Of a stretch of DNA of 64,000 bases, positions 1 to 64,000 are shown one piece after another. Numbering within the stretch: position 1 is the stretch's first letter; the number at the start of each line of letters is the position of its first letter. The notes under the pieces are model-generated. The model made no database searches. It was not told where the DNA came from and saw nothing but the letters and a program-made list of their open reading frames with translations. Source of the DNA: Bacteroidales bacterium (GTDB taxonomy: Bacteria; Bacteroidota; Bacteroidia; Bacteroidales; PWNQ01); the NCBI GenBank assembly GCA_021738505.1, contig JAIPBW010000003.1:1-64000 (forward strand), read 5' to 3'. Position numbers and translations under genes: made by a program.

Positions 1-168
1 CCATTTACTGCGTTACGCTTGCCCGAAAATTGCTCATTTACCTGAGTAAACTGCGCATTTTCGGGCTGCGCAAGCCCCCGATAAATGCGGGGCAGGCTTT
101 GTAAATGGAACCTTCTGAACAGAGACATGATCACTAAGACACCTTGTCCACTTTATGGACAGACACTA
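1..168. mobile_element. MITE-like palindromic element, truncated by window start (second copy of the element at 56262-56460)
   Basis: Right end ACTTTATGGACAGACACTA (150-168) matches the terminal inverted repeat of the 56262-56460 element (18/19 to its left TIR, reverse-complemented). It shares CCCCGATAAATGCGGGGCAGGC and CTGCGTTAYGC internal blocks. Large nested hairpin CCATTTAC...GTAAATGG (1-109). Confidence 0.7.
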
Positions 169-187
169 ATTAACTTCCTCTGCAAGA

Positions 188-1534
188 CTAAAATACTCCG
201 GTATAATTATAAGGTGTAATGTTTTTTAATTCTTCTTTCACCGATTCAGAAACATCAAGATTTTCAACAAATTTCACGATTTTCTGCTGGTCAATCTTAT
301 CATTTGTTCGGGTAAGCTCCTTAAGCTTTTCATAGGGATCCGCCACTCCTTCCCTTCTCAAAATAGTCTGAATAGCTTCAGCCACAACAGCCCAGTTATC
401 TTCCAGATCCTGATGAATTGCTTCTTCATTTACGATCAGTTTATCCAATCCTTTTAATAGCGATTTTAATGCAATAACCAAATGGCCGACAGGCACGCCA
501 ATATTCCGTGTGACAGTTGAATCGGTCAAGTCCCTCTGTAAACGGGAAACGGGAAGCTTTAACTCAAAATGCACAAAAAGCGCATTGGCTACTCCTAAAT
601 TTCCTTCAGCATTTTCAAAGTCTATCGGATTGACTTTGTGCGGCATAGCAGAGGATCCAACTTCTCCTTTTTTGATTTTTTGCTTAAAATAATTCATGGA
701 AATATAAGACCAGACATCTCTGCTAAAATCAATCAAAATTGTGTTGATCCTTTGCAATCCGGAGAAAAACGCTGACATATCATCATAATGCTCTATTTGC
801 GTTGTGTAATCCTGTCTTTCCAGTCCCAGCTTATCTTTCAAAAATTTATTTCCAAAATCCACCCAGTCCGTATCAGGAAAAGCTATGTGATGAGCGTTAA
901 AATTCCCGGTTGCTCCTCCGAATTTTGCAGTAAACGGAATAGCTTTGAGTGTATCCATTTGCTTTTTCAGGCGACTGATGAATACCTGGATTTCTTTGCC
1001 TAATTTTGTCGGTGAAGCAGGTTGGCCATGTGTATGTGCTAACATTGAAATATTTTTCCACTCTGCTGCCTTTGTTTTCATAGCATCAATGATCTCTCCA
1101 ATCATAGGCTGCAGAATATTATTCCAAGCATCCATAATAGAAAGAGGGACTGCTGTATTGTTGATGTCCTGTGATGTCAAGCCCAAATGGATATATTCTT
1201 TATAATCGGACAATCCAATTTCATCAAACTGCTCCTTCAAAAAATACTCTACTGCTTTCACATCATGATTTGTAATCTTTTCAATCGCCTTTATTCTTTC
1301 AGCATCTCCTTCCGTGAACTTAAGGTACAACTCCCTCAGATCATAAAAGCGATCTGTGTTTATTTCACCTAAGCGCCCGGTTTTATTTTCGCAAAGGGCT
1401 ATAAAATACTCTACCTCCACCTGTATGCGATATTTAATAAGAGCAGCTTCAGAAAAATAAACCGCGAGGTCTTTTGTTTTTTCACTATAGCGTCCATCTA
1501 TAGGACTAATGGAATATAAACCGGGATTATGCAT
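188..1534 (-). CDS. purB: Adenylosuccinate lyase
   Basis: 448 aa; N-terminal YSISPIDGRYS and signature GSSAMPHKVNPIDFENAEGN of the fumarase/ASL superfamily. Confidence 0.96.
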   Translation of the reverse strand: MHNPGLYSISPIDGRYSEKTKDLAVYFSEAALIKYRIQVEVEYFIALCENKTGRLGEINTDRFYDLRELYLKFTEGDAERIKAIEKITNHDVKAVEYFLKEQFDEIGLSDYKEYIHLGLTSQDINNTAVPLSIMDAWNNILQPMIGEIIDAMKTKAAEWKNISMLAHTHGQPASPTKLGKEIQVFISRLKKQMDTLKAIPFTAKFGGATGNFNAHHIAFPDTDWVDFGNKFLKDKLGLERQDYTTQIEHYDDMSAFFSGLQRINTILIDFSRDVWSYISMNYFKQKIKKGEVGSSAMPHKVNPIDFENAEGNLGVANALFVHFELKLPVSRLQRDLTDSTVTRNIGVPVGHLVIALKSLLKGLDKLIVNEEAIHQDLEDNWAVVAEAIQTILRREGVADPYEKLKELTRTNDKIDQQKIVKFVENLDVSESVKEELKNITPYNYTGVF

Positions 1535-1651
1535 AATGATTCAATTTTATAGAACACAGATGATTTACCTGTGATTTGTCTTTCTTTAATGTTTCAAAAA
1601 TACGAATTATAACAGAACACAGACGGTCAAAAATACAAACCAACGATCTGT

Positions 1652-1684
1652 AAAAAAATAAAGGGCAACCTGTGGTTACCCTTT
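1652..1684 (-). terminator. Rho-independent terminator of yidC
   Basis: Minus strand AAGGGTAACC-aca-GGTTGCCCTT followed by a T-rich tract. Confidence 0.75.
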
Positions 1685-1693
1685 ACAATACGT

Positions 1694-3640
1694 TTATTTT
1701 TTCTTCTTTTGTTGTTTTTGTGCTTCTTCCAGGCGCTGCTGAAACTTGGATTTTTTCACCGGTTTCTTTTTATTCGCCTGAATTTTGGCGCGGATTGCAT
1801 CTTCATCTACTATAAATTTTCGAATAACAATCATTTGGATAAAGGTAATCACGTTGGCCAGAAAGTAATAATAACTTAGCCCGGACGCATAATTGTTAAA
1901 GATAAACAAGAGCATTACCGGCATAAAATACATCATTGTCTTCATACCGGGCATCTGTTGCCCCGTATTCATATTTTGCTGGTTCACCCAGGTATAAAGT
2001 ACCGTTGAGATCGCCATTAATAAAGTAAACAAACTTACATGGTCCCCATAAAACGGGATCGAAAACGGAAGACTTAAAATGCTATCATAGGTAGACAAAT
2101 CGCTTGCCCACAAGAAACTTTCACCTCTCAATTCGATAGATGACGGGAAAAAGCGGAACATCGCAATCAAAATAGGAAGTTGCAACAGCATAGGCAAACA
2201 ACCCGCCATAGGGTTCACTCCTGCCTTTTTATACAACGCCATTGTGGCTTGTTGCTTCTTCATTGCTTCATCCTTCTTAGGATATTTTTTGTTTATCTCT
2301 TCGATTTCCGGTTTTAAGACTCGCATTTTAGCCGAGGACATATAAGTCTTATAGGCAATCGGAAACAGTAATAATTTTAATAAAATGGTCAATATCAGAA
2401 TTATAATACCATAATTAAAATTAAATCCTTCGAGATAATTAAACACAGGAATTACCGCAAAACGATTAATCCAATTCAGCAGGAAGAATCCCCATCCGAG
2501 AGGTATCATTTGCTCCATATCCAGATCATATTTGTTCAATCGTGGATATTCGTTGGGGCCAAAATAGAAAGCAAATTGAGCCGTATTATCGCGGGCACTT
2601 TTATAGTTTATCGAAAGTTCTGCTTTCATCGTTTTCAGATAATGCAGAGATGGGTCCGGTTCTTCAACCTGAGTAACAGTCTCCAGGTCTGCACTTTCAA
2701 TAGAATTATCCTTAGACCACAACATGCTGTTGAAGAAGCGTTGTTTAAAAGAAAGCCATTCAACACCTGTGGAAATGGTTTCCTGATCGTCATCTCGTTC
2801 ATTAAGGTCATCGACATCCCCTACTTTGTCACGATAGAAAATTGTAGAGCCACCCCCCATAACAGATTTCTGACTCTTTTCCTGCTGACGAAGATGGGCT
2901 TTCCAGGTCAGGTCAACCACATTGTTTCCATATACGGAACGCATGGCATCCTCCAACCTTTCAAACTTCACATCCATATCCAACATGTATTTATCACCAC
3001 GGATTGTATATACATATTCTACATACCCGGCTTTGTCATTAATACTATCAGGATGATAAGCATAAAGGCGCATACCAAAAGTAAGACTATCCTCTCCGGT
3101 AACTTTCATTTTTGACGTCTCGCGGCTGCCATACCAAACAGGTTCAAAATAATAGTCTCCGGTTGAAATTAACTGATCAGCATCATTGTAGAACTGAAAG
3201 TTGAATTCTGAGGAGTCCGGTGTAAAAAGATAAAGAGGAAGTGAATCGTAGGTTTGGAAATTTTTCAATTCAACCTGAGCTATTCGTCCGCCTTCATTTG
3301 CGACCTTTATTTTAAAAACCTCATTTTCTATATAAAAGAACTTTTCCTCTCCCTGGGAAGCATGAGAAAACGAGCCTTTTTTGGCTTTTATCTCCTGATC
3401 TTGCGCTTTTTCTGTACGCGTCTGCTCAGCGCGCTCTGATTGCTCAGCCGTCCTTTTTTCCTCTTCAATCTCCTTTTCCTGCTGTCTGTTTGCTTGCCCG
3501 GATTCTCCATCACTATCCTGCACTTGCTCTGTCTTTTCTGAATCCGGCTGTTTTTCAGGCGGCTCAGGAGCAAACCATAAAGAATATCCGATCATTAATC
3601 CAAAGATCAATAACAAGCCTAAGACCGTGTTTTTATTCAT
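1694..3640 (-). CDS. yidC: Membrane protein insertase YidC
   Basis: 648 aa; N-terminal TM, large periplasmic domain, C-terminal 60KD_IMP domain (MAGCLPMLLQLPILIAMFRFFP). Confidence 0.96.
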   Translation of the reverse strand: MNKNTVLGLLLIFGLMIGYSLWFAPEPPEKQPDSEKTEQVQDSDGESGQANRQQEKEIEEEKRTAEQSERAEQTRTEKAQDQEIKAKKGSFSHASQGEEKFFYIENEVFKIKVANEGGRIAQVELKNFQTYDSLPLYLFTPDSSEFNFQFYNDADQLISTGDYYFEPVWYGSRETSKMKVTGEDSLTFGMRLYAYHPDSINDKAGYVEYVYTIRGDKYMLDMDVKFERLEDAMRSVYGNNVVDLTWKAHLRQQEKSQKSVMGGGSTIFYRDKVGDVDDLNERDDDQETISTGVEWLSFKQRFFNSMLWSKDNSIESADLETVTQVEEPDPSLHYLKTMKAELSINYKSARDNTAQFAFYFGPNEYPRLNKYDLDMEQMIPLGWGFFLLNWINRFAVIPVFNYLEGFNFNYGIIILILTILLKLLLFPIAYKTYMSSAKMRVLKPEIEEINKKYPKKDEAMKKQQATMALYKKAGVNPMAGCLPMLLQLPILIAMFRFFPSSIELRGESFLWASDLSTYDSILSLPFSIPFYGDHVSLFTLLMAISTVLYTWVNQQNMNTGQQMPGMKTMMYFMPVMLLFIFNNYASGLSYYYFLANVITFIQMIVIRKFIVDEDAIRAKIQANKKKPVKKSKFQQRLEEAQKQQKKKK

Positions 3641-3847
3641 ATGTCTAAAATTTTGTTCGTTGTTCCGTGTTTTGTGTTCGTTGTTCGTCCGCTAATTGCG
3701 CTAATTACACACCAATTAACGCGGATTGAGTATATTCTTATTCGCAAATGTAATTCGTAATTCGTAATTCATAATTCAAGATACGCATCATCGCCAACTC
3801 ACCACTCACCACTCACTACTCATTCTCTTAGTCTCTTCGTTCTCTAA

Positions 3848-3897
3848 TCCCGATAGCTATCGGGACTCTTAGTCGCTTATCCCGATAGCTATCGGGA
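3848..3897. repeat. Two copies of perfect 18-bp palindrome TCCCGATAGCTATCGGGA
   Basis: Copies at 3848-3865 and 3880-3897, 32 bp apart, in the yidC/pyrG intergenic region. Confidence 0.9.
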
Positions 3898-3934
3898 CGC
3901 TCAGTTCGCATCATCGCCAACTCGCCGCTTCGCA

Positions 3935-3996
3935 TTTAATCATTCTCCTGTGTGCCGAACGCCGCGCCATGGAGATTTCATATGATTAAATTTTTT
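3935..3996 (+). repeat. Dispersed intergenic module (family M), copy 1
   Basis: TTTAATCATTCTCCTGTGTGCCGAACGCCGCGCCATGGAGATTTCATATGATTAAATTTTTT; related copies at ~9063, 9182, 13592, 37280 and 46835. Confidence 0.8.
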
Positions 3997-4250
3997 AAAA
4001 TATTGATAATGTCATTATTATGTTTTCTTGCTTTTATCTCTTTATCTCTTACTGTCATTTGCTTCGCGTCATCTTTAGTCATTTGCACTTCGCGCGTCAT
4101 CTTGCTTTACTATATTCTAAGTCATTTACTTCAGTGCTTTCTGAGACGGTTATATTTGACAGCAGCCGGACACACAGGAGTATAGAAAATGACTATTAAT
4201 GACAATAAATGACATTGTTTTCCTTGCAATATCCAGCTCGCCCATCCCCT
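3986..4250 (+). repeat. Long intergenic repeat core (family L), copy 1
   Basis: Shares AATATTGATAATGTCATTATTATGTTTTCTTGCTTTTATCTC...GCTTCGCGTCATC...CTTCGCGCGTCAT...TTTCTGAGACGGTTAT...AATGACAATAAATG with 13298-13591 and 46886-47190 (inverted). Confidence 0.88.
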
Positions 4251-4372
4251 GATCAAATAAAGCACTGCTTTCCTGCAACTTATACTTTCATCGCAAATTA
4301 CAGGGCACAAAGATAATCAAATCCTCAAAGTTCCGAATCAATACAATGAAATGAAATTTTTTGCACCAACTT

Positions 4373-6016
<1,644 letters not shown>

Positions 6017-6285
6017 TTAGATTCCGCTTCGCAAAATACAAAAAATATGATCGCTGTTAATTATCGCTTATAAAGATTTTTAAACAAGCCTCATTTTTCC
6101 AGGAACAAAACGATTCAATCCTCTGGTTGGTATATTACTGGTTCCGTTTTTTCTGGCAAAAGAGCGTGATAAAGAAATAAATAAATACAAATTTTAATCT
6201 CATTCTCACGATTTGAATAATAATTGGAGGACCCTGTTTAGTTATTATTTTTTTAGTGCTATAATGAACGACTTGCAAAAAACAT

Positions 6286-6293
6286 TATCTTTG
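6286..6293 (+). promoter_or_regulatory. Possible Bacteroidetes-type -7 box upstream of rpsO (distal)
   Basis: TATCTTTG; no clear -33 element. Confidence 0.4.
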
Positions 6294-6321
6294 CACCTTA
6301 TTACAAAAAAAATTAATGAAT

Positions 6322-6354
6322 TTTGGTTGGCAATTATAAAAAGTATTATCTTTG
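6322..6354 (+). promoter_or_regulatory. Bacteroidetes-type promoter upstream of rpsO (proximal)
   Basis: TTTG (6322-6325), 21-nt spacer, TATCTTTG (6347-6354), fitting TTTG-N19-21-TAnnTTTG. Confidence 0.7.
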
Positions 6355-6402
6355 CACTCCATTTGAAAGAATCAACAATTCTAATTATTAAGACAGAAGC
6401 TT

Positions 6403-6672
6403 ATGTATCTGACAAAAGAATTTAAGAAAGAAATATTTAAAAAATACAACTCTTCCGAGGAAAACACTGGATCACCGGAAGGTCAGATTGCGTTGTTTAC
6501 ATCACGCATTAAACATTTGACCGAACACCTGAAGGAAAACAAAAAAGACAAAAATACAGAACGTTCTCTTGTCCGCCTGGTAGGAAAAAGAAGAAGACTA
6601 CTTGACTATCTTAAAGACAATGATATTGAGAGATACCGTAATATTATCAAAGAATTAGGCATTCGTAAGTAA
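6403..6672 (+). CDS. rpsO: 30S ribosomal protein S15
   Basis: 89 aa; TGSPEGQIALFTSRIKHLTEHLKENKKD...LVGKRRRLLDYL. Confidence 0.97.
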   Translation: MYLTKEFKKEIFKKYNSSEENTGSPEGQIALFTSRIKHLTEHLKENKKDKNTERSLVRLVGKRRRLLDYLKDNDIERYRNIIKELGIRK

Positions 6673-6693
6673 AACGACACATAATATTATAAT

Positions 6694-6730
6694 AGAAAAA
6701 AGGCTGTCCTGCAAGGCAGCCTTTTTTTCT
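6694..6730 (+). terminator. Rho-independent terminator after rpsO
   Basis: AGAAAAAAGGCTG tcctgcaagg CAGCCTTTTTTTCT. Confidence 0.88.
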
Positions 6731-6810
6731 ATCATCCTGCCCTATATTCCAATACATTTAAAATGCCGGTTTTATTTCTAATCCGGCATAATAGATTGGA
6801 GAATTTGCAT

Positions 6811-6818
6811 TACCTTTG
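6811..6818 (+). promoter_or_regulatory. Possible -7 box upstream of pnp
   Basis: TACCTTTG about 60 bp before the pnp ATG. Confidence 0.5.
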
Positions 6819-6878
6819 TATTCAACAAGAAATAAAAACGTGTCAAAAGAGTAGTACACATAATTTAATTAAAGAAGT

Positions 6879-9026
6879 ATGACCAAAATTGGTATTCAAG
6901 AAACATTTCATTTAGGAGACGGTGCGTCCACGACGCTTGAAACCGGAAAATTAGCCAAACAGGCTGATGGGTCAGTCGTAGTAACACATGGCGACACCAT
7001 GTTGCTGGCCACTGTAGTATCAAAAAAAGAAGTAAACAAAGACGTAAATTTCTTACCTCTAACCGTAGATTACAAAGAAAAATATGCTGCTGCGGGACGC
7101 TTCCCGGGCGGATTTTTCAAACGTGAGGCTCGCCCTTCAGAATATGAGATTCTTATCTCACGCCTCATCGACCGCGCCCTTCGTCCTTTATTCCCCGATG
7201 ATTATCGCGCGGAAACACAAGTCTTAGTATCTCTGATCTCCGCAGGTAAAGATATCTCTCCTGACGCTTATGCTTGTCTAGCTGCCTCAGCGGCAATTCA
7301 GGTATCGGATATTCCAATCGAGATGCCCATCTCCGAAGTAAGAGTTGCTCAAATTGATGACAAATTTGTAATCAACCCCTTGCGCTCGGAACTGGAAAAC
7401 GCAACCTTAGAGCTCATCGTAGCCGGAACTATGGAGAATGTCAACATGGTTGAAGGTGAGATGCAAGAAGCCTCTGAAGAGACCATGATGGAAGCCATCA
7501 AAGCGGCTCATGCAGCTATTAAAGTACAATGCCAGGCTCAGATCGAACTGCGGAAGAAAACAGAAAACGAAAAAGGGGAAATCACCATCCGTGAATATGA
7601 GCATCCCGAACAAGATGAAGAGCTGGAAAAGAAAATATGGGAAAGCACCTATGATAAAGCTTACGAAATAGCTTCCGCCAATATCACCGACAAACATGAA
7701 AGATCGGAAAAATTTAGTGCGATCATTGATGAGTTTATCGAATCCATGTCCGAAGAGGAACAGGAAGAAAAAGCATCATTGGCAAAACACTACTTTCATG
7801 ATGTGCAAAAAGATGCCATCCGCAACATGGTATTGGATAAACGAACACGCTTAGACGGCAGAAAACTGGATGAGATTCGTCCGATATGGTCTGAAGTAGA
7901 TTATCTGCCCGCAGCTCACGGCTCTGCCGTTTTCACCCGCGGAGAAACACAATCCCTTTCTACGGTAACATTGGGCTCTAAGCTTGATGAGCAAGTCATT
8001 GACGGTGCTATTATCGAAGAAAAACAAGATTTCATCCTTCATTATAACTTTCCTCCTTTCTCTACAGGAGAAGTTAAACGTATGATGGGTACCAGTCGTC
8101 GTGAACACGGTCACGGAAACCTTGCTCTTCGTGCACTTAAGCCTATCATGCCTGCTTCAGAAGACAATCCTTACACTATCCGGATTGTATCTGACATTTT
8201 GGAATCCAACGGATCATCATCAATGGCTACGGTTTGTGCCGGTACACTTGCTTTGATGGATGCCGGAGTGAAAATCCAAAAACCGGTTTCCGGTATTGCA
8301 ATGGGACTCATTGCAGATGCCAAATCAGACAATTATGCTGTCCTTTCTGATATCCTGGGCGATGAAGACCATCTTGGAGATATGGACTTTAAGGTTACAG
8401 GTACCCGGGACGGAATAACAGCATGCCAAATGGACATCAAAGTAGATGGCCTTTCCTATAAAGTCATGGGAGAAGCTTTAGAACAAGCGAAAGCCGGCCG
8501 TATGCATATCCTGGATAAGATGACGGAAACGATTGAAAAACCACGGGAAGATTATAAAGATTTTGTGCCGAGAATTGAATCTCTAATTATTGCTAAAGAA
8601 TTTATTGGCGCTATTATCGGACCCGGAGGAAAAGTAATTCAGGAAATTCAAAATGAAACCAACACAACAATTACAATTGAAGAAGTTGGTGAATTTGGCC
8701 ATATAGATATCATGTCTCCTGATAAGGAGTCTATTGATCAGGCCAAAGAAAGAATTCGCCTGTTAACAACTGTACCCGAAGTTGGTGAAGTATACACCGG
8801 TAAAGTGAAAAACGTTGTTGCTTTTGGTGCTTTTGTTGAAATACTTCCCGGAAAAGAAGGCTTATTGCACATCAGCGAGCTTGAATGGCACCGTGTAAAC
8901 AATGTGGAAGACATTCTTAAAGTTGGTGATGAAGTACAAGTAAAACTTATTGAAGTAGACAAAAGAAGCGGAAAACTTAAGCTTTCCCGCAAAGCTCTTC
9001 TGCCAAAACCTGAAAAGGACAAGTAG
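6879..9026 (+). CDS. pnp: Polyribonucleotide nucleotidyltransferase (PNPase)
   Basis: 715 aa; two RNase PH domains, KH domain ([13 protein letters not shown]) and S1 domain ([30 protein letters not shown]). Confidence 0.97.
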
Positions 9027-9062
9027 AATTCATATGATTAAATTTTATTAAATAGGTGTTAT

Positions 9063-9136
9063 GGAACTCACATGCAGTAGCCTAACTTTAATCATTTATC
9101 TGTGTGTTTAAGGCTATCATGTTCGTTTCATATGTC
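9063..9136 (+). repeat. Hairpin module related to family M, copy 2
   Basis: GGAACTCACATGCAGTAGCCTAACTTTAATCATTTATCTGTGTGTTTAAGGCTATCATGTTCGTTTCATATG; internal stem TAGCCT.../...AGGCTA. Confidence 0.72.
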
Positions 9137-9181
9137 TAAATTGATTTTAATGGTACTATGTTTACCCCGTCATTTTTGCGG

Positions 9182-9250
9182 GGGAACCCCATGCTGTAGC
9201 TTAACTTTAGTCATCATCTTGTGTGCTTAAGGCAAACATGGAGGTTTCCT
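9182..9250 (+). repeat. Hairpin module related to family M, copy 3 (tandem with copy 2)
   Basis: GGGAACCCCATGCTGTAGCTTAACTTTAGTCATCATCTTGTGTGCTTAAGGCAAACATGGAGGTTTCC; ends form an inverted repeat (GGAA-CCCCATG / CATGGAGGTTTCC). Confidence 0.75.
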
Positions 9251-9253
9251 TTA

Positions 9254-9296
9254 TAAAAAAAAGCACCTTTCCAAATCGGTTAGGTGCTTTTTTTGT
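9254..9296. terminator. Bidirectional Rho-independent terminator between pnp and the BASS-family transporter gene
   Basis: AAAAAAAAGCACCT ttccaaatcggtt AGGTGCTTTTTTT. Confidence 0.9.
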
Positions 9297-9329
9297 TGCT
9301 AATCCACTGACTTTATTGTCAGAGGCATT

Positions 9330-10292
9330 TTACACGCCATATTCTTTACGGGCATACATTGAATACAAGATGATAAATAAGGTAACGAAAACACTTAGCA
9401 CAGCAGAAGGCATCGCTACTACTTCATCCTCAAAAAAGGTCATTGCCACAACGGCTGAAAAAGCAGAACTTTTGATAACCATCATTAAAGTTGAACTAAT
9501 AATTCTTGACGTTTTCACCTTATTCGCTTTTAGTATTTTTCCATAAATAAAAGCCAGAACAAACATGGCTATAATAAACACAAGCGAGGTATACAATAAT
9601 ATGTCCGGGTTGCTAAAAATTACATTTCTGCTCATTCCCACAATCGGTGTGATTACAATAAAAAAGCCCCATTTTACTACATAAGGTCTAATCTTATCTG
9701 TTGCCGGTACAATTTTGGGGTGTCGCAAAAATCTTGAAATGATCAAAGGGATCACAATAAGTTTCACCAGGATCATAAAAATTTCCATCGGGTCAATTAT
9801 TGATTGACCGAGAAAAATCAACACTATGGCCGGAGCTAAAAACATAGCTACAATGTGCAATCCGAACACCCCGCTCACGGAAAAATTAATATCTCCTTTA
9901 AGCATGGTTGAGAAAGGTATTATCGATGGACCTGGCGGCGCCGCCGCTATCAAAACAAACCCGGCCCATAATAAAAAGTTTTCTTCTCCGGGAAAAATTA
10001 ATTTCGATATTCCTATAACGATAAGTCCGAACAAAATATAATTAAGCAATACAGAAATACCGATAGGGATTAGCGCGTTTTTTAACGGGATCCAGCTTTT
10101 AAATGTAAATCCTGATGTGGCAGCTATCATAACTATAGCTAAAGCATATAGTGAAATATCAGACAAAAACTCAGTACCTTTACCAAAAATTAATCCTGAG
10201 ACAATAGCTAAACTCAGGACAAAATCACGATGATTGACAATTTTACTTACTTTTTCTATCATTCTGGGTATTTTTGTTCGTTGATTTAACAA
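9330..10292 (-). CDS. Bile acid:sodium symporter-like (BASS superfamily) membrane transporter
   Basis: 320 aa, ~9-10 hydrophobic helices, AAAPPGPSIIPFSTMLKGD motif region. Confidence 0.65.
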   Translation of the reverse strand: MLNQRTKIPRMIEKVSKIVNHRDFVLSLAIVSGLIFGKGTEFLSDISLYALAIVMIAATSGFTFKSWIPLKNALIPIGISVLLNYILFGLIVIGISKLIFPGEENFLLWAGFVLIAAAPPGPSIIPFSTMLKGDINFSVSGVFGLHIVAMFLAPAIVLIFLGQSIIDPMEIFMILVKLIVIPLIISRFLRHPKIVPATDKIRPYVVKWGFFIVITPIVGMSRNVIFSNPDILLYTSLVFIIAMFVLAFIYGKILKANKVKTSRIISSTLMMVIKSSAFSAVVAMTFFEDEVVAMPSAVLSVFVTLFIILYSMYARKEYGV

Positions 10293-10318
10293 TTGATTTT
10301 AAATAAAGTTGACATTAT

Positions 10319-11047
10319 ATGCACTTGTTCTATCATTCAGATGCGGGTTTCTCTTCTTCATTCACTTTTAATAAAGAAGAGTCAGGACATATAGCCAAAG
10401 TGCTCCGGCTTAAACCCGGTGACACAATCCACCTGACAAATGGGTTAGGATATTTTTATCCGGCCGAAATCATAGAGGCCAACCCCAATAAAGTCCGAAT
10501 TAATATTCTGGAAGAGAATCATCAGCCTCGCAGAGATTTTTTTATTCATATTGCATTGGCACCAACGAAAAACATAAAACGTACCGAATGGTTTGTAGAA
10601 AAAGCAGTGGAAATAGGTATAGAAAAGATCAGCTTTTTTCACAGCCGGCATTCGGAGCGAGACATCATAAAACCGGAACGGATCAGAAAAGTAGCCATTG
10701 CTGCTATGAAGCAATCCCAAAAAGCTTATTTACCTGACATTAACGACATATCAAGTTTTGAGAATGTATTAAATAATGCTGATGAATCGCACAAATGGAT
10801 GGCTCACTGCAACAATAACAGCACAAGAACACAAATTGACTCTGTTAAAACAGGAGAAAGCCACATTATATTAATAGGTCCCGAAGGAGGCTTTCACCCG
10901 GATGAAATAGCGGAAGCAGAGAAAAATGGGTTTACATCCATTGAACTTAGCCCCTATCGATTACGAACAGAAACAGCAGCTTTAACAGCATGCCAGTGGC
11001 TGAATATTCAATATACTAAAGAGCTACTTAATCGTTTAAAGCTATAG
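10319..11047 (+). CDS. rsmE: 16S rRNA (uracil1498-N3)-methyltransferase
   Basis: 242 aa; HIALAPTKNIKRTEWFVEKAVEIGIEKI, IGPEGGFHPDEI, LSPYRLRTETAALTA. Confidence 0.95.
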   Translation: MHLFYHSDAGFSSSFTFNKEESGHIAKVLRLKPGDTIHLTNGLGYFYPAEIIEANPNKVRINILEENHQPRRDFFIHIALAPTKNIKRTEWFVEKAVEIGIEKISFFHSRHSERDIIKPERIRKVAIAAMKQSQKAYLPDINDISSFENVLNNADESHKWMAHCNNNSTRTQIDSVKTGESHIILIGPEGGFHPDEIAEAEKNGFTSIELSPYRLRTETAALTACQWLNIQYTKELLNRLKL

Positions 11048-11085
11048 AGAACGCAAAATCATTCCGTATTTTGATAAATAGCTTT

Positions 11086-11093
11086 TACCTTTG
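11086..11093 (+). promoter_or_regulatory. Possible -7 box upstream of the DUF4159 gene
   Basis: TACCTTTG about 20 bp before the ATG. Confidence 0.5.
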
Positions 11094-11111
11094 CACATAA
11101 ATAATAAATAA

Positions 11112-11771
11112 ATGAAAAAGCTACTCACAATAACCTTACTATTAATTGCCATAACAGCTTATGCGCAAAATCAACCAGGCATAAAGATTGCCAGGCTAAA
11201 ATATGAAGGTGGCGGCGACTGGTATGCAGACCCTACATCACTGACAAACCTAATTTCCTTCAGCAACCAAAACCTAAACACCAATATCGCCGGCAATTAC
11301 GAAACAGTAGAAGTAGGCAGCAAGGAGATATTTCAATATCCGTTTGTTCATTTAACCGGCCATGGTAATATTGTCCTTAGTCCCGGCGAAGCCGAAAACC
11401 TTCGCAAATACCTACTATCAGGAGGATTTCTACATATCGACGACAACTATGGATTAGATGAATATATCCGTCCTGAAATGAAAAAAGTTTTCCCTGAACT
11501 TGAGTTTGTGGAATTACCTTATGGCCATCCCATTTATCATCAGAAATATGATTTTAACAATGGAACACCCAAAATCCATGAGCATGACGGAAAACCGGCT
11601 CAGGGATTCGGTTTAATCTATGAGGGCCGTCTGGTTTGTTACTATACATACGAAAGTGATCTGAGTGATGGCTGGGAAGACCCGGAAGTACATAATGATT
11701 CGGAAGAAACACGGCTAAAAGCGCTTCAAATGGGTGCAAACATTATACAATATGTCTTTATGAAGAATTGA
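11112..11771 (+). CDS. DUF4159 domain-containing secreted protein
   Basis: Signal peptide; KIARLKYEGGGDWYADPTSLTNL and LLSGGFLHIDDNYGLDEYIRPEMKKVFPE. Confidence 0.85.
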   Translation: MKKLLTITLLLIAITAYAQNQPGIKIARLKYEGGGDWYADPTSLTNLISFSNQNLNTNIAGNYETVEVGSKEIFQYPFVHLTGHGNIVLSPGEAENLRKYLLSGGFLHIDDNYGLDEYIRPEMKKVFPELEFVELPYGHPIYHQKYDFNNGTPKIHEHDGKPAQGFGLIYEGRLVCYYTYESDLSDGWEDPEVHNDSEETRLKALQMGANIIQYVFMKN

Positions 11772-11877
11772 CAAATTCCAAATACCGAAATCCCCCTTCC
11801 CCTATCCCGCTGTATATCTGATTTTTAAACAACAAAGCTAAATAACAACGAAACACAAAAACTTTTAGCACCCCATA

Positions 11878-11911
11878 TTGTTGATATTATGACTAAACAT
11901 TATTATATTTG
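11878..11911 (+). promoter_or_regulatory. Bacteroidetes-type promoter upstream of the T9SS cargo gene
   Basis: TTGTTG (11878-11883), 20-nt spacer, TATATTTG (11904-11911). Confidence 0.6.
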
Positions 11912-11965
11912 TCCCCCAATTACAAAGTATGAAAACAATTTAAAAATTATTAAATCTTATTAGTT

Positions 11966-13234
11966 ATGAAAAGAATTTTAATTTCCGCAATTTTGCTTAT
12001 TGCATTTGTGGGTGTACAGGCACAGACCATTAACGCCCCACAGATCAATGAAAAGCACAAAGAAAATGCAAAAAAAATTGAGAAAAAAGCCGATTCAAAA
12101 GCAGGTAGTTGGTTCGAACCAACATTGAATCTTTTGGATGACTTTTACGGAGGCAGTTATGACAATGCTGTTACACTTTATTCAAATATTTTGTGGCCAG
12201 ATTCAGCTGCAAAGTATTTAAGTAACGGGCCAACACATGCATGGTTAAATTCTATGGGTTTTGTTGTTGATCCTTATGCTGACTGGTATTCACAGGCAAT
12301 TGACATTGACAATCAAAACGTAACGAACATCTCGCTCGACTCACTGTATATCGTGGGATGGTACGAAAACGTAAATGGTGTATTTGAAGATACACTTGTT
12401 TTCGAGATTGTCGTTGATACAGCAACTACTCAGCCAGCTTTCTCTAACATTTTCTACACAGACTCCAGCGCATTTTTCAGCGCTCCGAGAATGCAAGGAA
12501 GTAGCACATTAAAAGGTTTTGAAGCCCGTCTGACCGATCCGAATAAGTATGTTATCAAGCATGTTCTTACGGACCAGGACTCAACTATGGGTGGTGGTAA
12601 AATTATGAATTTTGCCATTGAAGATTATATCCCATCAGGAATCAATATCAATCCTGAAGAGGTTGTAGGTATCAGCGCTACTTTCGTTCCCGGATACTCT
12701 TACTCTTTCGGAGACACTATTTTCGATTATGATGCCTCAACACCAGAAGCGTTAATGAATTCTATGCGTATCGGTTTCTATGCTACTGATGATGCACAAG
12801 CAAATCCGAATTTGTTCCTTGATCCTTATAATGATGCAGGTCATTACAACGGAACTTATATAATTGAAACAGACGGACGTTATAGCCTTTACAGCTCACA
12901 GAGTCCATTAAACGACTGTATGCTCCCACAAACTTCATGGGGTATGTACATGGGTACTTACTTCGATTGGACAGTTGGTGTTGAAGAAAACAAAAACACC
13001 ATGGAAATGAGCATTTATCCTAATCCTGTTGCAGATCAAATCAACATTTCTGTTGAGGATTACAACAATGCTTCATTAGAAATTTATAACCTGTTAGGCG
13101 AAGTTGTTAAATCAGAAACGATTAACAGTGCTAACACAAATGTTAATGTTTCCGGATTAAATAACGGTACTTACATTGTACGCGTTCTTAGCGGAGACAA
13201 AGTTGCTACACAAAAAGTTGTAATCAACAAATAA
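11966..13234 (+). CDS. Secreted protein with type IX secretion C-terminal sorting domain
   Basis: Signal peptide; C-terminus SIYPNPVADQINISVEDYNNASLEIYNLLGEVV...GTYIVRVLSGDKVATQKVVINK. Confidence 0.9.
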   Translation: MKRILISAILLIAFVGVQAQTINAPQINEKHKENAKKIEKKADSKAGSWFEPTLNLLDDFYGGSYDNAVTLYSNILWPDSAAKYLSNGPTHAWLNSMGFVVDPYADWYSQAIDIDNQNVTNISLDSLYIVGWYENVNGVFEDTLVFEIVVDTATTQPAFSNIFYTDSSAFFSAPRMQGSSTLKGFEARLTDPNKYVIKHVLTDQDSTMGGGKIMNFAIEDYIPSGININPEEVVGISATFVPGYSYSFGDTIFDYDASTPEALMNSMRIGFYATDDAQANPNLFLDPYNDAGHYNGTYIIETDGRYSLYSSQSPLNDCMLPQTSWGMYMGTYFDWTVGVEENKNTMEMSIYPNPVADQINISVEDYNNASLEIYNLLGEVVKSETINSANTNVNVSGLNNGTYIVRVLSGDKVATQKVVINK

Positions 13235-13256
13235 TAAAACAATTTATTATCTCGAA

Positions 13257-13290
13257 AGAAAGCCTGCTTGCAAAAGCGGGCTTTTTTTTT
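13257..13290 (+). terminator. Rho-independent terminator after the T9SS cargo gene
   Basis: AAAGCCTGCTTgcaaaAGCGGGCTTTTTTTTT. Confidence 0.85.
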
Positions 13291-13297
13291 GCCCCGG

Positions 13298-13591
13298 ACT
13301 AAATTTTTCAAAATATTGATAATGGTATTATTATGTTTTCTTGCTTTTATCTCTTACTGTTATTTGCTTCGCGTCATCTGTAGTCATTTGCGCTTCGCGC
13401 GTCATTTTGCTTTACTATGCTCTAAGTCATTTACTTAAGGGCTTTCTGAGACGGTTATTTTTGAGAGCATCCGGACACAGAAGTATAAAAAATGACCATT
13501 AATGACTACCAATGACCATCAATGACAACAAATGACTACTAATGACAATAAATGTCATTGTTTTCTTTGCATTATCCAAATCGTCCAGCCC
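13298..13591 (+). repeat. Long intergenic repeat core (family L), copy 2
   Basis: Collinear with 3986-4250; has an expanded AATGAC run (AATGACCATTAATGACTACCAATGACCATCAATGACAACAAATGACTACTAATGACAATAAATG). Confidence 0.9.
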
Positions 13592-13640
13592 TTTAATCAT
13601 TCTCCTGTGTGCCGGACGCCGCGCCATGGAGGTTTCATAA
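13592..13640 (+). repeat. Dispersed intergenic module (family M), copy 4
   Basis: TTTAATCATTCTCCTGTGTGCCGGACGCCGCGCCATGGAGGTTTCATAA; nearly identical to 3935-3981. Confidence 0.9.
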
Positions 13641-13787
13641 TGTATAAAAAAACCGGCTGAGGTCTGTTAAAAAAAGTCTGTTTAATCATAAGTCAGGATT
13701 ATTGAAAAAGTCTTTAGGACAACAGGCAGAAGGTGGCAAGATGGAGCATGGTGAAACAAAAAGGCCTTTATGAACAAACACAACCTT

Positions 13788-13828
13788 ATAAAAAAAGGCC
13801 ACACTCAAAAAGAATGCAGCCTTTGTTA
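13788..13828 (-). terminator. Probable Rho-independent terminator of gcvP
   Basis: Minus strand AAAGGCTGCATTCTTTTTGAGTGTGGCCTTTTTTTATAAGG. Confidence 0.7.
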
Positions 13829-13856
13829 AACCTTAATTAAAAGCAAAGTCTAATAT

Positions 13857-16733
13857 CTAATGTTCCCTGTATGAGTCAATCGGTTCGCAAGTACAAACGA
13901 GATGGCGGTCACCGTATGCATCGTCAACACGGGTAACAGGCGGCCAGTATTTCTCTCCTTTATTGCTGTCAACAGGAAATACGGCTTTTTCTCTTGTATA
14001 TGGATAGTTCCATTCGTCGGTTACAACCACAGATGCCGTATGAGGAGCATTTTTAATTACATTGTTTTCTTTGTCAGCCTTACCCTCCTCAATTTCTTTA
14101 ATCTCTTTGCGAATACTTTTCATAGCCGTAACAAAGCGATCAAGCTCTGGTAATGGTTCGCTTTCAGTAGGCTCTACCATCAGCGTACCATGTACCGGGA
14201 AAGCAACTGTTGGTGCATGAAAACTATAATCCGCCAATCGCTTAGCTATGTCAATTTCAGTAATGTCTGCTGATTTATGGAATGGATTACAATCTACGAT
14301 CATTTCATGAGCAACATTTCCATTGGCACCTTTATAGAGAATATCATAATCCTCGCTAAGTTCCGCTTTCAAATAATTTGCATTAAGAATCGAAATTTTC
14401 GTAGCTTCCGTTAATCCGTCGCCACCTAATAACCGTAAATACCCGTAGGAAATAGGCAAAATCAAAGGGCTACCGAAAGGTGCTGCTGCCACAGCTCCTA
14501 TCGCCTTTGAGCCACCGGTTTTCACTACCTTATGAGAAGGAAGATAGGGTTTCAACTTTTCATTTACGCCAATAGGACCTACACCCGGACCTCCTCCACC
14601 ATGTGGGATAGCAAAGGTTTTATGCAGATTCAAATGACAAACATCAGCACCAATAATTCCCGGATTAGTTAATCCAACCTGGGCATTCATATTAGCTCCA
14701 TCCAGATAAACTAAACCTCCATTTTCGTGTACGATATCAATAATCTCCAGAATATCCTCTTCAAAAACACCGTGCGTTGAAGGGTAGGTAATCATTATGG
14801 CTGCAAGATTATCTTTGTGTTCTTCAGCTTTCTTTCTTAAATCGTCCAGACTGATATTTCCATTTTTATCACTTTCCACTACTACGACTTTCGTTCCTGC
14901 CATTACAGCACTTGCCGGATTTGTTCCGTGGGCAGAAGAAGGAACCAAAGTAATATTGCGGTGACTTTCACCATGATCCTGATGATAAGCGCGGATCGTC
15001 AACAATCCCGTATGTTCGCCTGCTGCTCCGGAATTAGGTTGAAAAGATACCGCGGAATATCCCGTGACTTCTTTAAGCCATTCTTCCAGATTATCAATCA
15101 ATTCGTAATATCCCTTTGCCTGGTCTTTGGGAACAAATGGGTGTATCTCGCCAAATTCGGGCCAGCTAAGTGAAAACAATTCTGCTGCTGCATTAAGTTT
15201 CATTGTACACGATCCCAAAGGTATCATTGTCCGGTTTAAGGCTAGATCTTTATTTTCAAGAGAAGTCATATAACGCATCATATCGGTTTCTGAATGATAG
15301 GTATTAAAAACCGGATGTGTCAGGTATTCACTTTTTCTTACAAATTTGGAATCAAAAGCATAATCTCCTGGTTTTTCTTGTTTCACGGATTTGACTTGCT
15401 GATCGGCAGCTTTGCCAAAGACAGTCAAAATATTTTGTACATCCTGTAATGTGGTTGTTTCATCTAAACTAATACCCACTTTTGATGCATCAATTTTTCT
15501 GAAGTTCATCTTTTCTTTCAAAGCTAAATCAATAACCTGATCAGCAGAACCATTCTTGTCTAGTTCGATTGCCAGAGTATCAAAATAGTTTTGATTTAGC
15601 TGTTTAAAACCTAACTCCTCAATTCCTTTGGCTAATGTTTTTGCTAAAGCATGGATATCTTCAGCGATGTTCTTCAATCCTTTAGGGCCGTGATAAGTAG
15701 CATAAAAACCGGCCATTGAAGCCAATAAAGCCTGAGCTGTACAAATATTCGATGTTGCCCGTTCTCTTTTAATATGCTGTTCTCTTGTTTGCAGAGCCAT
15801 ACGAAGCGCCTGATTGCCTTCTTTGTCCTTTGAAATACCAATAATCCGGCCGGGAATATTTCGTTTATACTTCTCTTCCGTAGCAAAATATGCAGCATGA
15901 GGGCCACCGAAACCCATCGGTATACCAAAACGCTGTGTAGAGCCAAGGGCAATATCAGCGCCTAATTCGGCCGGAGGTGTTAATAATGTAAGGCTCAAAA
16001 TATCAGCAGCCATCGAAACTAACATTTCATTCTCATGCGCTTTTTCTATAAACTGCTTATAATCATGGATTTCTCCATTAATATCCGGATACTGTACAAG
16101 TGCTCCGAAAAAAGTATCATCAAGTTCAACCTCTTTAAAATTGCCAAAAACAAGCTCAATGTCCATTGGGACAGCTCTGGTCATGAGAACATCTTTTGTC
16201 TGAGGAAAAATTCTGTCATCTACAAAAAACTTCACTGCTCCACGTTTTTTGGCTTTTCTGGAACGCGCATCCAATGACATTGACATAGCTTCTGCTGCTG
16301 CTGTAGCCTCATCAAGTAAGGATGCATTAGCCATATTAAAACCTGTAAGGTCTGTGATAACGGTTTGAAAGTTTAACAAAGCCTCAAGCCTTCCTTGCGA
16401 AATTTCCGCCTGGTATGGCGTGTAAGAAGTATACCAACCGGGGTTTTCCAAAACATTACGTTGAATTACCCCTGGTAAGATTGTATTGTAATACCCTAAA
16501 CCAATAAAGGTTTTGTAAATCTTATTTTTTTCACCAAGAGATTTGATATGTTCTATGTATTCCTTTTCATTAATACCTTCAGGTAAAGAAAGGGGTTTAT
16601 CAAGCCTGATAGATTTAGGAATTGTCTTATCAATCAATTCATCCAATGTTTGAACACCGACTTTTTTCAACATCTCTGGCACCTGGTCGGCGTTGGGGCC
16701 ATTATGTCTGCGGGAAAAATTATTGGTTATCAT
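13857..16733 (-). CDS. gcvP: Glycine dehydrogenase (decarboxylating), single-chain P protein
   Basis: 958 aa; FSRRHNGP N-terminus, PLP-lysine region HLNLHKTFAIPHGGGGPGVGPIGV. Confidence 0.97.
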   Translation of the reverse strand: MITNNFSRRHNGPNADQVPEMLKKVGVQTLDELIDKTIPKSIRLDKPLSLPEGINEKEYIEHIKSLGEKNKIYKTFIGLGYYNTILPGVIQRNVLENPGWYTSYTPYQAEISQGRLEALLNFQTVITDLTGFNMANASLLDEATAAAEAMSMSLDARSRKAKKRGAVKFFVDDRIFPQTKDVLMTRAVPMDIELVFGNFKEVELDDTFFGALVQYPDINGEIHDYKQFIEKAHENEMLVSMAADILSLTLLTPPAELGADIALGSTQRFGIPMGFGGPHAAYFATEEKYKRNIPGRIIGISKDKEGNQALRMALQTREQHIKRERATSNICTAQALLASMAGFYATYHGPKGLKNIAEDIHALAKTLAKGIEELGFKQLNQNYFDTLAIELDKNGSADQVIDLALKEKMNFRKIDASKVGISLDETTTLQDVQNILTVFGKAADQQVKSVKQEKPGDYAFDSKFVRKSEYLTHPVFNTYHSETDMMRYMTSLENKDLALNRTMIPLGSCTMKLNAAAELFSLSWPEFGEIHPFVPKDQAKGYYELIDNLEEWLKEVTGYSAVSFQPNSGAAGEHTGLLTIRAYHQDHGESHRNITLVPSSAHGTNPASAVMAGTKVVVVESDKNGNISLDDLRKKAEEHKDNLAAIMITYPSTHGVFEEDILEIIDIVHENGGLVYLDGANMNAQVGLTNPGIIGADVCHLNLHKTFAIPHGGGGPGVGPIGVNEKLKPYLPSHKVVKTGGSKAIGAVAAAPFGSPLILPISYGYLRLLGGDGLTEATKISILNANYLKAELSEDYDILYKGANGNVAHEMIVDCNPFHKSADITEIDIAKRLADYSFHAPTVAFPVHGTLMVEPTESEPLPELDRFVTAMKSIRKEIKEIEEGKADKENNVIKNAPHTASVVVTDEWNYPYTREKAVFPVDSNKGEKYWPPVTRVDDAYGDRHLVCTCEPIDSYREH

Positions 16734-17229
16734 AATATTTGTTTTATAGTATTTGTTATTGAATTGTGTTCAAAATTACACCTATTTTATATAATAGCAA
16801 TATTCTTTTGTTTTACTCTGTATTTGTATTTCATATTTTCAACTCACAAAACGAAGGCATGTCAGATAATCAGGCATTTCCAATAAGACAAACCTTTTAA
16901 TCTCCGATCTTCAATTTTTCAAGACCAATTGCATTTTTGTACCCACTCAAATAAGGCAGAAATGTAATATAAAAGTAAACAATTTTATAGAAAAATGGTT
17001 TCAAAGGAATTAGGACAAAGTGATTATAAATAATTTTTGCAAAAAATTGCATTCTGTTAATGTATAAACAATATGGCCAGCTGTAAAGTGAAGTGCATTT
17101 AGCTCTTTTTCAAAAACATATTCAAATTCATGCAATACATGTATATTGATAACATATTGACATATAACAAATTTGAAAATATTAGTCTAAATATTCATGG
17201 AATTGTATGCTGCAAAATACAAATACCAT

Positions 17230-17237
17230 TATATTTG
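17230..17237 (+). promoter_or_regulatory. Possible -7 box upstream of hppA
   Basis: TATATTTG; implies a long (~240 bp) 5' leader. Confidence 0.4.
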
Positions 17238-17477
17238 CAAATATAAGCGACCCTTATTACAAGGCTTCACTTCCCTCCTGTGGAAAATCAGGCTATTACA
17301 TAAAACACAACAATACACGCAAACTACAATAAAACATTAGTATCTGGGAATTATAAAATTAGGATCATAAATTTTGTTCCTAAAGCTATTTATAAATTGG
17401 AACAATGGAGTAAATTTTAAAATTAATTCAAAATATCAAATCAAAGAATTAGGGTATAATCATTAAATTTAATATTT

Positions 17478-19799
17478 ATGGAGAACATTATTTATTTTAT
17501 TCCTTTAACAGCCATCCTTGGTTTTCTGTTTATATTGTGGAAAATTTCATGGGTAAACAAACAATCTGAAGGTGACAGCAAAATGCAGGAAGTTTCTGCA
17601 CGCATAAGAAACGGTGCGATGGCATTTTTAAAGTCAGAATATAAGTATCTGACAGTATTTGTCATCAGTGTATCAATCCTGCTTTTTATCAAAAGTACAA
17701 CAGAAGTAGATTCGAATGGCTTTGTCGTTATTCCTTTCATTACGGGAGCATTGTTATCCGGCTTAGCCGGATATTTGGGCATGCGCATTGCGACCAAAGC
17801 AAATTCCCGTACCACAGAAGCTACAAAAACCTCATTAGGGAAGGCATTAGGTGTTGCATTTAGTGGTGGTTCCGTTATGGGAATTGGAGTTGTTTCATTG
17901 GGAATTATTGGTTTAAGTTTGTTATTTATCCTTTTTCAAACCGTTTTATTACCAGAATGGGATATGGTAAAAGTGCTTAACCTCATCTCTTCTTTTTCTC
18001 TCGGAGCTTCATCTATTGCTCTCTTTGCGAGAGTAGGCGGTGGTATTTATACAAAAGCTGCGGATGTTGGAGCAGATTTAGTAGGTAAAGTAGAAGCCGG
18101 TATTCCCGAAGACCACCCTTTAAACCCGGCCACCATTGCAGACAATGTTGGAGACAACGTTGGTGATGTTGCCGGTATGGGAGCTGATCTTTTTGAATCT
18201 TTTGTGGGTGCGATTATTGCTGCCATGGTATTAGGGGCTGCATTTATTGAACTCACGGCTTTTCAAAGCGGATTTGAATTAGGAGCTGTTATGCTTCCAC
18301 TGGCTTTAGGTGCATTAGGGATTATCACTTCAATCATTGGGATATTATTCGTAAAAGTCAATGGTAGTGGGGATCCTCATAAAGCTTTGAATAAAGGAGA
18401 AATTATTTCAATGGCATTAATGATTATTTCATCATTTTTCCTGATTAGTTGGCTACTACCGGAGTCATGGGTAGAAGAGACAGCTTTGAGAGGTGCTATT
18501 ACTTACACTCCGGTAAAGATTTTCATTGCCACTTTAATAGGAATAGCTGCCGGTTACATTATCGGTCAGATAACAACCTATTATACCGCTACGGGAAAAA
18601 ATCCGGTTAAAAGTATTGTCAAAAGGTCTATTACAGGTCCGGCTACCAATATCATCTCTGGCATTGAAATTGGGATGCTCTCCACAGCTATTCCCCTGCT
18701 AACAATCGGAGCCGCAATAATTGGAGCTTATTATCTGGGTGGTCTTTTCGGAATAGCTATTGCCGCAGTTGCCCTTTTATCCAATGTCGGATTCCAGTTA
18801 TCAGTAGATGCTTTCGGGCCTATTGCAGATAATGCCGGAGGGATTGCTGAAATGAATCGTCTGTCTCCGGAAGTAAGACAACGAACAGACAAGCTGGACG
18901 CCGTAGGAAACACTACTGCTGCCATAGGCAAGGGCTTTGCTATTGGCTCAGCCACTTTAACTGCTTTAGCATTATTCGCAGCTTTCACCAAACAAGCCAA
19001 TATTACTACCATTGATATTGCCAATCCCGTTATTATCGCCGGAGTTCTTGTTGGGGCCATGCTGCCTTTCTTGTTTTCTTCACTGGCGCTGGGGGCTGTC
19101 GGACGCGCTTCAAGTACTATGATTGAAGAAGTTCGCCGTCAGTTTAAAAATATCCCTCAACTTACAAGTGCCTTAAAAATCATGAAAAAATATGAAGGCG
19201 ATTTTGAACATATTTCCGATGAGGAACAAAAAGAATTAGACGATGCTGCTCCATACGCTGAATATAAAAAATGCATTGAAATATCAACCCAATCATCCCT
19301 CAAAGAAATGGTTTTACCGGGGACATTAGCTGTTGTTGTTCCTGTTTTGTTTGGCTACTTAGGCGGCCCGGAAATACTTGGAGGCTTTTTAGCCGGCGCT
19401 GTTGCCTCAGGAATACTATTAGCGATATTTCAGGCTAATTCCGGAGGAGCCTGGGATAATGCTAAAAAAATGGTAGAAGAAGGCTATACGCATGAGGGTA
19501 CGGAATATAAAAAAGGAAGTGAAACACATAAAGCTACTGTTGTAGGCGATACTGTCGGTGATCCACTTAAGGATACATCCGGACCATCCCTCAACATATT
19601 AATCAAATTGATGTCTATTGTAGCTTTAGTTATTGCTCCGGGCATTAAAATTGATAAACCTGACGAAAATGCAGCCAGACAAGAGAATAAAGAAGATAAC
19701 ACCCCTGTTGAAACTGCTTTTCAGGCACCGGTTGAAGATGGTTCAACCTTGTACATTAATCCGTCAGTTTTTCACGAAAAGCAAAACACTAAATCATAG
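17478..19799 (+). CDS. hppA: Membrane-bound ion-translocating pyrophosphatase, K+-dependent subfamily
   Basis: 773 aa; [52 protein letters not shown] motif; C-terminal [22 protein letters not shown]. Confidence 0.96.
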
Positions 19800-19845
19800 T
19801 CTTATGTAAAGACTATCTTCTCCAGGATATCTTGGTGAAAAAATA

Positions 19846-19892
19846 AACAACACCGTATAGGGAAAAATGATGCCCTGTACGGTGTTTTATTT
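19846..19892. terminator. Rho-independent terminator after hppA
   Basis: AACACCGTATAGGG aaaaatgatg CCCTGTACGGTGTTTT. Confidence 0.85.
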
Positions 19893-20063
19893 TGCGATAA
19901 CGTTGCCTTTCTATGAATCGTTTGTATCTTATTAAAGTCTGTATAATAGATAAAATCAAATCCTGAAAGAAAGCCATACTCTATTGCGACCGCAGTAGTA
20001 ATGTGTTTATATTTAAGGCTAATATCTGCGAACCTACATTTCATAATTTTCAGGATAAAATAT

Positions 20064-20071
20064 TACCTTTG
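20064..20071 (+). promoter_or_regulatory. Possible -7 box upstream of the DUF151 operon
   Basis: TACCTTTG; start of the DUF151/nupC-like/thyA/folA cluster. Confidence 0.45.
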
Positions 20072-20279
20072 CTACAAATTAATATTTTTTCGGTTTTAAA
20101 TGTAAGTTTTGTCCAAGTCAGTATATCTTGAAGCCGGCAGACGGCAACAAAAAATAGCTTTGAGCAACTACCCATTTCCGAAGAAAACAAGATTAACAAA
20201 TAATATAAGGTAAAGTAAGGAACTAAATATGGATTTGTTTGTTGGACAGATTAAGGATCGAAAATGAGGTGAGATAACA

Positions 20280-20879
20280 ATGGAAAAAATTAAACTGAAC
20301 ATCATAGGCATTTCAAACAGTCAGACACAAACAGGAGCTTATGCCTTAATTTTAGGTGAAGAAGAAGGGCAACGCAGGCTACCGATCATCATTGGAGGTT
20401 TTGAAGCACAATCTATTGCTATAGAAATGGAAAACATGCACCCCAATCGCCCCTTAACTCATGATTTGTTTCGTAATTTTGCCCAGGCCTTTAATATCAC
20501 TTTAACAGAGGTAATCATCAATAAATTTGAAGAAGGTGTTTTTTATGCACAATTGATTTGCCATAGTGATGAAGGCCCTCAGATTATTGACTCCCGGACA
20601 TCAGATGCCATAGCACTGGCTGTACGCTTTAAATGTCCTGTTTATACTTATGAAGAAGTCATGAGTGCTGCCGGGATCCTGATCGAAGAAGAAGACAAGC
20701 AAGAAAATGAAAGTAAGGATCAGAACAATCTGGAAGATGTAGATGAAACTACCGAGTTCCAACGCTTTACTGTAGACGAGCTTAAACAACTACTCAACGA
20801 AGCGGTAGAAAAAGAAGAATTTGAGCGGGCTTCCCACCTACGGGATGAAATCCGTCGAAGAGAAGAACAGCAACAATAA
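20280..20879 (+). CDS. Bifunctional nuclease family (DUF151) protein with C-terminal UVR (UvrB/UvrC) motif
   Basis: 199 aa; ALILGEEEGQRRLPIIIGGFEAQSIAIEME; ELKQLLNEAVEKEEFERASHLRDEIRRRE. Confidence 0.92.
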   Translation: MEKIKLNIIGISNSQTQTGAYALILGEEEGQRRLPIIIGGFEAQSIAIEMENMHPNRPLTHDLFRNFAQAFNITLTEVIINKFEEGVFYAQLICHSDEGPQIIDSRTSDAIALAVRFKCPVYTYEEVMSAAGILIEEEDKQENESKDQNNLEDVDETTEFQRFTVDELKQLLNEAVEKEEFERASHLRDEIRRREEQQQ

Positions 20880-20912
20880 TAAGCGTTTATCAGGAACTAA
20901 AGATTTTGCCTT

Positions 20913-22601
20913 ATGAGAAAAGTTATCGGGCTTGTAATAATGTTGATGCTGACTGTATTGTCTTCATCAACAGGTTTTGCTCAGGATAGCACCATGGAAG
21001 CTTCAAAGAAAAATCAGTTTGCAGCAGAGCAACCCGATAGCATGATTTCCCATACCAGGGATCAAAACATGGCTCAGGTTCCCGATACGATCGTTTCCGA
21101 CACTAGTAATGTAGAAGGCGAGAATATTCTTTTAGATAACGAAGATGCCATGGGGTTTAGCTTTGAAAGTCTGTACCGCGGCATCTTAGGTATGATCGTC
21201 ATTATCCTGATAGCTTTTATCTTTAGCTCCAACCGAAGGGCAATCAACTGGAAGGTTGTGTTTATCGGACTAAGCATACAGGTTGTATTAGCTATTGGAG
21301 TGTTGACTGTTCCCTTTGTACAGGGCTTTTTTGAATTTGTCAGTCGTGTCTTTGTCAAAATATTATCATTCACCAATGCCGGAAGTGAATTTCTGTTAGG
21401 AGACCTCATGGATAGCGATTCGTTTGGCTACATTTTTGCCTTTCAGGTTCTACCAACCATCGTATTCTTTTCCGCTTTAACAAGTGTTTTATTTTATCTG
21501 GGTGTCATTCAAAAAATCGTATACGGCCTGGCCTGGCTAATGACAAAAGCTATGCGTCTTTCGGGTGCAGAAAGTCTATCCGTTGCAGGTAACATTTTTC
21601 TCGGACAAACGGAGTCACCGCTAATGGTGAAGGCGTATCTGGAAAAAATGACGAAAAGTGAAATATTATTAGTCATGCTGGGCGGCATGGCTACACTAGC
21701 CGGTGGAGTCCTGGCTGCATACATCAGTTTTTTAGGCAATGGAGACCCCGCACAGGAGTTACTTTTCGCTAAACACTTATTAGCTGCTTCTATTATGGCT
21801 GCTCCGGGGGCTGTTGTTGTGTCTAAAATTCTGGTTCCTCAAACAGAAAAAATTGATCAAGACGTGAGTGTTAGTCAGGATAAGTTGGGCAGTAACTTTT
21901 TGGAGTCGATGTCCAATGGAGCAACAGAAGGTTTCAAGCTGGCTGCGAACGTAGCTGCTATGCTTTTGGTTTTTGTTTCATTTATCGCCATGTTCAATTT
22001 TATTGTTGGACAAATGGGTAGCTGGTCCTTCCTGATTTTCACCTTTTTTGCTATTGGCACTTTTTTACTTCTATACTATATTAAAAGAACTTCTATAAAA
22101 GCTACTGCCGTATTGGGCTTACTCTTTGTATTCATTGTTGTCTTTAACAATTTGTGGACAGAACCATTAGCGGAAGCAACAACCATTAATTCGTACGTAA
22201 AGAACTTAAGCAACGGGCAGTTTTCTCAGTTATCACTGGAATTTATTCTGGGATATACTTTTGCTCCTTTGATGTGGTTGCTTGGAGTGGCTACGGAAGA
22301 TTTAACCCTGGTAGGACGTCTTTTGGGAGAAAAAATTATCATGAGTGAATTCATTGGTTATGTCAGCCTTTCAGAGTTAAAGTCTGCAGGAGCTTTCACG
22401 CATTACAAATCCATCATCATGGCTACATATATGCTGGCAGGTTTTGCCAACTTTGCTTCAATCGGAATACAAATCGGCGGTATAGGCTCACTGGCCCCGG
22501 GACGTAAAACCCTTTTATCCAAATTCGGCATGAAAGCATTGCTTGGGGGAACACTAGCCTCATTGATGTCGGCAACGATCGTAGGTATGATCATGGGTTA
22601 G
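20913..22601 (+). CDS. NupC/CNT family nucleoside transporter with N-terminal signal and periplasmic extension
   Basis: 562 aa; GNIFLGQTESPLMVKAYLEKMTKSE; ATEDLTLVGRLLGEKIIMSEFIGYVSL. Confidence 0.9.
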   Translation: MRKVIGLVIMLMLTVLSSSTGFAQDSTMEASKKNQFAAEQPDSMISHTRDQNMAQVPDTIVSDTSNVEGENILLDNEDAMGFSFESLYRGILGMIVIILIAFIFSSNRRAINWKVVFIGLSIQVVLAIGVLTVPFVQGFFEFVSRVFVKILSFTNAGSEFLLGDLMDSDSFGYIFAFQVLPTIVFFSALTSVLFYLGVIQKIVYGLAWLMTKAMRLSGAESLSVAGNIFLGQTESPLMVKAYLEKMTKSEILLVMLGGMATLAGGVLAAYISFLGNGDPAQELLFAKHLLAASIMAAPGAVVVSKILVPQTEKIDQDVSVSQDKLGSNFLESMSNGATEGFKLAANVAAMLLVFVSFIAMFNFIVGQMGSWSFLIFTFFAIGTFLLLYYIKRTSIKATAVLGLLFVFIVVFNNLWTEPLAEATTINSYVKNLSNGQFSQLSLEFILGYTFAPLMWLLGVATEDLTLVGRLLGEKIIMSEFIGYVSLSELKSAGAFTHYKSIIMATYMLAGFANFASIGIQIGGIGSLAPGRKTLLSKFGMKALLGGTLASLMSATIVGMIMG

Positions 22602-22661
22602 TTTCCGTTTAATTGTTAACTATACGGAAGGCTATTACTTATACTTAAAAACAATTGAATT

Positions 22662-23456
22662 ATGCAACAATATATCAATTTACTTAATCATGTTCTGGAA
22701 AATGGCATCAAAAAAGATGACCGAACCGGTACGGGTACTATTAGCGTATTTGGCTATCAAATGCGTTTCAACCTTGAAGAAGGATTTCCTGTTCTGACCA
22801 CAAAAAAATTACACCTGCGTTCTATCATTCATGAGTTGCTATGGTTTTTAAGCGGGGATACCAATGTAAAGTATCTTCAGGATAACAAAGTGAAAATCTG
22901 GAATGAATGGGCAGACGAGGAAGGAAATTTAGGTCCTATCTATGGATATCAGTGGAGGAGTTGGCCGGATTACCAGGGCGGATATATCGATCAAATCAAA
23001 CAGGTTATTAACTCCATCAAAGAAAATCCCAATTCAAGAAGACATATTGTTAGTGCATGGAATGTAGGACAGCTGGAAGATATGAACCTTCCTCCCTGTC
23101 ATATTCTTTTTCAGTTTTATGTAGCAGATGGGAAATTATCATTGCAATTGTATCAAAGAAGTGCTGATATATTTTTAGGGGTTCCTTTCAATATTGCTTC
23201 TTATGCTCTTTTATTAAAAATGATTGCTCAGGTAACCGGCCTCAAAGAAGGCGATTTTGTGCATACATTAGGAGATGCTCATATTTATCTAAATCATATT
23301 GAACAGGCCAAATTGCAGAGAACCCGTAAGCCTTACGAACTACCTGAAATGAAAATCAATCCGGAAATCACTGATATAGATAAGTTTTCCTTCAATGACT
23401 TTGAACTCATAAATTACAAATCTCATCCTCACATTAAAGGGGAAATATCCGTTTAA
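22662..23456 (+). CDS. thyA: Thymidylate synthase
   Basis: 264 aa; [65 protein letters not shown]. Confidence 0.98.
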
Positions 23457-23459
23457 GCT

Positions 23460-23960
23460 ATGCAACCCAAAATTTCCATAATTGTAGCCATTGCGAAAAA
23501 TCGTGTTATTGGAAAAGATAATAAGATGCCCTGGCATTTACCGGCCGATCTAAAACATTTCAAAAAAGTAACTTATGGCTTTCCGATCATCATGGGACGC
23601 AAAACCTTTGAGTCAATCGGAAAACCTTTACCCGGCAGGAAATCTATCATAATCAGCCGTCAGGAGAATCTATCGCTGAATTTTGATTCCGTGGAAGTCG
23701 TTCACTCCTTTTCGGAAGCCGCAAAGGCTGCCAACGATTATGAGGAAGCTTTTGTTATCGGCGGAAGCGATATTTATCAACTGGCTTTACCTTTTACCGA
23801 AAAAATTTACATGACCAAACTGGATTTGGAAGTTGCAGGAGACACCCATTTCCCGGAACTTGACACAGAAAAATGGACCCTCGTTGATGAAGAACATCAT
23901 CAGGCTGATGCTAAAAACCCACACGATTATAGCTTTTTAATTTACGAACGGACCTCATAG
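23460..23960 (+). CDS. folA: Dihydrofolate reductase
   Basis: 166 aa; VAIAKNRVIGKDNKMPWHLPADLKHFKKVT; IMGRKTFESIGKPLPGR. Confidence 0.97.
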   Translation: MQPKISIIVAIAKNRVIGKDNKMPWHLPADLKHFKKVTYGFPIIMGRKTFESIGKPLPGRKSIIISRQENLSLNFDSVEVVHSFSEAAKAANDYEEAFVIGGSDIYQLALPFTEKIYMTKLDLEVAGDTHFPELDTEKWTLVDEEHHQADAKNPHDYSFLIYERTS

Positions 23961-23970
23961 AAAAAATAGA

Positions 23971-25239
23971 TCAGGTTTTTCGTTTCTTCTTTTTCGCTGC
24001 AGGAAATAAAATATTATTCAGAATAAGTCGATAACCCGGAGATTGTGGATGAAGGTCTAGTTTCGTTGGTGGATCACCTACTAAATGTTGATAGTCTTCC
24101 GGATCATGACCACTCAAAAAAGTCCATGTCCCGTCTCCACGAGTACCATGAATATAACGTGCCTCGTCTAAACCTTTATTTTCGCCCATTACAAGCACAT
24201 CGGATTTAAGAAACTTTTTCCGGAAAGCTGTGGTTTGCCCCATAAATCCTTCAATAATTCTTGTATGGTTTTGTGTAAGCATTGTAGGAATAGGATCCCA
24301 CTTGGCTGAAAATTCGAATAATGTAAACAAATCACTTTCTTTATCTACCTTTTGCATACGCTTACGCGGATCCACATCAATATTTGATATTTCATATTCA
24401 TATGGATTTGTCACAATAGAAAAATCCTCAAAAGCAAAACAATTCTCATAATTCAATTTGCTTTGTGCATTGGGGTCCATCGGGTCTCCGTCAAACATTT
24501 TCCGGCAAATATCCACTCCGTCGGCAGCCAGGGCTACATCAAAGGAGTCGGGAGCTGAACACATCGAAAACAAATAGCCTCCGCCTAATACAAAATCTCT
24601 TATGCGTTTAGCTACAGCAAGTTTCATTTGAGAAACCTTCTTATAGCCGAGTTTACGGGCCATCTCCTCATTCGATTTAACCTTTTTTTGATACCACTCC
24701 GTTCCCCGGTAGTTTGCCCAAAACTTACCATATTGCCCCGTAAAATCTTCGTGGTGAAGGTGCAGCCAATCATACTCCGGTAGTTTTCCATCAAGCACCT
24801 CTTTATCATAGACTACATCGTATGGAATTTCTGCATACGTCAAAACAAGTGTAACAGCATCATCCCAGGGCTGTTTATCTTTTGGCGAATACACAACTAT
24901 TTCCGGAGCTTTATGCAACTTCACTGCATCAGTATTTTTTTCCGGATTGGATATTTCTTTGACAATTGAAGCAGCTTGCGCATCGGAGATGACTTTATAA
25001 GAAATTCCGCGGGCAATGCATTCTTCCTCCAAAGCAGAGTGATGTTTAAACATAAAACTTCCTCCACGGTAATTCAACAGCCACTGTATTTCAACATCTT
25101 GCTCTAAAGTCCAATACGCCACCCCATAAGATTTCAGATGATTATTTTGTTTCTCATCCATTGGGATCAGAATCCTGGCTGCATAACCAACCTGAATAAC
25201 AATCAACCAGGCTATAAGTAATATTATTGATCTCTTCAT
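23971..25239 (-). CDS. Conserved secreted protein of the Bacteroidetes family often labelled 'asparagine synthetase B'
   Basis: Signal peptide then RILIPMDEKQNNHLKSYGVAYWTLEQDVEIQWLLNYRGGSF; LGGGYLFSMCSAPDSFDVAL elbow-like motif; no N-terminal Cys glutaminase or SGGxDS synthetase motif. Confidence 0.65.
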   Translation of the reverse strand: MKRSIILLIAWLIVIQVGYAARILIPMDEKQNNHLKSYGVAYWTLEQDVEIQWLLNYRGGSFMFKHHSALEEECIARGISYKVISDAQAASIVKEISNPEKNTDAVKLHKAPEIVVYSPKDKQPWDDAVTLVLTYAEIPYDVVYDKEVLDGKLPEYDWLHLHHEDFTGQYGKFWANYRGTEWYQKKVKSNEEMARKLGYKKVSQMKLAVAKRIRDFVLGGGYLFSMCSAPDSFDVALAADGVDICRKMFDGDPMDPNAQSKLNYENCFAFEDFSIVTNPYEYEISNIDVDPRKRMQKVDKESDLFTLFEFSAKWDPIPTMLTQNHTRIIEGFMGQTTAFRKKFLKSDVLVMGENKGLDEARYIHGTRGDGTWTFLSGHDPEDYQHLVGDPPTKLDLHPQSPGYRLILNNILFPAAKKKKRKT

Positions 25240-25421
25240 AAAGTTAAATTTTCAACAAGCCGCAGGGTAATTTAATGCTTTCTTATTATTAATAAAAAGC
25301 GGTTACTTATATAACGAAAAACAAGGTTTCTTGTTTTAAAAGAAAAGACTTCCTACACCATAAGAACCTATAAAAGCAGCATTCAAAACCCATATAAACC
25401 CCTGTAATTCAATTTAATGCT

Positions 25422-26963
25422 TTAGAACGGCACTTCATCCGGGTCATTTCCGGGATCATCCAGGTCACTATTCATTTTAGACTGCATAGTAACCGAGTTT
25501 TGTTGCTGATCAAAATCCTGATTGGGTTCCAAGCCTCCAAACTGAGAGGACATATCCTCTTCGTAATCAGCAAACTTAGCAAACTTCGGAATAAATTTCA
25601 GTTTGATTTCATCAAGGGGTCCATTTCTGTGCTTGGCAATAATGATTTTTCCCATACCTTTGGTAGGCTCTCCGTCTTCTTCGTCGATCTGGTAATATTC
25701 AGGCCGGTATATAAAGCTAACCATATCAGCATCCTGTTCAATAGCACCGGATTCACGCAAGTCGGAAAGCAATGGTTTCTTTGTTCCCCCACGGGTTTCT
25801 ACAGAGCGATTCAACTGCGATAATGCAATGATGGGTACATTCAATTCTTTGGCCAGAGATTTCAGAGATCTGGAAATATTACTGATTTCCTGTTCACGGT
25901 TACCGGCATCCGAACCGGCAGCAGACATTAACTGCAAATAGTCAATAACAATGATTTGGATATCATGTTGTGCTTTTAGCCTTCGGCTTTTGGCACGCAA
26001 CTCAAATATTGACAGCGCAGGTGTATCATCAATATGCAAAGGTGCATCAATCAACGAATTGACTTTGGAGTTAAGTTGTTCATATTCATAACTCTCCAGT
26101 TGTCCTTTTTTAAGCTTTTCGGCTTCCAGTTCGGTTTCACTGGAAATCAAGCGCGTTACAAGCTGTATTGCTGACATCTCCAGGGAAAACATAGCAACAG
26201 GCATTTTATGCTCTACAGCAATATTTCTTGCCATGGAAAGAACAAAGGCTGTTTTTCCCATTCCGGGGCGTGCAGCCAACACAATCAAATCGGATTTTTG
26301 CCAGCCGGAAGTTAATCGGTCCAATTGGGTAAAACCTGAAGGAACCCCATTCACCTGACCTTCCTGCCGCCCGGCTTCTTCTATATTTTCTATAGCCGCA
26401 GACACCAGTGATTGCATAGAATCGGAGCTACGCCGCAAATTCTCTTCACTAACGGCAAACAAGCTTTGTTCTGCCTTATCCAATAATTCAAAAACATCAG
26501 TGGTGTCTTCAAATGCATCATGAATAATATCGGAAGAAATTCGAATGAGCTCTCGCTGAATAAACTTCTGAGCAATAATTCGTGCATGAAATTCCACATT
26601 AGCTGATGAAGCTACACGATTTGTAAGCTGCGAAATGTAATAAGGCCCTCCAATGAATTCCAGTTCTCCCTTGCTTTTAAGCGCATTCGTAACGGTGAGA
26701 ATATCAATCGGCTCTGCCTTAGAAAACAAATCCTGAATAGCACCAAAAATCTTTTGATGGGACTCTTTATAAAACATCTCAGGCTTAACTATATCAATGG
26801 CCTGATTTACAGCTTCTTTTTCAAGCATCATGGCTCCTAAAACAGCCTGTTCCATATCAACAGCCTGAGGTTGCAGTTTTCCATGTTCAGGAGCTGCTGC
26901 ATTGGCCTTACGCTGGAAGGTCTTTTCGCTGGATTTCAGCTTTTTACCATCTTTGTTTTCCAT
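25422..26963 (-). CDS. dnaB: Replicative DNA helicase
   Basis: 513 aa; LIVLAARPGMGKTAFVLSMARN Walker A, IIVIDYLQLMS Walker B, ALSQLNRSVE. Confidence 0.97.
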   Translation of the reverse strand: MENKDGKKLKSSEKTFQRKANAAAPEHGKLQPQAVDMEQAVLGAMMLEKEAVNQAIDIVKPEMFYKESHQKIFGAIQDLFSKAEPIDILTVTNALKSKGELEFIGGPYYISQLTNRVASSANVEFHARIIAQKFIQRELIRISSDIIHDAFEDTTDVFELLDKAEQSLFAVSEENLRRSSDSMQSLVSAAIENIEEAGRQEGQVNGVPSGFTQLDRLTSGWQKSDLIVLAARPGMGKTAFVLSMARNIAVEHKMPVAMFSLEMSAIQLVTRLISSETELEAEKLKKGQLESYEYEQLNSKVNSLIDAPLHIDDTPALSIFELRAKSRRLKAQHDIQIIVIDYLQLMSAAGSDAGNREQEISNISRSLKSLAKELNVPIIALSQLNRSVETRGGTKKPLLSDLRESGAIEQDADMVSFIYRPEYYQIDEEDGEPTKGMGKIIIAKHRNGPLDEIKLKFIPKFAKFADYEEDMSSQFGGLEPNQDFDQQQNSVTMQSKMNSDLDDPGNDPDEVPF

Positions 26964-27105
26964 ATTTCAAAGATATAACGAATAAGGACTTTCGCTGTAG
27001 AATTTTGCCTCTTTTTTTTAACAAAATAGAATTCTAATTATAACTTCCTTAATGTTAATTCTCAAAAGAATCAATTACAATTTATTTAGAATAGAAAAAT
27101 TATTT

Positions 27106-28551
27106 TCAGATCAACTCATTAATATGTTTTAGCAGCAAGAAATCAAACCGAATTTGCTGTTCTACAAATGATTTCACTTTATCCAAAGGTTCTTTTCTCT
27201 TTTCTTCAGGTTTAGAAAGAGCACTAGTCAATTTGATCAGGGCAACTTTCTTATCGGTGATATCCTTTGTATGAAAAGGATTATCCTCCAACAATTTAGA
27301 TGCAATATTTACTGCCTGAATATTTCCATGGAGACTCGGATCAATGTAATACATACCGGAAAAAAGCTCATGCAGATTAAAAACACCACTCATCATTTTG
27401 TCTTTGATGTAGCTGGCTTGAGCTTTATCATCAACAAAGGTAAAAACCGGTAATCCTGACCTTTTGATTTTTTCAATCTGCTTAAATAAGGGCTCAAAAT
27501 CGGAGTGATCAGGATTTAACTGCCATTCAAAAACAGCTTGCTTCTTTTGGTCTCTAATTGAAACATAGGCCGGAACCAACTCATAGGGCGCCATTTCATC
27601 AAGCATTGGTATTGCGGGCTTAATAAAAACAATATCGAGAACAAAATACTGTTCTTTGGACGCATATCGAAATTTATTAATTTGCTCCCAATTATAATAA
27701 GGCTTTTGTTTTTGAAAAGCTTCTATTTCTTTCTTTCCCTGATTCGAAAATTCTTCTATCGCTAAATCATCGATATACACGTTTCCGTTCTCATACAGCT
27801 CAAATTGCTGATTACGGTCTAAATGCAACAATTCAAAAACAGATTTTTCTTTGATGTGCTTCCAGCAATGCCCCCGGAAATCGCAGGGATAAGGGTCATA
27901 ACAATGTTTTCCGATGTCAATCGGTGGTGATTTTTTGAGTTGGAGTGTTTCTTTGGCTGTCTGAATTTCTCCGCCAATCATGGATTGTCTTTCTATTGCC
28001 TGCTCTTTAACGCTTTGTTTATAAAAAAGCTGTTCAATATCAAGTTCGCCTTTCAATTTATAATCCGGGTTGACATAAATTATAAAAATATCTTCCAGCT
28101 CTATTCCGGAGTTAGAAATCACATAATATTGCAGCGCTACGTCTGTCAAATATGTAGAAGAAATTTTTACTGAGCTCTTCACTTCATAGGCATAGAATTT
28201 TCCATTTTTGCATACCAGAACATCAAGAATGACTAATGTTCTGTCGTATTGAAACGTAGCTTCATAGATCACTTCCTGGCCATCAGCTATAGCTTTAGCT
28301 GTTTTGCCTACGGCCGGTTGATACTGGGACGGACCTTTCGGAGCCAAATTAATTCCCCCGGGAAAAAGCTCACGTGCAACCTCTCCTACGTGTGTGCCCC
28401 GGCTAAATTTAGCTCGCTGTTCAGGCGACAATTTATCTCGTAAAAAAGGGCGTTTTTTATGTAAGTACAAAGACTTCTCGCATTGCAAAGCTCGGATAAA
28501 TGTGGATTTTGATAAAAGATGTTTTTCCATTTTAAATGCTGTTTCACTCAT
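27106..28551 (-). CDS. DUF2779-like protein: N-terminal Cas4-like PD-(D/E)XK nuclease with Fe-S cysteines, divergent C-terminal domain
   Basis: KSTFIRALQCEKSLYLHKKRP; LDVLVCKNGKFYAYEVKSS; DVALQYYV; HCYDPYPCDFRGHCW. Confidence 0.75.
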   Translation of the reverse strand: MSETAFKMEKHLLSKSTFIRALQCEKSLYLHKKRPFLRDKLSPEQRAKFSRGTHVGEVARELFPGGINLAPKGPSQYQPAVGKTAKAIADGQEVIYEATFQYDRTLVILDVLVCKNGKFYAYEVKSSVKISSTYLTDVALQYYVISNSGIELEDIFIIYVNPDYKLKGELDIEQLFYKQSVKEQAIERQSMIGGEIQTAKETLQLKKSPPIDIGKHCYDPYPCDFRGHCWKHIKEKSVFELLHLDRNQQFELYENGNVYIDDLAIEEFSNQGKKEIEAFQKQKPYYNWEQINKFRYASKEQYFVLDIVFIKPAIPMLDEMAPYELVPAYVSIRDQKKQAVFEWQLNPDHSDFEPLFKQIEKIKRSGLPVFTFVDDKAQASYIKDKMMSGVFNLHELFSGMYYIDPSLHGNIQAVNIASKLLEDNPFHTKDITDKKVALIKLTSALSKPEEKRKEPLDKVKSFVEQQIRFDFLLLKHINELI

Positions 28552-28781
28552 TTTTCAACTGAGCAAATTTAGTATAATTATAAAGGCACTTGGGATAATT
28601 CGCTACTTCATTTTCTCCGGTTATGAAATGGAAAAGCTTAGGTTTTAAATGAAAAAGCTTTTCTTTGCAACTTCATTTCTCACTTGCTTATATTGCCAGG
28701 TGTTTTTTTAGAAATGTCAAAGAATATGCAATCCATAAATTTTGGTTATTTACGAGTCACCCAATAATCCCGTTTAAAGTC

Positions 28782-30086
28782 ATGAGCATTTTCATCTTAA
28801 AGGATTTAACGCAAAGAGAAAGGAAGGCTTTTCTTTTGCACATGCTTTTTTCCTTTATTGAAGGGGCTATTAAAGGTGTTTTGGTATTAAATGAATTTGT
28901 GTTTCTGAAAAGCCTGAAGGGCAGCGACTATCAGCTTGGCTTTTTGTTTCAGTTCAGTGTTGTTGTATTTGTTTTTCTGATCTTTATTAGTGAATTCATC
29001 CGTAGAATGCCCTACAAAAGAAAAGTACTGCGCTACACGGGCATTATCACAAGGCTTCCTCTTTTATTGCTGGCATTTTTCCCGCAAAGTACGGAAGTAG
29101 TGACTTCTTCAGAAATCTATCACCTGATCTTTCTGGGTATATTTTTAATATTCTTTCTCTATCAGCCTATCGTATTTCCTATTATCAACCTACTGCTCAA
29201 GCATAATTACCGGGAAGAAAACTTTGGCAAATTATATAGCTACGGACAAACGTTGCACAAAATCACCATGTTAGTAGTAACTTTTGCTTATGGCTTTTTA
29301 TTGGATACGGATTATTTTGCCTTCACCTACATCTGGCCATTAATGGGAGTTTTGGGGATATTTTCCATTTATATGCTTTCCCTTATTGATTACACCCCGA
29401 CAATAAAAAAACAATCCAAAAAGCCTTTTTTCGAAAATGTAAAACAGTCCATCATGAACATGACAAACATCCTGAAAAACCATAAAGCCTATTTGCATTT
29501 TGAATTGGGCTTTTTGTTCTATGGTTTCGCATTCATGTCTTCGGCTACTGTTATTGTTATATTCTTTGACAAGGAATTGGGCCTGAATTACTCATCTATG
29601 GCATTTTATAAAAACAGTTATAATGTTTTGGCTATATTGTTATTACCATTCTTTGGGCGGTTAATAGGAAAGTTCGATCCCCGTGTTTATGGCATGTTCA
29701 CTTATGGCTCTATCCTCATTTTCATATTATTTGTTGCCTTAACAGACTTTTACCAGGGACATACAGTTATTATGGGCATCAATATTTATTACATGCTAAT
29801 TGGTTATATTCTTTTCCATGGTATTTTCGCCGCATCAATGCCCCTGCTTTTCAGTATCGGTTCTTCCTATTTCTGCGACAAAGAGGAAGCCGACTCTTAT
29901 CAGGCGGTACATTTGTCACTAGTGGGAATTCGGGCTCTTTTTGCTCCCTTATTGGGTGTCTTTTTCTATCAAAATTTTGGGTTCACCGTGAATTTTGCCA
30001 TCGGCATTTTGGCATTAACCGGCGCAATTGGTATTTTATGGTATTCCAAAAAAAATGTTAAAGACCTAAAGTTTCGAAACAATTAG
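28782..30086 (+). CDS. MFS-type membrane transporter (start adjusted to ATG at 28782; the ORF track uses 28665)
   Basis: Multiple TM helices; internal ATG MSIFILKDLTQRERKAFLLHML is the more plausible start. Confidence 0.65.
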   Translation: MSIFILKDLTQRERKAFLLHMLFSFIEGAIKGVLVLNEFVFLKSLKGSDYQLGFLFQFSVVVFVFLIFISEFIRRMPYKRKVLRYTGIITRLPLLLLAFFPQSTEVVTSSEIYHLIFLGIFLIFFLYQPIVFPIINLLLKHNYREENFGKLYSYGQTLHKITMLVVTFAYGFLLDTDYFAFTYIWPLMGVLGIFSIYMLSLIDYTPTIKKQSKKPFFENVKQSIMNMTNILKNHKAYLHFELGFLFYGFAFMSSATVIVIFFDKELGLNYSSMAFYKNSYNVLAILLLPFFGRLIGKFDPRVYGMFTYGSILIFILFVALTDFYQGHTVIMGINIYYMLIGYILFHGIFAASMPLLFSIGSSYFCDKEEADSYQAVHLSLVGIRALFAPLLGVFFYQNFGFTVNFAIGILALTGAIGILWYSKKNVKDLKFRNN

Positions 30087-30137
30087 ATATTTTTGCCGTT
30101 TACAAGAATTCATACACAGAAATCAAAATCATAAAAT

Positions 30138-31259
30138 ATGAGTATTCGAAAAACTCTCCTTTTCATTCTCTTTCTGGCCATCTCAACTTTTAGTTTTGGA
30201 CAACAGAACTACAATCTGACGATCAAAGCAGGCCTCAATAATTTGAAAGACACAACTACAGTGCGGTTAATGAAACTAAACCAGAAACAAACCGAAGTCA
30301 TTGATAAAAAACAGGCTATTCCGGGCCAAAAGTTTATAATGAACACCCGGATCGAAAAAGCAGGGTTTTACCAGCTCTCAGAAAGTAAAGGTAATTATAT
30401 GATTTTAATTACTGAACCCGGGGAGAAACTGTCTATTCAGGTTGACATGGATAATTTCAGCAGGCCTCAGGTTAAAGGTAGTCCGGCAACAGAACTTTTT
30501 TATGATTTTTTACCTAAAATTGTGAAGCTCCAAGACAAAAAAGACTCATTAGAAAATGTTTACACAAAGCTCCGCACTTCAGATGACACGGTTTCACGCG
30601 AGCAGAAAGAAAACCTTGTTGATACTTTCAGAAACACAGAAAAAAAGGAAAAAAAGGTAATACAACAAATGATCCAAAATAACCCGAAGAGCCTGGTAGG
30701 ATTGATGTTTGTTGATCAACTTAATACAAAAAACCATTTTGATTTGCTAAATCTATATGCAACCAATCTTGAAGAGGAGTATCCCAAAAATAAATTTGTT
30801 CAGGCGTTCTATAAAAAGGTTACAAATGCAGCTTTAACAGTTAAAGGCAAGCCTGCTCCCGAGATCGATCTCCCTACTCCGGACGGAGAAAACATGCAAC
30901 TATCCGATTTAAAAGGAAAAGTTGTTCTTATCGATTTTTGGGCAAGCTGGTGTTCTCCATGTAGAAAGGAAAATCCGGAAATGGTTAAGCTTTACAACAA
31001 ATACAAAGATGACGGCTTCACCATCTTCGGCGTATCGTTGGATAAAAAAAGAAAGTCGTGGCTTGATGCGATAGAAAAAGACAGCCTAATCTGGTATCAT
31101 GTTTCAGATTTAAAAGGATGGAAATCAAAAGCAGCACAAAAATACAATGTTAGCTCTATACCGCATACGGTATTAGTAGACAAAGAAGGGCGAATTATTG
31201 CCACAGGCCTTCGAGGTGAGCCTTTGAAGGAAAAGCTGGAAAAGATCTTCGGTCATTAA
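30138..31259 (+). CDS. TlpA-like thiol:disulfide oxidoreductase with N-terminal DUF4369-like domain
   Basis: Signal peptide; VVLIDFWASWCSPCRKENPEMVKLY (intact CXXC); SIPHTVLVDKEG. Confidence 0.92.
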   Translation: MSIRKTLLFILFLAISTFSFGQQNYNLTIKAGLNNLKDTTTVRLMKLNQKQTEVIDKKQAIPGQKFIMNTRIEKAGFYQLSESKGNYMILITEPGEKLSIQVDMDNFSRPQVKGSPATELFYDFLPKIVKLQDKKDSLENVYTKLRTSDDTVSREQKENLVDTFRNTEKKEKKVIQQMIQNNPKSLVGLMFVDQLNTKNHFDLLNLYATNLEEEYPKNKFVQAFYKKVTNAALTVKGKPAPEIDLPTPDGENMQLSDLKGKVVLIDFWASWCSPCRKENPEMVKLYNKYKDDGFTIFGVSLDKKRKSWLDAIEKDSLIWYHVSDLKGWKSKAAQKYNVSSIPHTVLVDKEGRIIATGLRGEPLKEKLEKIFGH

Positions 31260-31350
31260 GCACACACGACAGGCCGGCTGGAAATTTTGCTGCACTGCCA
31301 CTATATGAACATAGATTTCACCTAATTTTCTCTTTTTATCCGGATCAGAT

Positions 31351-31385
31351 GAAACAGGATTATCTCCTGAGCTAATCCTGTTTGA
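31351..31385. terminator. Possible hairpin terminator overlapping the stop of the exonuclease gene
   Basis: AAACAGGATTA tctcctgagc TAATCCTGTTT, perfect 11-bp stem; weak T-tracts. Confidence 0.55.
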
Positions 31386-32091
31386 TTACTTTGATATTCT
31401 CTTCTTTAATCAAAGGCTGCGTTCGGTAACGCAAGTATAATTGCGCCACAGCCAGTGTATCTTTTTCACAATAAGAAACAATCCGTTCGAGCTCATTTTC
31501 CTGCCAATAAACATACCCTACATCGGCACCACTAATATCGTCTTTAGGAGTAGGTATATCAAATATGGCGGTTAATAAATCCAGAGAGGTATAATGTTTA
31601 TAATCGCCAAATTTCCATAATTCGAGCGTATCCAGATGCTTAACCTCCCAGGGTTTCTTTCCGGGCGTATTTAAAATACCCGGCAACGGAATTCCATTGA
31701 TCAGCATGCGGCGGGCAATATAGGGAAAGTCAAACTCTTTGCCGTTATGTGCACATAAATAATGATGCTCAGTGGCAAAATACGCATTTAGCATTGAAGC
31801 AAAACTTTCAAGCAATTTTTTTTCATCATCGCCATAAAAAGAAGTAAGTCGAAATTCTTCACCGGCAAAATATCCTACAGAAATGACGATAATTTTCCCG
31901 AACTCGGCATAAATACCGGCACTCTGATACAGGCTCTGCGGCGTATCATCTTCATTTTTGGCTATTCTCCGGGCCTTTTTGTCCCACAGCTTTTGCATTC
32001 TCTCCGAAAGATTGCCATATTCGGGCTTTTCCGAAACGGTCTCGATGTCCAGAAACAAGATCTTACCCGGATCAATATTTGCTAACTTCAT
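31372..32091 (-). CDS. 3'-5' exonuclease, PolB-like DnaQ-fold
   Basis: ILFLDIETV, LCAHNGKEFDFPYIARRMLINGI, CEKDTLAVAQLYLRY (DEDDy motifs). Confidence 0.88.
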   Translation of the reverse strand: MKLANIDPGKILFLDIETVSEKPEYGNLSERMQKLWDKKARRIAKNEDDTPQSLYQSAGIYAEFGKIIVISVGYFAGEEFRLTSFYGDDEKKLLESFASMLNAYFATEHHYLCAHNGKEFDFPYIARRMLINGIPLPGILNTPGKKPWEVKHLDTLELWKFGDYKHYTSLDLLTAIFDIPTPKDDISGADVGYVYWQENELERIVSYCEKDTLAVAQLYLRYRTQPLIKEENIKVIKQD

Positions 32092-32241
32092 AAGTTTTTC
32101 TTTTGAACAAATTTAGCAAAATTATTTTGAGAATATAAATTTGAAGTAGTAGAATAAAAGACACAACGAAATCAATAACGCTAACATTCGACTAAAAATT
32201 TGTCGCTCAATCTTTATTCACTAAAAACGTTTAAAATTAAG

Positions 32242-32249
32242 TATCTTTG
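32242..32249 (+). promoter_or_regulatory. Possible -7 box upstream of the 32268 lipoprotein gene
   Basis: TATCTTTG. Confidence 0.45.
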
Positions 32250-32267
32250 AATACGTTTCACTATTAA

Positions 32268-33584
32268 ATGAATGGAAAGAATATGAACAAGCTTTTTCTT
32301 TATGCCCTACTGATATTATCGGGCATTTTACTTGCTTTTGCCTGCCAAAAGAAAGGGGATGTCCAGGATCCGGAAATAGAAATTACCCAACCGGAATCCA
32401 ACAGCTATTTTTCCGTTCCCGATAGTATCCATGTTAAAGCTGACATCAGAGACAATGAAAACATCAAATGGGTCCAGCTTTCCCTGGTAAATAAAGACCA
32501 AACCCCTGTAGCAGCAACAAAAACTATACAACCGATTGACCGGAAAGAATATCACCTGGACACATATTATCATGTGGAAGATATCCTTTTAAATAGCGGC
32601 GAATATTACATGCAGGTTCGGGTTTCTGATGGCACAAACACAAGAAACGGTCTTAAGAAGGTTTATATTAACGAAGCCGAACGCAAGCTTAAGTATTTTC
32701 TAATTGTTACAGCTTCCAACCCCAATCAAGTCAGCCTATACAGTCTGGATTCCAGCGCGTCAAAGAATTATATTACAAGCGAACCTATCGATTACTTCGC
32801 AAGTACTTTCCATTCGCGTAATCAACAATTGATTATAGCCGGAAAATCAGTATACGGGGTGAAAGCATTTCATGCTAAAGACTATCAAAAAGCATGGAAT
32901 TTTCAGGCTTCGGGTAATCCTGTAGGCTCTTATTTCAGAGCTCTTACGAAAACAGAAGATAACATTTTGCTGGGCATTTACAATGGAGAAATAATTGAGA
33001 TCAACAAGAGCGGCAACAAAATCAGAACCTACGATTCGGATAACAATTTGTTTTCTTATCAGCTTTTAAAAACAGAAAACTTTTTGATCGCTGCTCAACA
33101 GGATGTTCCGGCCAACAAGCAATTTATAACAAGCTTCTTTCCTGACTGGGGTGGTGTTCATAATCAACAATTCAGCAACTTCAAATCTAAAGCACTTTAT
33201 CCCATGGGACCAAAAGAAGTCCTCATCCCGGGCAACCACAACAATCAAGGCGGGATATGGCAATACGATTTAACTTCGTTGACACTTTGGAAAGCCAGGT
33301 CGATTTCGCAGGGTAAGATACATACTAGCTGCCAAATATCGGATAATGACTACCTAATTGCAGGCAACAATCAAATATATTGGTATCAGGTACACATAAA
33401 CAGTTTAACAACCTGGAAACAGAATACCTCCGTAGATAAAATCTATTATGATGAACTTACAAACAGTGTAATTACTGTAAACGGACAAAAACTTCGTTTT
33501 CTGGATTTTCCGATACCCACATTGAAAGATGAAACCAACTTTTCAGAAAATATTCATGCAGTACATCCTGTTTATAACAAGTAA
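32268..33584 (+). CDS. Hypothetical lipoprotein, probable beta-propeller-like
   Basis: 438 aa; lipobox-like LLAFACQKK; N-terminal Ig-like region followed by repeated beta-rich segments. Confidence 0.7.
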   Translation: MNGKNMNKLFLYALLILSGILLAFACQKKGDVQDPEIEITQPESNSYFSVPDSIHVKADIRDNENIKWVQLSLVNKDQTPVAATKTIQPIDRKEYHLDTYYHVEDILLNSGEYYMQVRVSDGTNTRNGLKKVYINEAERKLKYFLIVTASNPNQVSLYSLDSSASKNYITSEPIDYFASTFHSRNQQLIIAGKSVYGVKAFHAKDYQKAWNFQASGNPVGSYFRALTKTEDNILLGIYNGEIIEINKSGNKIRTYDSDNNLFSYQLLKTENFLIAAQQDVPANKQFITSFFPDWGGVHNQQFSNFKSKALYPMGPKEVLIPGNHNNQGGIWQYDLTSLTLWKARSISQGKIHTSCQISDNDYLIAGNNQIYWYQVHINSLTTWKQNTSVDKIYYDELTNSVITVNGQKLRFLDFPIPTLKDETNFSENIHAVHPVYNK

Positions 33585-33635
33585 TTTATACTTTTGGCCC
33601 CAGTAAAAAACAAAATTCCGGAAAAAATTAAAGGT

Positions 33636-34328
33636 ATGCAAAGGAATATTATTAAAACAGAAGATGGATCGCACACTTTATATGTTGACGAGCTGAACGA
33701 GCATTATCATAGTACTCATGGAGCCATAAAGGAATCGGAACATGTGTTTATTCAACACGGATTTCATAACGCCGGAAAATGGCTCAACCCGCTTAACATA
33801 TTGGAGATTGGTTTTGGAAGCGGATTAAATGCATTATTAACATTTCGTGAGAACCAAAAAGAAAATCGCAAGATCAATTACATTGCTGTTGAGCCCTATC
33901 CTTTATCTAAAGATGAAACAAATACTTTAAACTATCCGAAACTTGTTTCCTTTGATAATGCTGATAAAATCTATTCTTCTTTGCATAAACCATCCGAATC
34001 GCCTTTCTTTATCGGAGATAATTTCATCTTATTACCCTTGCATCAAAAGATCCAGGACATAAACCTAAAAGAAGAAAGCATCAATGTTATCTATTTTGAT
34101 GCTTTTTCTCCTTCTGTTTCACCTGAGATGTGGGAAGGAAAAATATTCAAGAAACTCTACGATGCACTTGAATGGCAGGGTGTTCTTGTAACATACTCAG
34201 CCAGCGGCCAGGTTAAACGTACGCTTAAAGAAGCCGGATTTTCTTTGGAACATCCCGAAGGGCCTCAAGGCAAAAGAGAAATTACAGTAGCAAAGAAACA
34301 GAAATCATGGTCTGAAATCTTATCCTGA
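33636..34328 (+). CDS. mnmD: MnmD-like tRNA 5-methylaminomethyl-2-thiouridine methyltransferase (DUF752); ORF track starts at TTG 33594
   Basis: ILEIGFGSGLNALLT; VIYFDAFSPSVSPEMWEGKIF; LVTYSASGQVKRTLKEAGFSLE; no FAD oxidase domain. Confidence 0.88.
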   Translation: MQRNIIKTEDGSHTLYVDELNEHYHSTHGAIKESEHVFIQHGFHNAGKWLNPLNILEIGFGSGLNALLTFRENQKENRKINYIAVEPYPLSKDETNTLNYPKLVSFDNADKIYSSLHKPSESPFFIGDNFILLPLHQKIQDINLKEESINVIYFDAFSPSVSPEMWEGKIFKKLYDALEWQGVLVTYSASGQVKRTLKEAGFSLEHPEGPQGKREITVAKKQKSWSEILS

Positions 34329-34780
34329 TGAACGATTCAAATCATTTCAACATTCGTATTTACGGGCTATTATTTAATGAATACCAGCAGTTACTGCTTA
34401 CGGACGAATACCGTTTGAACATGTACATGACAAAATTTCCCGGCGGCGGATTGGAACCGGGAGAGGGTACAATAGACTGCCTGAAACGAGAGTGCAGTGA
34501 AGAACTAGGGCAGCAACCTGTGGATATTCATCATTTTTATACTACCGATTTTTATCAGCCGACAAAATATCTGGGTAAAAACCAACAACTTATAAGCATC
34601 TATTATACAGGAAAATTAATAAAACCTTATCAATTTGAGATTTCGCAAAAGCCCTTTGATTTCAAGGAGATAGACGGTATGCAAACTTTTCGATGGAAAA
34701 AACCAACAGAAATTCAACCTTCCGAATTAACAATGCCCATTGACAAAATCGTAATTGAAAAGTTAAAGAACTACTATTAA
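34328..34780 (+). CDS. NUDIX hydrolase
   Basis: 150 aa; Nudix box GGGLEPGEGTIDCLKRECSEELG. Confidence 0.92.
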   Translation: MNDSNHFNIRIYGLLFNEYQQLLLTDEYRLNMYMTKFPGGGLEPGEGTIDCLKRECSEELGQQPVDIHHFYTTDFYQPTKYLGKNQQLISIYYTGKLIKPYQFEISQKPFDFKEIDGMQTFRWKKPTEIQPSELTMPIDKIVIEKLKNYY

Positions 34781-34821
34781 ATTAACGAACCAGGCCTATC
34801 AGTATATGCAGAAGTAACGAA

Positions 34822-35097
34822 TTATCTGACAAAAAATTCGTCGTATTCCGCAAAAGGAATTTCTTCTATATCAACATTTACAACATGAGCCATGGAAGGG
34901 CCTTTTCTACACCAGCTCAAAAATTCGTTCAATTTTGATTCTTCTCCACTTGCAACAATTTTCACTGAACCATCAGGTCTGTTTTGCACATACCCTGCCA
35001 CACCCAAATTTTTGGCTATTTCTCTTGCAGAAAAACGAAATCCGACACCTTGAACGCGGCCTTCTATCTTAATCTTGTACGTATGTTTCATAATCAA
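34822..35097 (-). CDS. acyP: Acylphosphatase
   Basis: 91 aa; GRVQGVGFRFSAREIAKNLGVAGYVQNRPDGSV with catalytic Arg and Asn. Confidence 0.95.
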   Translation of the reverse strand: MIMKHTYKIKIEGRVQGVGFRFSAREIAKNLGVAGYVQNRPDGSVKIVASGEESKLNEFLSWCRKGPSMAHVVNVDIEEIPFAEYDEFFVR

Positions 35098-35257
35098 TAT
35101 TATTTTGTTTTGTTACAAAAATATGACCGAAAAATTGAAAAACAGAAATTCCCATATAAGGAAAAATCAATGCATTAAAAAGAAGGATTGTTTTATCTAT
35201 AGTTATTTGTTACAAATCAACTATTGTGAACTACATTTTTTTATGAATAGTTACAGG

Positions 35258-35611
35258 CTAAAAAGGTATTAAACCATTAAAAAACGCTGCAATTTTCTTT
35301 ACCCATTTTCTGTTAGGTTTTGCCTGTTCTTTTATTCGTTTGTAGTAGACATGAAAGTTATGAAAATCCCGGAGCACTCCTTTCTGAACTTCTTTGGCAT
35401 CCACGTAATGCCCTAAAGGTTTTTGGGTTAACTCTTTTTCAAATTTATCCAAATCTTCTGCCTCTCCTTCGACCTCTAAATAAACATGGCTTTTATTCCC
35501 GTTTTGAATAAACCCATTAATGTTGTTCCTAATGGCATAAATCTGCGCATAATAGAAAAAATCAATAGCTCTCAGGTTTCCGGTAAGTATTATGTTGCGA
35601 TGCTCTATCAT
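35258..35611 (-). CDS. Acylphosphatase-like protein lacking the catalytic Arg
   Basis: 117 aa; GNLRAIDFFYYAQIYAIRNNINGFIQNGNKSHVYLEVEGEAEDLDKFEKEL aligns to the acylphosphatase fold with GFR replaced by FFY. Confidence 0.7.
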   Translation of the reverse strand: MIEHRNIILTGNLRAIDFFYYAQIYAIRNNINGFIQNGNKSHVYLEVEGEAEDLDKFEKELTQKPLGHYVDAKEVQKGVLRDFHNFHVYYKRIKEQAKPNRKWVKKIAAFFNGLIPF

Positions 35612-35770
35612 TTAAACTTTGTAAGAAATTAAATTTTTTTTTGGCTATTATGCTATTATTAGATTATTCTAATCAAATATAATATTTTATTTACGATTAT
35701 AAAGAAAATTTAAAATAATTACAAACCAAATGTAAATTTGTTTTCACGGTCTTTTATAATATTTTCTCTT

Positions 35771-36364
35771 TTACGAACTAATCAAACGTCGCTCAATTTT
35801 CTTTTTAATTTGCAAGGGTTCATAAACACGCCAATTAAATATCTCATCTTCGAATTCGGGGAAACACACTATTTCATCCAGGTCAGCCTGCATGAATTCC
35901 CGTATAACATGTTCACGAAAACTTAAGGCAAATATATACCCTTCCGGCTCAATATCTTCTTCCCATTCCTGATAATAATCATCATCCCCGGAATGAAAAT
36001 TGAGCACATTCTCTCCAATCAGAATAAATTTTTTAATTCCTTGCCTGTTCATAGGGTCAATGAGATTATTTTTAAGGTACATAATGTCATTGTATAGGAT
36101 ATCGTTCCACTCACCCAATAATTCAATAATGGCGAACTCGTGCTCGTAATTCACATAAAGCACTTTTGAGACCAATGTAGCAGACCCAAACAAATCCCAT
36201 TGAGGGTGTATAAAGTAGTTGTAGATCGCATGTGTAAACTCCACTTCACTATAAACCCGTCCATAAAACGGAGATTTAGGATCTTCCGATGCAATGTAAT
36301 AGTGTCGCCAGGAAAAAAAAGGTTCAATCAAATGCATAATGTAATCCTTGTGATTTGAGTTCAT
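35771..36364 (-). CDS. Hypothetical protein
   Basis: 197 aa uninterrupted ORF with no significant competing ORF; no recognisable domain. Confidence 0.75.
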   Translation of the reverse strand: MNSNHKDYIMHLIEPFFSWRHYYIASEDPKSPFYGRVYSEVEFTHAIYNYFIHPQWDLFGSATLVSKVLYVNYEHEFAIIELLGEWNDILYNDIMYLKNNLIDPMNRQGIKKFILIGENVLNFHSGDDDYYQEWEEDIEPEGYIFALSFREHVIREFMQADLDEIVCFPEFEDEIFNWRVYEPLQIKKKIERRLISS

Positions 36365-36520
36365 CTGTTAAAGTAGAAAAACCAATTAATCTACTTTATC
36401 CAAAAGACAGATCCTGTTTTTACTATAGCGTTTTTTGCTCTGCGATATTGTAAACTATCTATTTCAAAGGATTAAATTTTTATTACCCCGCTGTTTTGCA
36501 GATCTTACCGGGTGTTTCTT

Positions 36521-37183
36521 TTAATATTCTATTGTAATTTTAGTTGTATCAAAAGGTTCAATATAAACAGAGTCCGGGCCATACAGATTTGTTGAATTAT
36601 TAATTGTTACATTGTACTCATAACTATAATAGTCTCCTCCCGGGGCTATACATACAAAGGTCGTATCGAAATACTGTCCATATCCGTGGATGTATTCAGA
36701 AGGACAACAATCTATACATTCATATTGTCCGGCATCCAGAAAGCGTAAAACAATATGGTCATTTTCGTTATATGAGGAAACATTGTTGATTTCTGTTTTA
36801 ATATACCCTTTACTTGCTAAATTAAAAGACATATTTACTTGCTGCTCTGCTTCAAATACATCGGGGGCATATTCTTCCCTAAAAGGTATATAGGAATCTT
36901 TGCGTACTGTAATCCTGTAATCGGAAGATCTTTCTTTCTCATATTGGAGCTGATAAGAACCATCGGATGATGTTGTTGCTGAGACAAGCTTTTGATAACC
37001 GGCATTATAAACACTGGAAGAAACAGGTTTATTATCAAGAATAACAGTTGCATCCGAAACTCCATTTCCTGTATTTGTATTTATCACTTTTCCTTCAACC
37101 GTTATGTTCTGTTCATCTTTTTCACAGGAACTAAAACCTAACAATAGCAAGCAAGAAAAGACCAATAAACTATATTTTTTCAT
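36521..37183 (-). CDS. Lipoprotein with carboxypeptidase-regulatory-like (CarboxypepD_reg) domain
   Basis: Lipobox-like LLLLGFSSCEKDE; VEGKVINTNTGNGVSDATVILDNKP...DGSYQLQYE. Confidence 0.75.
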   Translation of the reverse strand: MKKYSLLVFSCLLLLGFSSCEKDEQNITVEGKVINTNTGNGVSDATVILDNKPVSSSVYNAGYQKLVSATTSSDGSYQLQYEKERSSDYRITVRKDSYIPFREEYAPDVFEAEQQVNMSFNLASKGYIKTEINNVSSYNENDHIVLRFLDAGQYECIDCCPSEYIHGYGQYFDTTFVCIAPGGDYYSYEYNVTINNSTNLYGPDSVYIEPFDTTKITIEY

Positions 37184-37279
37184 ACGTCTGATTATACATA
37201 ATTCTTATATATATAACTCATGCTATTTGCATTTTGTTTTCCTTTTATCCAAATATCATCATACAAATTATCTTACAAA

Positions 37280-37333
37280 TATAAAACCTCCATGGCAGTT
37301 GTAGTTGTTTTCGAGACATAAGAGAATGATTAA
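37280..37333 (-). repeat. Dispersed intergenic module (family M), solo copy
   Basis: Plus strand AATAAAACCTCCATGGCAGTTGTAGTTGTTTTCGAGACATAAGAGAATGATTAA; reverse complement matches TTTAATCATTCTCCTGTGTG...CCATGGAGGTTTCAT. Confidence 0.75.
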
Positions 37334-37451
37334 TATACAGGCGAATTGGCGATAATTGGACTGATCGAACAAAGCGACGTAAAGGATCAACGATTTAACA
37401 GACAGCCTAAAATTGTGTTTTTGCAAAAAATTAATTTAAACAATAGCAACA

Positions 37452-37489
37452 TAAAAAAACCGGGCGATTAACCCGGCTATTTTTTTTTG
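37452..37489. terminator. Rho-independent terminator of rpoD
   Basis: AAAAAAACCGGG cgatta ACCCGGCTATTTTTTTTT (perfect core stem). Confidence 0.85.
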
Positions 37490-37499
37490 TCCACAAATT

Positions 37500-38366
37500 T
37501 TATTCTCCAAGATAAGCTTTTAAAAGCTTGCTTCTTGATTTTTGTTTCAATCTACGTATCGCTTTCTCTTTGATCTGCCGAACGCGTTCGCGTGTAAGCT
37601 CAAATTCAGCACCTATTTCTTCGAGTGTCATTCCATGATTTCGGCCAATGCCGTAGTAATACGTGACAACATCACGTTCTTTCTCGGGTAATGTAGCTAA
37701 TGAACGCCGGATTTCTTTTACCAGCGATTCTTTCATCAAATCATCATCTGCATCCGGAGAGTCATCATTAACAAATACATCAATCATACTGGTATCTTCA
37801 CCATCCACGAGCGGTGCATCCATGGAAACATGTCTTGATGAAATCTTCATAGCCGTATTCACTTTATCTTCCGGCAATTCCATTGAAGTTGCAATTTCAT
37901 CAGACAAAGGTGCACGTTCATATTTTTGCTCAAGCTTTGATTTTTGCTTGGCTATTTTATTAAGTGACCCCACCTGGTTTAATGGCAAACGAACAATCCT
38001 TGATTGCTCTGCCAAAGCTTGAAGTATAGATTGGCGAATCCACCACACGGCATAAGAAATAAATTTAAATCCGCGTGTTTCATCAAATCGTTTTGCTGCT
38101 TTAATCAACCCAAGATTTCCTTCATTGATCAGGTCAGGAAGGCTAAGCCCCTGATTTTGATATTGCTTTGCAACGGAAACGACAAAGCGCAGGTTAGCTT
38201 TAGTTAACTTTTCCAGGGCAACCTGGTCTCCTTGCTTAATTCTTTTCGCAAGCTGAACCTCTTCTTCGGCTGTAATCAGCTCTTCCTTTCCGATATCCTG
38301 AAGATATTTGTCAAGTGATGCTGTTTCACGATTCGTAATGGACTTGGAAATCTTTAGTTGTCTCAT
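37500..38366 (-). CDS. rpoD: Primary sigma factor, Bacteroidetes RpoD/SigA type
   Basis: 288 aa; [57 protein letters not shown]; region 4.2 [19 protein letters not shown]. Confidence 0.97.
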
Positions 38367-38477
38367 GTTTTTCCTATATATTTAAGTGGCTGTAAATCAG
38401 GTTATTGCATAATTCTTTTTGAGGGTACAAATATACGCATTTTTTAAATACTTGTCAACCCTTAATTTTACCATTTT

Positions 38478-39935
38478 TTATAATCCGAAACCATAATATG
38501 CCTGCATTCCGTTTGGATAAACTCCTTTAATCAATACTCCACCTTCTTTTTCAGATAAAATATCTTTTAACTCTTCTGCTGAGTCTACTTTCTTTTTATC
38601 AACATGTGTTATAATAAATCCTTCGCGAATACCGGCTGATTTCAATTTACCGGACCTAAGTTCTGTTACCTGAACACCCTGCTCTATGCCTAATCTCTGC
38701 AATTGATCACCTTCTGCATTTTCAAGAGTTGCTCCAAGCACAGAGGATATACTTAATTCATCCGGATCGAGCAATTTTGTTTTTCCTGTACGTCCTTGCA
38801 AGACAAGAGTTACACTTTTCTTCTTATTATTACGAATATAATTTATATCTACCTTATCTCCAGGATGATATTGTGCTATTAACTCCAATAAACGCCCGGA
38901 GCTATTCACTTGATTTCCGTCAATGGAAACAATTATATCTCCTTCTTTGAGTCCACCTTTATCAGCAGCGCCATCATCCTCTACTCCGTCAATATATACT
39001 CCTTGCAGTTTATCTATATCTTCTTTTTCTGCCAATTTGCTATTGATATCCCGGATGGTTACACCAATAAATGCCCGCTGAACCATGCCATATTTTTTTA
39101 GGTCATTAGCTACTTTTTCGGCAATATTCACAGGTATCGCAAAAGAATAACCCGTATATGAGCCTGTATTAGAAGCTATAGCGGCATTAATTCCTACCAG
39201 TTCACCTTCTGTATTAACCAGAGCTCCACCACTATTCCCTCGATTCACAGCAGCATCTGTTTGTATAAATGACTCTATAGCAGAACGTTTTCCAAGAATA
39301 TTAATATTCCTGGCTTTAGCACTAACAATTCCGGCTGTAACCGTGCTTGTCAGATTAAATGGATTACCGACGGCCAAAACCCATTCGCCTATGCTTAATT
39401 TATCGGAATCTCCCATCTCCAGATAGGGTAAATTTTTCTCGTCAATTTTTATCAAGGCCAAATCTGTACTGGGATCCAGACCTTCAATTTTAGCATCGTA
39501 CGTTCGCTTATCATTAAGAGTTACCTTGATTTCTTCGGCAGATTCAACCACATGATTATTCGTTAATATATATCCATCCGAACTAATGATAACACCACTA
39601 CCACTGGCCCTCATGGGAACATCACCATTACGGGGTTCCAAACCAAAAAACTGCTCATAAATAGTGGTTCGACGTTTCGCCTTTGTCTTTATGTGGACAA
39701 CAGCATGAACCGTTTTGTCGGCTGCAGCGCCAAAGTCAGGCCCAACTATCGTTTTGGAAGCATTATAGGAAGTGCTTGTATTGCCTGTTTGATAGGCTGT
39801 TACGGCCTCCTGGGATGCGCTTGTATATTCAGCTTGACTTGATTGTTCCTGAGGCGATAGTAATAAATGATATAAACCAAGAGCCAGAATCGCTCCTGCA
39901 AATGCCGCTAAAATTGTTGATAAATACTTTTTCAT
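38478..39935 (-). CDS. Do/DegP-family serine endoprotease with PDZ domains
   Basis: 485 aa; LTNNHVVESA, DPSTDLALIKID, TDAAVNRGNSGGALVN. Confidence 0.95.
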   Translation of the reverse strand: MKKYLSTILAAFAGAILALGLYHLLLSPQEQSSQAEYTSASQEAVTAYQTGNTSTSYNASKTIVGPDFGAAADKTVHAVVHIKTKAKRRTTIYEQFFGLEPRNGDVPMRASGSGVIISSDGYILTNNHVVESAEEIKVTLNDKRTYDAKIEGLDPSTDLALIKIDEKNLPYLEMGDSDKLSIGEWVLAVGNPFNLTSTVTAGIVSAKARNINILGKRSAIESFIQTDAAVNRGNSGGALVNTEGELVGINAAIASNTGSYTGYSFAIPVNIAEKVANDLKKYGMVQRAFIGVTIRDINSKLAEKEDIDKLQGVYIDGVEDDGAADKGGLKEGDIIVSIDGNQVNSSGRLLELIAQYHPGDKVDINYIRNNKKKSVTLVLQGRTGKTKLLDPDELSISSVLGATLENAEGDQLQRLGIEQGVQVTELRSGKLKSAGIREGFIITHVDKKKVDSAEELKDILSEKEGGVLIKGVYPNGMQAYYGFGL

Positions 39936-40196
39936 AATTACGTACCTTTTTTAACAATTATTTGACTTAAAAGTTCTTTCTGTTTTATTAAATATCAAAC
40001 ATTATACCTTATTTTAACTCATTTTCCTTATTTTCGCATAAGCATAAGTTAAACGTAATGGTATATAAGCATGTTTCTTTATGATCTGTTAAAATATGTT
40101 AAGGTAACTCTATGTGTTATTTATCGTAAAGACTTCTTGAAAATAAGAACAGAAACACAAATACGTGCTTTAGATTAAGACATTTTGTCAGCTTTT

Positions 40197-40907
40197 ATGA
40201 AAAACAACCTTAAATATTATCTGGCTGGCTTACTCACCGGTATACTTATCGGCATTGGGTTAATTTTTATTTTTCAAAGCGGCGAGGAGAAAAAGTCCCC
40301 TCAGTTTGTACTAAGAAACGAAGCTAAAGAAACTCCAAACTATAAAAAAGAACAAAAGCCTTCAAAAAATCAAACAGAGGCAAGTATAGAAAACAAAAAT
40401 ACTACAGATACTGTTGCCAGACAATCAACAGACTCTGTTACTACAAATGCCGCTCAAAATATTGATACGTCAAAAACCCCATCTGACACAAGCCAACAAC
40501 CTATAGAGCAGGACACAGTCCCAACCTCAAAAGACAGCTTGCCGCAGGATCAGAATAATGACATCGTTGTAATGGAAGATAAACTCATTGACAAACAAAT
40601 TGTATCAATTAATGTCACTTCCCCCTCGGATACTAACAAAGCGAGGAAAAACCTCGATTCCTTACTTGTTGATGATCAAACAACAAAAAATTCACAACTG
40701 GACTCTATTACGATTGAATATTGGAAATCCCCGATTAATTACAAAGGATACCGCAGAATATATAACCGGCTTATTGTTTTTGGATTTACACCGCAAGACA
40801 CAATTGAAATATTCCGGCGTAACAAAAAGCTTTATATGCAAATCCATGATAAAAACTTCCCTTTAAATGAAACAAATAATTTCAGGTCCATTTGGTTTAG
40901 CCAATAA
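40197..40907 (+). CDS. Hypothetical membrane-anchored protein with long polar linker and small C-terminal domain
   Basis: TM KYYLAGLLTGILIGIGLIFIF; Ser/Thr/Gln-rich linker; C-terminal ITIEYWKSPINYKGYRRIYNRLIVFGF...LYMQIHDKNFPL. ORF track starts at TTG 40185. Confidence 0.75.
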   Translation: MKNNLKYYLAGLLTGILIGIGLIFIFQSGEEKKSPQFVLRNEAKETPNYKKEQKPSKNQTEASIENKNTTDTVARQSTDSVTTNAAQNIDTSKTPSDTSQQPIEQDTVPTSKDSLPQDQNNDIVVMEDKLIDKQIVSINVTSPSDTNKARKNLDSLLVDDQTTKNSQLDSITIEYWKSPINYKGYRRIYNRLIVFGFTPQDTIEIFRRNKKLYMQIHDKNFPLNETNNFRSIWFSQ

Positions 40908-40971
40908 TTTTATAGAATATCCGGCGTTTTTAATCTTTTTACCATAACCAGAACATCAATAAAACAACAAT

Positions 40972-41748
40972 ATGCACTTTTGGAAATTTCATGGAAACGG
41001 CAATGATTTTGTCATGATAGACAACCGCAAAGGTGACTTCGATGACAATTTCAATCATATCCGAAAGCTTTGTGATCGTCATTTTGGCATAGGCGCTGAC
41101 GGACTGATTACTCTCGGGGCTTCAAAGGAATACGATTTCTCCATGCAATACTACAATGCTGACGGGAAAGAAGGAACAATGTGCGGTAATGGCGGAAGGT
41201 GTATAATCGCTTTTGCTCATATGCTGCATGTGCTCAATGAGCAAAAAACTATTTTTCGTGCAATAGATGGCATTCACCAAGGGAAAGTACTTCACAATTC
41301 AGAAAATAAGTGGAATATCGCTCTGCAAATGAATAATGTGGAAAATGCCAGTGAACGATTTAATGATACAGGTTCACCCCATCATATTGAATTTGTTTCA
41401 AACCTGCCGGAAACAGATGTTTTTTCCCAGGGAAAAGCAATTCGTAACAGTCCGGAATATAAAAATATCGGAGGAGTGAATGTGAATTTTTTGGAAGAAA
41501 GAAATGGGATTCTCAATATCCGGACCTATGAACGTGGTGTGGAAAATGAAACCCTATCCTGCGGGACAGGTAGTGTTGCTGCAGCATTAGCTTATGCAAT
41601 GAAAAACAATATTCAAAACGGTCCGGTAGAAATAAAAACAATGGGTGGAAGTTTGCAAATCGACTTTAAAAGAACCAATCAACAATTTAGCGATATCTGG
41701 ATATATGGTCCGGCTATTAAAGTTTTCGAAGGAAATATTACCGGTTAA
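40972..41748 (+). CDS. dapF: Diaminopimelate epimerase
   Basis: 258 aa; FWKFHGNGNDFVMIDNR; MCGNGGRC and LSCGTGSVA catalytic Cys motifs. Confidence 0.96.
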   Translation: MHFWKFHGNGNDFVMIDNRKGDFDDNFNHIRKLCDRHFGIGADGLITLGASKEYDFSMQYYNADGKEGTMCGNGGRCIIAFAHMLHVLNEQKTIFRAIDGIHQGKVLHNSENKWNIALQMNNVENASERFNDTGSPHHIEFVSNLPETDVFSQGKAIRNSPEYKNIGGVNVNFLEERNGILNIRTYERGVENETLSCGTGSVAAALAYAMKNNIQNGPVEIKTMGGSLQIDFKRTNQQFSDIWIYGPAIKVFEGNITG

Positions 41749-41872
41749 CTTTATATGAGTATTTTTATCAATCCAATTAAAAATTCTTATACTCACTTAT
41801 GTTATTTCGCAATTCGCTTAACGTAAATTTAAAAGTTGATAAACTATTAACCGAGGTATAGCCAAACACAAG

Positions 41873-42406
41873 ATGAACAAAAACAATCATAACATCAAAT
41901 TACGTGTTCCGGAGCCAGAAGATATAGAAACGCTTGTGAGCTGGGAAAATGACGCTTCAATCTGGCATGCAGGAATAACAACCATCCCATATTCCCGTTT
42001 TGAAGTGGAGCAGTTTATACTAAAAAATCAAAACGACGCTTTCCAGGAAAAGCAAGTTCGTTTCCTGATCACATTAGCTGCTAATAACAAAAGTATTGGT
42101 ACTGCCGATTTATTTGACATAAATGCACTTCATCGACGAGCCGGCATAGGAATTATGATCGTGAAAGAATACAGAAATAAAGGCTATGCAAAAGAAGCTC
42201 TTCAATTAATTGAAGAATATGCATTTAAATCATTATGGCTTCAGCAGATTTATGCAAATATTCATGCAAACAACTCTATTAGCATAGAACTTTTTAAAAC
42301 AGCAGGGTTTGATCATAACGGGACAAAAAAAGCCTGGATAAGAACCCCGCATAACTTTCTGGATGAATTGTTTATGCAAAAATTAAACCCGGAATACCAT
42401 GGTTAA
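41873..42406 (+). CDS. GNAT family N-acetyltransferase
   Basis: 177 aa; LRVPEPEDIETLVSWENDASIW; GIMIVKEYRNKGYAKEALQLIEEYAF. Confidence 0.9.
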   Translation: MNKNNHNIKLRVPEPEDIETLVSWENDASIWHAGITTIPYSRFEVEQFILKNQNDAFQEKQVRFLITLAANNKSIGTADLFDINALHRRAGIGIMIVKEYRNKGYAKEALQLIEEYAFKSLWLQQIYANIHANNSISIELFKTAGFDHNGTKKAWIRTPHNFLDELFMQKLNPEYHG

Positions 42407-43445
42407 AAAGAAAAAGCGGAACATCTTCTTCATTATCCTTCTGCTCCTCATGATTGCTTTAGGTGCTTTTGCTTATATTAAATACAAATCAGTATTTATA
42501 AAACCTGCTGCACCGGAACGTACTCAGTCAGCATCTGTTTTCATACCTTCACAAGCAGATTTTGAGACGTTAAAAGACAGTATTTTTAAATATAACCTGA
42601 TAAGTGATAGTATACTTTTCGAAAAAGTAGCTCGTTACAAAGATCTACCGCAAAATATTCATGGCGGCCATTATCAGATTGCTCCGGAGATCACTCTCAA
42701 CCAACTTATAAATAAATTTTCCAGTGGTTTGCAAACGCCCGTATATGTTACTTTTAACAACATACGAAAAATCGAAGAATTTGCCGGCAGCGTGGGGAAA
42801 CAACTTGAACTTGATTCAACTGTAATAATGCACTTATTACATAGTGAAGAAATACTCAATATGCTTAATACAAGCGAAAAAAAACTACTCGGCTATTTTA
42901 TCCCCAACACTTATGAATTTTATTGGAATATTTCGGCAAAAGCTTTCTTTAAACGGATGAAAAAAGAACATGAACGATTCTGGAATTCCAACCGGAGAGC
43001 TCAAGCCCGGGCGATAGGACTTTCCCCGCACGAAGTAGCCACACTTGCTTCTATTGTTCAGGAAGAAACCAACCAAACTTCAGAGATGGACAAAATTGCC
43101 GGAGTGTACATCAACCGGCTAAACCACGGCATGCTCCTGCAAGCAGACCCTACATTAAAATATGCAATCGATGACTGGAGTATCCGGCGTGTTTTGAATA
43201 AACACAAAACGATAGACTCTCCTTACAACACATACAAATATGCAGGCTTACCGCCCGGCCCTATTTGCATGCCTGAGCCAAAAACTATAGACCAGGTGTT
43301 AAACTTTGAAAACCATAACTATTTCTATTTTGTTGCCAGTGTTGATAGCTTAGGATTTCATAGTTTTTCTAAAACTCTGCGGGAACATAACCGTAAGGCA
43401 AATAGATATCGCCGATATTTAAACCAGAACAGAATATATCAGTAG
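42399..43445 (+). CDS. mltG: Endolytic murein transglycosylase MltG
   Basis: 348 aa; LASIVQEETNQTSEMDKIAGVYINRLNHGMLLQADPTLKYA; YNTYKYAGLPPGPI. Confidence 0.95.
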   Translation: MVKKKKRNIFFIILLLLMIALGAFAYIKYKSVFIKPAAPERTQSASVFIPSQADFETLKDSIFKYNLISDSILFEKVARYKDLPQNIHGGHYQIAPEITLNQLINKFSSGLQTPVYVTFNNIRKIEEFAGSVGKQLELDSTVIMHLLHSEEILNMLNTSEKKLLGYFIPNTYEFYWNISAKAFFKRMKKEHERFWNSNRRAQARAIGLSPHEVATLASIVQEETNQTSEMDKIAGVYINRLNHGMLLQADPTLKYAIDDWSIRRVLNKHKTIDSPYNTYKYAGLPPGPICMPEPKTIDQVLNFENHNYFYFVASVDSLGFHSFSKTLREHNRKANRYRRYLNQNRIYQ

Positions 43446-43508
43446 ATAATAGACATCACTTGCTGTAATGTTTAACATAAATCAATCAAAAACCTAAACT
43501 TTGTTATT

Positions 43509-44423
43509 TTGTCAGGCTATTCCAACACATATGATCCTTCACGAAAAATAGCAGTTTGTCTTTTTCTACTTATCCTGACTTCTAATATGGTCTTTGGCAA
43601 ATCATGTTCACCTGATAGTACAAATAAAAAACGTTTAACAAAGGTATTAATAGCTCAAGGGGCACTATATGGCGGTTCTCTCGTTGGACTTGAGTCCTTA
43701 TGGTACAGCAATTATTCCCGCTCATCTTTTCATTTTTTTAATGACAATCAGGAATGGCTGCAAATTGACAAAGCAGGTCATGCCCTTACCGGTTATACAT
43801 TAAGCCAACTCTCAAAAGACACTTATTTATGGAGTGGTATGACCCCTAAAAAAGCTTCTATTATGGGGAGTCTGGCGGGTTTTAGTTATCTCACTGTTAT
43901 TGAAATCTTAGACGGTTTCAGCACCAACTGGGGAGCTTCCATCGGGGACCTGGCTGCCAATTTTGCCGGATGTGGTCTCTTTTTAAGTCAAGAACTGGCA
44001 TGGCAAGAACAAAAATTCCAGTTGAAATGGTCTTTTCATACGACTCAATATGCAGAAAAAAATCCCTCGATGTTTGGGAATTCCCTGCCTGTAAATATGC
44101 TAAAAGATTATAATGGACAAACGACCTGGTTGTCATTTCATCCGATGCTAAACAAAGAAAATTCCTTCATTCCCCTTTGGCTAAATATTGCAGCTGGATA
44201 TAGCGCTAACGGCATGCTGAATGCAGTTGAGAACAAAGCCCCGTGGCAAGATACAGATCGTTACCGTCAATATTTACTTTCGTTGGATATTAACTGGAGA
44301 AAAATCCCCACAAATTCAAAAACGCTTAAATTTGTCTTCAAAACTTTAAGCTTTATTAAGATTCCGTTTCCTGCCATTGAATTTTCGGAAAAAGGAATCA
44401 GAACTCATGGATCATATTTTTAA
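43509..44423 (+). CDS. DUF2279/YfiM-like protein
   Basis: DKAGHALTGYTLSQLSKDTYLWSGMTPKKASIMGSLAGFSYLTVIEILDGFSTNWGASIGDLAANFAG; TTG start uncertain. Confidence 0.75.
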   Translation: MSGYSNTYDPSRKIAVCLFLLILTSNMVFGKSCSPDSTNKKRLTKVLIAQGALYGGSLVGLESLWYSNYSRSSFHFFNDNQEWLQIDKAGHALTGYTLSQLSKDTYLWSGMTPKKASIMGSLAGFSYLTVIEILDGFSTNWGASIGDLAANFAGCGLFLSQELAWQEQKFQLKWSFHTTQYAEKNPSMFGNSLPVNMLKDYNGQTTWLSFHPMLNKENSFIPLWLNIAAGYSANGMLNAVENKAPWQDTDRYRQYLLSLDINWRKIPTNSKTLKFVFKTLSFIKIPFPAIEFSEKGIRTHGSYF

Positions 44424-44434
44424 AAGAATTACTT

Positions 44435-45790
44435 ATGAATGCATTTAAAGCATACGATATACGCGGAATCTATAACAAAGATTTCAATAAAGAAGATGTA
44501 TATCGAATCGGATACTACTTGCCTGTATTAATGCAAACAGACAAAATCCTTATCGGAAAAGACAGTAGAATTTCATCTCCTGAAATTTTCCAGGCCCTTG
44601 CTGATGGAATTAACGCCCAGGGTTGTGATGTATATGATGCCGGTATAACAACGACACCCATGGTCTATTACCTAACAGCCAATGATAACTTTGATGCATC
44701 AGTTATGATCACGGCCTCACACAACGACAAGGAATATAATGGACTCAAAATTAGCGGACCCAAAGCAACTCCAATTGGTTATGATAACGGCCTTGCTGAA
44801 CTTGAGCAAATGATTGCCCAAGAACCTCAGCCAAACAAAACCATAGGAAAAATAATAGACCATAACCGCAAAGAAATATACAAGAAGTTTTTAGATCAAT
44901 ACAAAAAAGATTATTCCGGTTTAAAACTGGCTGTTGATTGCTCAAATGGGGTAGCGGGCCTCTTTGCAGAAAATATCTTCGGACAAAATACTCAATATCT
45001 AAACCTTGCAATGAATGGTGACTTTCCCGGGCATGCACCTAATCCTTTAGTGGAAAAAAATGTAGAGTCATTAAAGCAAACAGTAAGAGAAAATCATCTG
45101 GATTTGGGTGTTATTTTTGACGGTGATGCGGACCGTGTAATGTTCGTGGATGAAAAAGCGCAATTTATCCGTCCGGATTTAATAATTGCTCTCATGGGCG
45201 ACTATTTTCTTAAAGACAAAGCAAATGAAAAAGTGCTTTTTGATATCCGGAGCTCACGAGTCGTAAAAGAACACCTGGAAAAATTAGGCGCGCAAACCTA
45301 TATGTGGCGCGTAGGACGAGCCTTTGCTGCACGGAAACTCAAAGATATCAATGGGCTGTTTAGCGGAGAATTAGCCGGACATTATTATTTCCGAGATTTC
45401 TTTTATTCGGACTCAGGCATGCTTTCCGCTATGATTGTTCTTAATGTTATGCTGGAATTAAAACAAAAAGGCATTACCATTTCCGAATACTTCTCTAAAA
45501 TTAATTACCTCAGCAATTCCGGTGAAATCAATTTTAAGATCAACCAGAAAAAGGAAGCCATGGAAGCCCTGAAGAAATATTTTTCCAGCCAGGAAGAATT
45601 AGAAGCGCTCTATGATTTTGATGGCTACCGTCTGGAGTTTAAAAATTGGTGGTTCAACGTCAGACCATCAAATACAGAACCTTACCTTCGGTTTATTGCA
45701 GAAGCAAACTCTACAGAAAAACTTAAACAGGTTATCGACAAAACACAAAGCATTATCAATCAAATCAAAGACAAAGAAACATCCCGGTAA
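44435..45790 (+). CDS. Phosphomannomutase/phosphoglucomutase
   Basis: 451 aa; AYDIRGIYNKDFNKEDVYRIG; SVMITASHNDKEYNGLKIS; FDGDADRVMFVDE; SNTEPYLRFIAEA. Confidence 0.94.
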   Translation: MNAFKAYDIRGIYNKDFNKEDVYRIGYYLPVLMQTDKILIGKDSRISSPEIFQALADGINAQGCDVYDAGITTTPMVYYLTANDNFDASVMITASHNDKEYNGLKISGPKATPIGYDNGLAELEQMIAQEPQPNKTIGKIIDHNRKEIYKKFLDQYKKDYSGLKLAVDCSNGVAGLFAENIFGQNTQYLNLAMNGDFPGHAPNPLVEKNVESLKQTVRENHLDLGVIFDGDADRVMFVDEKAQFIRPDLIIALMGDYFLKDKANEKVLFDIRSSRVVKEHLEKLGAQTYMWRVGRAFAARKLKDINGLFSGELAGHYYFRDFFYSDSGMLSAMIVLNVMLELKQKGITISEYFSKINYLSNSGEINFKINQKKEAMEALKKYFSSQEELEALYDFDGYRLEFKNWWFNVRPSNTEPYLRFIAEANSTEKLKQVIDKTQSIINQIKDKETSR

Positions 45791-45876
45791 TCATAAAACC
45801 CATTTGAAGCTAAGTTCTCACTGGAATAAAGATTACACCGTAAAACTTGAATACATCTATTATATAGTTCCCTGAT

Positions 45877-46830
45877 ATGAATAAAAAGATAAACCAAATT
45901 TCATTTTTGTTAAAACGAATCATGTGGCTTATCGGATTCCTTTTAATTAGCCCCTGCATGCTGTTTCCCCAGGACTGGAATGAAAAATTTGAGTGGTGGA
46001 ACAACAAACATAATTGGGATGGCGTAACTCCCTGGCATCAATATATCGGATTGTCAACTTCCTATATGGGCCCCAATGCATTACCTGTTCCCCAAATCCA
46101 GGATGCATCATTAGCCAAAGTTCCGGAATTCAACTATTCCAACAATTATTTCTTCCAAAAGGGAGATCATACGGTAGATGCCAAAATTAAATTCATTTAT
46201 CCTTTTGAACGTGTTCAATTATCAGCGTGGATTGTACCGCTGGAGTATTTTCATATAACAGATACATTAATCCGCGATAAACGAGCTATTCGTTATAAAA
46301 ACCCGGAAGGAACAGCATCCGGCGACCTATACATGGGAACCCATGTAAAGATTATAGATAATGCTCAATGGCCGGATATTGTTTTAGGTTTTGTCTTCCG
46401 CACTGCATCCGGTTCAAAACTCTCCATGGCAAGATATACCGACATGCCGGGGTATTATTTTGATCTTTCCGTAGGACATACTTTTCAATTGGATCATGAA
46501 AATTTAAAAAAAATCCGCTTATATGGCATGAGTGGTTTTTATGTATATCAAACTTACGATCTGCTTCACAATCAAAACGATGCTGTTTTATACGGATTAG
46601 GCGCTAACCTGCATTTTAAGAAATTTTCCGTTTCAAACCAGTTGGGTGGCTATTATGGTTATTTGGATATTGGAGATCACCCAATGATATATCGCTTAAA
46701 GATTAAATTAAAACAACAACATTTTGACTGGCATCTCCGTTATCAATACGGCATCAATGATTATCCTTACCAATCAACAGGCATAGGATTTACGTGGAAG
46801 ATCCCCGAAATTGGGATTCAAAAAAAATAA
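45877..46830 (+). CDS. Hypothetical exported protein, probable outer-membrane beta-barrel
   Basis: 317 aa; N-terminal hydrophobic segment; alternating beta-rich aromatic C-terminus; no family recognised. Confidence 0.65.
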   Translation: MNKKINQISFLLKRIMWLIGFLLISPCMLFPQDWNEKFEWWNNKHNWDGVTPWHQYIGLSTSYMGPNALPVPQIQDASLAKVPEFNYSNNYFFQKGDHTVDAKIKFIYPFERVQLSAWIVPLEYFHITDTLIRDKRAIRYKNPEGTASGDLYMGTHVKIIDNAQWPDIVLGFVFRTASGSKLSMARYTDMPGYYFDLSVGHTFQLDHENLKKIRLYGMSGFYVYQTYDLLHNQNDAVLYGLGANLHFKKFSVSNQLGGYYGYLDIGDHPMIYRLKIKLKQQHFDWHLRYQYGINDYPYQSTGIGFTWKIPEIGIQKK

Positions 46831-46834
46831 GAAA

Positions 46835-46885
46835 ATATGAAACCTCCATGGCGAAAATTTTTTCGACACATAGGAGAATGATTAA
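46835..46885 (-). repeat. Dispersed intergenic module (family M), copy 6
   Basis: Plus strand ATATGAAACCTCCATGGCGAAAATTTTTTCGACACATAGGAGAATGATTAA; reverse complement of the module. Confidence 0.85.
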
Positions 46886-47190
46886 AGGGCTGGACGAGTT
46901 GGATAATGCAATGGAAACAATGACATTTATTGTCATTAGTAGTCATTAGTAGTCATTGGTAGTCATTGATGGTCATTTTCTATACTTCTGTGTCTGGCTG
47001 CTGTTAAATATAACTGTCTCAGAAAGCCCTGAAGTAAATGACTTATAATGTAGTAAAGCAAAATGACGCGCGAAGCGCAAATGACTACAAATGACATCCG
47101 TCGAAGACGGATAAATGACGCGAAGCAAATGACAGTAAGAGATAAAAGCAAGAAAACATAATAATGACATTATCAATATTTTGAAAACTT
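46886..47190 (-). repeat. Long intergenic repeat core (family L), copy 3, inverted
   Basis: Reverse complement collinear with 13298-13591; contains an extra ATCCGTCGAAGACGGAT hairpin relative to the other two copies. Confidence 0.9.
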
Positions 47191-47197
47191 TAAAAAT

Positions 47198-47629
47198 ATG
47201 AAACGAATAATCATAGCCTTGATGGCAATATTTGCCCTTGTATCATGTACGAATCAGGAAGAAAAAGCAAAAGAAAGCTTTAAACAGGGGCTTAAGCACC
47301 TTGAAAAAAACCAACTCGACGCTGCATTATCAAAAATCAATGAAGCTATTGAATATTCAGATGATGACCCACGTTTTTTCTTCTATCGTGGCAATATCTA
47401 TATGAATAAAAAGAAATTCGCAAAAGCAATTCAGGAATATGATCATGCTATAAAAATTGACTCCACCTATGCAGATGCCTGGTTAAACAAGGGAAATGCC
47501 ACCTTTTATAAAACAGGAAATAAGACTGATGCCTGTCCTTATTGGCTTAAAGCTCATAAACACGGCAGAAAAAATCTCATCAATAAAATCAAAAGCTGCC
47601 CTGAATTCTCAATGGATATGGTACGTTAA
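47198..47629 (+). CDS. TPR-repeat lipoprotein
   Basis: 143 aa; lipobox-like FALVSCTN; RFFFYRGNIYMNKKKFAKAIQEYDHAIKIDSTYADAWLNKGNATF. Confidence 0.88.
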   Translation: MKRIIIALMAIFALVSCTNQEEKAKESFKQGLKHLEKNQLDAALSKINEAIEYSDDDPRFFFYRGNIYMNKKKFAKAIQEYDHAIKIDSTYADAWLNKGNATFYKTGNKTDACPYWLKAHKHGRKNLINKIKSCPEFSMDMVR

Positions 47630-48711
47630 ACGTTAAACCGGATATGCAGAATATCGCCATCTTTAACCACATACTTTTTCCCTTCTACCTGTGCTTTTCC
47701 TTTATCGCGGCAGGCCTGCTCCGACTTTAGCGTAATAAAGTCTTCATATTTGATAACCTCAGCCCGGATAAAGCCACGTTGAAGGTCGCTATGAATGACG
47801 CCTGCAGCTTCGGGTGCTGTCATCCCGTTTTTGATTGTCCACGCCCGGATTTCATCCGGCCCAATTGTAAAGAAAGTTTTCAGGTCAAGTAATTTATACG
47901 CAGACCGTATCAGACGATTTATCCCGGGCTCTGAAAGTCCGGATTCCTCTAGAAAAGCATCCCGGTCCTCCTGATTATCAAGCTCGGCAATATCAGATTC
48001 CAAAGCAGCAGCAATAATCATCATCTCAGCATCTTCATCCTTAATCGCTTCCTTCACCTGCTCCACATATTTGTTCCCGGAGACAGCCGAGTCTTCATCT
48101 ACGTTACATACGTACAGAACTGGTTTTTCAGTAACAAGATCCAATTCCTTAACATGTATTTTGTCTTCTTCTTTTATATCCAGAGTTCTTGCAGGCTGAA
48201 GATTTTCAAAATGATCTTTATATTTTTCTAAAACCTCCAAGGCTTCTTTAGCCTCCTTTTCGCCGCTTTTGGCTTTTTTCTCCATGCGGGCGATTTTATT
48301 TTCCACCATATAAAGATCTTGTGCCTGAAGCTCAATATCAATATTTTCTTTATCTCTTACCGGGTCAATTGTTTCATCCACATGGGGTACGCTCTCATCA
48401 TCAAAACATCGCAAAACGTGAATAATTGCATCTGTACGCCGAATATCTGAGACAAATTTGTTCCCTTCCTTACCTCCTCCTTTCTTGATTCCGGGGATAT
48501 CAACGATATCCACAGTTACAGGAATAACCTTCTCTGTCGGTTGATATTTTTCCAACTCATAAAGTCTGGGGTCCGGAACATTAAACATTCCAATATTTGC
48601 CTTTTGAGCTTTTGTCCCAATACCAGCCTCAGCTCGTTTTGATGACAAACAGTTAAACAACGTTGTCTTTCCTACATAGGAAAGTCCGACAATACCGCAT
48701 CTTAGTGACAT
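47626..48711 (-). CDS. ychF: Redox-regulated ATPase YchF (Obg family)
   Basis: 361 aa; GIVGLSYVGKTTLFNCLSS; VDIVDIPGIKKGGGKEGNKFVSDIRRTDAIIHVLRCF; C-terminal TGS. Confidence 0.95.
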   Translation of the reverse strand: MSLRCGIVGLSYVGKTTLFNCLSSKRAEAGIGTKAQKANIGMFNVPDPRLYELEKYQPTEKVIPVTVDIVDIPGIKKGGGKEGNKFVSDIRRTDAIIHVLRCFDDESVPHVDETIDPVRDKENIDIELQAQDLYMVENKIARMEKKAKSGEKEAKEALEVLEKYKDHFENLQPARTLDIKEEDKIHVKELDLVTEKPVLYVCNVDEDSAVSGNKYVEQVKEAIKDEDAEMMIIAAALESDIAELDNQEDRDAFLEESGLSEPGINRLIRSAYKLLDLKTFFTIGPDEIRAWTIKNGMTAPEAAGVIHSDLQRGFIRAEVIKYEDFITLKSEQACRDKGKAQVEGKKYVVKDGDILHIRFNV

Positions 48712-48822
48712 AAACCTTTATTTTTAAAGGCTGCAAAGGTAAGGAATATTCATTATTAACCGGAAGAATTTTTACCGAAAAACAATCAATTACTGATTTT
48801 CCCAAGTGTCGAAAAATTTTTT

Positions 48823-49323
48823 TCATGTAGGCGCTTGTTTATCTTCTCCTGAATTTGCAACGAGGCGTCCACCACGAACGGTCGCTCCTATTGTTAAGGC
48901 TGCACTGATTACGACAATATTTTTTACAATATACTGCCCTTCCAAAGTCAGACCATAAGGGATTTGAGTGAAAACTTCTCCCGGAAAAATGAATATCGGG
49001 GTAATGGTTCCGGCCATTTGCAAAAACAATAAAGCCAGGGTTTCCCGAAGATAAATCTTAAAGATCAAACCTATACCTATCAGGGATTCCCATATTGCTA
49101 ACGTATAAATTATAAATTCTTCTTGTAACAATCCAAAGGTTAAAGTATCTATCGTTCGAATAGCCAGACCCTGAGCAGGACTTAAGCCGGGAAAAAACTT
49201 CAGCAATCCAAACCATAAAAAGACAATTCCTACACTGATTCGCAGAAAAGGAATACTCCAACGAGCCATCCAGTTGGTAATTGGCTCATCATACCTGTTT
49301 ATAATATCTTCTCTTTTAATCAT
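48823..49323 (-). CDS. DoxX-like family membrane protein
   Basis: 166 aa, 4 TM; LRISVGIVFLWFGLLKFFPGLSPAQ. Confidence 0.7.
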   Translation of the reverse strand: MIKREDIINRYDEPITNWMARWSIPFLRISVGIVFLWFGLLKFFPGLSPAQGLAIRTIDTLTFGLLQEEFIIYTLAIWESLIGIGLIFKIYLRETLALLFLQMAGTITPIFIFPGEVFTQIPYGLTLEGQYIVKNIVVISAALTIGATVRGGRLVANSGEDKQAPT

Positions 49324-49511
49324 AATACATTTATTTATCTGTTAACTAATAAACAGATCGAATGGTATTTGGTTTAGGTTTTTGAGCGATTTGTTGACCA
49401 TTTTTTTATGAGCGAATGTTTCCCGGACATTTCCTTATACCTTTCACTGTCATTGCTATAAATAACATTCAAAGACTTTTCCATGAAGCACTAAAAAATA
49501 GAGGAGACCTA

Positions 49512-50150
49512 CTATCTTGTTTCGTCCAAAAAACTTGTCGGCCGCAATTGTCGTGGTGTAACCCACTTCCCTTGTATGTTTGACCGGGGAATGGGGTCTC
49601 CGTTTTTGTCAAGAAATTCACCCTCATCGTCTCTGAGGACAGACACACAATGTCCATTTCTGACACTGTCTATCGCGGCTTCTAATAAGATATAATCAGA
49701 AGTATCTTTCATCGCCCGACCAATATTTAAGCCTACATGATTGTTATGAATATCCATTATTGTGGCTATGGAATCATGAAAACAATCCGAATTTACCAGA
49801 CTTGTTGAAAAATCCTTCATGTTTGCAATTTCGTGAGCACAGCCTAGCTTACAGGCCTTTTTGGCTGAAAAACGACTTGACAAAAGAGCCATCCAATATG
49901 TATGGCGAATAGCATCTGTTATGCCATCGCAGCGTATGGAATCCGTAAACGAAAGTTGCATCAAACTATCAGAAACCTCCCTTGCCTGCATACTAAGGTG
50001 AAAAGCTTCTTTCGCAATAAAAGGGTGTTTCAAAACCCAGATTCTTTCCTGATGTGAGACATTGAAAAAATGTCTTAAAAGACCCTGCGAATGAGCAAAG
50101 TTAATATCCAATAATACGCTTAAAATTGTACAGAAAATAATTTTTTTCAT
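49512..50150 (-). CDS. Exported hypothetical protein (DUF6973-like)
   Basis: CDGITDAIRHTYWMALLSSRFSAKKACKLGCAHE; signal peptide if started at the MKKIIF Met (ORF track extends to 50225). Confidence 0.65.
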   Translation of the reverse strand: MKKIIFCTILSVLLDINFAHSQGLLRHFFNVSHQERIWVLKHPFIAKEAFHLSMQAREVSDSLMQLSFTDSIRCDGITDAIRHTYWMALLSSRFSAKKACKLGCAHEIANMKDFSTSLVNSDCFHDSIATIMDIHNNHVGLNIGRAMKDTSDYILLEAAIDSVRNGHCVSVLRDDEGEFLDKNGDPIPRSNIQGKWVTPRQLRPTSFLDETR

Positions 50151-50282
50151 AAATCGAATAAAATATAATGTAAAAATAGTAATTTTGGTAAAATCATACA
50201 ATGCGAATTTGCACAAACCACACAAAAACCTGAAAGAGCAAATTCACAAAAAATCCATTATAAAAAAATCATTTAGTTACTT

Positions 50283-50699
50283 ATGAAAATGCATATTACA
50301 CGAAAAGAACGTTTTAATGCTGCCCACAGGTTATATCGCGAGGACTACTCCGATGAAAAAAACCTGGAAGTTTTTGGTAAATGCAGCAACCCCAATTGGC
50401 ACGGACATAACTACGATCTTTATGTTACTGTGGCAGGCGAAGTAAATCCTGAAACAGGTTTTGTGATAAACCTCAAACAATTAAGCAAAATTATTCGTGA
50501 GTATGTGGTCAATAAGCTTGATCATAAAAACATCAACTTAGAGGTTGATTTTATGCAGGGAAAATTAGCCTCAACCGAAAATATAGCCATTGCTATTTGG
50601 AATGAACTAGAAAAACCTGTTAACGAGCTGGATGCAAAACTTCACAGCATCAAAATTTATGAAACCGAAAATAATTTTGTAGAATATTTCGGAGAATAA
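50283..50699 (+). CDS. 6-pyruvoyl-tetrahydropterin synthase / 6-carboxytetrahydropterin synthase family protein
   Basis: 138 aa; [47 protein letters not shown]. Confidence 0.92.
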
Positions 50700-50707
50700 T
50701 ACTTTTG
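50675..50707 (+). promoter_or_regulatory. Bacteroidetes-type promoter for folE within the 3' end of the PTPS-family gene
   Basis: TTTTG (50675-50679), 20-nt spacer, TACTTTTG (50700-50707). Confidence 0.6.
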
Positions 50708-50731
50708 ACCCATTCAAATAACAAAAGCTAT

Positions 50732-51394
50732 ATGAACAAAAATCAACATCCCGAGCACGATCATACGTATTATGACCCCGATGACTCGAACAATATTGGT
50801 GGTTACGAACGCATTGAACAGTATAACCCGGAACGCATAGAAAAATTAATGCCCCACTACAAAGACATTTTGGGGCTTATTGGAGAAGACCCGGAGCGTG
50901 AAGGGCTTTTGGATACACCCAAACGAGTTGCCAAAGCCATGCAATACCTGACACATGGTTATGACCTTGACCCTGAAAAGATATTAAAATCGGCAATGTT
51001 TCAGGAAGAATACAAACAAATGGTAGTTGTAAAAGATATAGAAATCTACTCGCTATGTGAGCATCACATGATTCCTTTTATTGGGAAAGCACACGTAGCC
51101 TATATTCCCAATGGATATATCGTAGGATTAAGCAAAATACCTCGTGTTGTTGATGCATATGCACGCCGGCTTCAGGTGCAGGAACGGTTAACAATGCAAA
51201 TCAAAGAAGCAATACAAAACACACTTAAACCTTTAGGAGTAGCAGTAGTTATAGAGGCACGACATCTGTGCATGGCCATGCGTGGCATCCAAAAACAAAA
51301 CAGTGTAACGACGACTTCTGATTTCACCGGAGCTTTTACGATTGATAAAACCAGACAGGAATTCCTTCACCTTATTGATGCAGATTTATCGTAA
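50732..51394 (+). CDS. folE: GTP cyclohydrolase I (FolE type)
   Basis: [51 protein letters not shown] track starts at TTG 50705. Confidence 0.96.
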
Positions 51395-51494
51395 CAGTCT
51401 TTTTGTCTAAATTTACAGCAGTTACATGACATGGCATTTTTTTTGATAACAAAACGTGTTGTTAAACGTTAACCAATGCATAAAAAGAGAAAAT

Positions 51495-52253
51495 ATGTTA
51501 GAACAAAGAAATAATAATACAGGGATTTTCGCCGGACAGCGCGGGGCTGCTTCGCAATCAGGCTCCATAACTTTAGATGCGGAAACAGCGCGCATTTTCA
51601 TTTCTAAAGTTTTCTCCTGGATGGCTGTTGGCCTGGCAATAACTGCTTTTGTAGCCTGGGCGTTTGCATCCAGCGAGCAACTTATAGGATTATTGATTTC
51701 AGAATCCGGAATGAATGTAATGGGATATGTAGTTATGTTCGCTCCCTTCGCTCTTGTTTTACTGATGTCATTCCGCTTTGAAAAAATGTCGTCGGGAACA
51801 ATTACTTTGCTCTTCGGTGGCTTTTCTATTCTTATGGGTATGAGTTTAAGTTTCATACTGCTTGTTTTCACAGCCTCTTCCGTATTTCAGACGTTTGCAG
51901 TTACAGCAGGCATGTTTGGAACGATGGCTATAATCGGATATACAACCAAAACAGACCTTTCCAAATTCGGTGCATATTTATACATGGCACTAATCGGGCT
52001 TATCCTGGCAAGTGTGATTAACTGGTTTATGCAAAGTTCCACAATGGAATATATCATTAGCTTTGCCGGTGTTTTGATTTTTACCGGACTTACTGCTTAT
52101 GACACACAGAAGCTCAAACGGATCGGCAGCAATTCCGAAGCCTATGGACAGGAAAGAACCAACAAACTTGTGATCATGGGAGCTCTAACCCTTTATCTCG
52201 ACTTTATTAACTTATTCCTGTTTCTTTTAAGATTCCTTGGTGACAGACGATAA
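51495..52253 (+). CDS. Bax inhibitor-1/YccA family membrane protein
   Basis: FISKVFSWMAVGLAITAFVAW; GLTAYDTQKLKRIG; LTLYLDFINLFLFLLRF. Confidence 0.93.
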   Translation: MLEQRNNNTGIFAGQRGAASQSGSITLDAETARIFISKVFSWMAVGLAITAFVAWAFASSEQLIGLLISESGMNVMGYVVMFAPFALVLLMSFRFEKMSSGTITLLFGGFSILMGMSLSFILLVFTASSVFQTFAVTAGMFGTMAIIGYTTKTDLSKFGAYLYMALIGLILASVINWFMQSSTMEYIISFAGVLIFTGLTAYDTQKLKRIGSNSEAYGQERTNKLVIMGALTLYLDFINLFLFLLRFLGDRR

Positions 52254-52311
52254 TTTGAGATTATAGTAAACATAATTTTTCAAGAAGATATAAAAATAAA
52301 AATTAAACAAT

Positions 52312-53193
52312 ATGAACGCTTACGTATTTCCCGGGCAAGGCGCTCAATACGTTGGTATGGGCAAAGACCTGTATGACAACTTTGAAGAAGCCAAAACACT
52401 GTTTGAAAAAGCCAATGACATTCTTGGGTTTCGAATTACAGATCTGATGTTTGAAGGCACGGACGAAGATTTGCGTCAAACCAATGTAACTCAACCGGCT
52501 ATTTTTTTACATTCGGTAATTCTGGCCAAAATGATGAAAGATCAATTTAAGCCGGATATGGTCGCAGGCCACTCGCTGGGTGAATTTTCCGCACTGGTAG
52601 CTGCTAATGCCCTTTCGTTTGAAGACGGGCTCAAACTCGTACACAAACGGGCACTGGCCATGCAAAAAGCATGTGAGACAGAACCCTCAACCATGGCTGC
52701 CATCGTTGGTCTGGATGATGAAACAGTGGAAAACGTGCTTAAAGATATTGAGGAAGTCGTCGTTCCGGCCAATTATAATACAACCGGCCAATTGGTTATT
52801 TCCGGTTCTATGAAAGGGATTGATGCTGCTTGTGAAAAATTAAAAGAAGCCGGAGCCAAAAGAGCTTTGCCTCTTAACGTAGGAGGAGCTTTTCATTCCC
52901 CGCTTATGGAGCCGGCTCGTGAGGAATTGGCAAAAGCTATCGCTGACACCCAAATTAATAAGCCGGTTTGTCCCATCTACCAGAATGTAACAGCAAAAGC
53001 TGAAACAGAACCGGAAACAATAAAAGAAAACCTTGTGCAACAGCTTACTTCACCTGTCAAATGGACGCAGATCATGCAAAATATGATTGCCGATGGCATG
53101 ACTTCATACACAGAGGTTGGTCCTGGAAAAGTATTGCAAGGGTTGATAAAAAAGATTGATCGCAAAATGCCGGCACAAAGTGCTGAAATTTAA
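52312..53193 (+). CDS. fabD: ACP S-malonyltransferase
   Basis: 293 aa; YVFPGQGAQYVGMGKDL; VAGHSLGEFSALVAA; GGAFHSPLMEPA. Confidence 0.96.
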   Translation: MNAYVFPGQGAQYVGMGKDLYDNFEEAKTLFEKANDILGFRITDLMFEGTDEDLRQTNVTQPAIFLHSVILAKMMKDQFKPDMVAGHSLGEFSALVAANALSFEDGLKLVHKRALAMQKACETEPSTMAAIVGLDDETVENVLKDIEEVVVPANYNTTGQLVISGSMKGIDAACEKLKEAGAKRALPLNVGGAFHSPLMEPAREELAKAIADTQINKPVCPIYQNVTAKAETEPETIKENLVQQLTSPVKWTQIMQNMIADGMTSYTEVGPGKVLQGLIKKIDRKMPAQSAEI

Positions 53194-53212
53194 TATACTA
53201 ATATTTACAACT

Positions 53213-53247
53213 GAGAAGCCGCCCAAAATGGTGCGGCTTTTTCTTTT
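53213..53247 (+). terminator. Rho-independent terminator after fabD
   Basis: AGAAGCCGC ccaaaatggt GCGGCTTTTTCTTTTT. Confidence 0.8.
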
Positions 53248-53405
53248 TGCAGCATGGCATACAACATCAGAAATTTACATTAAATTTGACATCTGCTAAA
53301 CAAAAAGGTGGTTAAACCAACACGATTGCAAAAAACGAACAAAAAAAAACCACAGCTAAGATGCTATGCCTAAAGCTTATAACTTTAATAAAATAAATTA
53401 ATCCT

Positions 53406-54023
53406 ATGAACTGGATGGAATGGATCGGTTATGCCGCATCAGCATTTATATTGTTGTCAATGCTGATGACCTCAATCGTAAAGCTTCGATTTATAAATCT
53501 CATCGGATCTCTGCTATTCGTTGTTTATGGCTTTTTGATTGAAGCGTATCCTGTGGCCTTTATGAATTTTTTCATCGCCATTGTCAATATTTATTATATC
53601 ATCCAGATTCGTGCTGTAAATAAAGATGATTTCTCTATTCTGGAAATCAGAACGGACAGCGAATATGTCAAAGAATTCCTGAATTTTTATGAAGAAGATA
53701 TAAAAAATTTCATCCCTCACTTTTCCTTTGAAAAAGCTACTGTTGATGAATGCTGGCTTCTACTCAAAGACATGAAAGTTGCCGGAATTTTTATGGGCCG
53801 CAAAACTGATCAAAACACCCTCTTTATCGATCTTGATTATATTTTGAAACAATACCGTGATTTCCGGATCGGAACATTTCTTTATAAATACAACCAGGAT
53901 TTCTTTTTAAACAAAGGGATACACCACCTTAAAGCACTACCTGCCAGCAACCAGCATAATCATTATCTTAAAAAAATGGGATTTCAATATCAAAATGGAT
54001 ATTATGAACGTTCTATTAAATAA
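53406..54023 (+). CDS. YgjV-like inner-membrane domain fused to a GNAT-like domain
   Basis: N-terminal TM helices WIGYAASAFILLSMLMTSIVKLRFINLIGSLLFVVYGF; soluble C-terminus ending LPASNQHNHYLKKMGFQYQNGYYER. Confidence 0.7.
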   Translation: MNWMEWIGYAASAFILLSMLMTSIVKLRFINLIGSLLFVVYGFLIEAYPVAFMNFFIAIVNIYYIIQIRAVNKDDFSILEIRTDSEYVKEFLNFYEEDIKNFIPHFSFEKATVDECWLLLKDMKVAGIFMGRKTDQNTLFIDLDYILKQYRDFRIGTFLYKYNQDFFLNKGIHHLKALPASNQHNHYLKKMGFQYQNGYYERSIK

Positions 54024-54033
54024 AACAAACAAC

Positions 54034-55497
54034 ATGTATAAACTTAGCTGCTTCATTGTTATTCTATTCTTTTTATTCTCTTGTAATAATGAAAAAGGAG
54101 TTGTTCATATTGAAGGCAATCATCCTTCGGTAAAAAACAAGAAGGTTTATCTTATAAAAACAAAGGATGCGCAGGGATATCAACATTTTCATAAAGCAGT
54201 AGACTCTGCTTTTGCAGATAAAAAAGGGCATTATATTCTTAATACTGATATTCAGAAAAGCGATTTTTATCAACTTCGAAACAATGTGGGTCACAAGCTT
54301 TGGGGAAATGACTTGTTTCTTCAAGCCGGCGACAGCATTAAATTATCAGAAACAAAACTAACTGCAAATTCTTCAGAAGCCAGTGAGGTCAACAAATTCC
54401 CGCGAAAATTAAGTGAAAAGTTTCCACATAAATCTCATGAATGGATTACTATGCCACCTGATGAGTTTATGAATACGGTTTCAGATCATTATTCTAAAAT
54501 AATGTCTTTTACGAAAGATTACTTTGCTCCGCTTGAAGTACCTCCAAAAGTGCTAAATCGCTACACAAAAGAAGTGAAGCTTAGAAAACTCAACATGAAA
54601 TTAAACTATCTGCAACATCATAACTTATACGCTTATGGCGAATGGTATCCAATGCCGATAGACTCCCTGAGTTTTGACCAACCAATAAAAAAAGTATTAC
54701 AAGACACTTCGTGGTATTACTTAGAAAACTACCAACGGTTAATCCGAAAATATACAACAGCGCAGTATCATACACATTTTTTTAACCCGCTGGATGCGAA
54801 TGCCGACAGACGAGGACTAATGACCCGTAAGGCAATCATAGATACTATGTTTGCAGGAATTCAAAAAGATATAGCACTGGCAACTTTAACCAATGACTTT
54901 TGGCGTTATTTGCCAGCCATGCAGGATAAATTTTTTAAAGATATTGAAAATATATTAGGCTATTTCAAAGAGACTAAACACTCAGATCAATTTTTTAATT
55001 ATTACAAGAAAGTCTATCAGGATTACAAACGCCTTGAACCCGGAAACCCTGCCCCCAATTTTACACTAAGAGACACAAGTGGCCAGAAAATATCCTTAAA
55101 TCAATTTTATGGAGACTACATTTACATCACATTCTGGAATACAATGAACAGTGTTTTCACTTCCAACCTGGATGCTTATCGTTCTCTTGCAAAAGACTTT
55201 GACTATTATGACAATTTATCTATGGTCTTTATAGCTCTTCAGCCTCGTGAAAAAGCAGCGCAAAAAGCATGGGGCTATTTTTTAAGAAATTATCCCTTTG
55301 GAGAAAATCATTTAATTGCTCCGGGACAAATGGATAACAACGAAATACAACCGTATCTGATTGAAGCAATTCCGACTCATGTATTAATTGATCCCGAAGG
55401 AAAAATAATAACAGCAAGAGCCCCCGGACCAGATAAAATTATGCAAACAATAGAAAAGATTATGGCCAATCAAATACAAATCAGCTCCTCTGGTTAG
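54034..55497 (+). CDS. Thioredoxin/TlpA-like lipoprotein lacking CXXC
   Basis: Lipobox-like FFLFSCNN; NFTLRDTSGQKISLNQFYGDYIYITFWNTMNSVFTSN; AIPTHVLIDPEGKI. Confidence 0.8.
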   Translation: MYKLSCFIVILFFLFSCNNEKGVVHIEGNHPSVKNKKVYLIKTKDAQGYQHFHKAVDSAFADKKGHYILNTDIQKSDFYQLRNNVGHKLWGNDLFLQAGDSIKLSETKLTANSSEASEVNKFPRKLSEKFPHKSHEWITMPPDEFMNTVSDHYSKIMSFTKDYFAPLEVPPKVLNRYTKEVKLRKLNMKLNYLQHHNLYAYGEWYPMPIDSLSFDQPIKKVLQDTSWYYLENYQRLIRKYTTAQYHTHFFNPLDANADRRGLMTRKAIIDTMFAGIQKDIALATLTNDFWRYLPAMQDKFFKDIENILGYFKETKHSDQFFNYYKKVYQDYKRLEPGNPAPNFTLRDTSGQKISLNQFYGDYIYITFWNTMNSVFTSNLDAYRSLAKDFDYYDNLSMVFIALQPREKAAQKAWGYFLRNYPFGENHLIAPGQMDNNEIQPYLIEAIPTHVLIDPEGKIITARAPGPDKIMQTIEKIMANQIQISSSG

Positions 55498-55502
55498 AAG
55501 GG

Positions 55503-56252
55503 CTACAGTTGGTTATTAAGAAAAAGCTCAGACTTGTCAATCAATTTTTTGACCAGCGGCTGGTACTGGAATTGGTGTAAAGCAGAAAGATATTTTGAAT
55601 TATGCAGGTCAGTACCAATGAAACTATACATATCATTTTCCAGAAGCCATTCAGCGTTCTTTTTTACCTCATTTCCATAGTATCCGGCCAACGATAAAAT
55701 ATTCAATTGTAGATAAACAGAGCGGTCAATTAATTCATGATAACGTTCTTTTCTCCCAGCCCAAAAAAGATATCGTTCGGCATGAGCCAAAATGACTTTG
55801 TAACCTGCTATTTGGATATCGAATATCACATGGTTCAGATTTACCGGTTCCATGATATAGGACATCTCAATTAAAACATGGTCATCCCCCATAGTAAGCA
55901 GATTATTATCTTTAAGTTTTTCCTGAAATCCATCATCCAAAAGATATTCTGCAGCAGCGTCTACCTTAACGGGTAATCCGGTTTTTGCGGCAGCTTCTCT
56001 CACATAATCCAGCCCTTTACATATCGTATCTCTATTATTTTGATAGATATCATTCATGATATGGGGAGTAGTGATCAATTTAGAAAAACCCAAATCATGC
56101 AGGCCACGAATCATCTCCACAGATTCTTCTATCGACTTCACTCCATCGTCAATACCAGGAATCAGATGGGAATGCATATCCGTGGAAAAAGCAGAAAAAT
56201 CGAGAGGTTCAGCCATATTAGAAGAACCAAAAAAAGTTTTAAAAATACCCAT
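55503..56252 (-). CDS. CpsB/YwqE-type tyrosine-protein phosphatase (PHP fold)
   Basis: 249 aa; TDMHSHLIPGIDDGVKSIEESVEMIRGLHDLGFSKLITTPHIM; ILAHAERYLFW; FIGTDLHNSKY. Confidence 0.92.
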   Translation of the reverse strand: MGIFKTFFGSSNMAEPLDFSAFSTDMHSHLIPGIDDGVKSIEESVEMIRGLHDLGFSKLITTPHIMNDIYQNNRDTICKGLDYVREAAAKTGLPVKVDAAAEYLLDDGFQEKLKDNNLLTMGDDHVLIEMSYIMEPVNLNHVIFDIQIAGYKVILAHAERYLFWAGRKERYHELIDRSVYLQLNILSLAGYYGNEVKKNAEWLLENDMYSFIGTDLHNSKYLSALHQFQYQPLVKKLIDKSELFLNNQL

Positions 56253-56261
56253 TATATTATT

Positions 56262-56460
56262 TAGTGTCTGTCAATAAAGTAAGTGTTTAGTTCATAATGT
56301 TCAAGTTCAAAGTTTACCCCGTTTTTTTTATCGGGGCCTGCCCCCGCATTTATCGGGGGATTGCGAAGTATTTAAAAACAAGGAGTCCCGATTGTAACAT
56401 CGGGATGGCTGTTTTAAATACGAGCATAACGCAGAAATTGGACATTATGGACAAACACTA
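56262..56460. mobile_element. MITE-like element, ~199 bp, no ORF
   Basis: Terminal inverted repeats TAGTGTCTGTCAATAAAGT / ACATTATGGACAAACACTA (16/19); several internal hairpins; partial second copy at 1-168 in opposite orientation. Confidence 0.78.
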
Positions 56461-56461
56461 T

Positions 56462-57517
56462 TTAACGGTTATCATACTGATCTTTATAATAATTTTGATA
56501 GGCTCCGCTGGTTACATCCTTCAACCATTGTTCATTCTCCAGATACCAATCCACTGTGTTTCGCAAGCCTTGTTCAAAATCTACTGAAGGGGTCCAACCC
56601 AACTCCTGTTGGATTTTTGAACTATCAATAGCATACCGCATATCATGCCCGGCACGGTCTTTTACAAAAGTAATCAATTTCGAAGACGCTCCTTTTTCCC
56701 GCCCCAGCTTCTCATCCATAATATTGCATAGTAAGCGGATCAAATCGATATTTTTCCATTCGTTATTTCCACCGATGTTATAGGTTTCTCCTACTCTTCC
56801 CTTATGAAAAATCAAATCAATAGCAGCTGCATGGTCATTAACCCACAACCAATCCCGGATATTTTCGCCTTTGCCATATACCGGAATCGTTTTATTATTC
56901 TTAATGTTGTTGATCGCCAGCGGGATAAGTTTTTCAGGAAATTGATATGCTCCGTAATTATTTGAGCAATTGGAAATCACCGTCGGAAGGTTAAATGTAT
57001 GCTGATAAGCTCTCACCAGATGGTCAGAGCTAGCTTTTGATGCTGAGTATGGACTCCGTGGATCATAGGCTGTGTCTTCCGTAAAGAATCCTGTTTCACC
57101 CAATGAACCATAAACCTCATCTGTAGAAATATGATAAAACAATTTTTCAGCAAAATTATCGCTCCATATATGTCTAAAGGCATTTAACAAATTCACGGTA
57201 CCGTTAATATTGGCATAAATAAATGCATTGGGATTACTTATGGAGCGGTCAACATGGGACTCGGCTGCAAGATGAATAACCCCGTCAAATTTATAATCTT
57301 CAAATAATTTCATTATAAACTCTTCGTCCACAATATCTCCTTTAATGAACGTATAATTGGGTTTATCCTCAATATCCGTCAGGTTTTTAAGATTCCCTGC
57401 ATAAGTTAACTTATCCAGATTATAAATATGATACTGCGGGTATTTAGTAACCATCCTGCGGACTACGTGGGAACCAATGAATCCGGCTCCGCCCGTGATT
57501 AAGATTTTTTTTGTCAT
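56462..57517 (-). CDS. rfbB: dTDP-glucose 4,6-dehydratase
   Basis: 351 aa; ILITGGAGFIGSHVVRRM; HLAAESHVDRSISNP; STDEVYGSLGE; YSASKASSDHLVRAY. Confidence 0.96.
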   Translation of the reverse strand: MTKKILITGGAGFIGSHVVRRMVTKYPQYHIYNLDKLTYAGNLKNLTDIEDKPNYTFIKGDIVDEEFIMKLFEDYKFDGVIHLAAESHVDRSISNPNAFIYANINGTVNLLNAFRHIWSDNFAEKLFYHISTDEVYGSLGETGFFTEDTAYDPRSPYSASKASSDHLVRAYQHTFNLPTVISNCSNNYGAYQFPEKLIPLAINNIKNNKTIPVYGKGENIRDWLWVNDHAAAIDLIFHKGRVGETYNIGGNNEWKNIDLIRLLCNIMDEKLGREKGASSKLITFVKDRAGHDMRYAIDSSKIQQELGWTPSVDFEQGLRNTVDWYLENEQWLKDVTSGAYQNYYKDQYDNR

Positions 57518-57521
57518 AATA

Positions 57522-58553
57522 TTATTCTTCTGTATTTTTTTCTGCTAATGCTTTTTCCCAGTTCCAGGCTGTACGCATCATATCTTCGAGATCTTTCCGG
57601 GCTTTCCAGCCCAGCTCCCGATTGGCAAAGCTTGTATCAGCCCAGACCTGCTCCACATCTCCGGGTCTACGATCAACAATTTTATACTTCAAAGGTTGAT
57701 CAGCTACTTTTTCAAATGCTTTCACAACTTCCAGCACGGAATATCCATTCCCGGTACCTAAATTAAATACTTCAGGATTAGCTTTATGCTGATTATTGAT
57801 CATCCGGTCAACAGCTACAACATGTGCTTTTGCCAGATCCACTACATGGATATAATCTCTTATCGCTGTGCCATCCGGAGTATTATAATCATTTCCAAAA
57901 ACACTCAGTTGTTCACGTTTACCAATAGCCGTCTGCGTGATAAATGGCACAAGATTATCGGGAACGCCCAGCGGGAGTTCTCCTATCAAAATACTTTCAT
58001 GAGCGCCAATGGGATTAAAATAACGTAATAAAATACCTTTTACATTTTGGTTGGCTTTGGCTGTATCGGTAATAATTTCTTCAGAAATTTGTTTTGTGTT
58101 TCCGTAGGGCGAAGCTGCTGCCTGCACAGGTGCATCTTCAGCTACGGGTAACTTTTCCGGTTGTCCGTATACTGTACATGATGATGAAAACACAATATTT
58201 TCCACTTCATTTTTTTTCATCCCCTCCAAAATATTCATCAAAGAAGTAAGATTATTATGGTAATATTTTAACGGTTGTTCGACGGATTGTCCCACCGCTT
58301 TGTAAGCTGCAAAATGAATAACACCGTCCATATCCTGATGCCGGCTAAAAAAATCTAAGGTTTTTTGACGGTCGCACAGATCAAATTCTTCAAAATCCGG
58401 AAGGGTACCAGTAATTTTATGAATATTGTTAATGACTGATTGATAGGAATTGGATAAATTATCCACGATAATAACCTCATACCCCTTTTCCTGCAGTTCC
58501 ACAACAGTGTGCGAACCTATATATCCGGCTCCGCCGGTAACGAGAATCTTCAT
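57522..58553 (-). CDS. galE: UDP-glucose 4-epimerase (start adjusted from 58631)
   Basis: MKILVTGGAGYIGSHTVVELQEKGYEVIIVDNLSNS; SSSCTVYGQPEKLP; LRYFNPIGAHES. Confidence 0.95.
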   Translation of the reverse strand: MKILVTGGAGYIGSHTVVELQEKGYEVIIVDNLSNSYQSVINNIHKITGTLPDFEEFDLCDRQKTLDFFSRHQDMDGVIHFAAYKAVGQSVEQPLKYYHNNLTSLMNILEGMKKNEVENIVFSSSCTVYGQPEKLPVAEDAPVQAAASPYGNTKQISEEIITDTAKANQNVKGILLRYFNPIGAHESILIGELPLGVPDNLVPFITQTAIGKREQLSVFGNDYNTPDGTAIRDYIHVVDLAKAHVVAVDRMINNQHKANPEVFNLGTGNGYSVLEVVKAFEKVADQPLKYKIVDRRPGDVEQVWADTSFANRELGWKARKDLEDMMRTAWNWEKALAEKNTEE

Positions 58554-58687
58554 TTTGCTGCATTTTATATTAAGAAAGGCCAAAGGTAGTAAGCTTTCCA
58601 TTAAATCACAACCCCAAAAGGCAGAATTCAATCCAAAAAGACTAAAGTTGTTTTCTTTTCGTTAATTTTGCATCAAATCAAATAAAG

Positions 58688-59443
58688 ATGCACAAACAAA
58701 TACTAATAATTGCTTTTCTACTAGCTTTTAAGGCTATTTCAGCTCAGGGCGATGTAAGTGATACGGCAACCAATATGCCAATGATCCAAATTAATTACGG
58801 GCTCCAGTTACCCGGGAATGATTTGGCAAATCGCTATGGCATGAATCATACGGCTGGAGCAACATTTATGTATAAAACACATAAAAATTGGCTCTTCGGG
58901 GTAAAATTTAACTATTTGTTTAGCGAAAACGTGAAAAACAAAGAAGATATCCTTTCCGGAATAGCAACCGAGGACGGAAATATTATCGACGGCAATGGAA
59001 TGCTAACCGAAGTAAATTATCACGAACGCGGTTTTTACAGCAATGTCTCTATTGGTAAATTATTCCCTGTCATCGGCCCAAACCAAAACTCGGGTTTATT
59101 TCTTATCGGCGGAGTCGGACTTTTACAACACAAAACATTAATACAAAACCCTGAAAATAAAGCTCCGCAAATTAGCGGAGAATACACTAAGGGCTATGAT
59201 CGCCTGACCAATGGCCTGGCAGTAAGTGAATTTATCGGATATATGCATATCGGAAATGGAACCATGTCCAGCTTTTATGTTGGCGCCGAATTAATACAAG
59301 CTTGGACACAATCGCGTCGCGATTATAATTTTAATAAAATGAAAAATGTAACCGATCAACGTTTCGACACACTCTGGGGATTAAGGATAGGCTGGATACT
59401 CCCGATCTCAGGAAAAACTTCCGGAGAATATCACTATTTTTAA
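58688..59443 (+). CDS. Hypothetical exported outer-membrane beta-barrel-like protein
   Basis: 251 aa; signal peptide FLLAFKAISAQG; beta-rich. Confidence 0.7.
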   Translation: MHKQILIIAFLLAFKAISAQGDVSDTATNMPMIQINYGLQLPGNDLANRYGMNHTAGATFMYKTHKNWLFGVKFNYLFSENVKNKEDILSGIATEDGNIIDGNGMLTEVNYHERGFYSNVSIGKLFPVIGPNQNSGLFLIGGVGLLQHKTLIQNPENKAPQISGEYTKGYDRLTNGLAVSEFIGYMHIGNGTMSSFYVGAELIQAWTQSRRDYNFNKMKNVTDQRFDTLWGLRIGWILPISGKTSGEYHYF

Positions 59444-59446
59444 ACT

Positions 59447-60697
59447 ATGGGGCTTTATCAGATTACCATAACAACATACTGGCTTATAGCCCTGATTTAT
59501 GCATTGTTCAATAAAAAAGCAAAACAATTTGTTGCGGGCAGGAAAAATGTTTTCCGGAATTTAAAAGCCCGTATCCCTTCCGACAGAAAAATTATTTGGG
59601 TCCACTGTGCATCCTTAGGAGAGTTTGAACAAGGCAGACCTCTTATTGACCAATTGAAAAAAGAAGCACCGGAATATTTTATTCTCCTTACTTTTTTCTC
59701 TCCCAGCGGCTATGAGGTAAGGAAGAATTATTCCAATGCCGATTATGTATGCTACCTCCCCATGGATACACGGAAAAATGCGAAACAATTTATCAGAATC
59801 GTAAAACCTTCAAAAGTTCTGTTTGTCAAATACGAGTTCTGGTTAAATTATATCGATGTCCTGCATAAAGAGCACATTCCCTTTTATCTTGTTTCAGGCA
59901 TTTTTCGTAAGCAACAACATTTCTTTCAGTGGTATGGGAAAACCTTCCGCAAACGTTTACATAAATTCAACCACTTCTTCCTGCAGAACAAAACCTCAGC
60001 CCTATTATTAAAAGAACTCGGGATAAATAAGTACACTGTAGCAGGAGACACACGCTTTGACCGGGTTAAGGAGATAACCAATAATTTGCAATCTTATCCG
60101 AATTTAGAGGCTTTCAGTAAAGAGGCATTAGTTATTCTGGCCGGATCTTCCTGGCCTGCAGGTGAAAAAATGTTAGCTCAGTTTTTTGCCATGAAAAACG
60201 ATCCCAACCTAAAATTGATTATTGCTCCTCATCAGGTACATGATGATCACATTAATGAAATTCTGAGTTTATTTCCGGAGAAACCTGCATTATGGACGGA
60301 TGTAGAAAAACAGACTACAATCAACTCTAATATTTTAGTTGTCGATACCATCGGAATATTGTCGTCATTATATCAATATGCAGACATTGCATACATTGGT
60401 GGAGGTTTTGGCAAAGGCATTCATAATACGCTGGAAGCAGCTACTTTCGGCATACCCGTTATATTTGGACCAAACTATCAAAGGTTCCGGGAGGCGGTAG
60501 ACTTAAAAGAACAAAAAGGGGCTTTTGCAATCAATAATTTTGAAGATTTTGAACACATTTTAGATCAACTAATCCGGGATAAATTTCATAGGCAAAGGTC
60601 GGGTGAAAATGCCCGTCACTATGTTCAAACAAACACCGGAGCAACCAAGATAATTATGAATTCCATTACAGGTAAAGAATCCGGATTAACCCAATAA
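59447..60697 (+). CDS. waaA: 3-deoxy-D-manno-octulosonic acid transferase
   Basis: 416 aa; IWVHCASLGEFEQGRPLI; ILLTFFSPSGYEV; AYIGGGFGKGIHNTLEAATFGIPVIFGPNYQRF. Confidence 0.95.
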   Translation: MGLYQITITTYWLIALIYALFNKKAKQFVAGRKNVFRNLKARIPSDRKIIWVHCASLGEFEQGRPLIDQLKKEAPEYFILLTFFSPSGYEVRKNYSNADYVCYLPMDTRKNAKQFIRIVKPSKVLFVKYEFWLNYIDVLHKEHIPFYLVSGIFRKQQHFFQWYGKTFRKRLHKFNHFFLQNKTSALLLKELGINKYTVAGDTRFDRVKEITNNLQSYPNLEAFSKEALVILAGSSWPAGEKMLAQFFAMKNDPNLKLIIAPHQVHDDHINEILSLFPEKPALWTDVEKQTTINSNILVVDTIGILSSLYQYADIAYIGGGFGKGIHNTLEAATFGIPVIFGPNYQRFREAVDLKEQKGAFAINNFEDFEHILDQLIRDKFHRQRSGENARHYVQTNTGATKIIMNSITGKESGLTQ

Positions 60698-60772
60698 AAG
60701 TTATCCTATTTTTATCAACATCCTTTAAAAAAGGAAATATAAAATGTAATTTTGTTAAAAAATAAGCAAACA

Positions 60773-61618
60773 ATGACAAGCACAACAGAACTCCAAAAAA
60801 TTGCAAATCAAGTCAGAAGAGATATCATCCGTATGGTTCATGCTGTAAATTCGGGCCACCCGGGAGGTTCACTGGGTTGCACAGATTTCATGACCGCCTT
60901 ATATTTTGAAGTTATGGACCATGATCCTTCAAATTTTTCAATGGAAGGAAAAGGAGAAGATGTCTTTTACCTCTCCAATGGGCACATTTCACCGTTATGG
61001 TATAGTATCCTGGCAAGAAATGGCTATTTTGACATTTCGGAACTGAAAACGTTTCGCAAACTCAATTCCCGATTACAGGGCCATCCGGCAACAGAAGAAG
61101 GTCTTCCGGGAATACGAATCGCTTCTGGTTCTCTCGGCCAGGGAATGTCAGCGGCTTTAGGGCACGCATTAGCTAAAAAGCTGGATAGTGACAATAAGAT
61201 TGTCTATAGCCTCCATGGTGACGGAGAATTACAGGAAGGGCAAATTTGGGAAGCCGCTCTTTTTGGCGCTTCCAGAAAGATAGATAACATCATAGCCACG
61301 GTAGATTATAACGGTCAGCAAATTGACGGGCCCGTACAAAAGGTCAATGATCTTGGTGATTTAAAAGCCAAATGGGAAGCCTTTGGTTGGATAACACTGG
61401 AAATGAACGGACATGCCTTTGATGATATCCTAAAAACCATGGAAAAAGCAAAATCCATGACCGGTCAGGGAAAACCGGTTATTATTCTTATGCATACAGA
61501 TATGGGCCATGGCGTGGATTATATGCAGGGAACACATGAGTGGCATGGCAAAGCTCCTGACGATGAACTGGCACAAAAAGCCCTGGAGCAATTACCGGAA
61601 ACTTTAGGAGATTATTGA
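60773..61618 (+). CDS. Transketolase, N-terminal (TPP-binding) subunit
   Basis: VNSGHPGGSLGCTDFMTALYF; LHGDGELQEGQIWEAALFGASRKIDNIIATVDYNGQQIDG. Confidence 0.95.
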   Translation: MTSTTELQKIANQVRRDIIRMVHAVNSGHPGGSLGCTDFMTALYFEVMDHDPSNFSMEGKGEDVFYLSNGHISPLWYSILARNGYFDISELKTFRKLNSRLQGHPATEEGLPGIRIASGSLGQGMSAALGHALAKKLDSDNKIVYSLHGDGELQEGQIWEAALFGASRKIDNIIATVDYNGQQIDGPVQKVNDLGDLKAKWEAFGWITLEMNGHAFDDILKTMEKAKSMTGQGKPVIILMHTDMGHGVDYMQGTHEWHGKAPDDELAQKALEQLPETLGDY

Positions 61619-61644
61619 TTAAAATCCATCAGAATATTCGCTTT

Positions 61645-63045
61645 ATGAGGTTCAAATGCTCGTTTATCATACTCATTCTTTTGCTGGCTTTAACAACCAC
61701 CAAATCTGTTTTAGCCCAGCATCAAACAGCAGAAAGAAGAAACAATCAGTTAACACGTATTCTATTTGTTTTTGATGCCTCAAGAAGCATGTATGGAGAA
61801 TGGGATGATGAGCCCAAAATAGATATAGCCAGACGGTTACTGACTGAAATGTTAGACAGTCTTCGCGGACGAAAAAACATGCAGTTGGGACTTCGCGTGT
61901 ATGGACACCAACACCATTTCCCTCCCCAGCATTGTGATGACACGAAACTGGAAATCCCTTTTGAATATGATAACATTGACCAGATCGTCCACAAACTCAA
62001 ATCTATCGCTCCTAAGGGAACCACACCGATAGCCCGTTCACTGGAAGAAGCTGCTGATGATTTTACAGACTGTGAAAATTGCCGCAATATTGTAATTCTG
62101 ATTACCGACGGAATAGAAGAATGCGGTGGTGATCCTTGTGATGTTTCGCTTAAACTCCAGGAAAAGGGTGTTATTTTAAAACCTTTTGTTATCGGCATTG
62201 GAAAAGATTTCAAGGATGCTTTTGATTGTGTGGGAACGTATTTTGACACGAAAAATGAAGAGGAGTTCCGTACTGCGCTTAATGTCGCCATTGACAGAGC
62301 CCTTAATCCGACAACTGCTCAGATCAACCTGCTCGACATTAACGGAAACCCCACAGAGACAAACGTTAACATGTCTTTTTATAATAAAACTTCAGGCGAA
62401 CTAAAATATAATCTCATTCATACACTTAATGCTAAAGGCAACCCGGACACGCTTAAGTTAGACCCGATGATCACCTATAAAATTGATATTCATACGATCC
62501 CTCCCCTGACTATTGACTCATTCGGCTTAACAGCCGGTAAGCACAATAAAATCGGTGTAGACGCTCCGCAAGGATATTTAAAACTGGTATTTGACGGCAA
62601 AAGCACCAAAAGCCATTACATCAATTGCATTGTAAGAAAAGACGGAAAGATGAAAACTCTTAACGTTCAAAACATTGGCAAGAAAGAAAAATATCTTATC
62701 GGGAAATATGATTTGGAAGTTTTAACACTTCCACGGTTAAATATTGAAGATGTAGCCGTTAATCACAACCATACAACCACGATAGATATTCCCAGTCCCG
62801 GTATGGTCGTCATACAGATGGGGACTTCCGGCTATGGCAGTGTTTACAAATATCAGGATGATGGAAGCTTAAAATGGATCTATAATCTACCTGAAAAACA
62901 ACAAAGAGAATCTTTATTTTTACTACCGGGCGATTACAAAGTAGTATTCCGCTCAAGGGCTACACACCGATCAAGACATACGCGCCAGGTCGATTTTGAA
63001 GTCAAATCAGGTAAAGCCCAAACCATTTCAATATACAAGAATTAA
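61645..63045 (+). CDS. Secreted von Willebrand factor A (VWA) domain protein
   Basis: Signal peptide; MIDAS ILFVFDASRSM; GTTPIARSLEEAADDF; VILITDGIEECGG. Confidence 0.9.
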   Translation: MRFKCSFIILILLLALTTTKSVLAQHQTAERRNNQLTRILFVFDASRSMYGEWDDEPKIDIARRLLTEMLDSLRGRKNMQLGLRVYGHQHHFPPQHCDDTKLEIPFEYDNIDQIVHKLKSIAPKGTTPIARSLEEAADDFTDCENCRNIVILITDGIEECGGDPCDVSLKLQEKGVILKPFVIGIGKDFKDAFDCVGTYFDTKNEEEFRTALNVAIDRALNPTTAQINLLDINGNPTETNVNMSFYNKTSGELKYNLIHTLNAKGNPDTLKLDPMITYKIDIHTIPPLTIDSFGLTAGKHNKIGVDAPQGYLKLVFDGKSTKSHYINCIVRKDGKMKTLNVQNIGKKEKYLIGKYDLEVLTLPRLNIEDVAVNHNHTTTIDIPSPGMVVIQMGTSGYGSVYKYQDDGSLKWIYNLPEKQQRESLFLLPGDYKVVFRSRATHRSRHTRQVDFEVKSGKAQTISIYKN

Positions 63046-63058
63046 AAAATCAAAAATC

Positions 63059-64000
63059 ATGAACACATATAAAGTAAGAGACCATAAAGACACGCGCTCC
63101 GGTTATGGAGCAGCATTACTCGAAATTGCCAAAGATAACGATCAGATTGTCGGTTTATGTGCAGACCTGACAGGTTCGCTCAAAATGGGCGACTTTGCGA
63201 AAGCTTATCCGGAACGATTTTTCCAATCCGGAATATCTGAGGCTAATATGATGGGCGTTGCTGCCGGAATGGCAACAGCAGGAAAAATTCCTTTTCCATC
63301 GACTTTTGCTAATTTTGGCTCAGGCCGTGTTTACGATCAAATTCGCCAATCTATCGCTTACAGTAATAAGAACGTTAAAATTTGTGTGTCTCATGCGGGA
63401 CTTACATTAGGAGAAGACGGAGCTACTCACCAAATGCTGGAAGATCTTGGCATGATGAAAATGCTTCCCAACATGACGGTTATCAATCCATGCGATTATA
63501 CGCAAACCATGCAGGCCACCAAAGCTGCCGCCGAGCATTACGGACCCGTATATTTACGCTTTGGCCGACCCAAAATGCCGGTCTTTATACCCGAAGATAT
63601 GCCATTTAAAATTGGGGAAGCAATTAAACTTACGCAAGGAAATGATGTCACTATTATTGCAACCGGTCATTTAGTTTGGCCGGCAATTCAGGCAGAACAA
63701 CGATTAAAAGAAAAAGGCATATCTGCCGAAGTTATTAATATCCATACAATTAAACCACTTGACACAAAAGCTATAGTGGAGTCAGTAAAAAAAACACATT
63801 GTGTGGTAACAGCAGAAGAACATATGCTGAATGGAGGATTAGGTGAAAGTGTCGCTCATACATTAGCAAAAAATTATCCGGCACCCATGGAAATGATTGG
63901 GGTAGATGACACTTTTGGTGAAAGTGGTAAGCCGGATGAATTAATGGAAAAATATGGACTGACAGATAAAAATATTGTTGAGGCGGCCCTGAAAGTTTTC
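63059..64000 (+). CDS. Transketolase, C-terminal subunit (runs off window end; absent from the ORF track)
   Basis: Open from ATG 63059 for 314 codons: MNTYKVRDHKDTRSGYGAALLEIAKDNDQIVGLCADLTGSLKMGDFAKAYPERFFQSGISEANMMGVAAGMATAGKIPFPSTFANFGSGRVYDQIRQSIAY... Confidence 0.94.
   Translation, partial: MNTYKVRDHKDTRSGYGAALLEIAKDNDQIVGLCADLTGSLKMGDFAKAYPERFFQSGISEANMMGVAAGMATAGKIPFPSTFANFGSGRVYDQIRQSIAYSNKNVKICVSHAGLTLGEDGATHQMLEDLGMMKMLPNMTVINPCDYTQTMQATKAAAEHYGPVYLRFGRPKMPVFIPEDMPFKIGEAIKLTQGNDVTIIATGHLVWPAIQAEQRLKEKGISAEVINIHTIKPLDTKAIVESVKKTHCVVTAEEHMLNGGLGESVAHTLAKNYPAPMEMIGVDDTFGESGKPDELMEKYGLTDKNIVEAALKVF

Follow-up and report, generated by a model that had tools for sequence, protein, structure and literature searches.

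The hairpin-forming repeats behind pnp most probably belong to a small mobile element that is non-autonomous and inserts at ATGA, mostly at start codons that read ATGA, by a route that includes a folded coding strand; we put the probability of this reading at roughly two in three. The many copies, their exact ATGA boundaries, the empty sites in relatives and the covariation between an internal guide and the right end were all directly observed. The element belongs to a hitherto unnamed, Bacteroidota-wide family with a length of ~95-120 bases, and in the open-access literature we found no description of the element or its sequence. The original prediction overlooked its main feature, the association with start codons and the boundary at ATGA.

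Two head-to-tail modules behind pnp

The window (the whole 64,000-nucleotide stretch that was analysed) contains two hairpin-forming units behind pnp, a gene whose identity was confirmed with NCBIfam. They lie where the original prediction placed them, at 9063-9129 and 9183-9248, with starts 120 bases apart, and share 79% identity across 68 bases (blastn E 4e-9). Both contain the outer and the inner stem of the original description. As RNA, unit 1 folds at -14.1 kcal/mol (z -2.9) and unit 2 at -16.3 kcal/mol, the latter not exceptional (z -1.2). The repeats are thus real, but they had been read on the wrong strand and to the wrong extent: the informative strand is the minus strand, and the units are only the hairpin halves of longer modules. 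Read on the minus strand from 9250 to 9028, two modules follow each other head-to-tail as AGGAAAC-module 2-ATGAAAC-module 1-ATGAAT, abutting the pnp stop. Each module begins with ATGAAAC, continues through an imperfect hairpin (ATGaAAC..ga..CATG / CATG..ga..GTTcCAT), which we call H1, and then an AT-rich tail, and ends in a second ATGA; in module 2 the left ATGAAAC has decayed to AGGAAAC. R1 is the covariance model described below. The features are as follows.

9028-9131, minus strand: module 1 (type A), from left ATGAAAC to right ATGAAT; matched by R1 over all 94 positions, E 6.2e-9
9118-9131, minus strand: left end and H1 5' arm, ATGAAACGAACATG; from the R1 alignment and pair counts in relatives
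9061-9074, minus strand: H1 3' arm, CATGTGAGTTCCAT, with a tandem G.A mismatch against the 5' arm; from the R1 alignment and the fold
9058-9067, minus strand: internal guide, GTTCCATAAC, pairing with left ATGAAAC and right TATG; from the sequence and covariation in relatives
9030-9036, minus strand: module 1 right end, CATATGA, directly against the pnp stop TAG at 9024-9026
9132-9250, minus strand: module 2 (type B), upstream of module 1 and head-to-tail with it; copies 89-95% identical in contigs C75, C49, C102 and C11
9160-9182, minus strand: optional 23-base hairpin block, CCCGCAAAAATGACGGGGTAAAC, in the module 2 tail; present or absent among other copies

This layout accounts for two further parts of the original prediction. 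The fragment TCATATGATTAAATTTT after the pnp stop, which had been taken as a possible sign of an array, is the right end of module 1 and not a third unit. The different spacer noted for module 2 exists, but consists of the module's own AT-rich tail and the extra GTTTACCCCGTCATTTTTGCGGG hairpin block at 9160-9182. No gene begins at the module 1 right end (9030-9036), and the array behind pnp is probably a neutral passenger with no downstream gene.

The position of the modules, between the pnp stop, which they adjoin, and a terminator-like hairpin (~9257-9297), is what would be expected of ordinary terminator or stability hairpins of the pnp 3' end that resemble each other by accident. The closest named relative, Bacteroidales MAG Tobar15.5-16.5m-G4 (L090), has a PNPase that is 89% identical and a terminator-like hairpin behind pnp, but it keeps this terminator without any such hairpins, and no array was found behind its pnp. 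The element also reads on the opposite strand, and dozens of unrelated genes have a near-identical copy next to them. The copy distribution refutes the terminator reading, to which we give virtually no weight.

Short and long relatives in the source genome

The repeat pair is not a product of chance, since the 3.06 Mb source genome (G000) has 43 matches to the unit pair and 79 to a 356-base relative (query 13290-13645). The short relatives in it number at least 43 and the long ones more than 40, with many of these loci at contig ends. Several types share the same ends, ATGAAAC(C/G)..CATG on the left and ..AAATTTARNCATATGA on the right. Types A and B are ~100 bases long, type C is ~350 bases long with internal TAGTCATTRR repeats, and type D likewise exceeds A and B in length. 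Copies occur singly or stacked with a period of 88-120 bases. The stacks are head-to-tail in all arrays seen, and their junctions are ATGA except in decayed copies. The predicted picture of tandem, dispersed and structured modules, possibly in arrays, was borne out, and the covariance search proposed with it, whose failure would have refuted it, recovered many further copies with a conserved stem.

Four other modules in the window that had been grouped with the pair (3935-3990, 13591-13650, 46835-46887 and 37274-37333) do belong with it, but as the left ends of longer relatives of ~350-600 bases:

3641-4248, minus strand: array of two long relatives (types C and D); the right end, TTTTAGACATATGA, is the yidC start codon (ATG 3640-3638; yidC assigned by PF02096/PF14849)
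46837-47197, plus strand: long relative (type C) between a gene end at 46830 and the start codon of a TPR-protein gene at 47198
13300-13638, minus strand: long relative (type C) with a decayed right end, behind the gene for a T9SS-sorted protein
37274-37340, plus strand: decayed left-end fragment of a long relative

The type C modules (4014-4248, 13319-13591 and 46887-47095) contain a variable count of 10-base TAGTCATTRR units and may also carry an optional ATGACATCCGTCGAAGACGGATAAATG block, and both features cause their length to differ between copies. Inside the type D module, at 3841-3904, lie tandem perfect palindromes, TCCCGATAGCTATCGGGA, that recur in other type D copies. In a sister species (G001; L087, L072 and L075) a mini-palindrome, CCGCCTWAGGCGG, takes the place of the inner part of the hairpin, as though another repeat had been acquired.

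ATGA boundaries and start codons

In the source genome, the ATG of the right end opens a long frame in 24 of 48 loci. All 24 of these start codons read ATGA, followed by varied sequence (AAA, ACA, AAC, AAT, AGA or AAG). Across ~30 genomes, the right-end ATG begins a frame of 60 codons or more in 36 of 47 cases, against a background of 24-31% for all ATGA or ATGAAA in the same loci, genes included. The starts that follow copies in genome G045 agree with conserved protein N-termini. The downstream genes there include some that are presumably NadE-like and IspG-like. A long frame follows 23 of 46 terminal copies in G059-G061, which means that the preference for start codons may reflect selection rather than targeting. 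Because about half of these copies lack a long frame, ATGA is the rule and the start codon the commonest, but not the sole, site.

ATGA(AA) is found on both sides of the insert, and one of the two copies may belong to the element. An extra base is common to both sides in five of nine informative loci of the source genome, more like a target duplication longer than ATGA. At L008, L010, L017, L041 and L052/L002 the base two before ATGA is identical on both sides and unlike the family consensus, which suggests a longer-than-ATGA duplication in this genome. We also considered a conserved leader peptide beginning at the left ATGAAA. Some G059 copies keep this frame open, but in the source genome it ends within a few codons, and so is not conserved.

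Evidence for movement

Copies within a genome can be identical in unrelated surroundings, a sign of recent movement. G045 has 35 copies, seven of which are 100% identical over 100 bases and have unrelated left flanks and different downstream genes. The median identity of nearest neighbors is 0.99 in the source genome, 0.94 in G059 and 0.83 in G060, whose copies, on a nearly closed chromosome, are older.

Orthologous genes in relatives lack the element. Six loci of the source genome were set against their counterparts in two genomes of the same genus, G001 and G002, and in all seven comparisons no element was present at the start. Two empty sites are the clearest. For C76 against L235, the flank and ATGAAACG are continuous in the relative. 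For C51 against L238, the relative has a stop/start overlap, ATGA, at the point where the element of the source genome begins and ends. These relatives are only ~76% identical in DNA, which limits the alignment of intergenic sequence. At the C51 locus (C51_24813, L063), the insertion at the stop/start ATGA added about a dozen residues to the upstream protein and pulled apart two genes that overlap in the relative (L238).

A conserved fold and a guide that covaries with the right end

Among 46 copies from one genus, H1 is formed in 95% of cells and the tandem G.A mismatch is kept (AAC-GA-GCATG / CATGC-GA-GTT). H1 shows little variation in this genus, and the covariation of its arms there is weak, with 24 of 500 shuffles reaching the score. 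Across the phylum, the stem arms change together, for example GAAACCCACATG/CATGTGGGTTCC and GAAATGAGCATA/TATGCGAATTCC. A second helix joins the guide, CCATNNG, to the right end, CNNATG. In one genus their pairing reaches 75%, compared to 51% after shuffling (0 of 5000 shuffles). For 46 distinct copies from many families the figures are 84% and 52% (0 of 5000), with distant copies aligned to a model that lacks the guide-right helix. The shuffles ignore relatedness. Cells changed on both sides of this helix number 26, compared to 10.4 in shuffles, and RNAalifold recovers both helices unprompted. In window module 1 the pairing of guide and right end is limited to CATA/TATG. No covariation links the guide to the left flank, so the right end is part of the element. 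Mismatches read on the coding strand are G.T more often than A.C (47 to 17), pointing to the coding strand as the strand that folds.

We propose the following account of how the element moves. On the coding strand it consists of ATGAAAC, H1 with its tandem G.A mismatch, the guide GTTCCATNNG, the AT-rich tail and CNNATGA. It would move as a folded single strand of this sense, with one guide pairing in turn with the left ATGAAAC and the right CNNATGA. The paired ends would be presented to a trans-acting nuclease or transposase, and the strand joined to another ATGA. With ATGA at both ends and an AT-rich tail, the gene would keep its start codon and a usable initiation region, so that insertion at start codons would be tolerated and further copies could stack into arrays at the same site.

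The strong covariation of the guide-start helix would also fit a mobile cis-regulatory RNA that is kept at start codons for translational control, in which the guide CCATNNG hides CNNATG while the upstream ATGAAAC competes for the guide and frees the start. H1 and the guide-start helix both use GTTCCAT and are thus mutually exclusive, most copies precede genes in the same orientation, and the structured strand is the sense strand. However, the downstream genes share no theme (yidC, TPR, NadE-like, SDR and peptidases), many copies have no gene behind them (G059-G061 and the window array), in the minimum free energy fold of the copy in the window the right-end ATG stays unpaired, and no known RNA family matches: the window has no Rfam match at the gathering threshold, and four loci gave only sub-threshold chance matches at a lax one. 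We consider regulation as the primary explanation unlikely, at about one chance in four in our estimate; a translational role of the guide-start helix is possible and compatible with mobility.

Mobility at the RNA level, by reverse splicing or by reverse transcription of a small RNA, would give the guide a function like that of the internal guide of a group I intron, acting at both junctions. A single guide that pairs with both ends, a tandem G.A mismatch that is kept while adjoining pairs change, and the coding-strand bias would all fit. The element is too short for a known self-splicing intron, however, and this and the lack of an Rfam match make such a route very improbable. A group II intron was rejected separately, as its boundaries, GUGYG...AY, are absent.

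Distribution and significance

R1 was built solely from G059-G061, which belong to a different family from the source genome, and its E-values are rough; it matches the window copy at full length (E 6e-9). It found the element in 83 of 393 Bacteroidales genomes, most of them draft assemblies, and in 56 of 206 genera. Across Bacteroidota, 17 of 396 genomes had matches, other orders and classes included, with the same anatomy, start codons and guide matches; locus L340 was excluded from this comparison.

Start codons should be the last place where an insertion is tolerated, yet they are home to this element family in about one-fifth of the Bacteroidales genomes sampled. Because the 5' leaders of genes such as yidC are rewritten, the element may be a common, unrecognised source of expression change in Bacteroidota, and it disturbs the annotation of start sites. 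The covariation between guide and end offers a concrete handle on how end and target are recognised, and the mobilising enzyme can be searched for directly in genomes that have identical copies. A broader interpretation, which we hold only tentatively and judge somewhat less probable than its opposite, is that these elements form a phylum-wide class specialised for start codons, with ATGA recognised by means of a self-complementary guide for both ends, a recreated start codon, stacking into arrays, and an enzyme or mechanism outside the known transposon classes. If this is true, even essential genes survive insertion.

Known systems and the search for a mobilising enzyme

The original prediction likened the units to REP/BIME repeats, and the corresponding explanation is that a host RAYT (TnpA-REP) moves them. 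REP/BIME repeats are likewise short, structured, repeated, intergenic and non-autonomous and can cluster, and atypical secondary structures border the Bacteroidetes TnpA subclass 2.6 (PMC6006769). Y1 transposase genes occur in the source genome and are enriched in element-bearing genomes (72 of 83, compared to 197 of 310 others; Fisher p 3e-5). The defining mark of REP/BIME repeats is a tetranucleotide, GT[AG]G or CGTC, at the 5' hairpin foot (PMC6006769, PMC3733652), whereas the foot here is ATGAAAC / GTTCCAT in nearly all aligned copies and the tag is absent. REP copies of 20-40 bases alternate in orientation (head-head, tail-tail); the element measures 94-120 bases or more, is arrayed only head-to-tail, has ends fixed at ATGA, sits at start codons and does not lie beside RAYT genes. 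Among 31 Y1/RAYT neighborhoods there was no clear copy, only two weak matches that were not adjacent (best E 0.003). Copy-rich genomes G060, G354 and G067 have no Y1 gene, and the Y1 genes of G000 and G059 bear their own, different repeats. As predicted, the window contains no RAYT. Movement by a host RAYT thus seems improbable, though less so than an RNA-level route.

Like IS200/IS605, the element has a tetranucleotide target, a hairpin near the end, an internal guide complementary to an end and no terminal inverted repeats (left ATGAAACGAG, right end reversed TTTCATCCGT) (PMC6006769). Its guide is found 3' of the hairpin on the strand that folds, whereas that of IS200/IS605 lies 5'; one guide serves both ends, the element is only 100 bases long, and several copy-rich genomes lack a Y1 gene. 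Given a guide on the other side of the hairpin and Y1 genes neither adjacent nor always present, we take a folded coding-strand intermediate, cut at ATGA by a trans-acting enzyme, as the most likely route. HEARO and ISC (IscB) elements have been reported to insert beside ATGA, but the element described here has no ORF, is far smaller and has no Rfam match. Among the 35 copies of G045, the one genome in which these were sought, there was neither an autonomous version nor a split copy enclosing a gene.

Bacteroidota MITEs such as BrickBuilt of Porphyromonas gingivalis are similarly non-autonomous, short and present in many copies (PMC4596501). The element differs in lacking terminal inverted repeats, in having no parent insertion sequence that we could find and in its fixed target at ATGA or the start codon. 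Heptamer TAACTGA direct repeats also occur just before start codons in forward orientation, in some Bacteroidetes too (PMC4679880), but are simple arrays without the hairpins, guide or mobile boundaries of the element. Arrays and a hairpin also suggested integron attC sites, a candidate rejected because the foot lacks GTTRRRY/RYYYAAC.

The RAYT-like genes that exist elsewhere in the source genome have another repeat, GCCGTAGGTGCGACATTAT, on their flanks. Two intact genes of this RAYT-like Y1 kind lie on C18 (L031, G000:C18:11105-14449; L032, G000:C18:1901-5245), the former amid a dense tandem field of GCCGTAGGTGCGACATTATGGTAGC / AATGTCGAGCCTACGGCTC and the latter amid sparser copies. In G059, two near-identical Y1 genes stand in tandem (L230, G059:C278:318-3668), each bordered by repeats of the TGGCTGACCCCATTAAT type.
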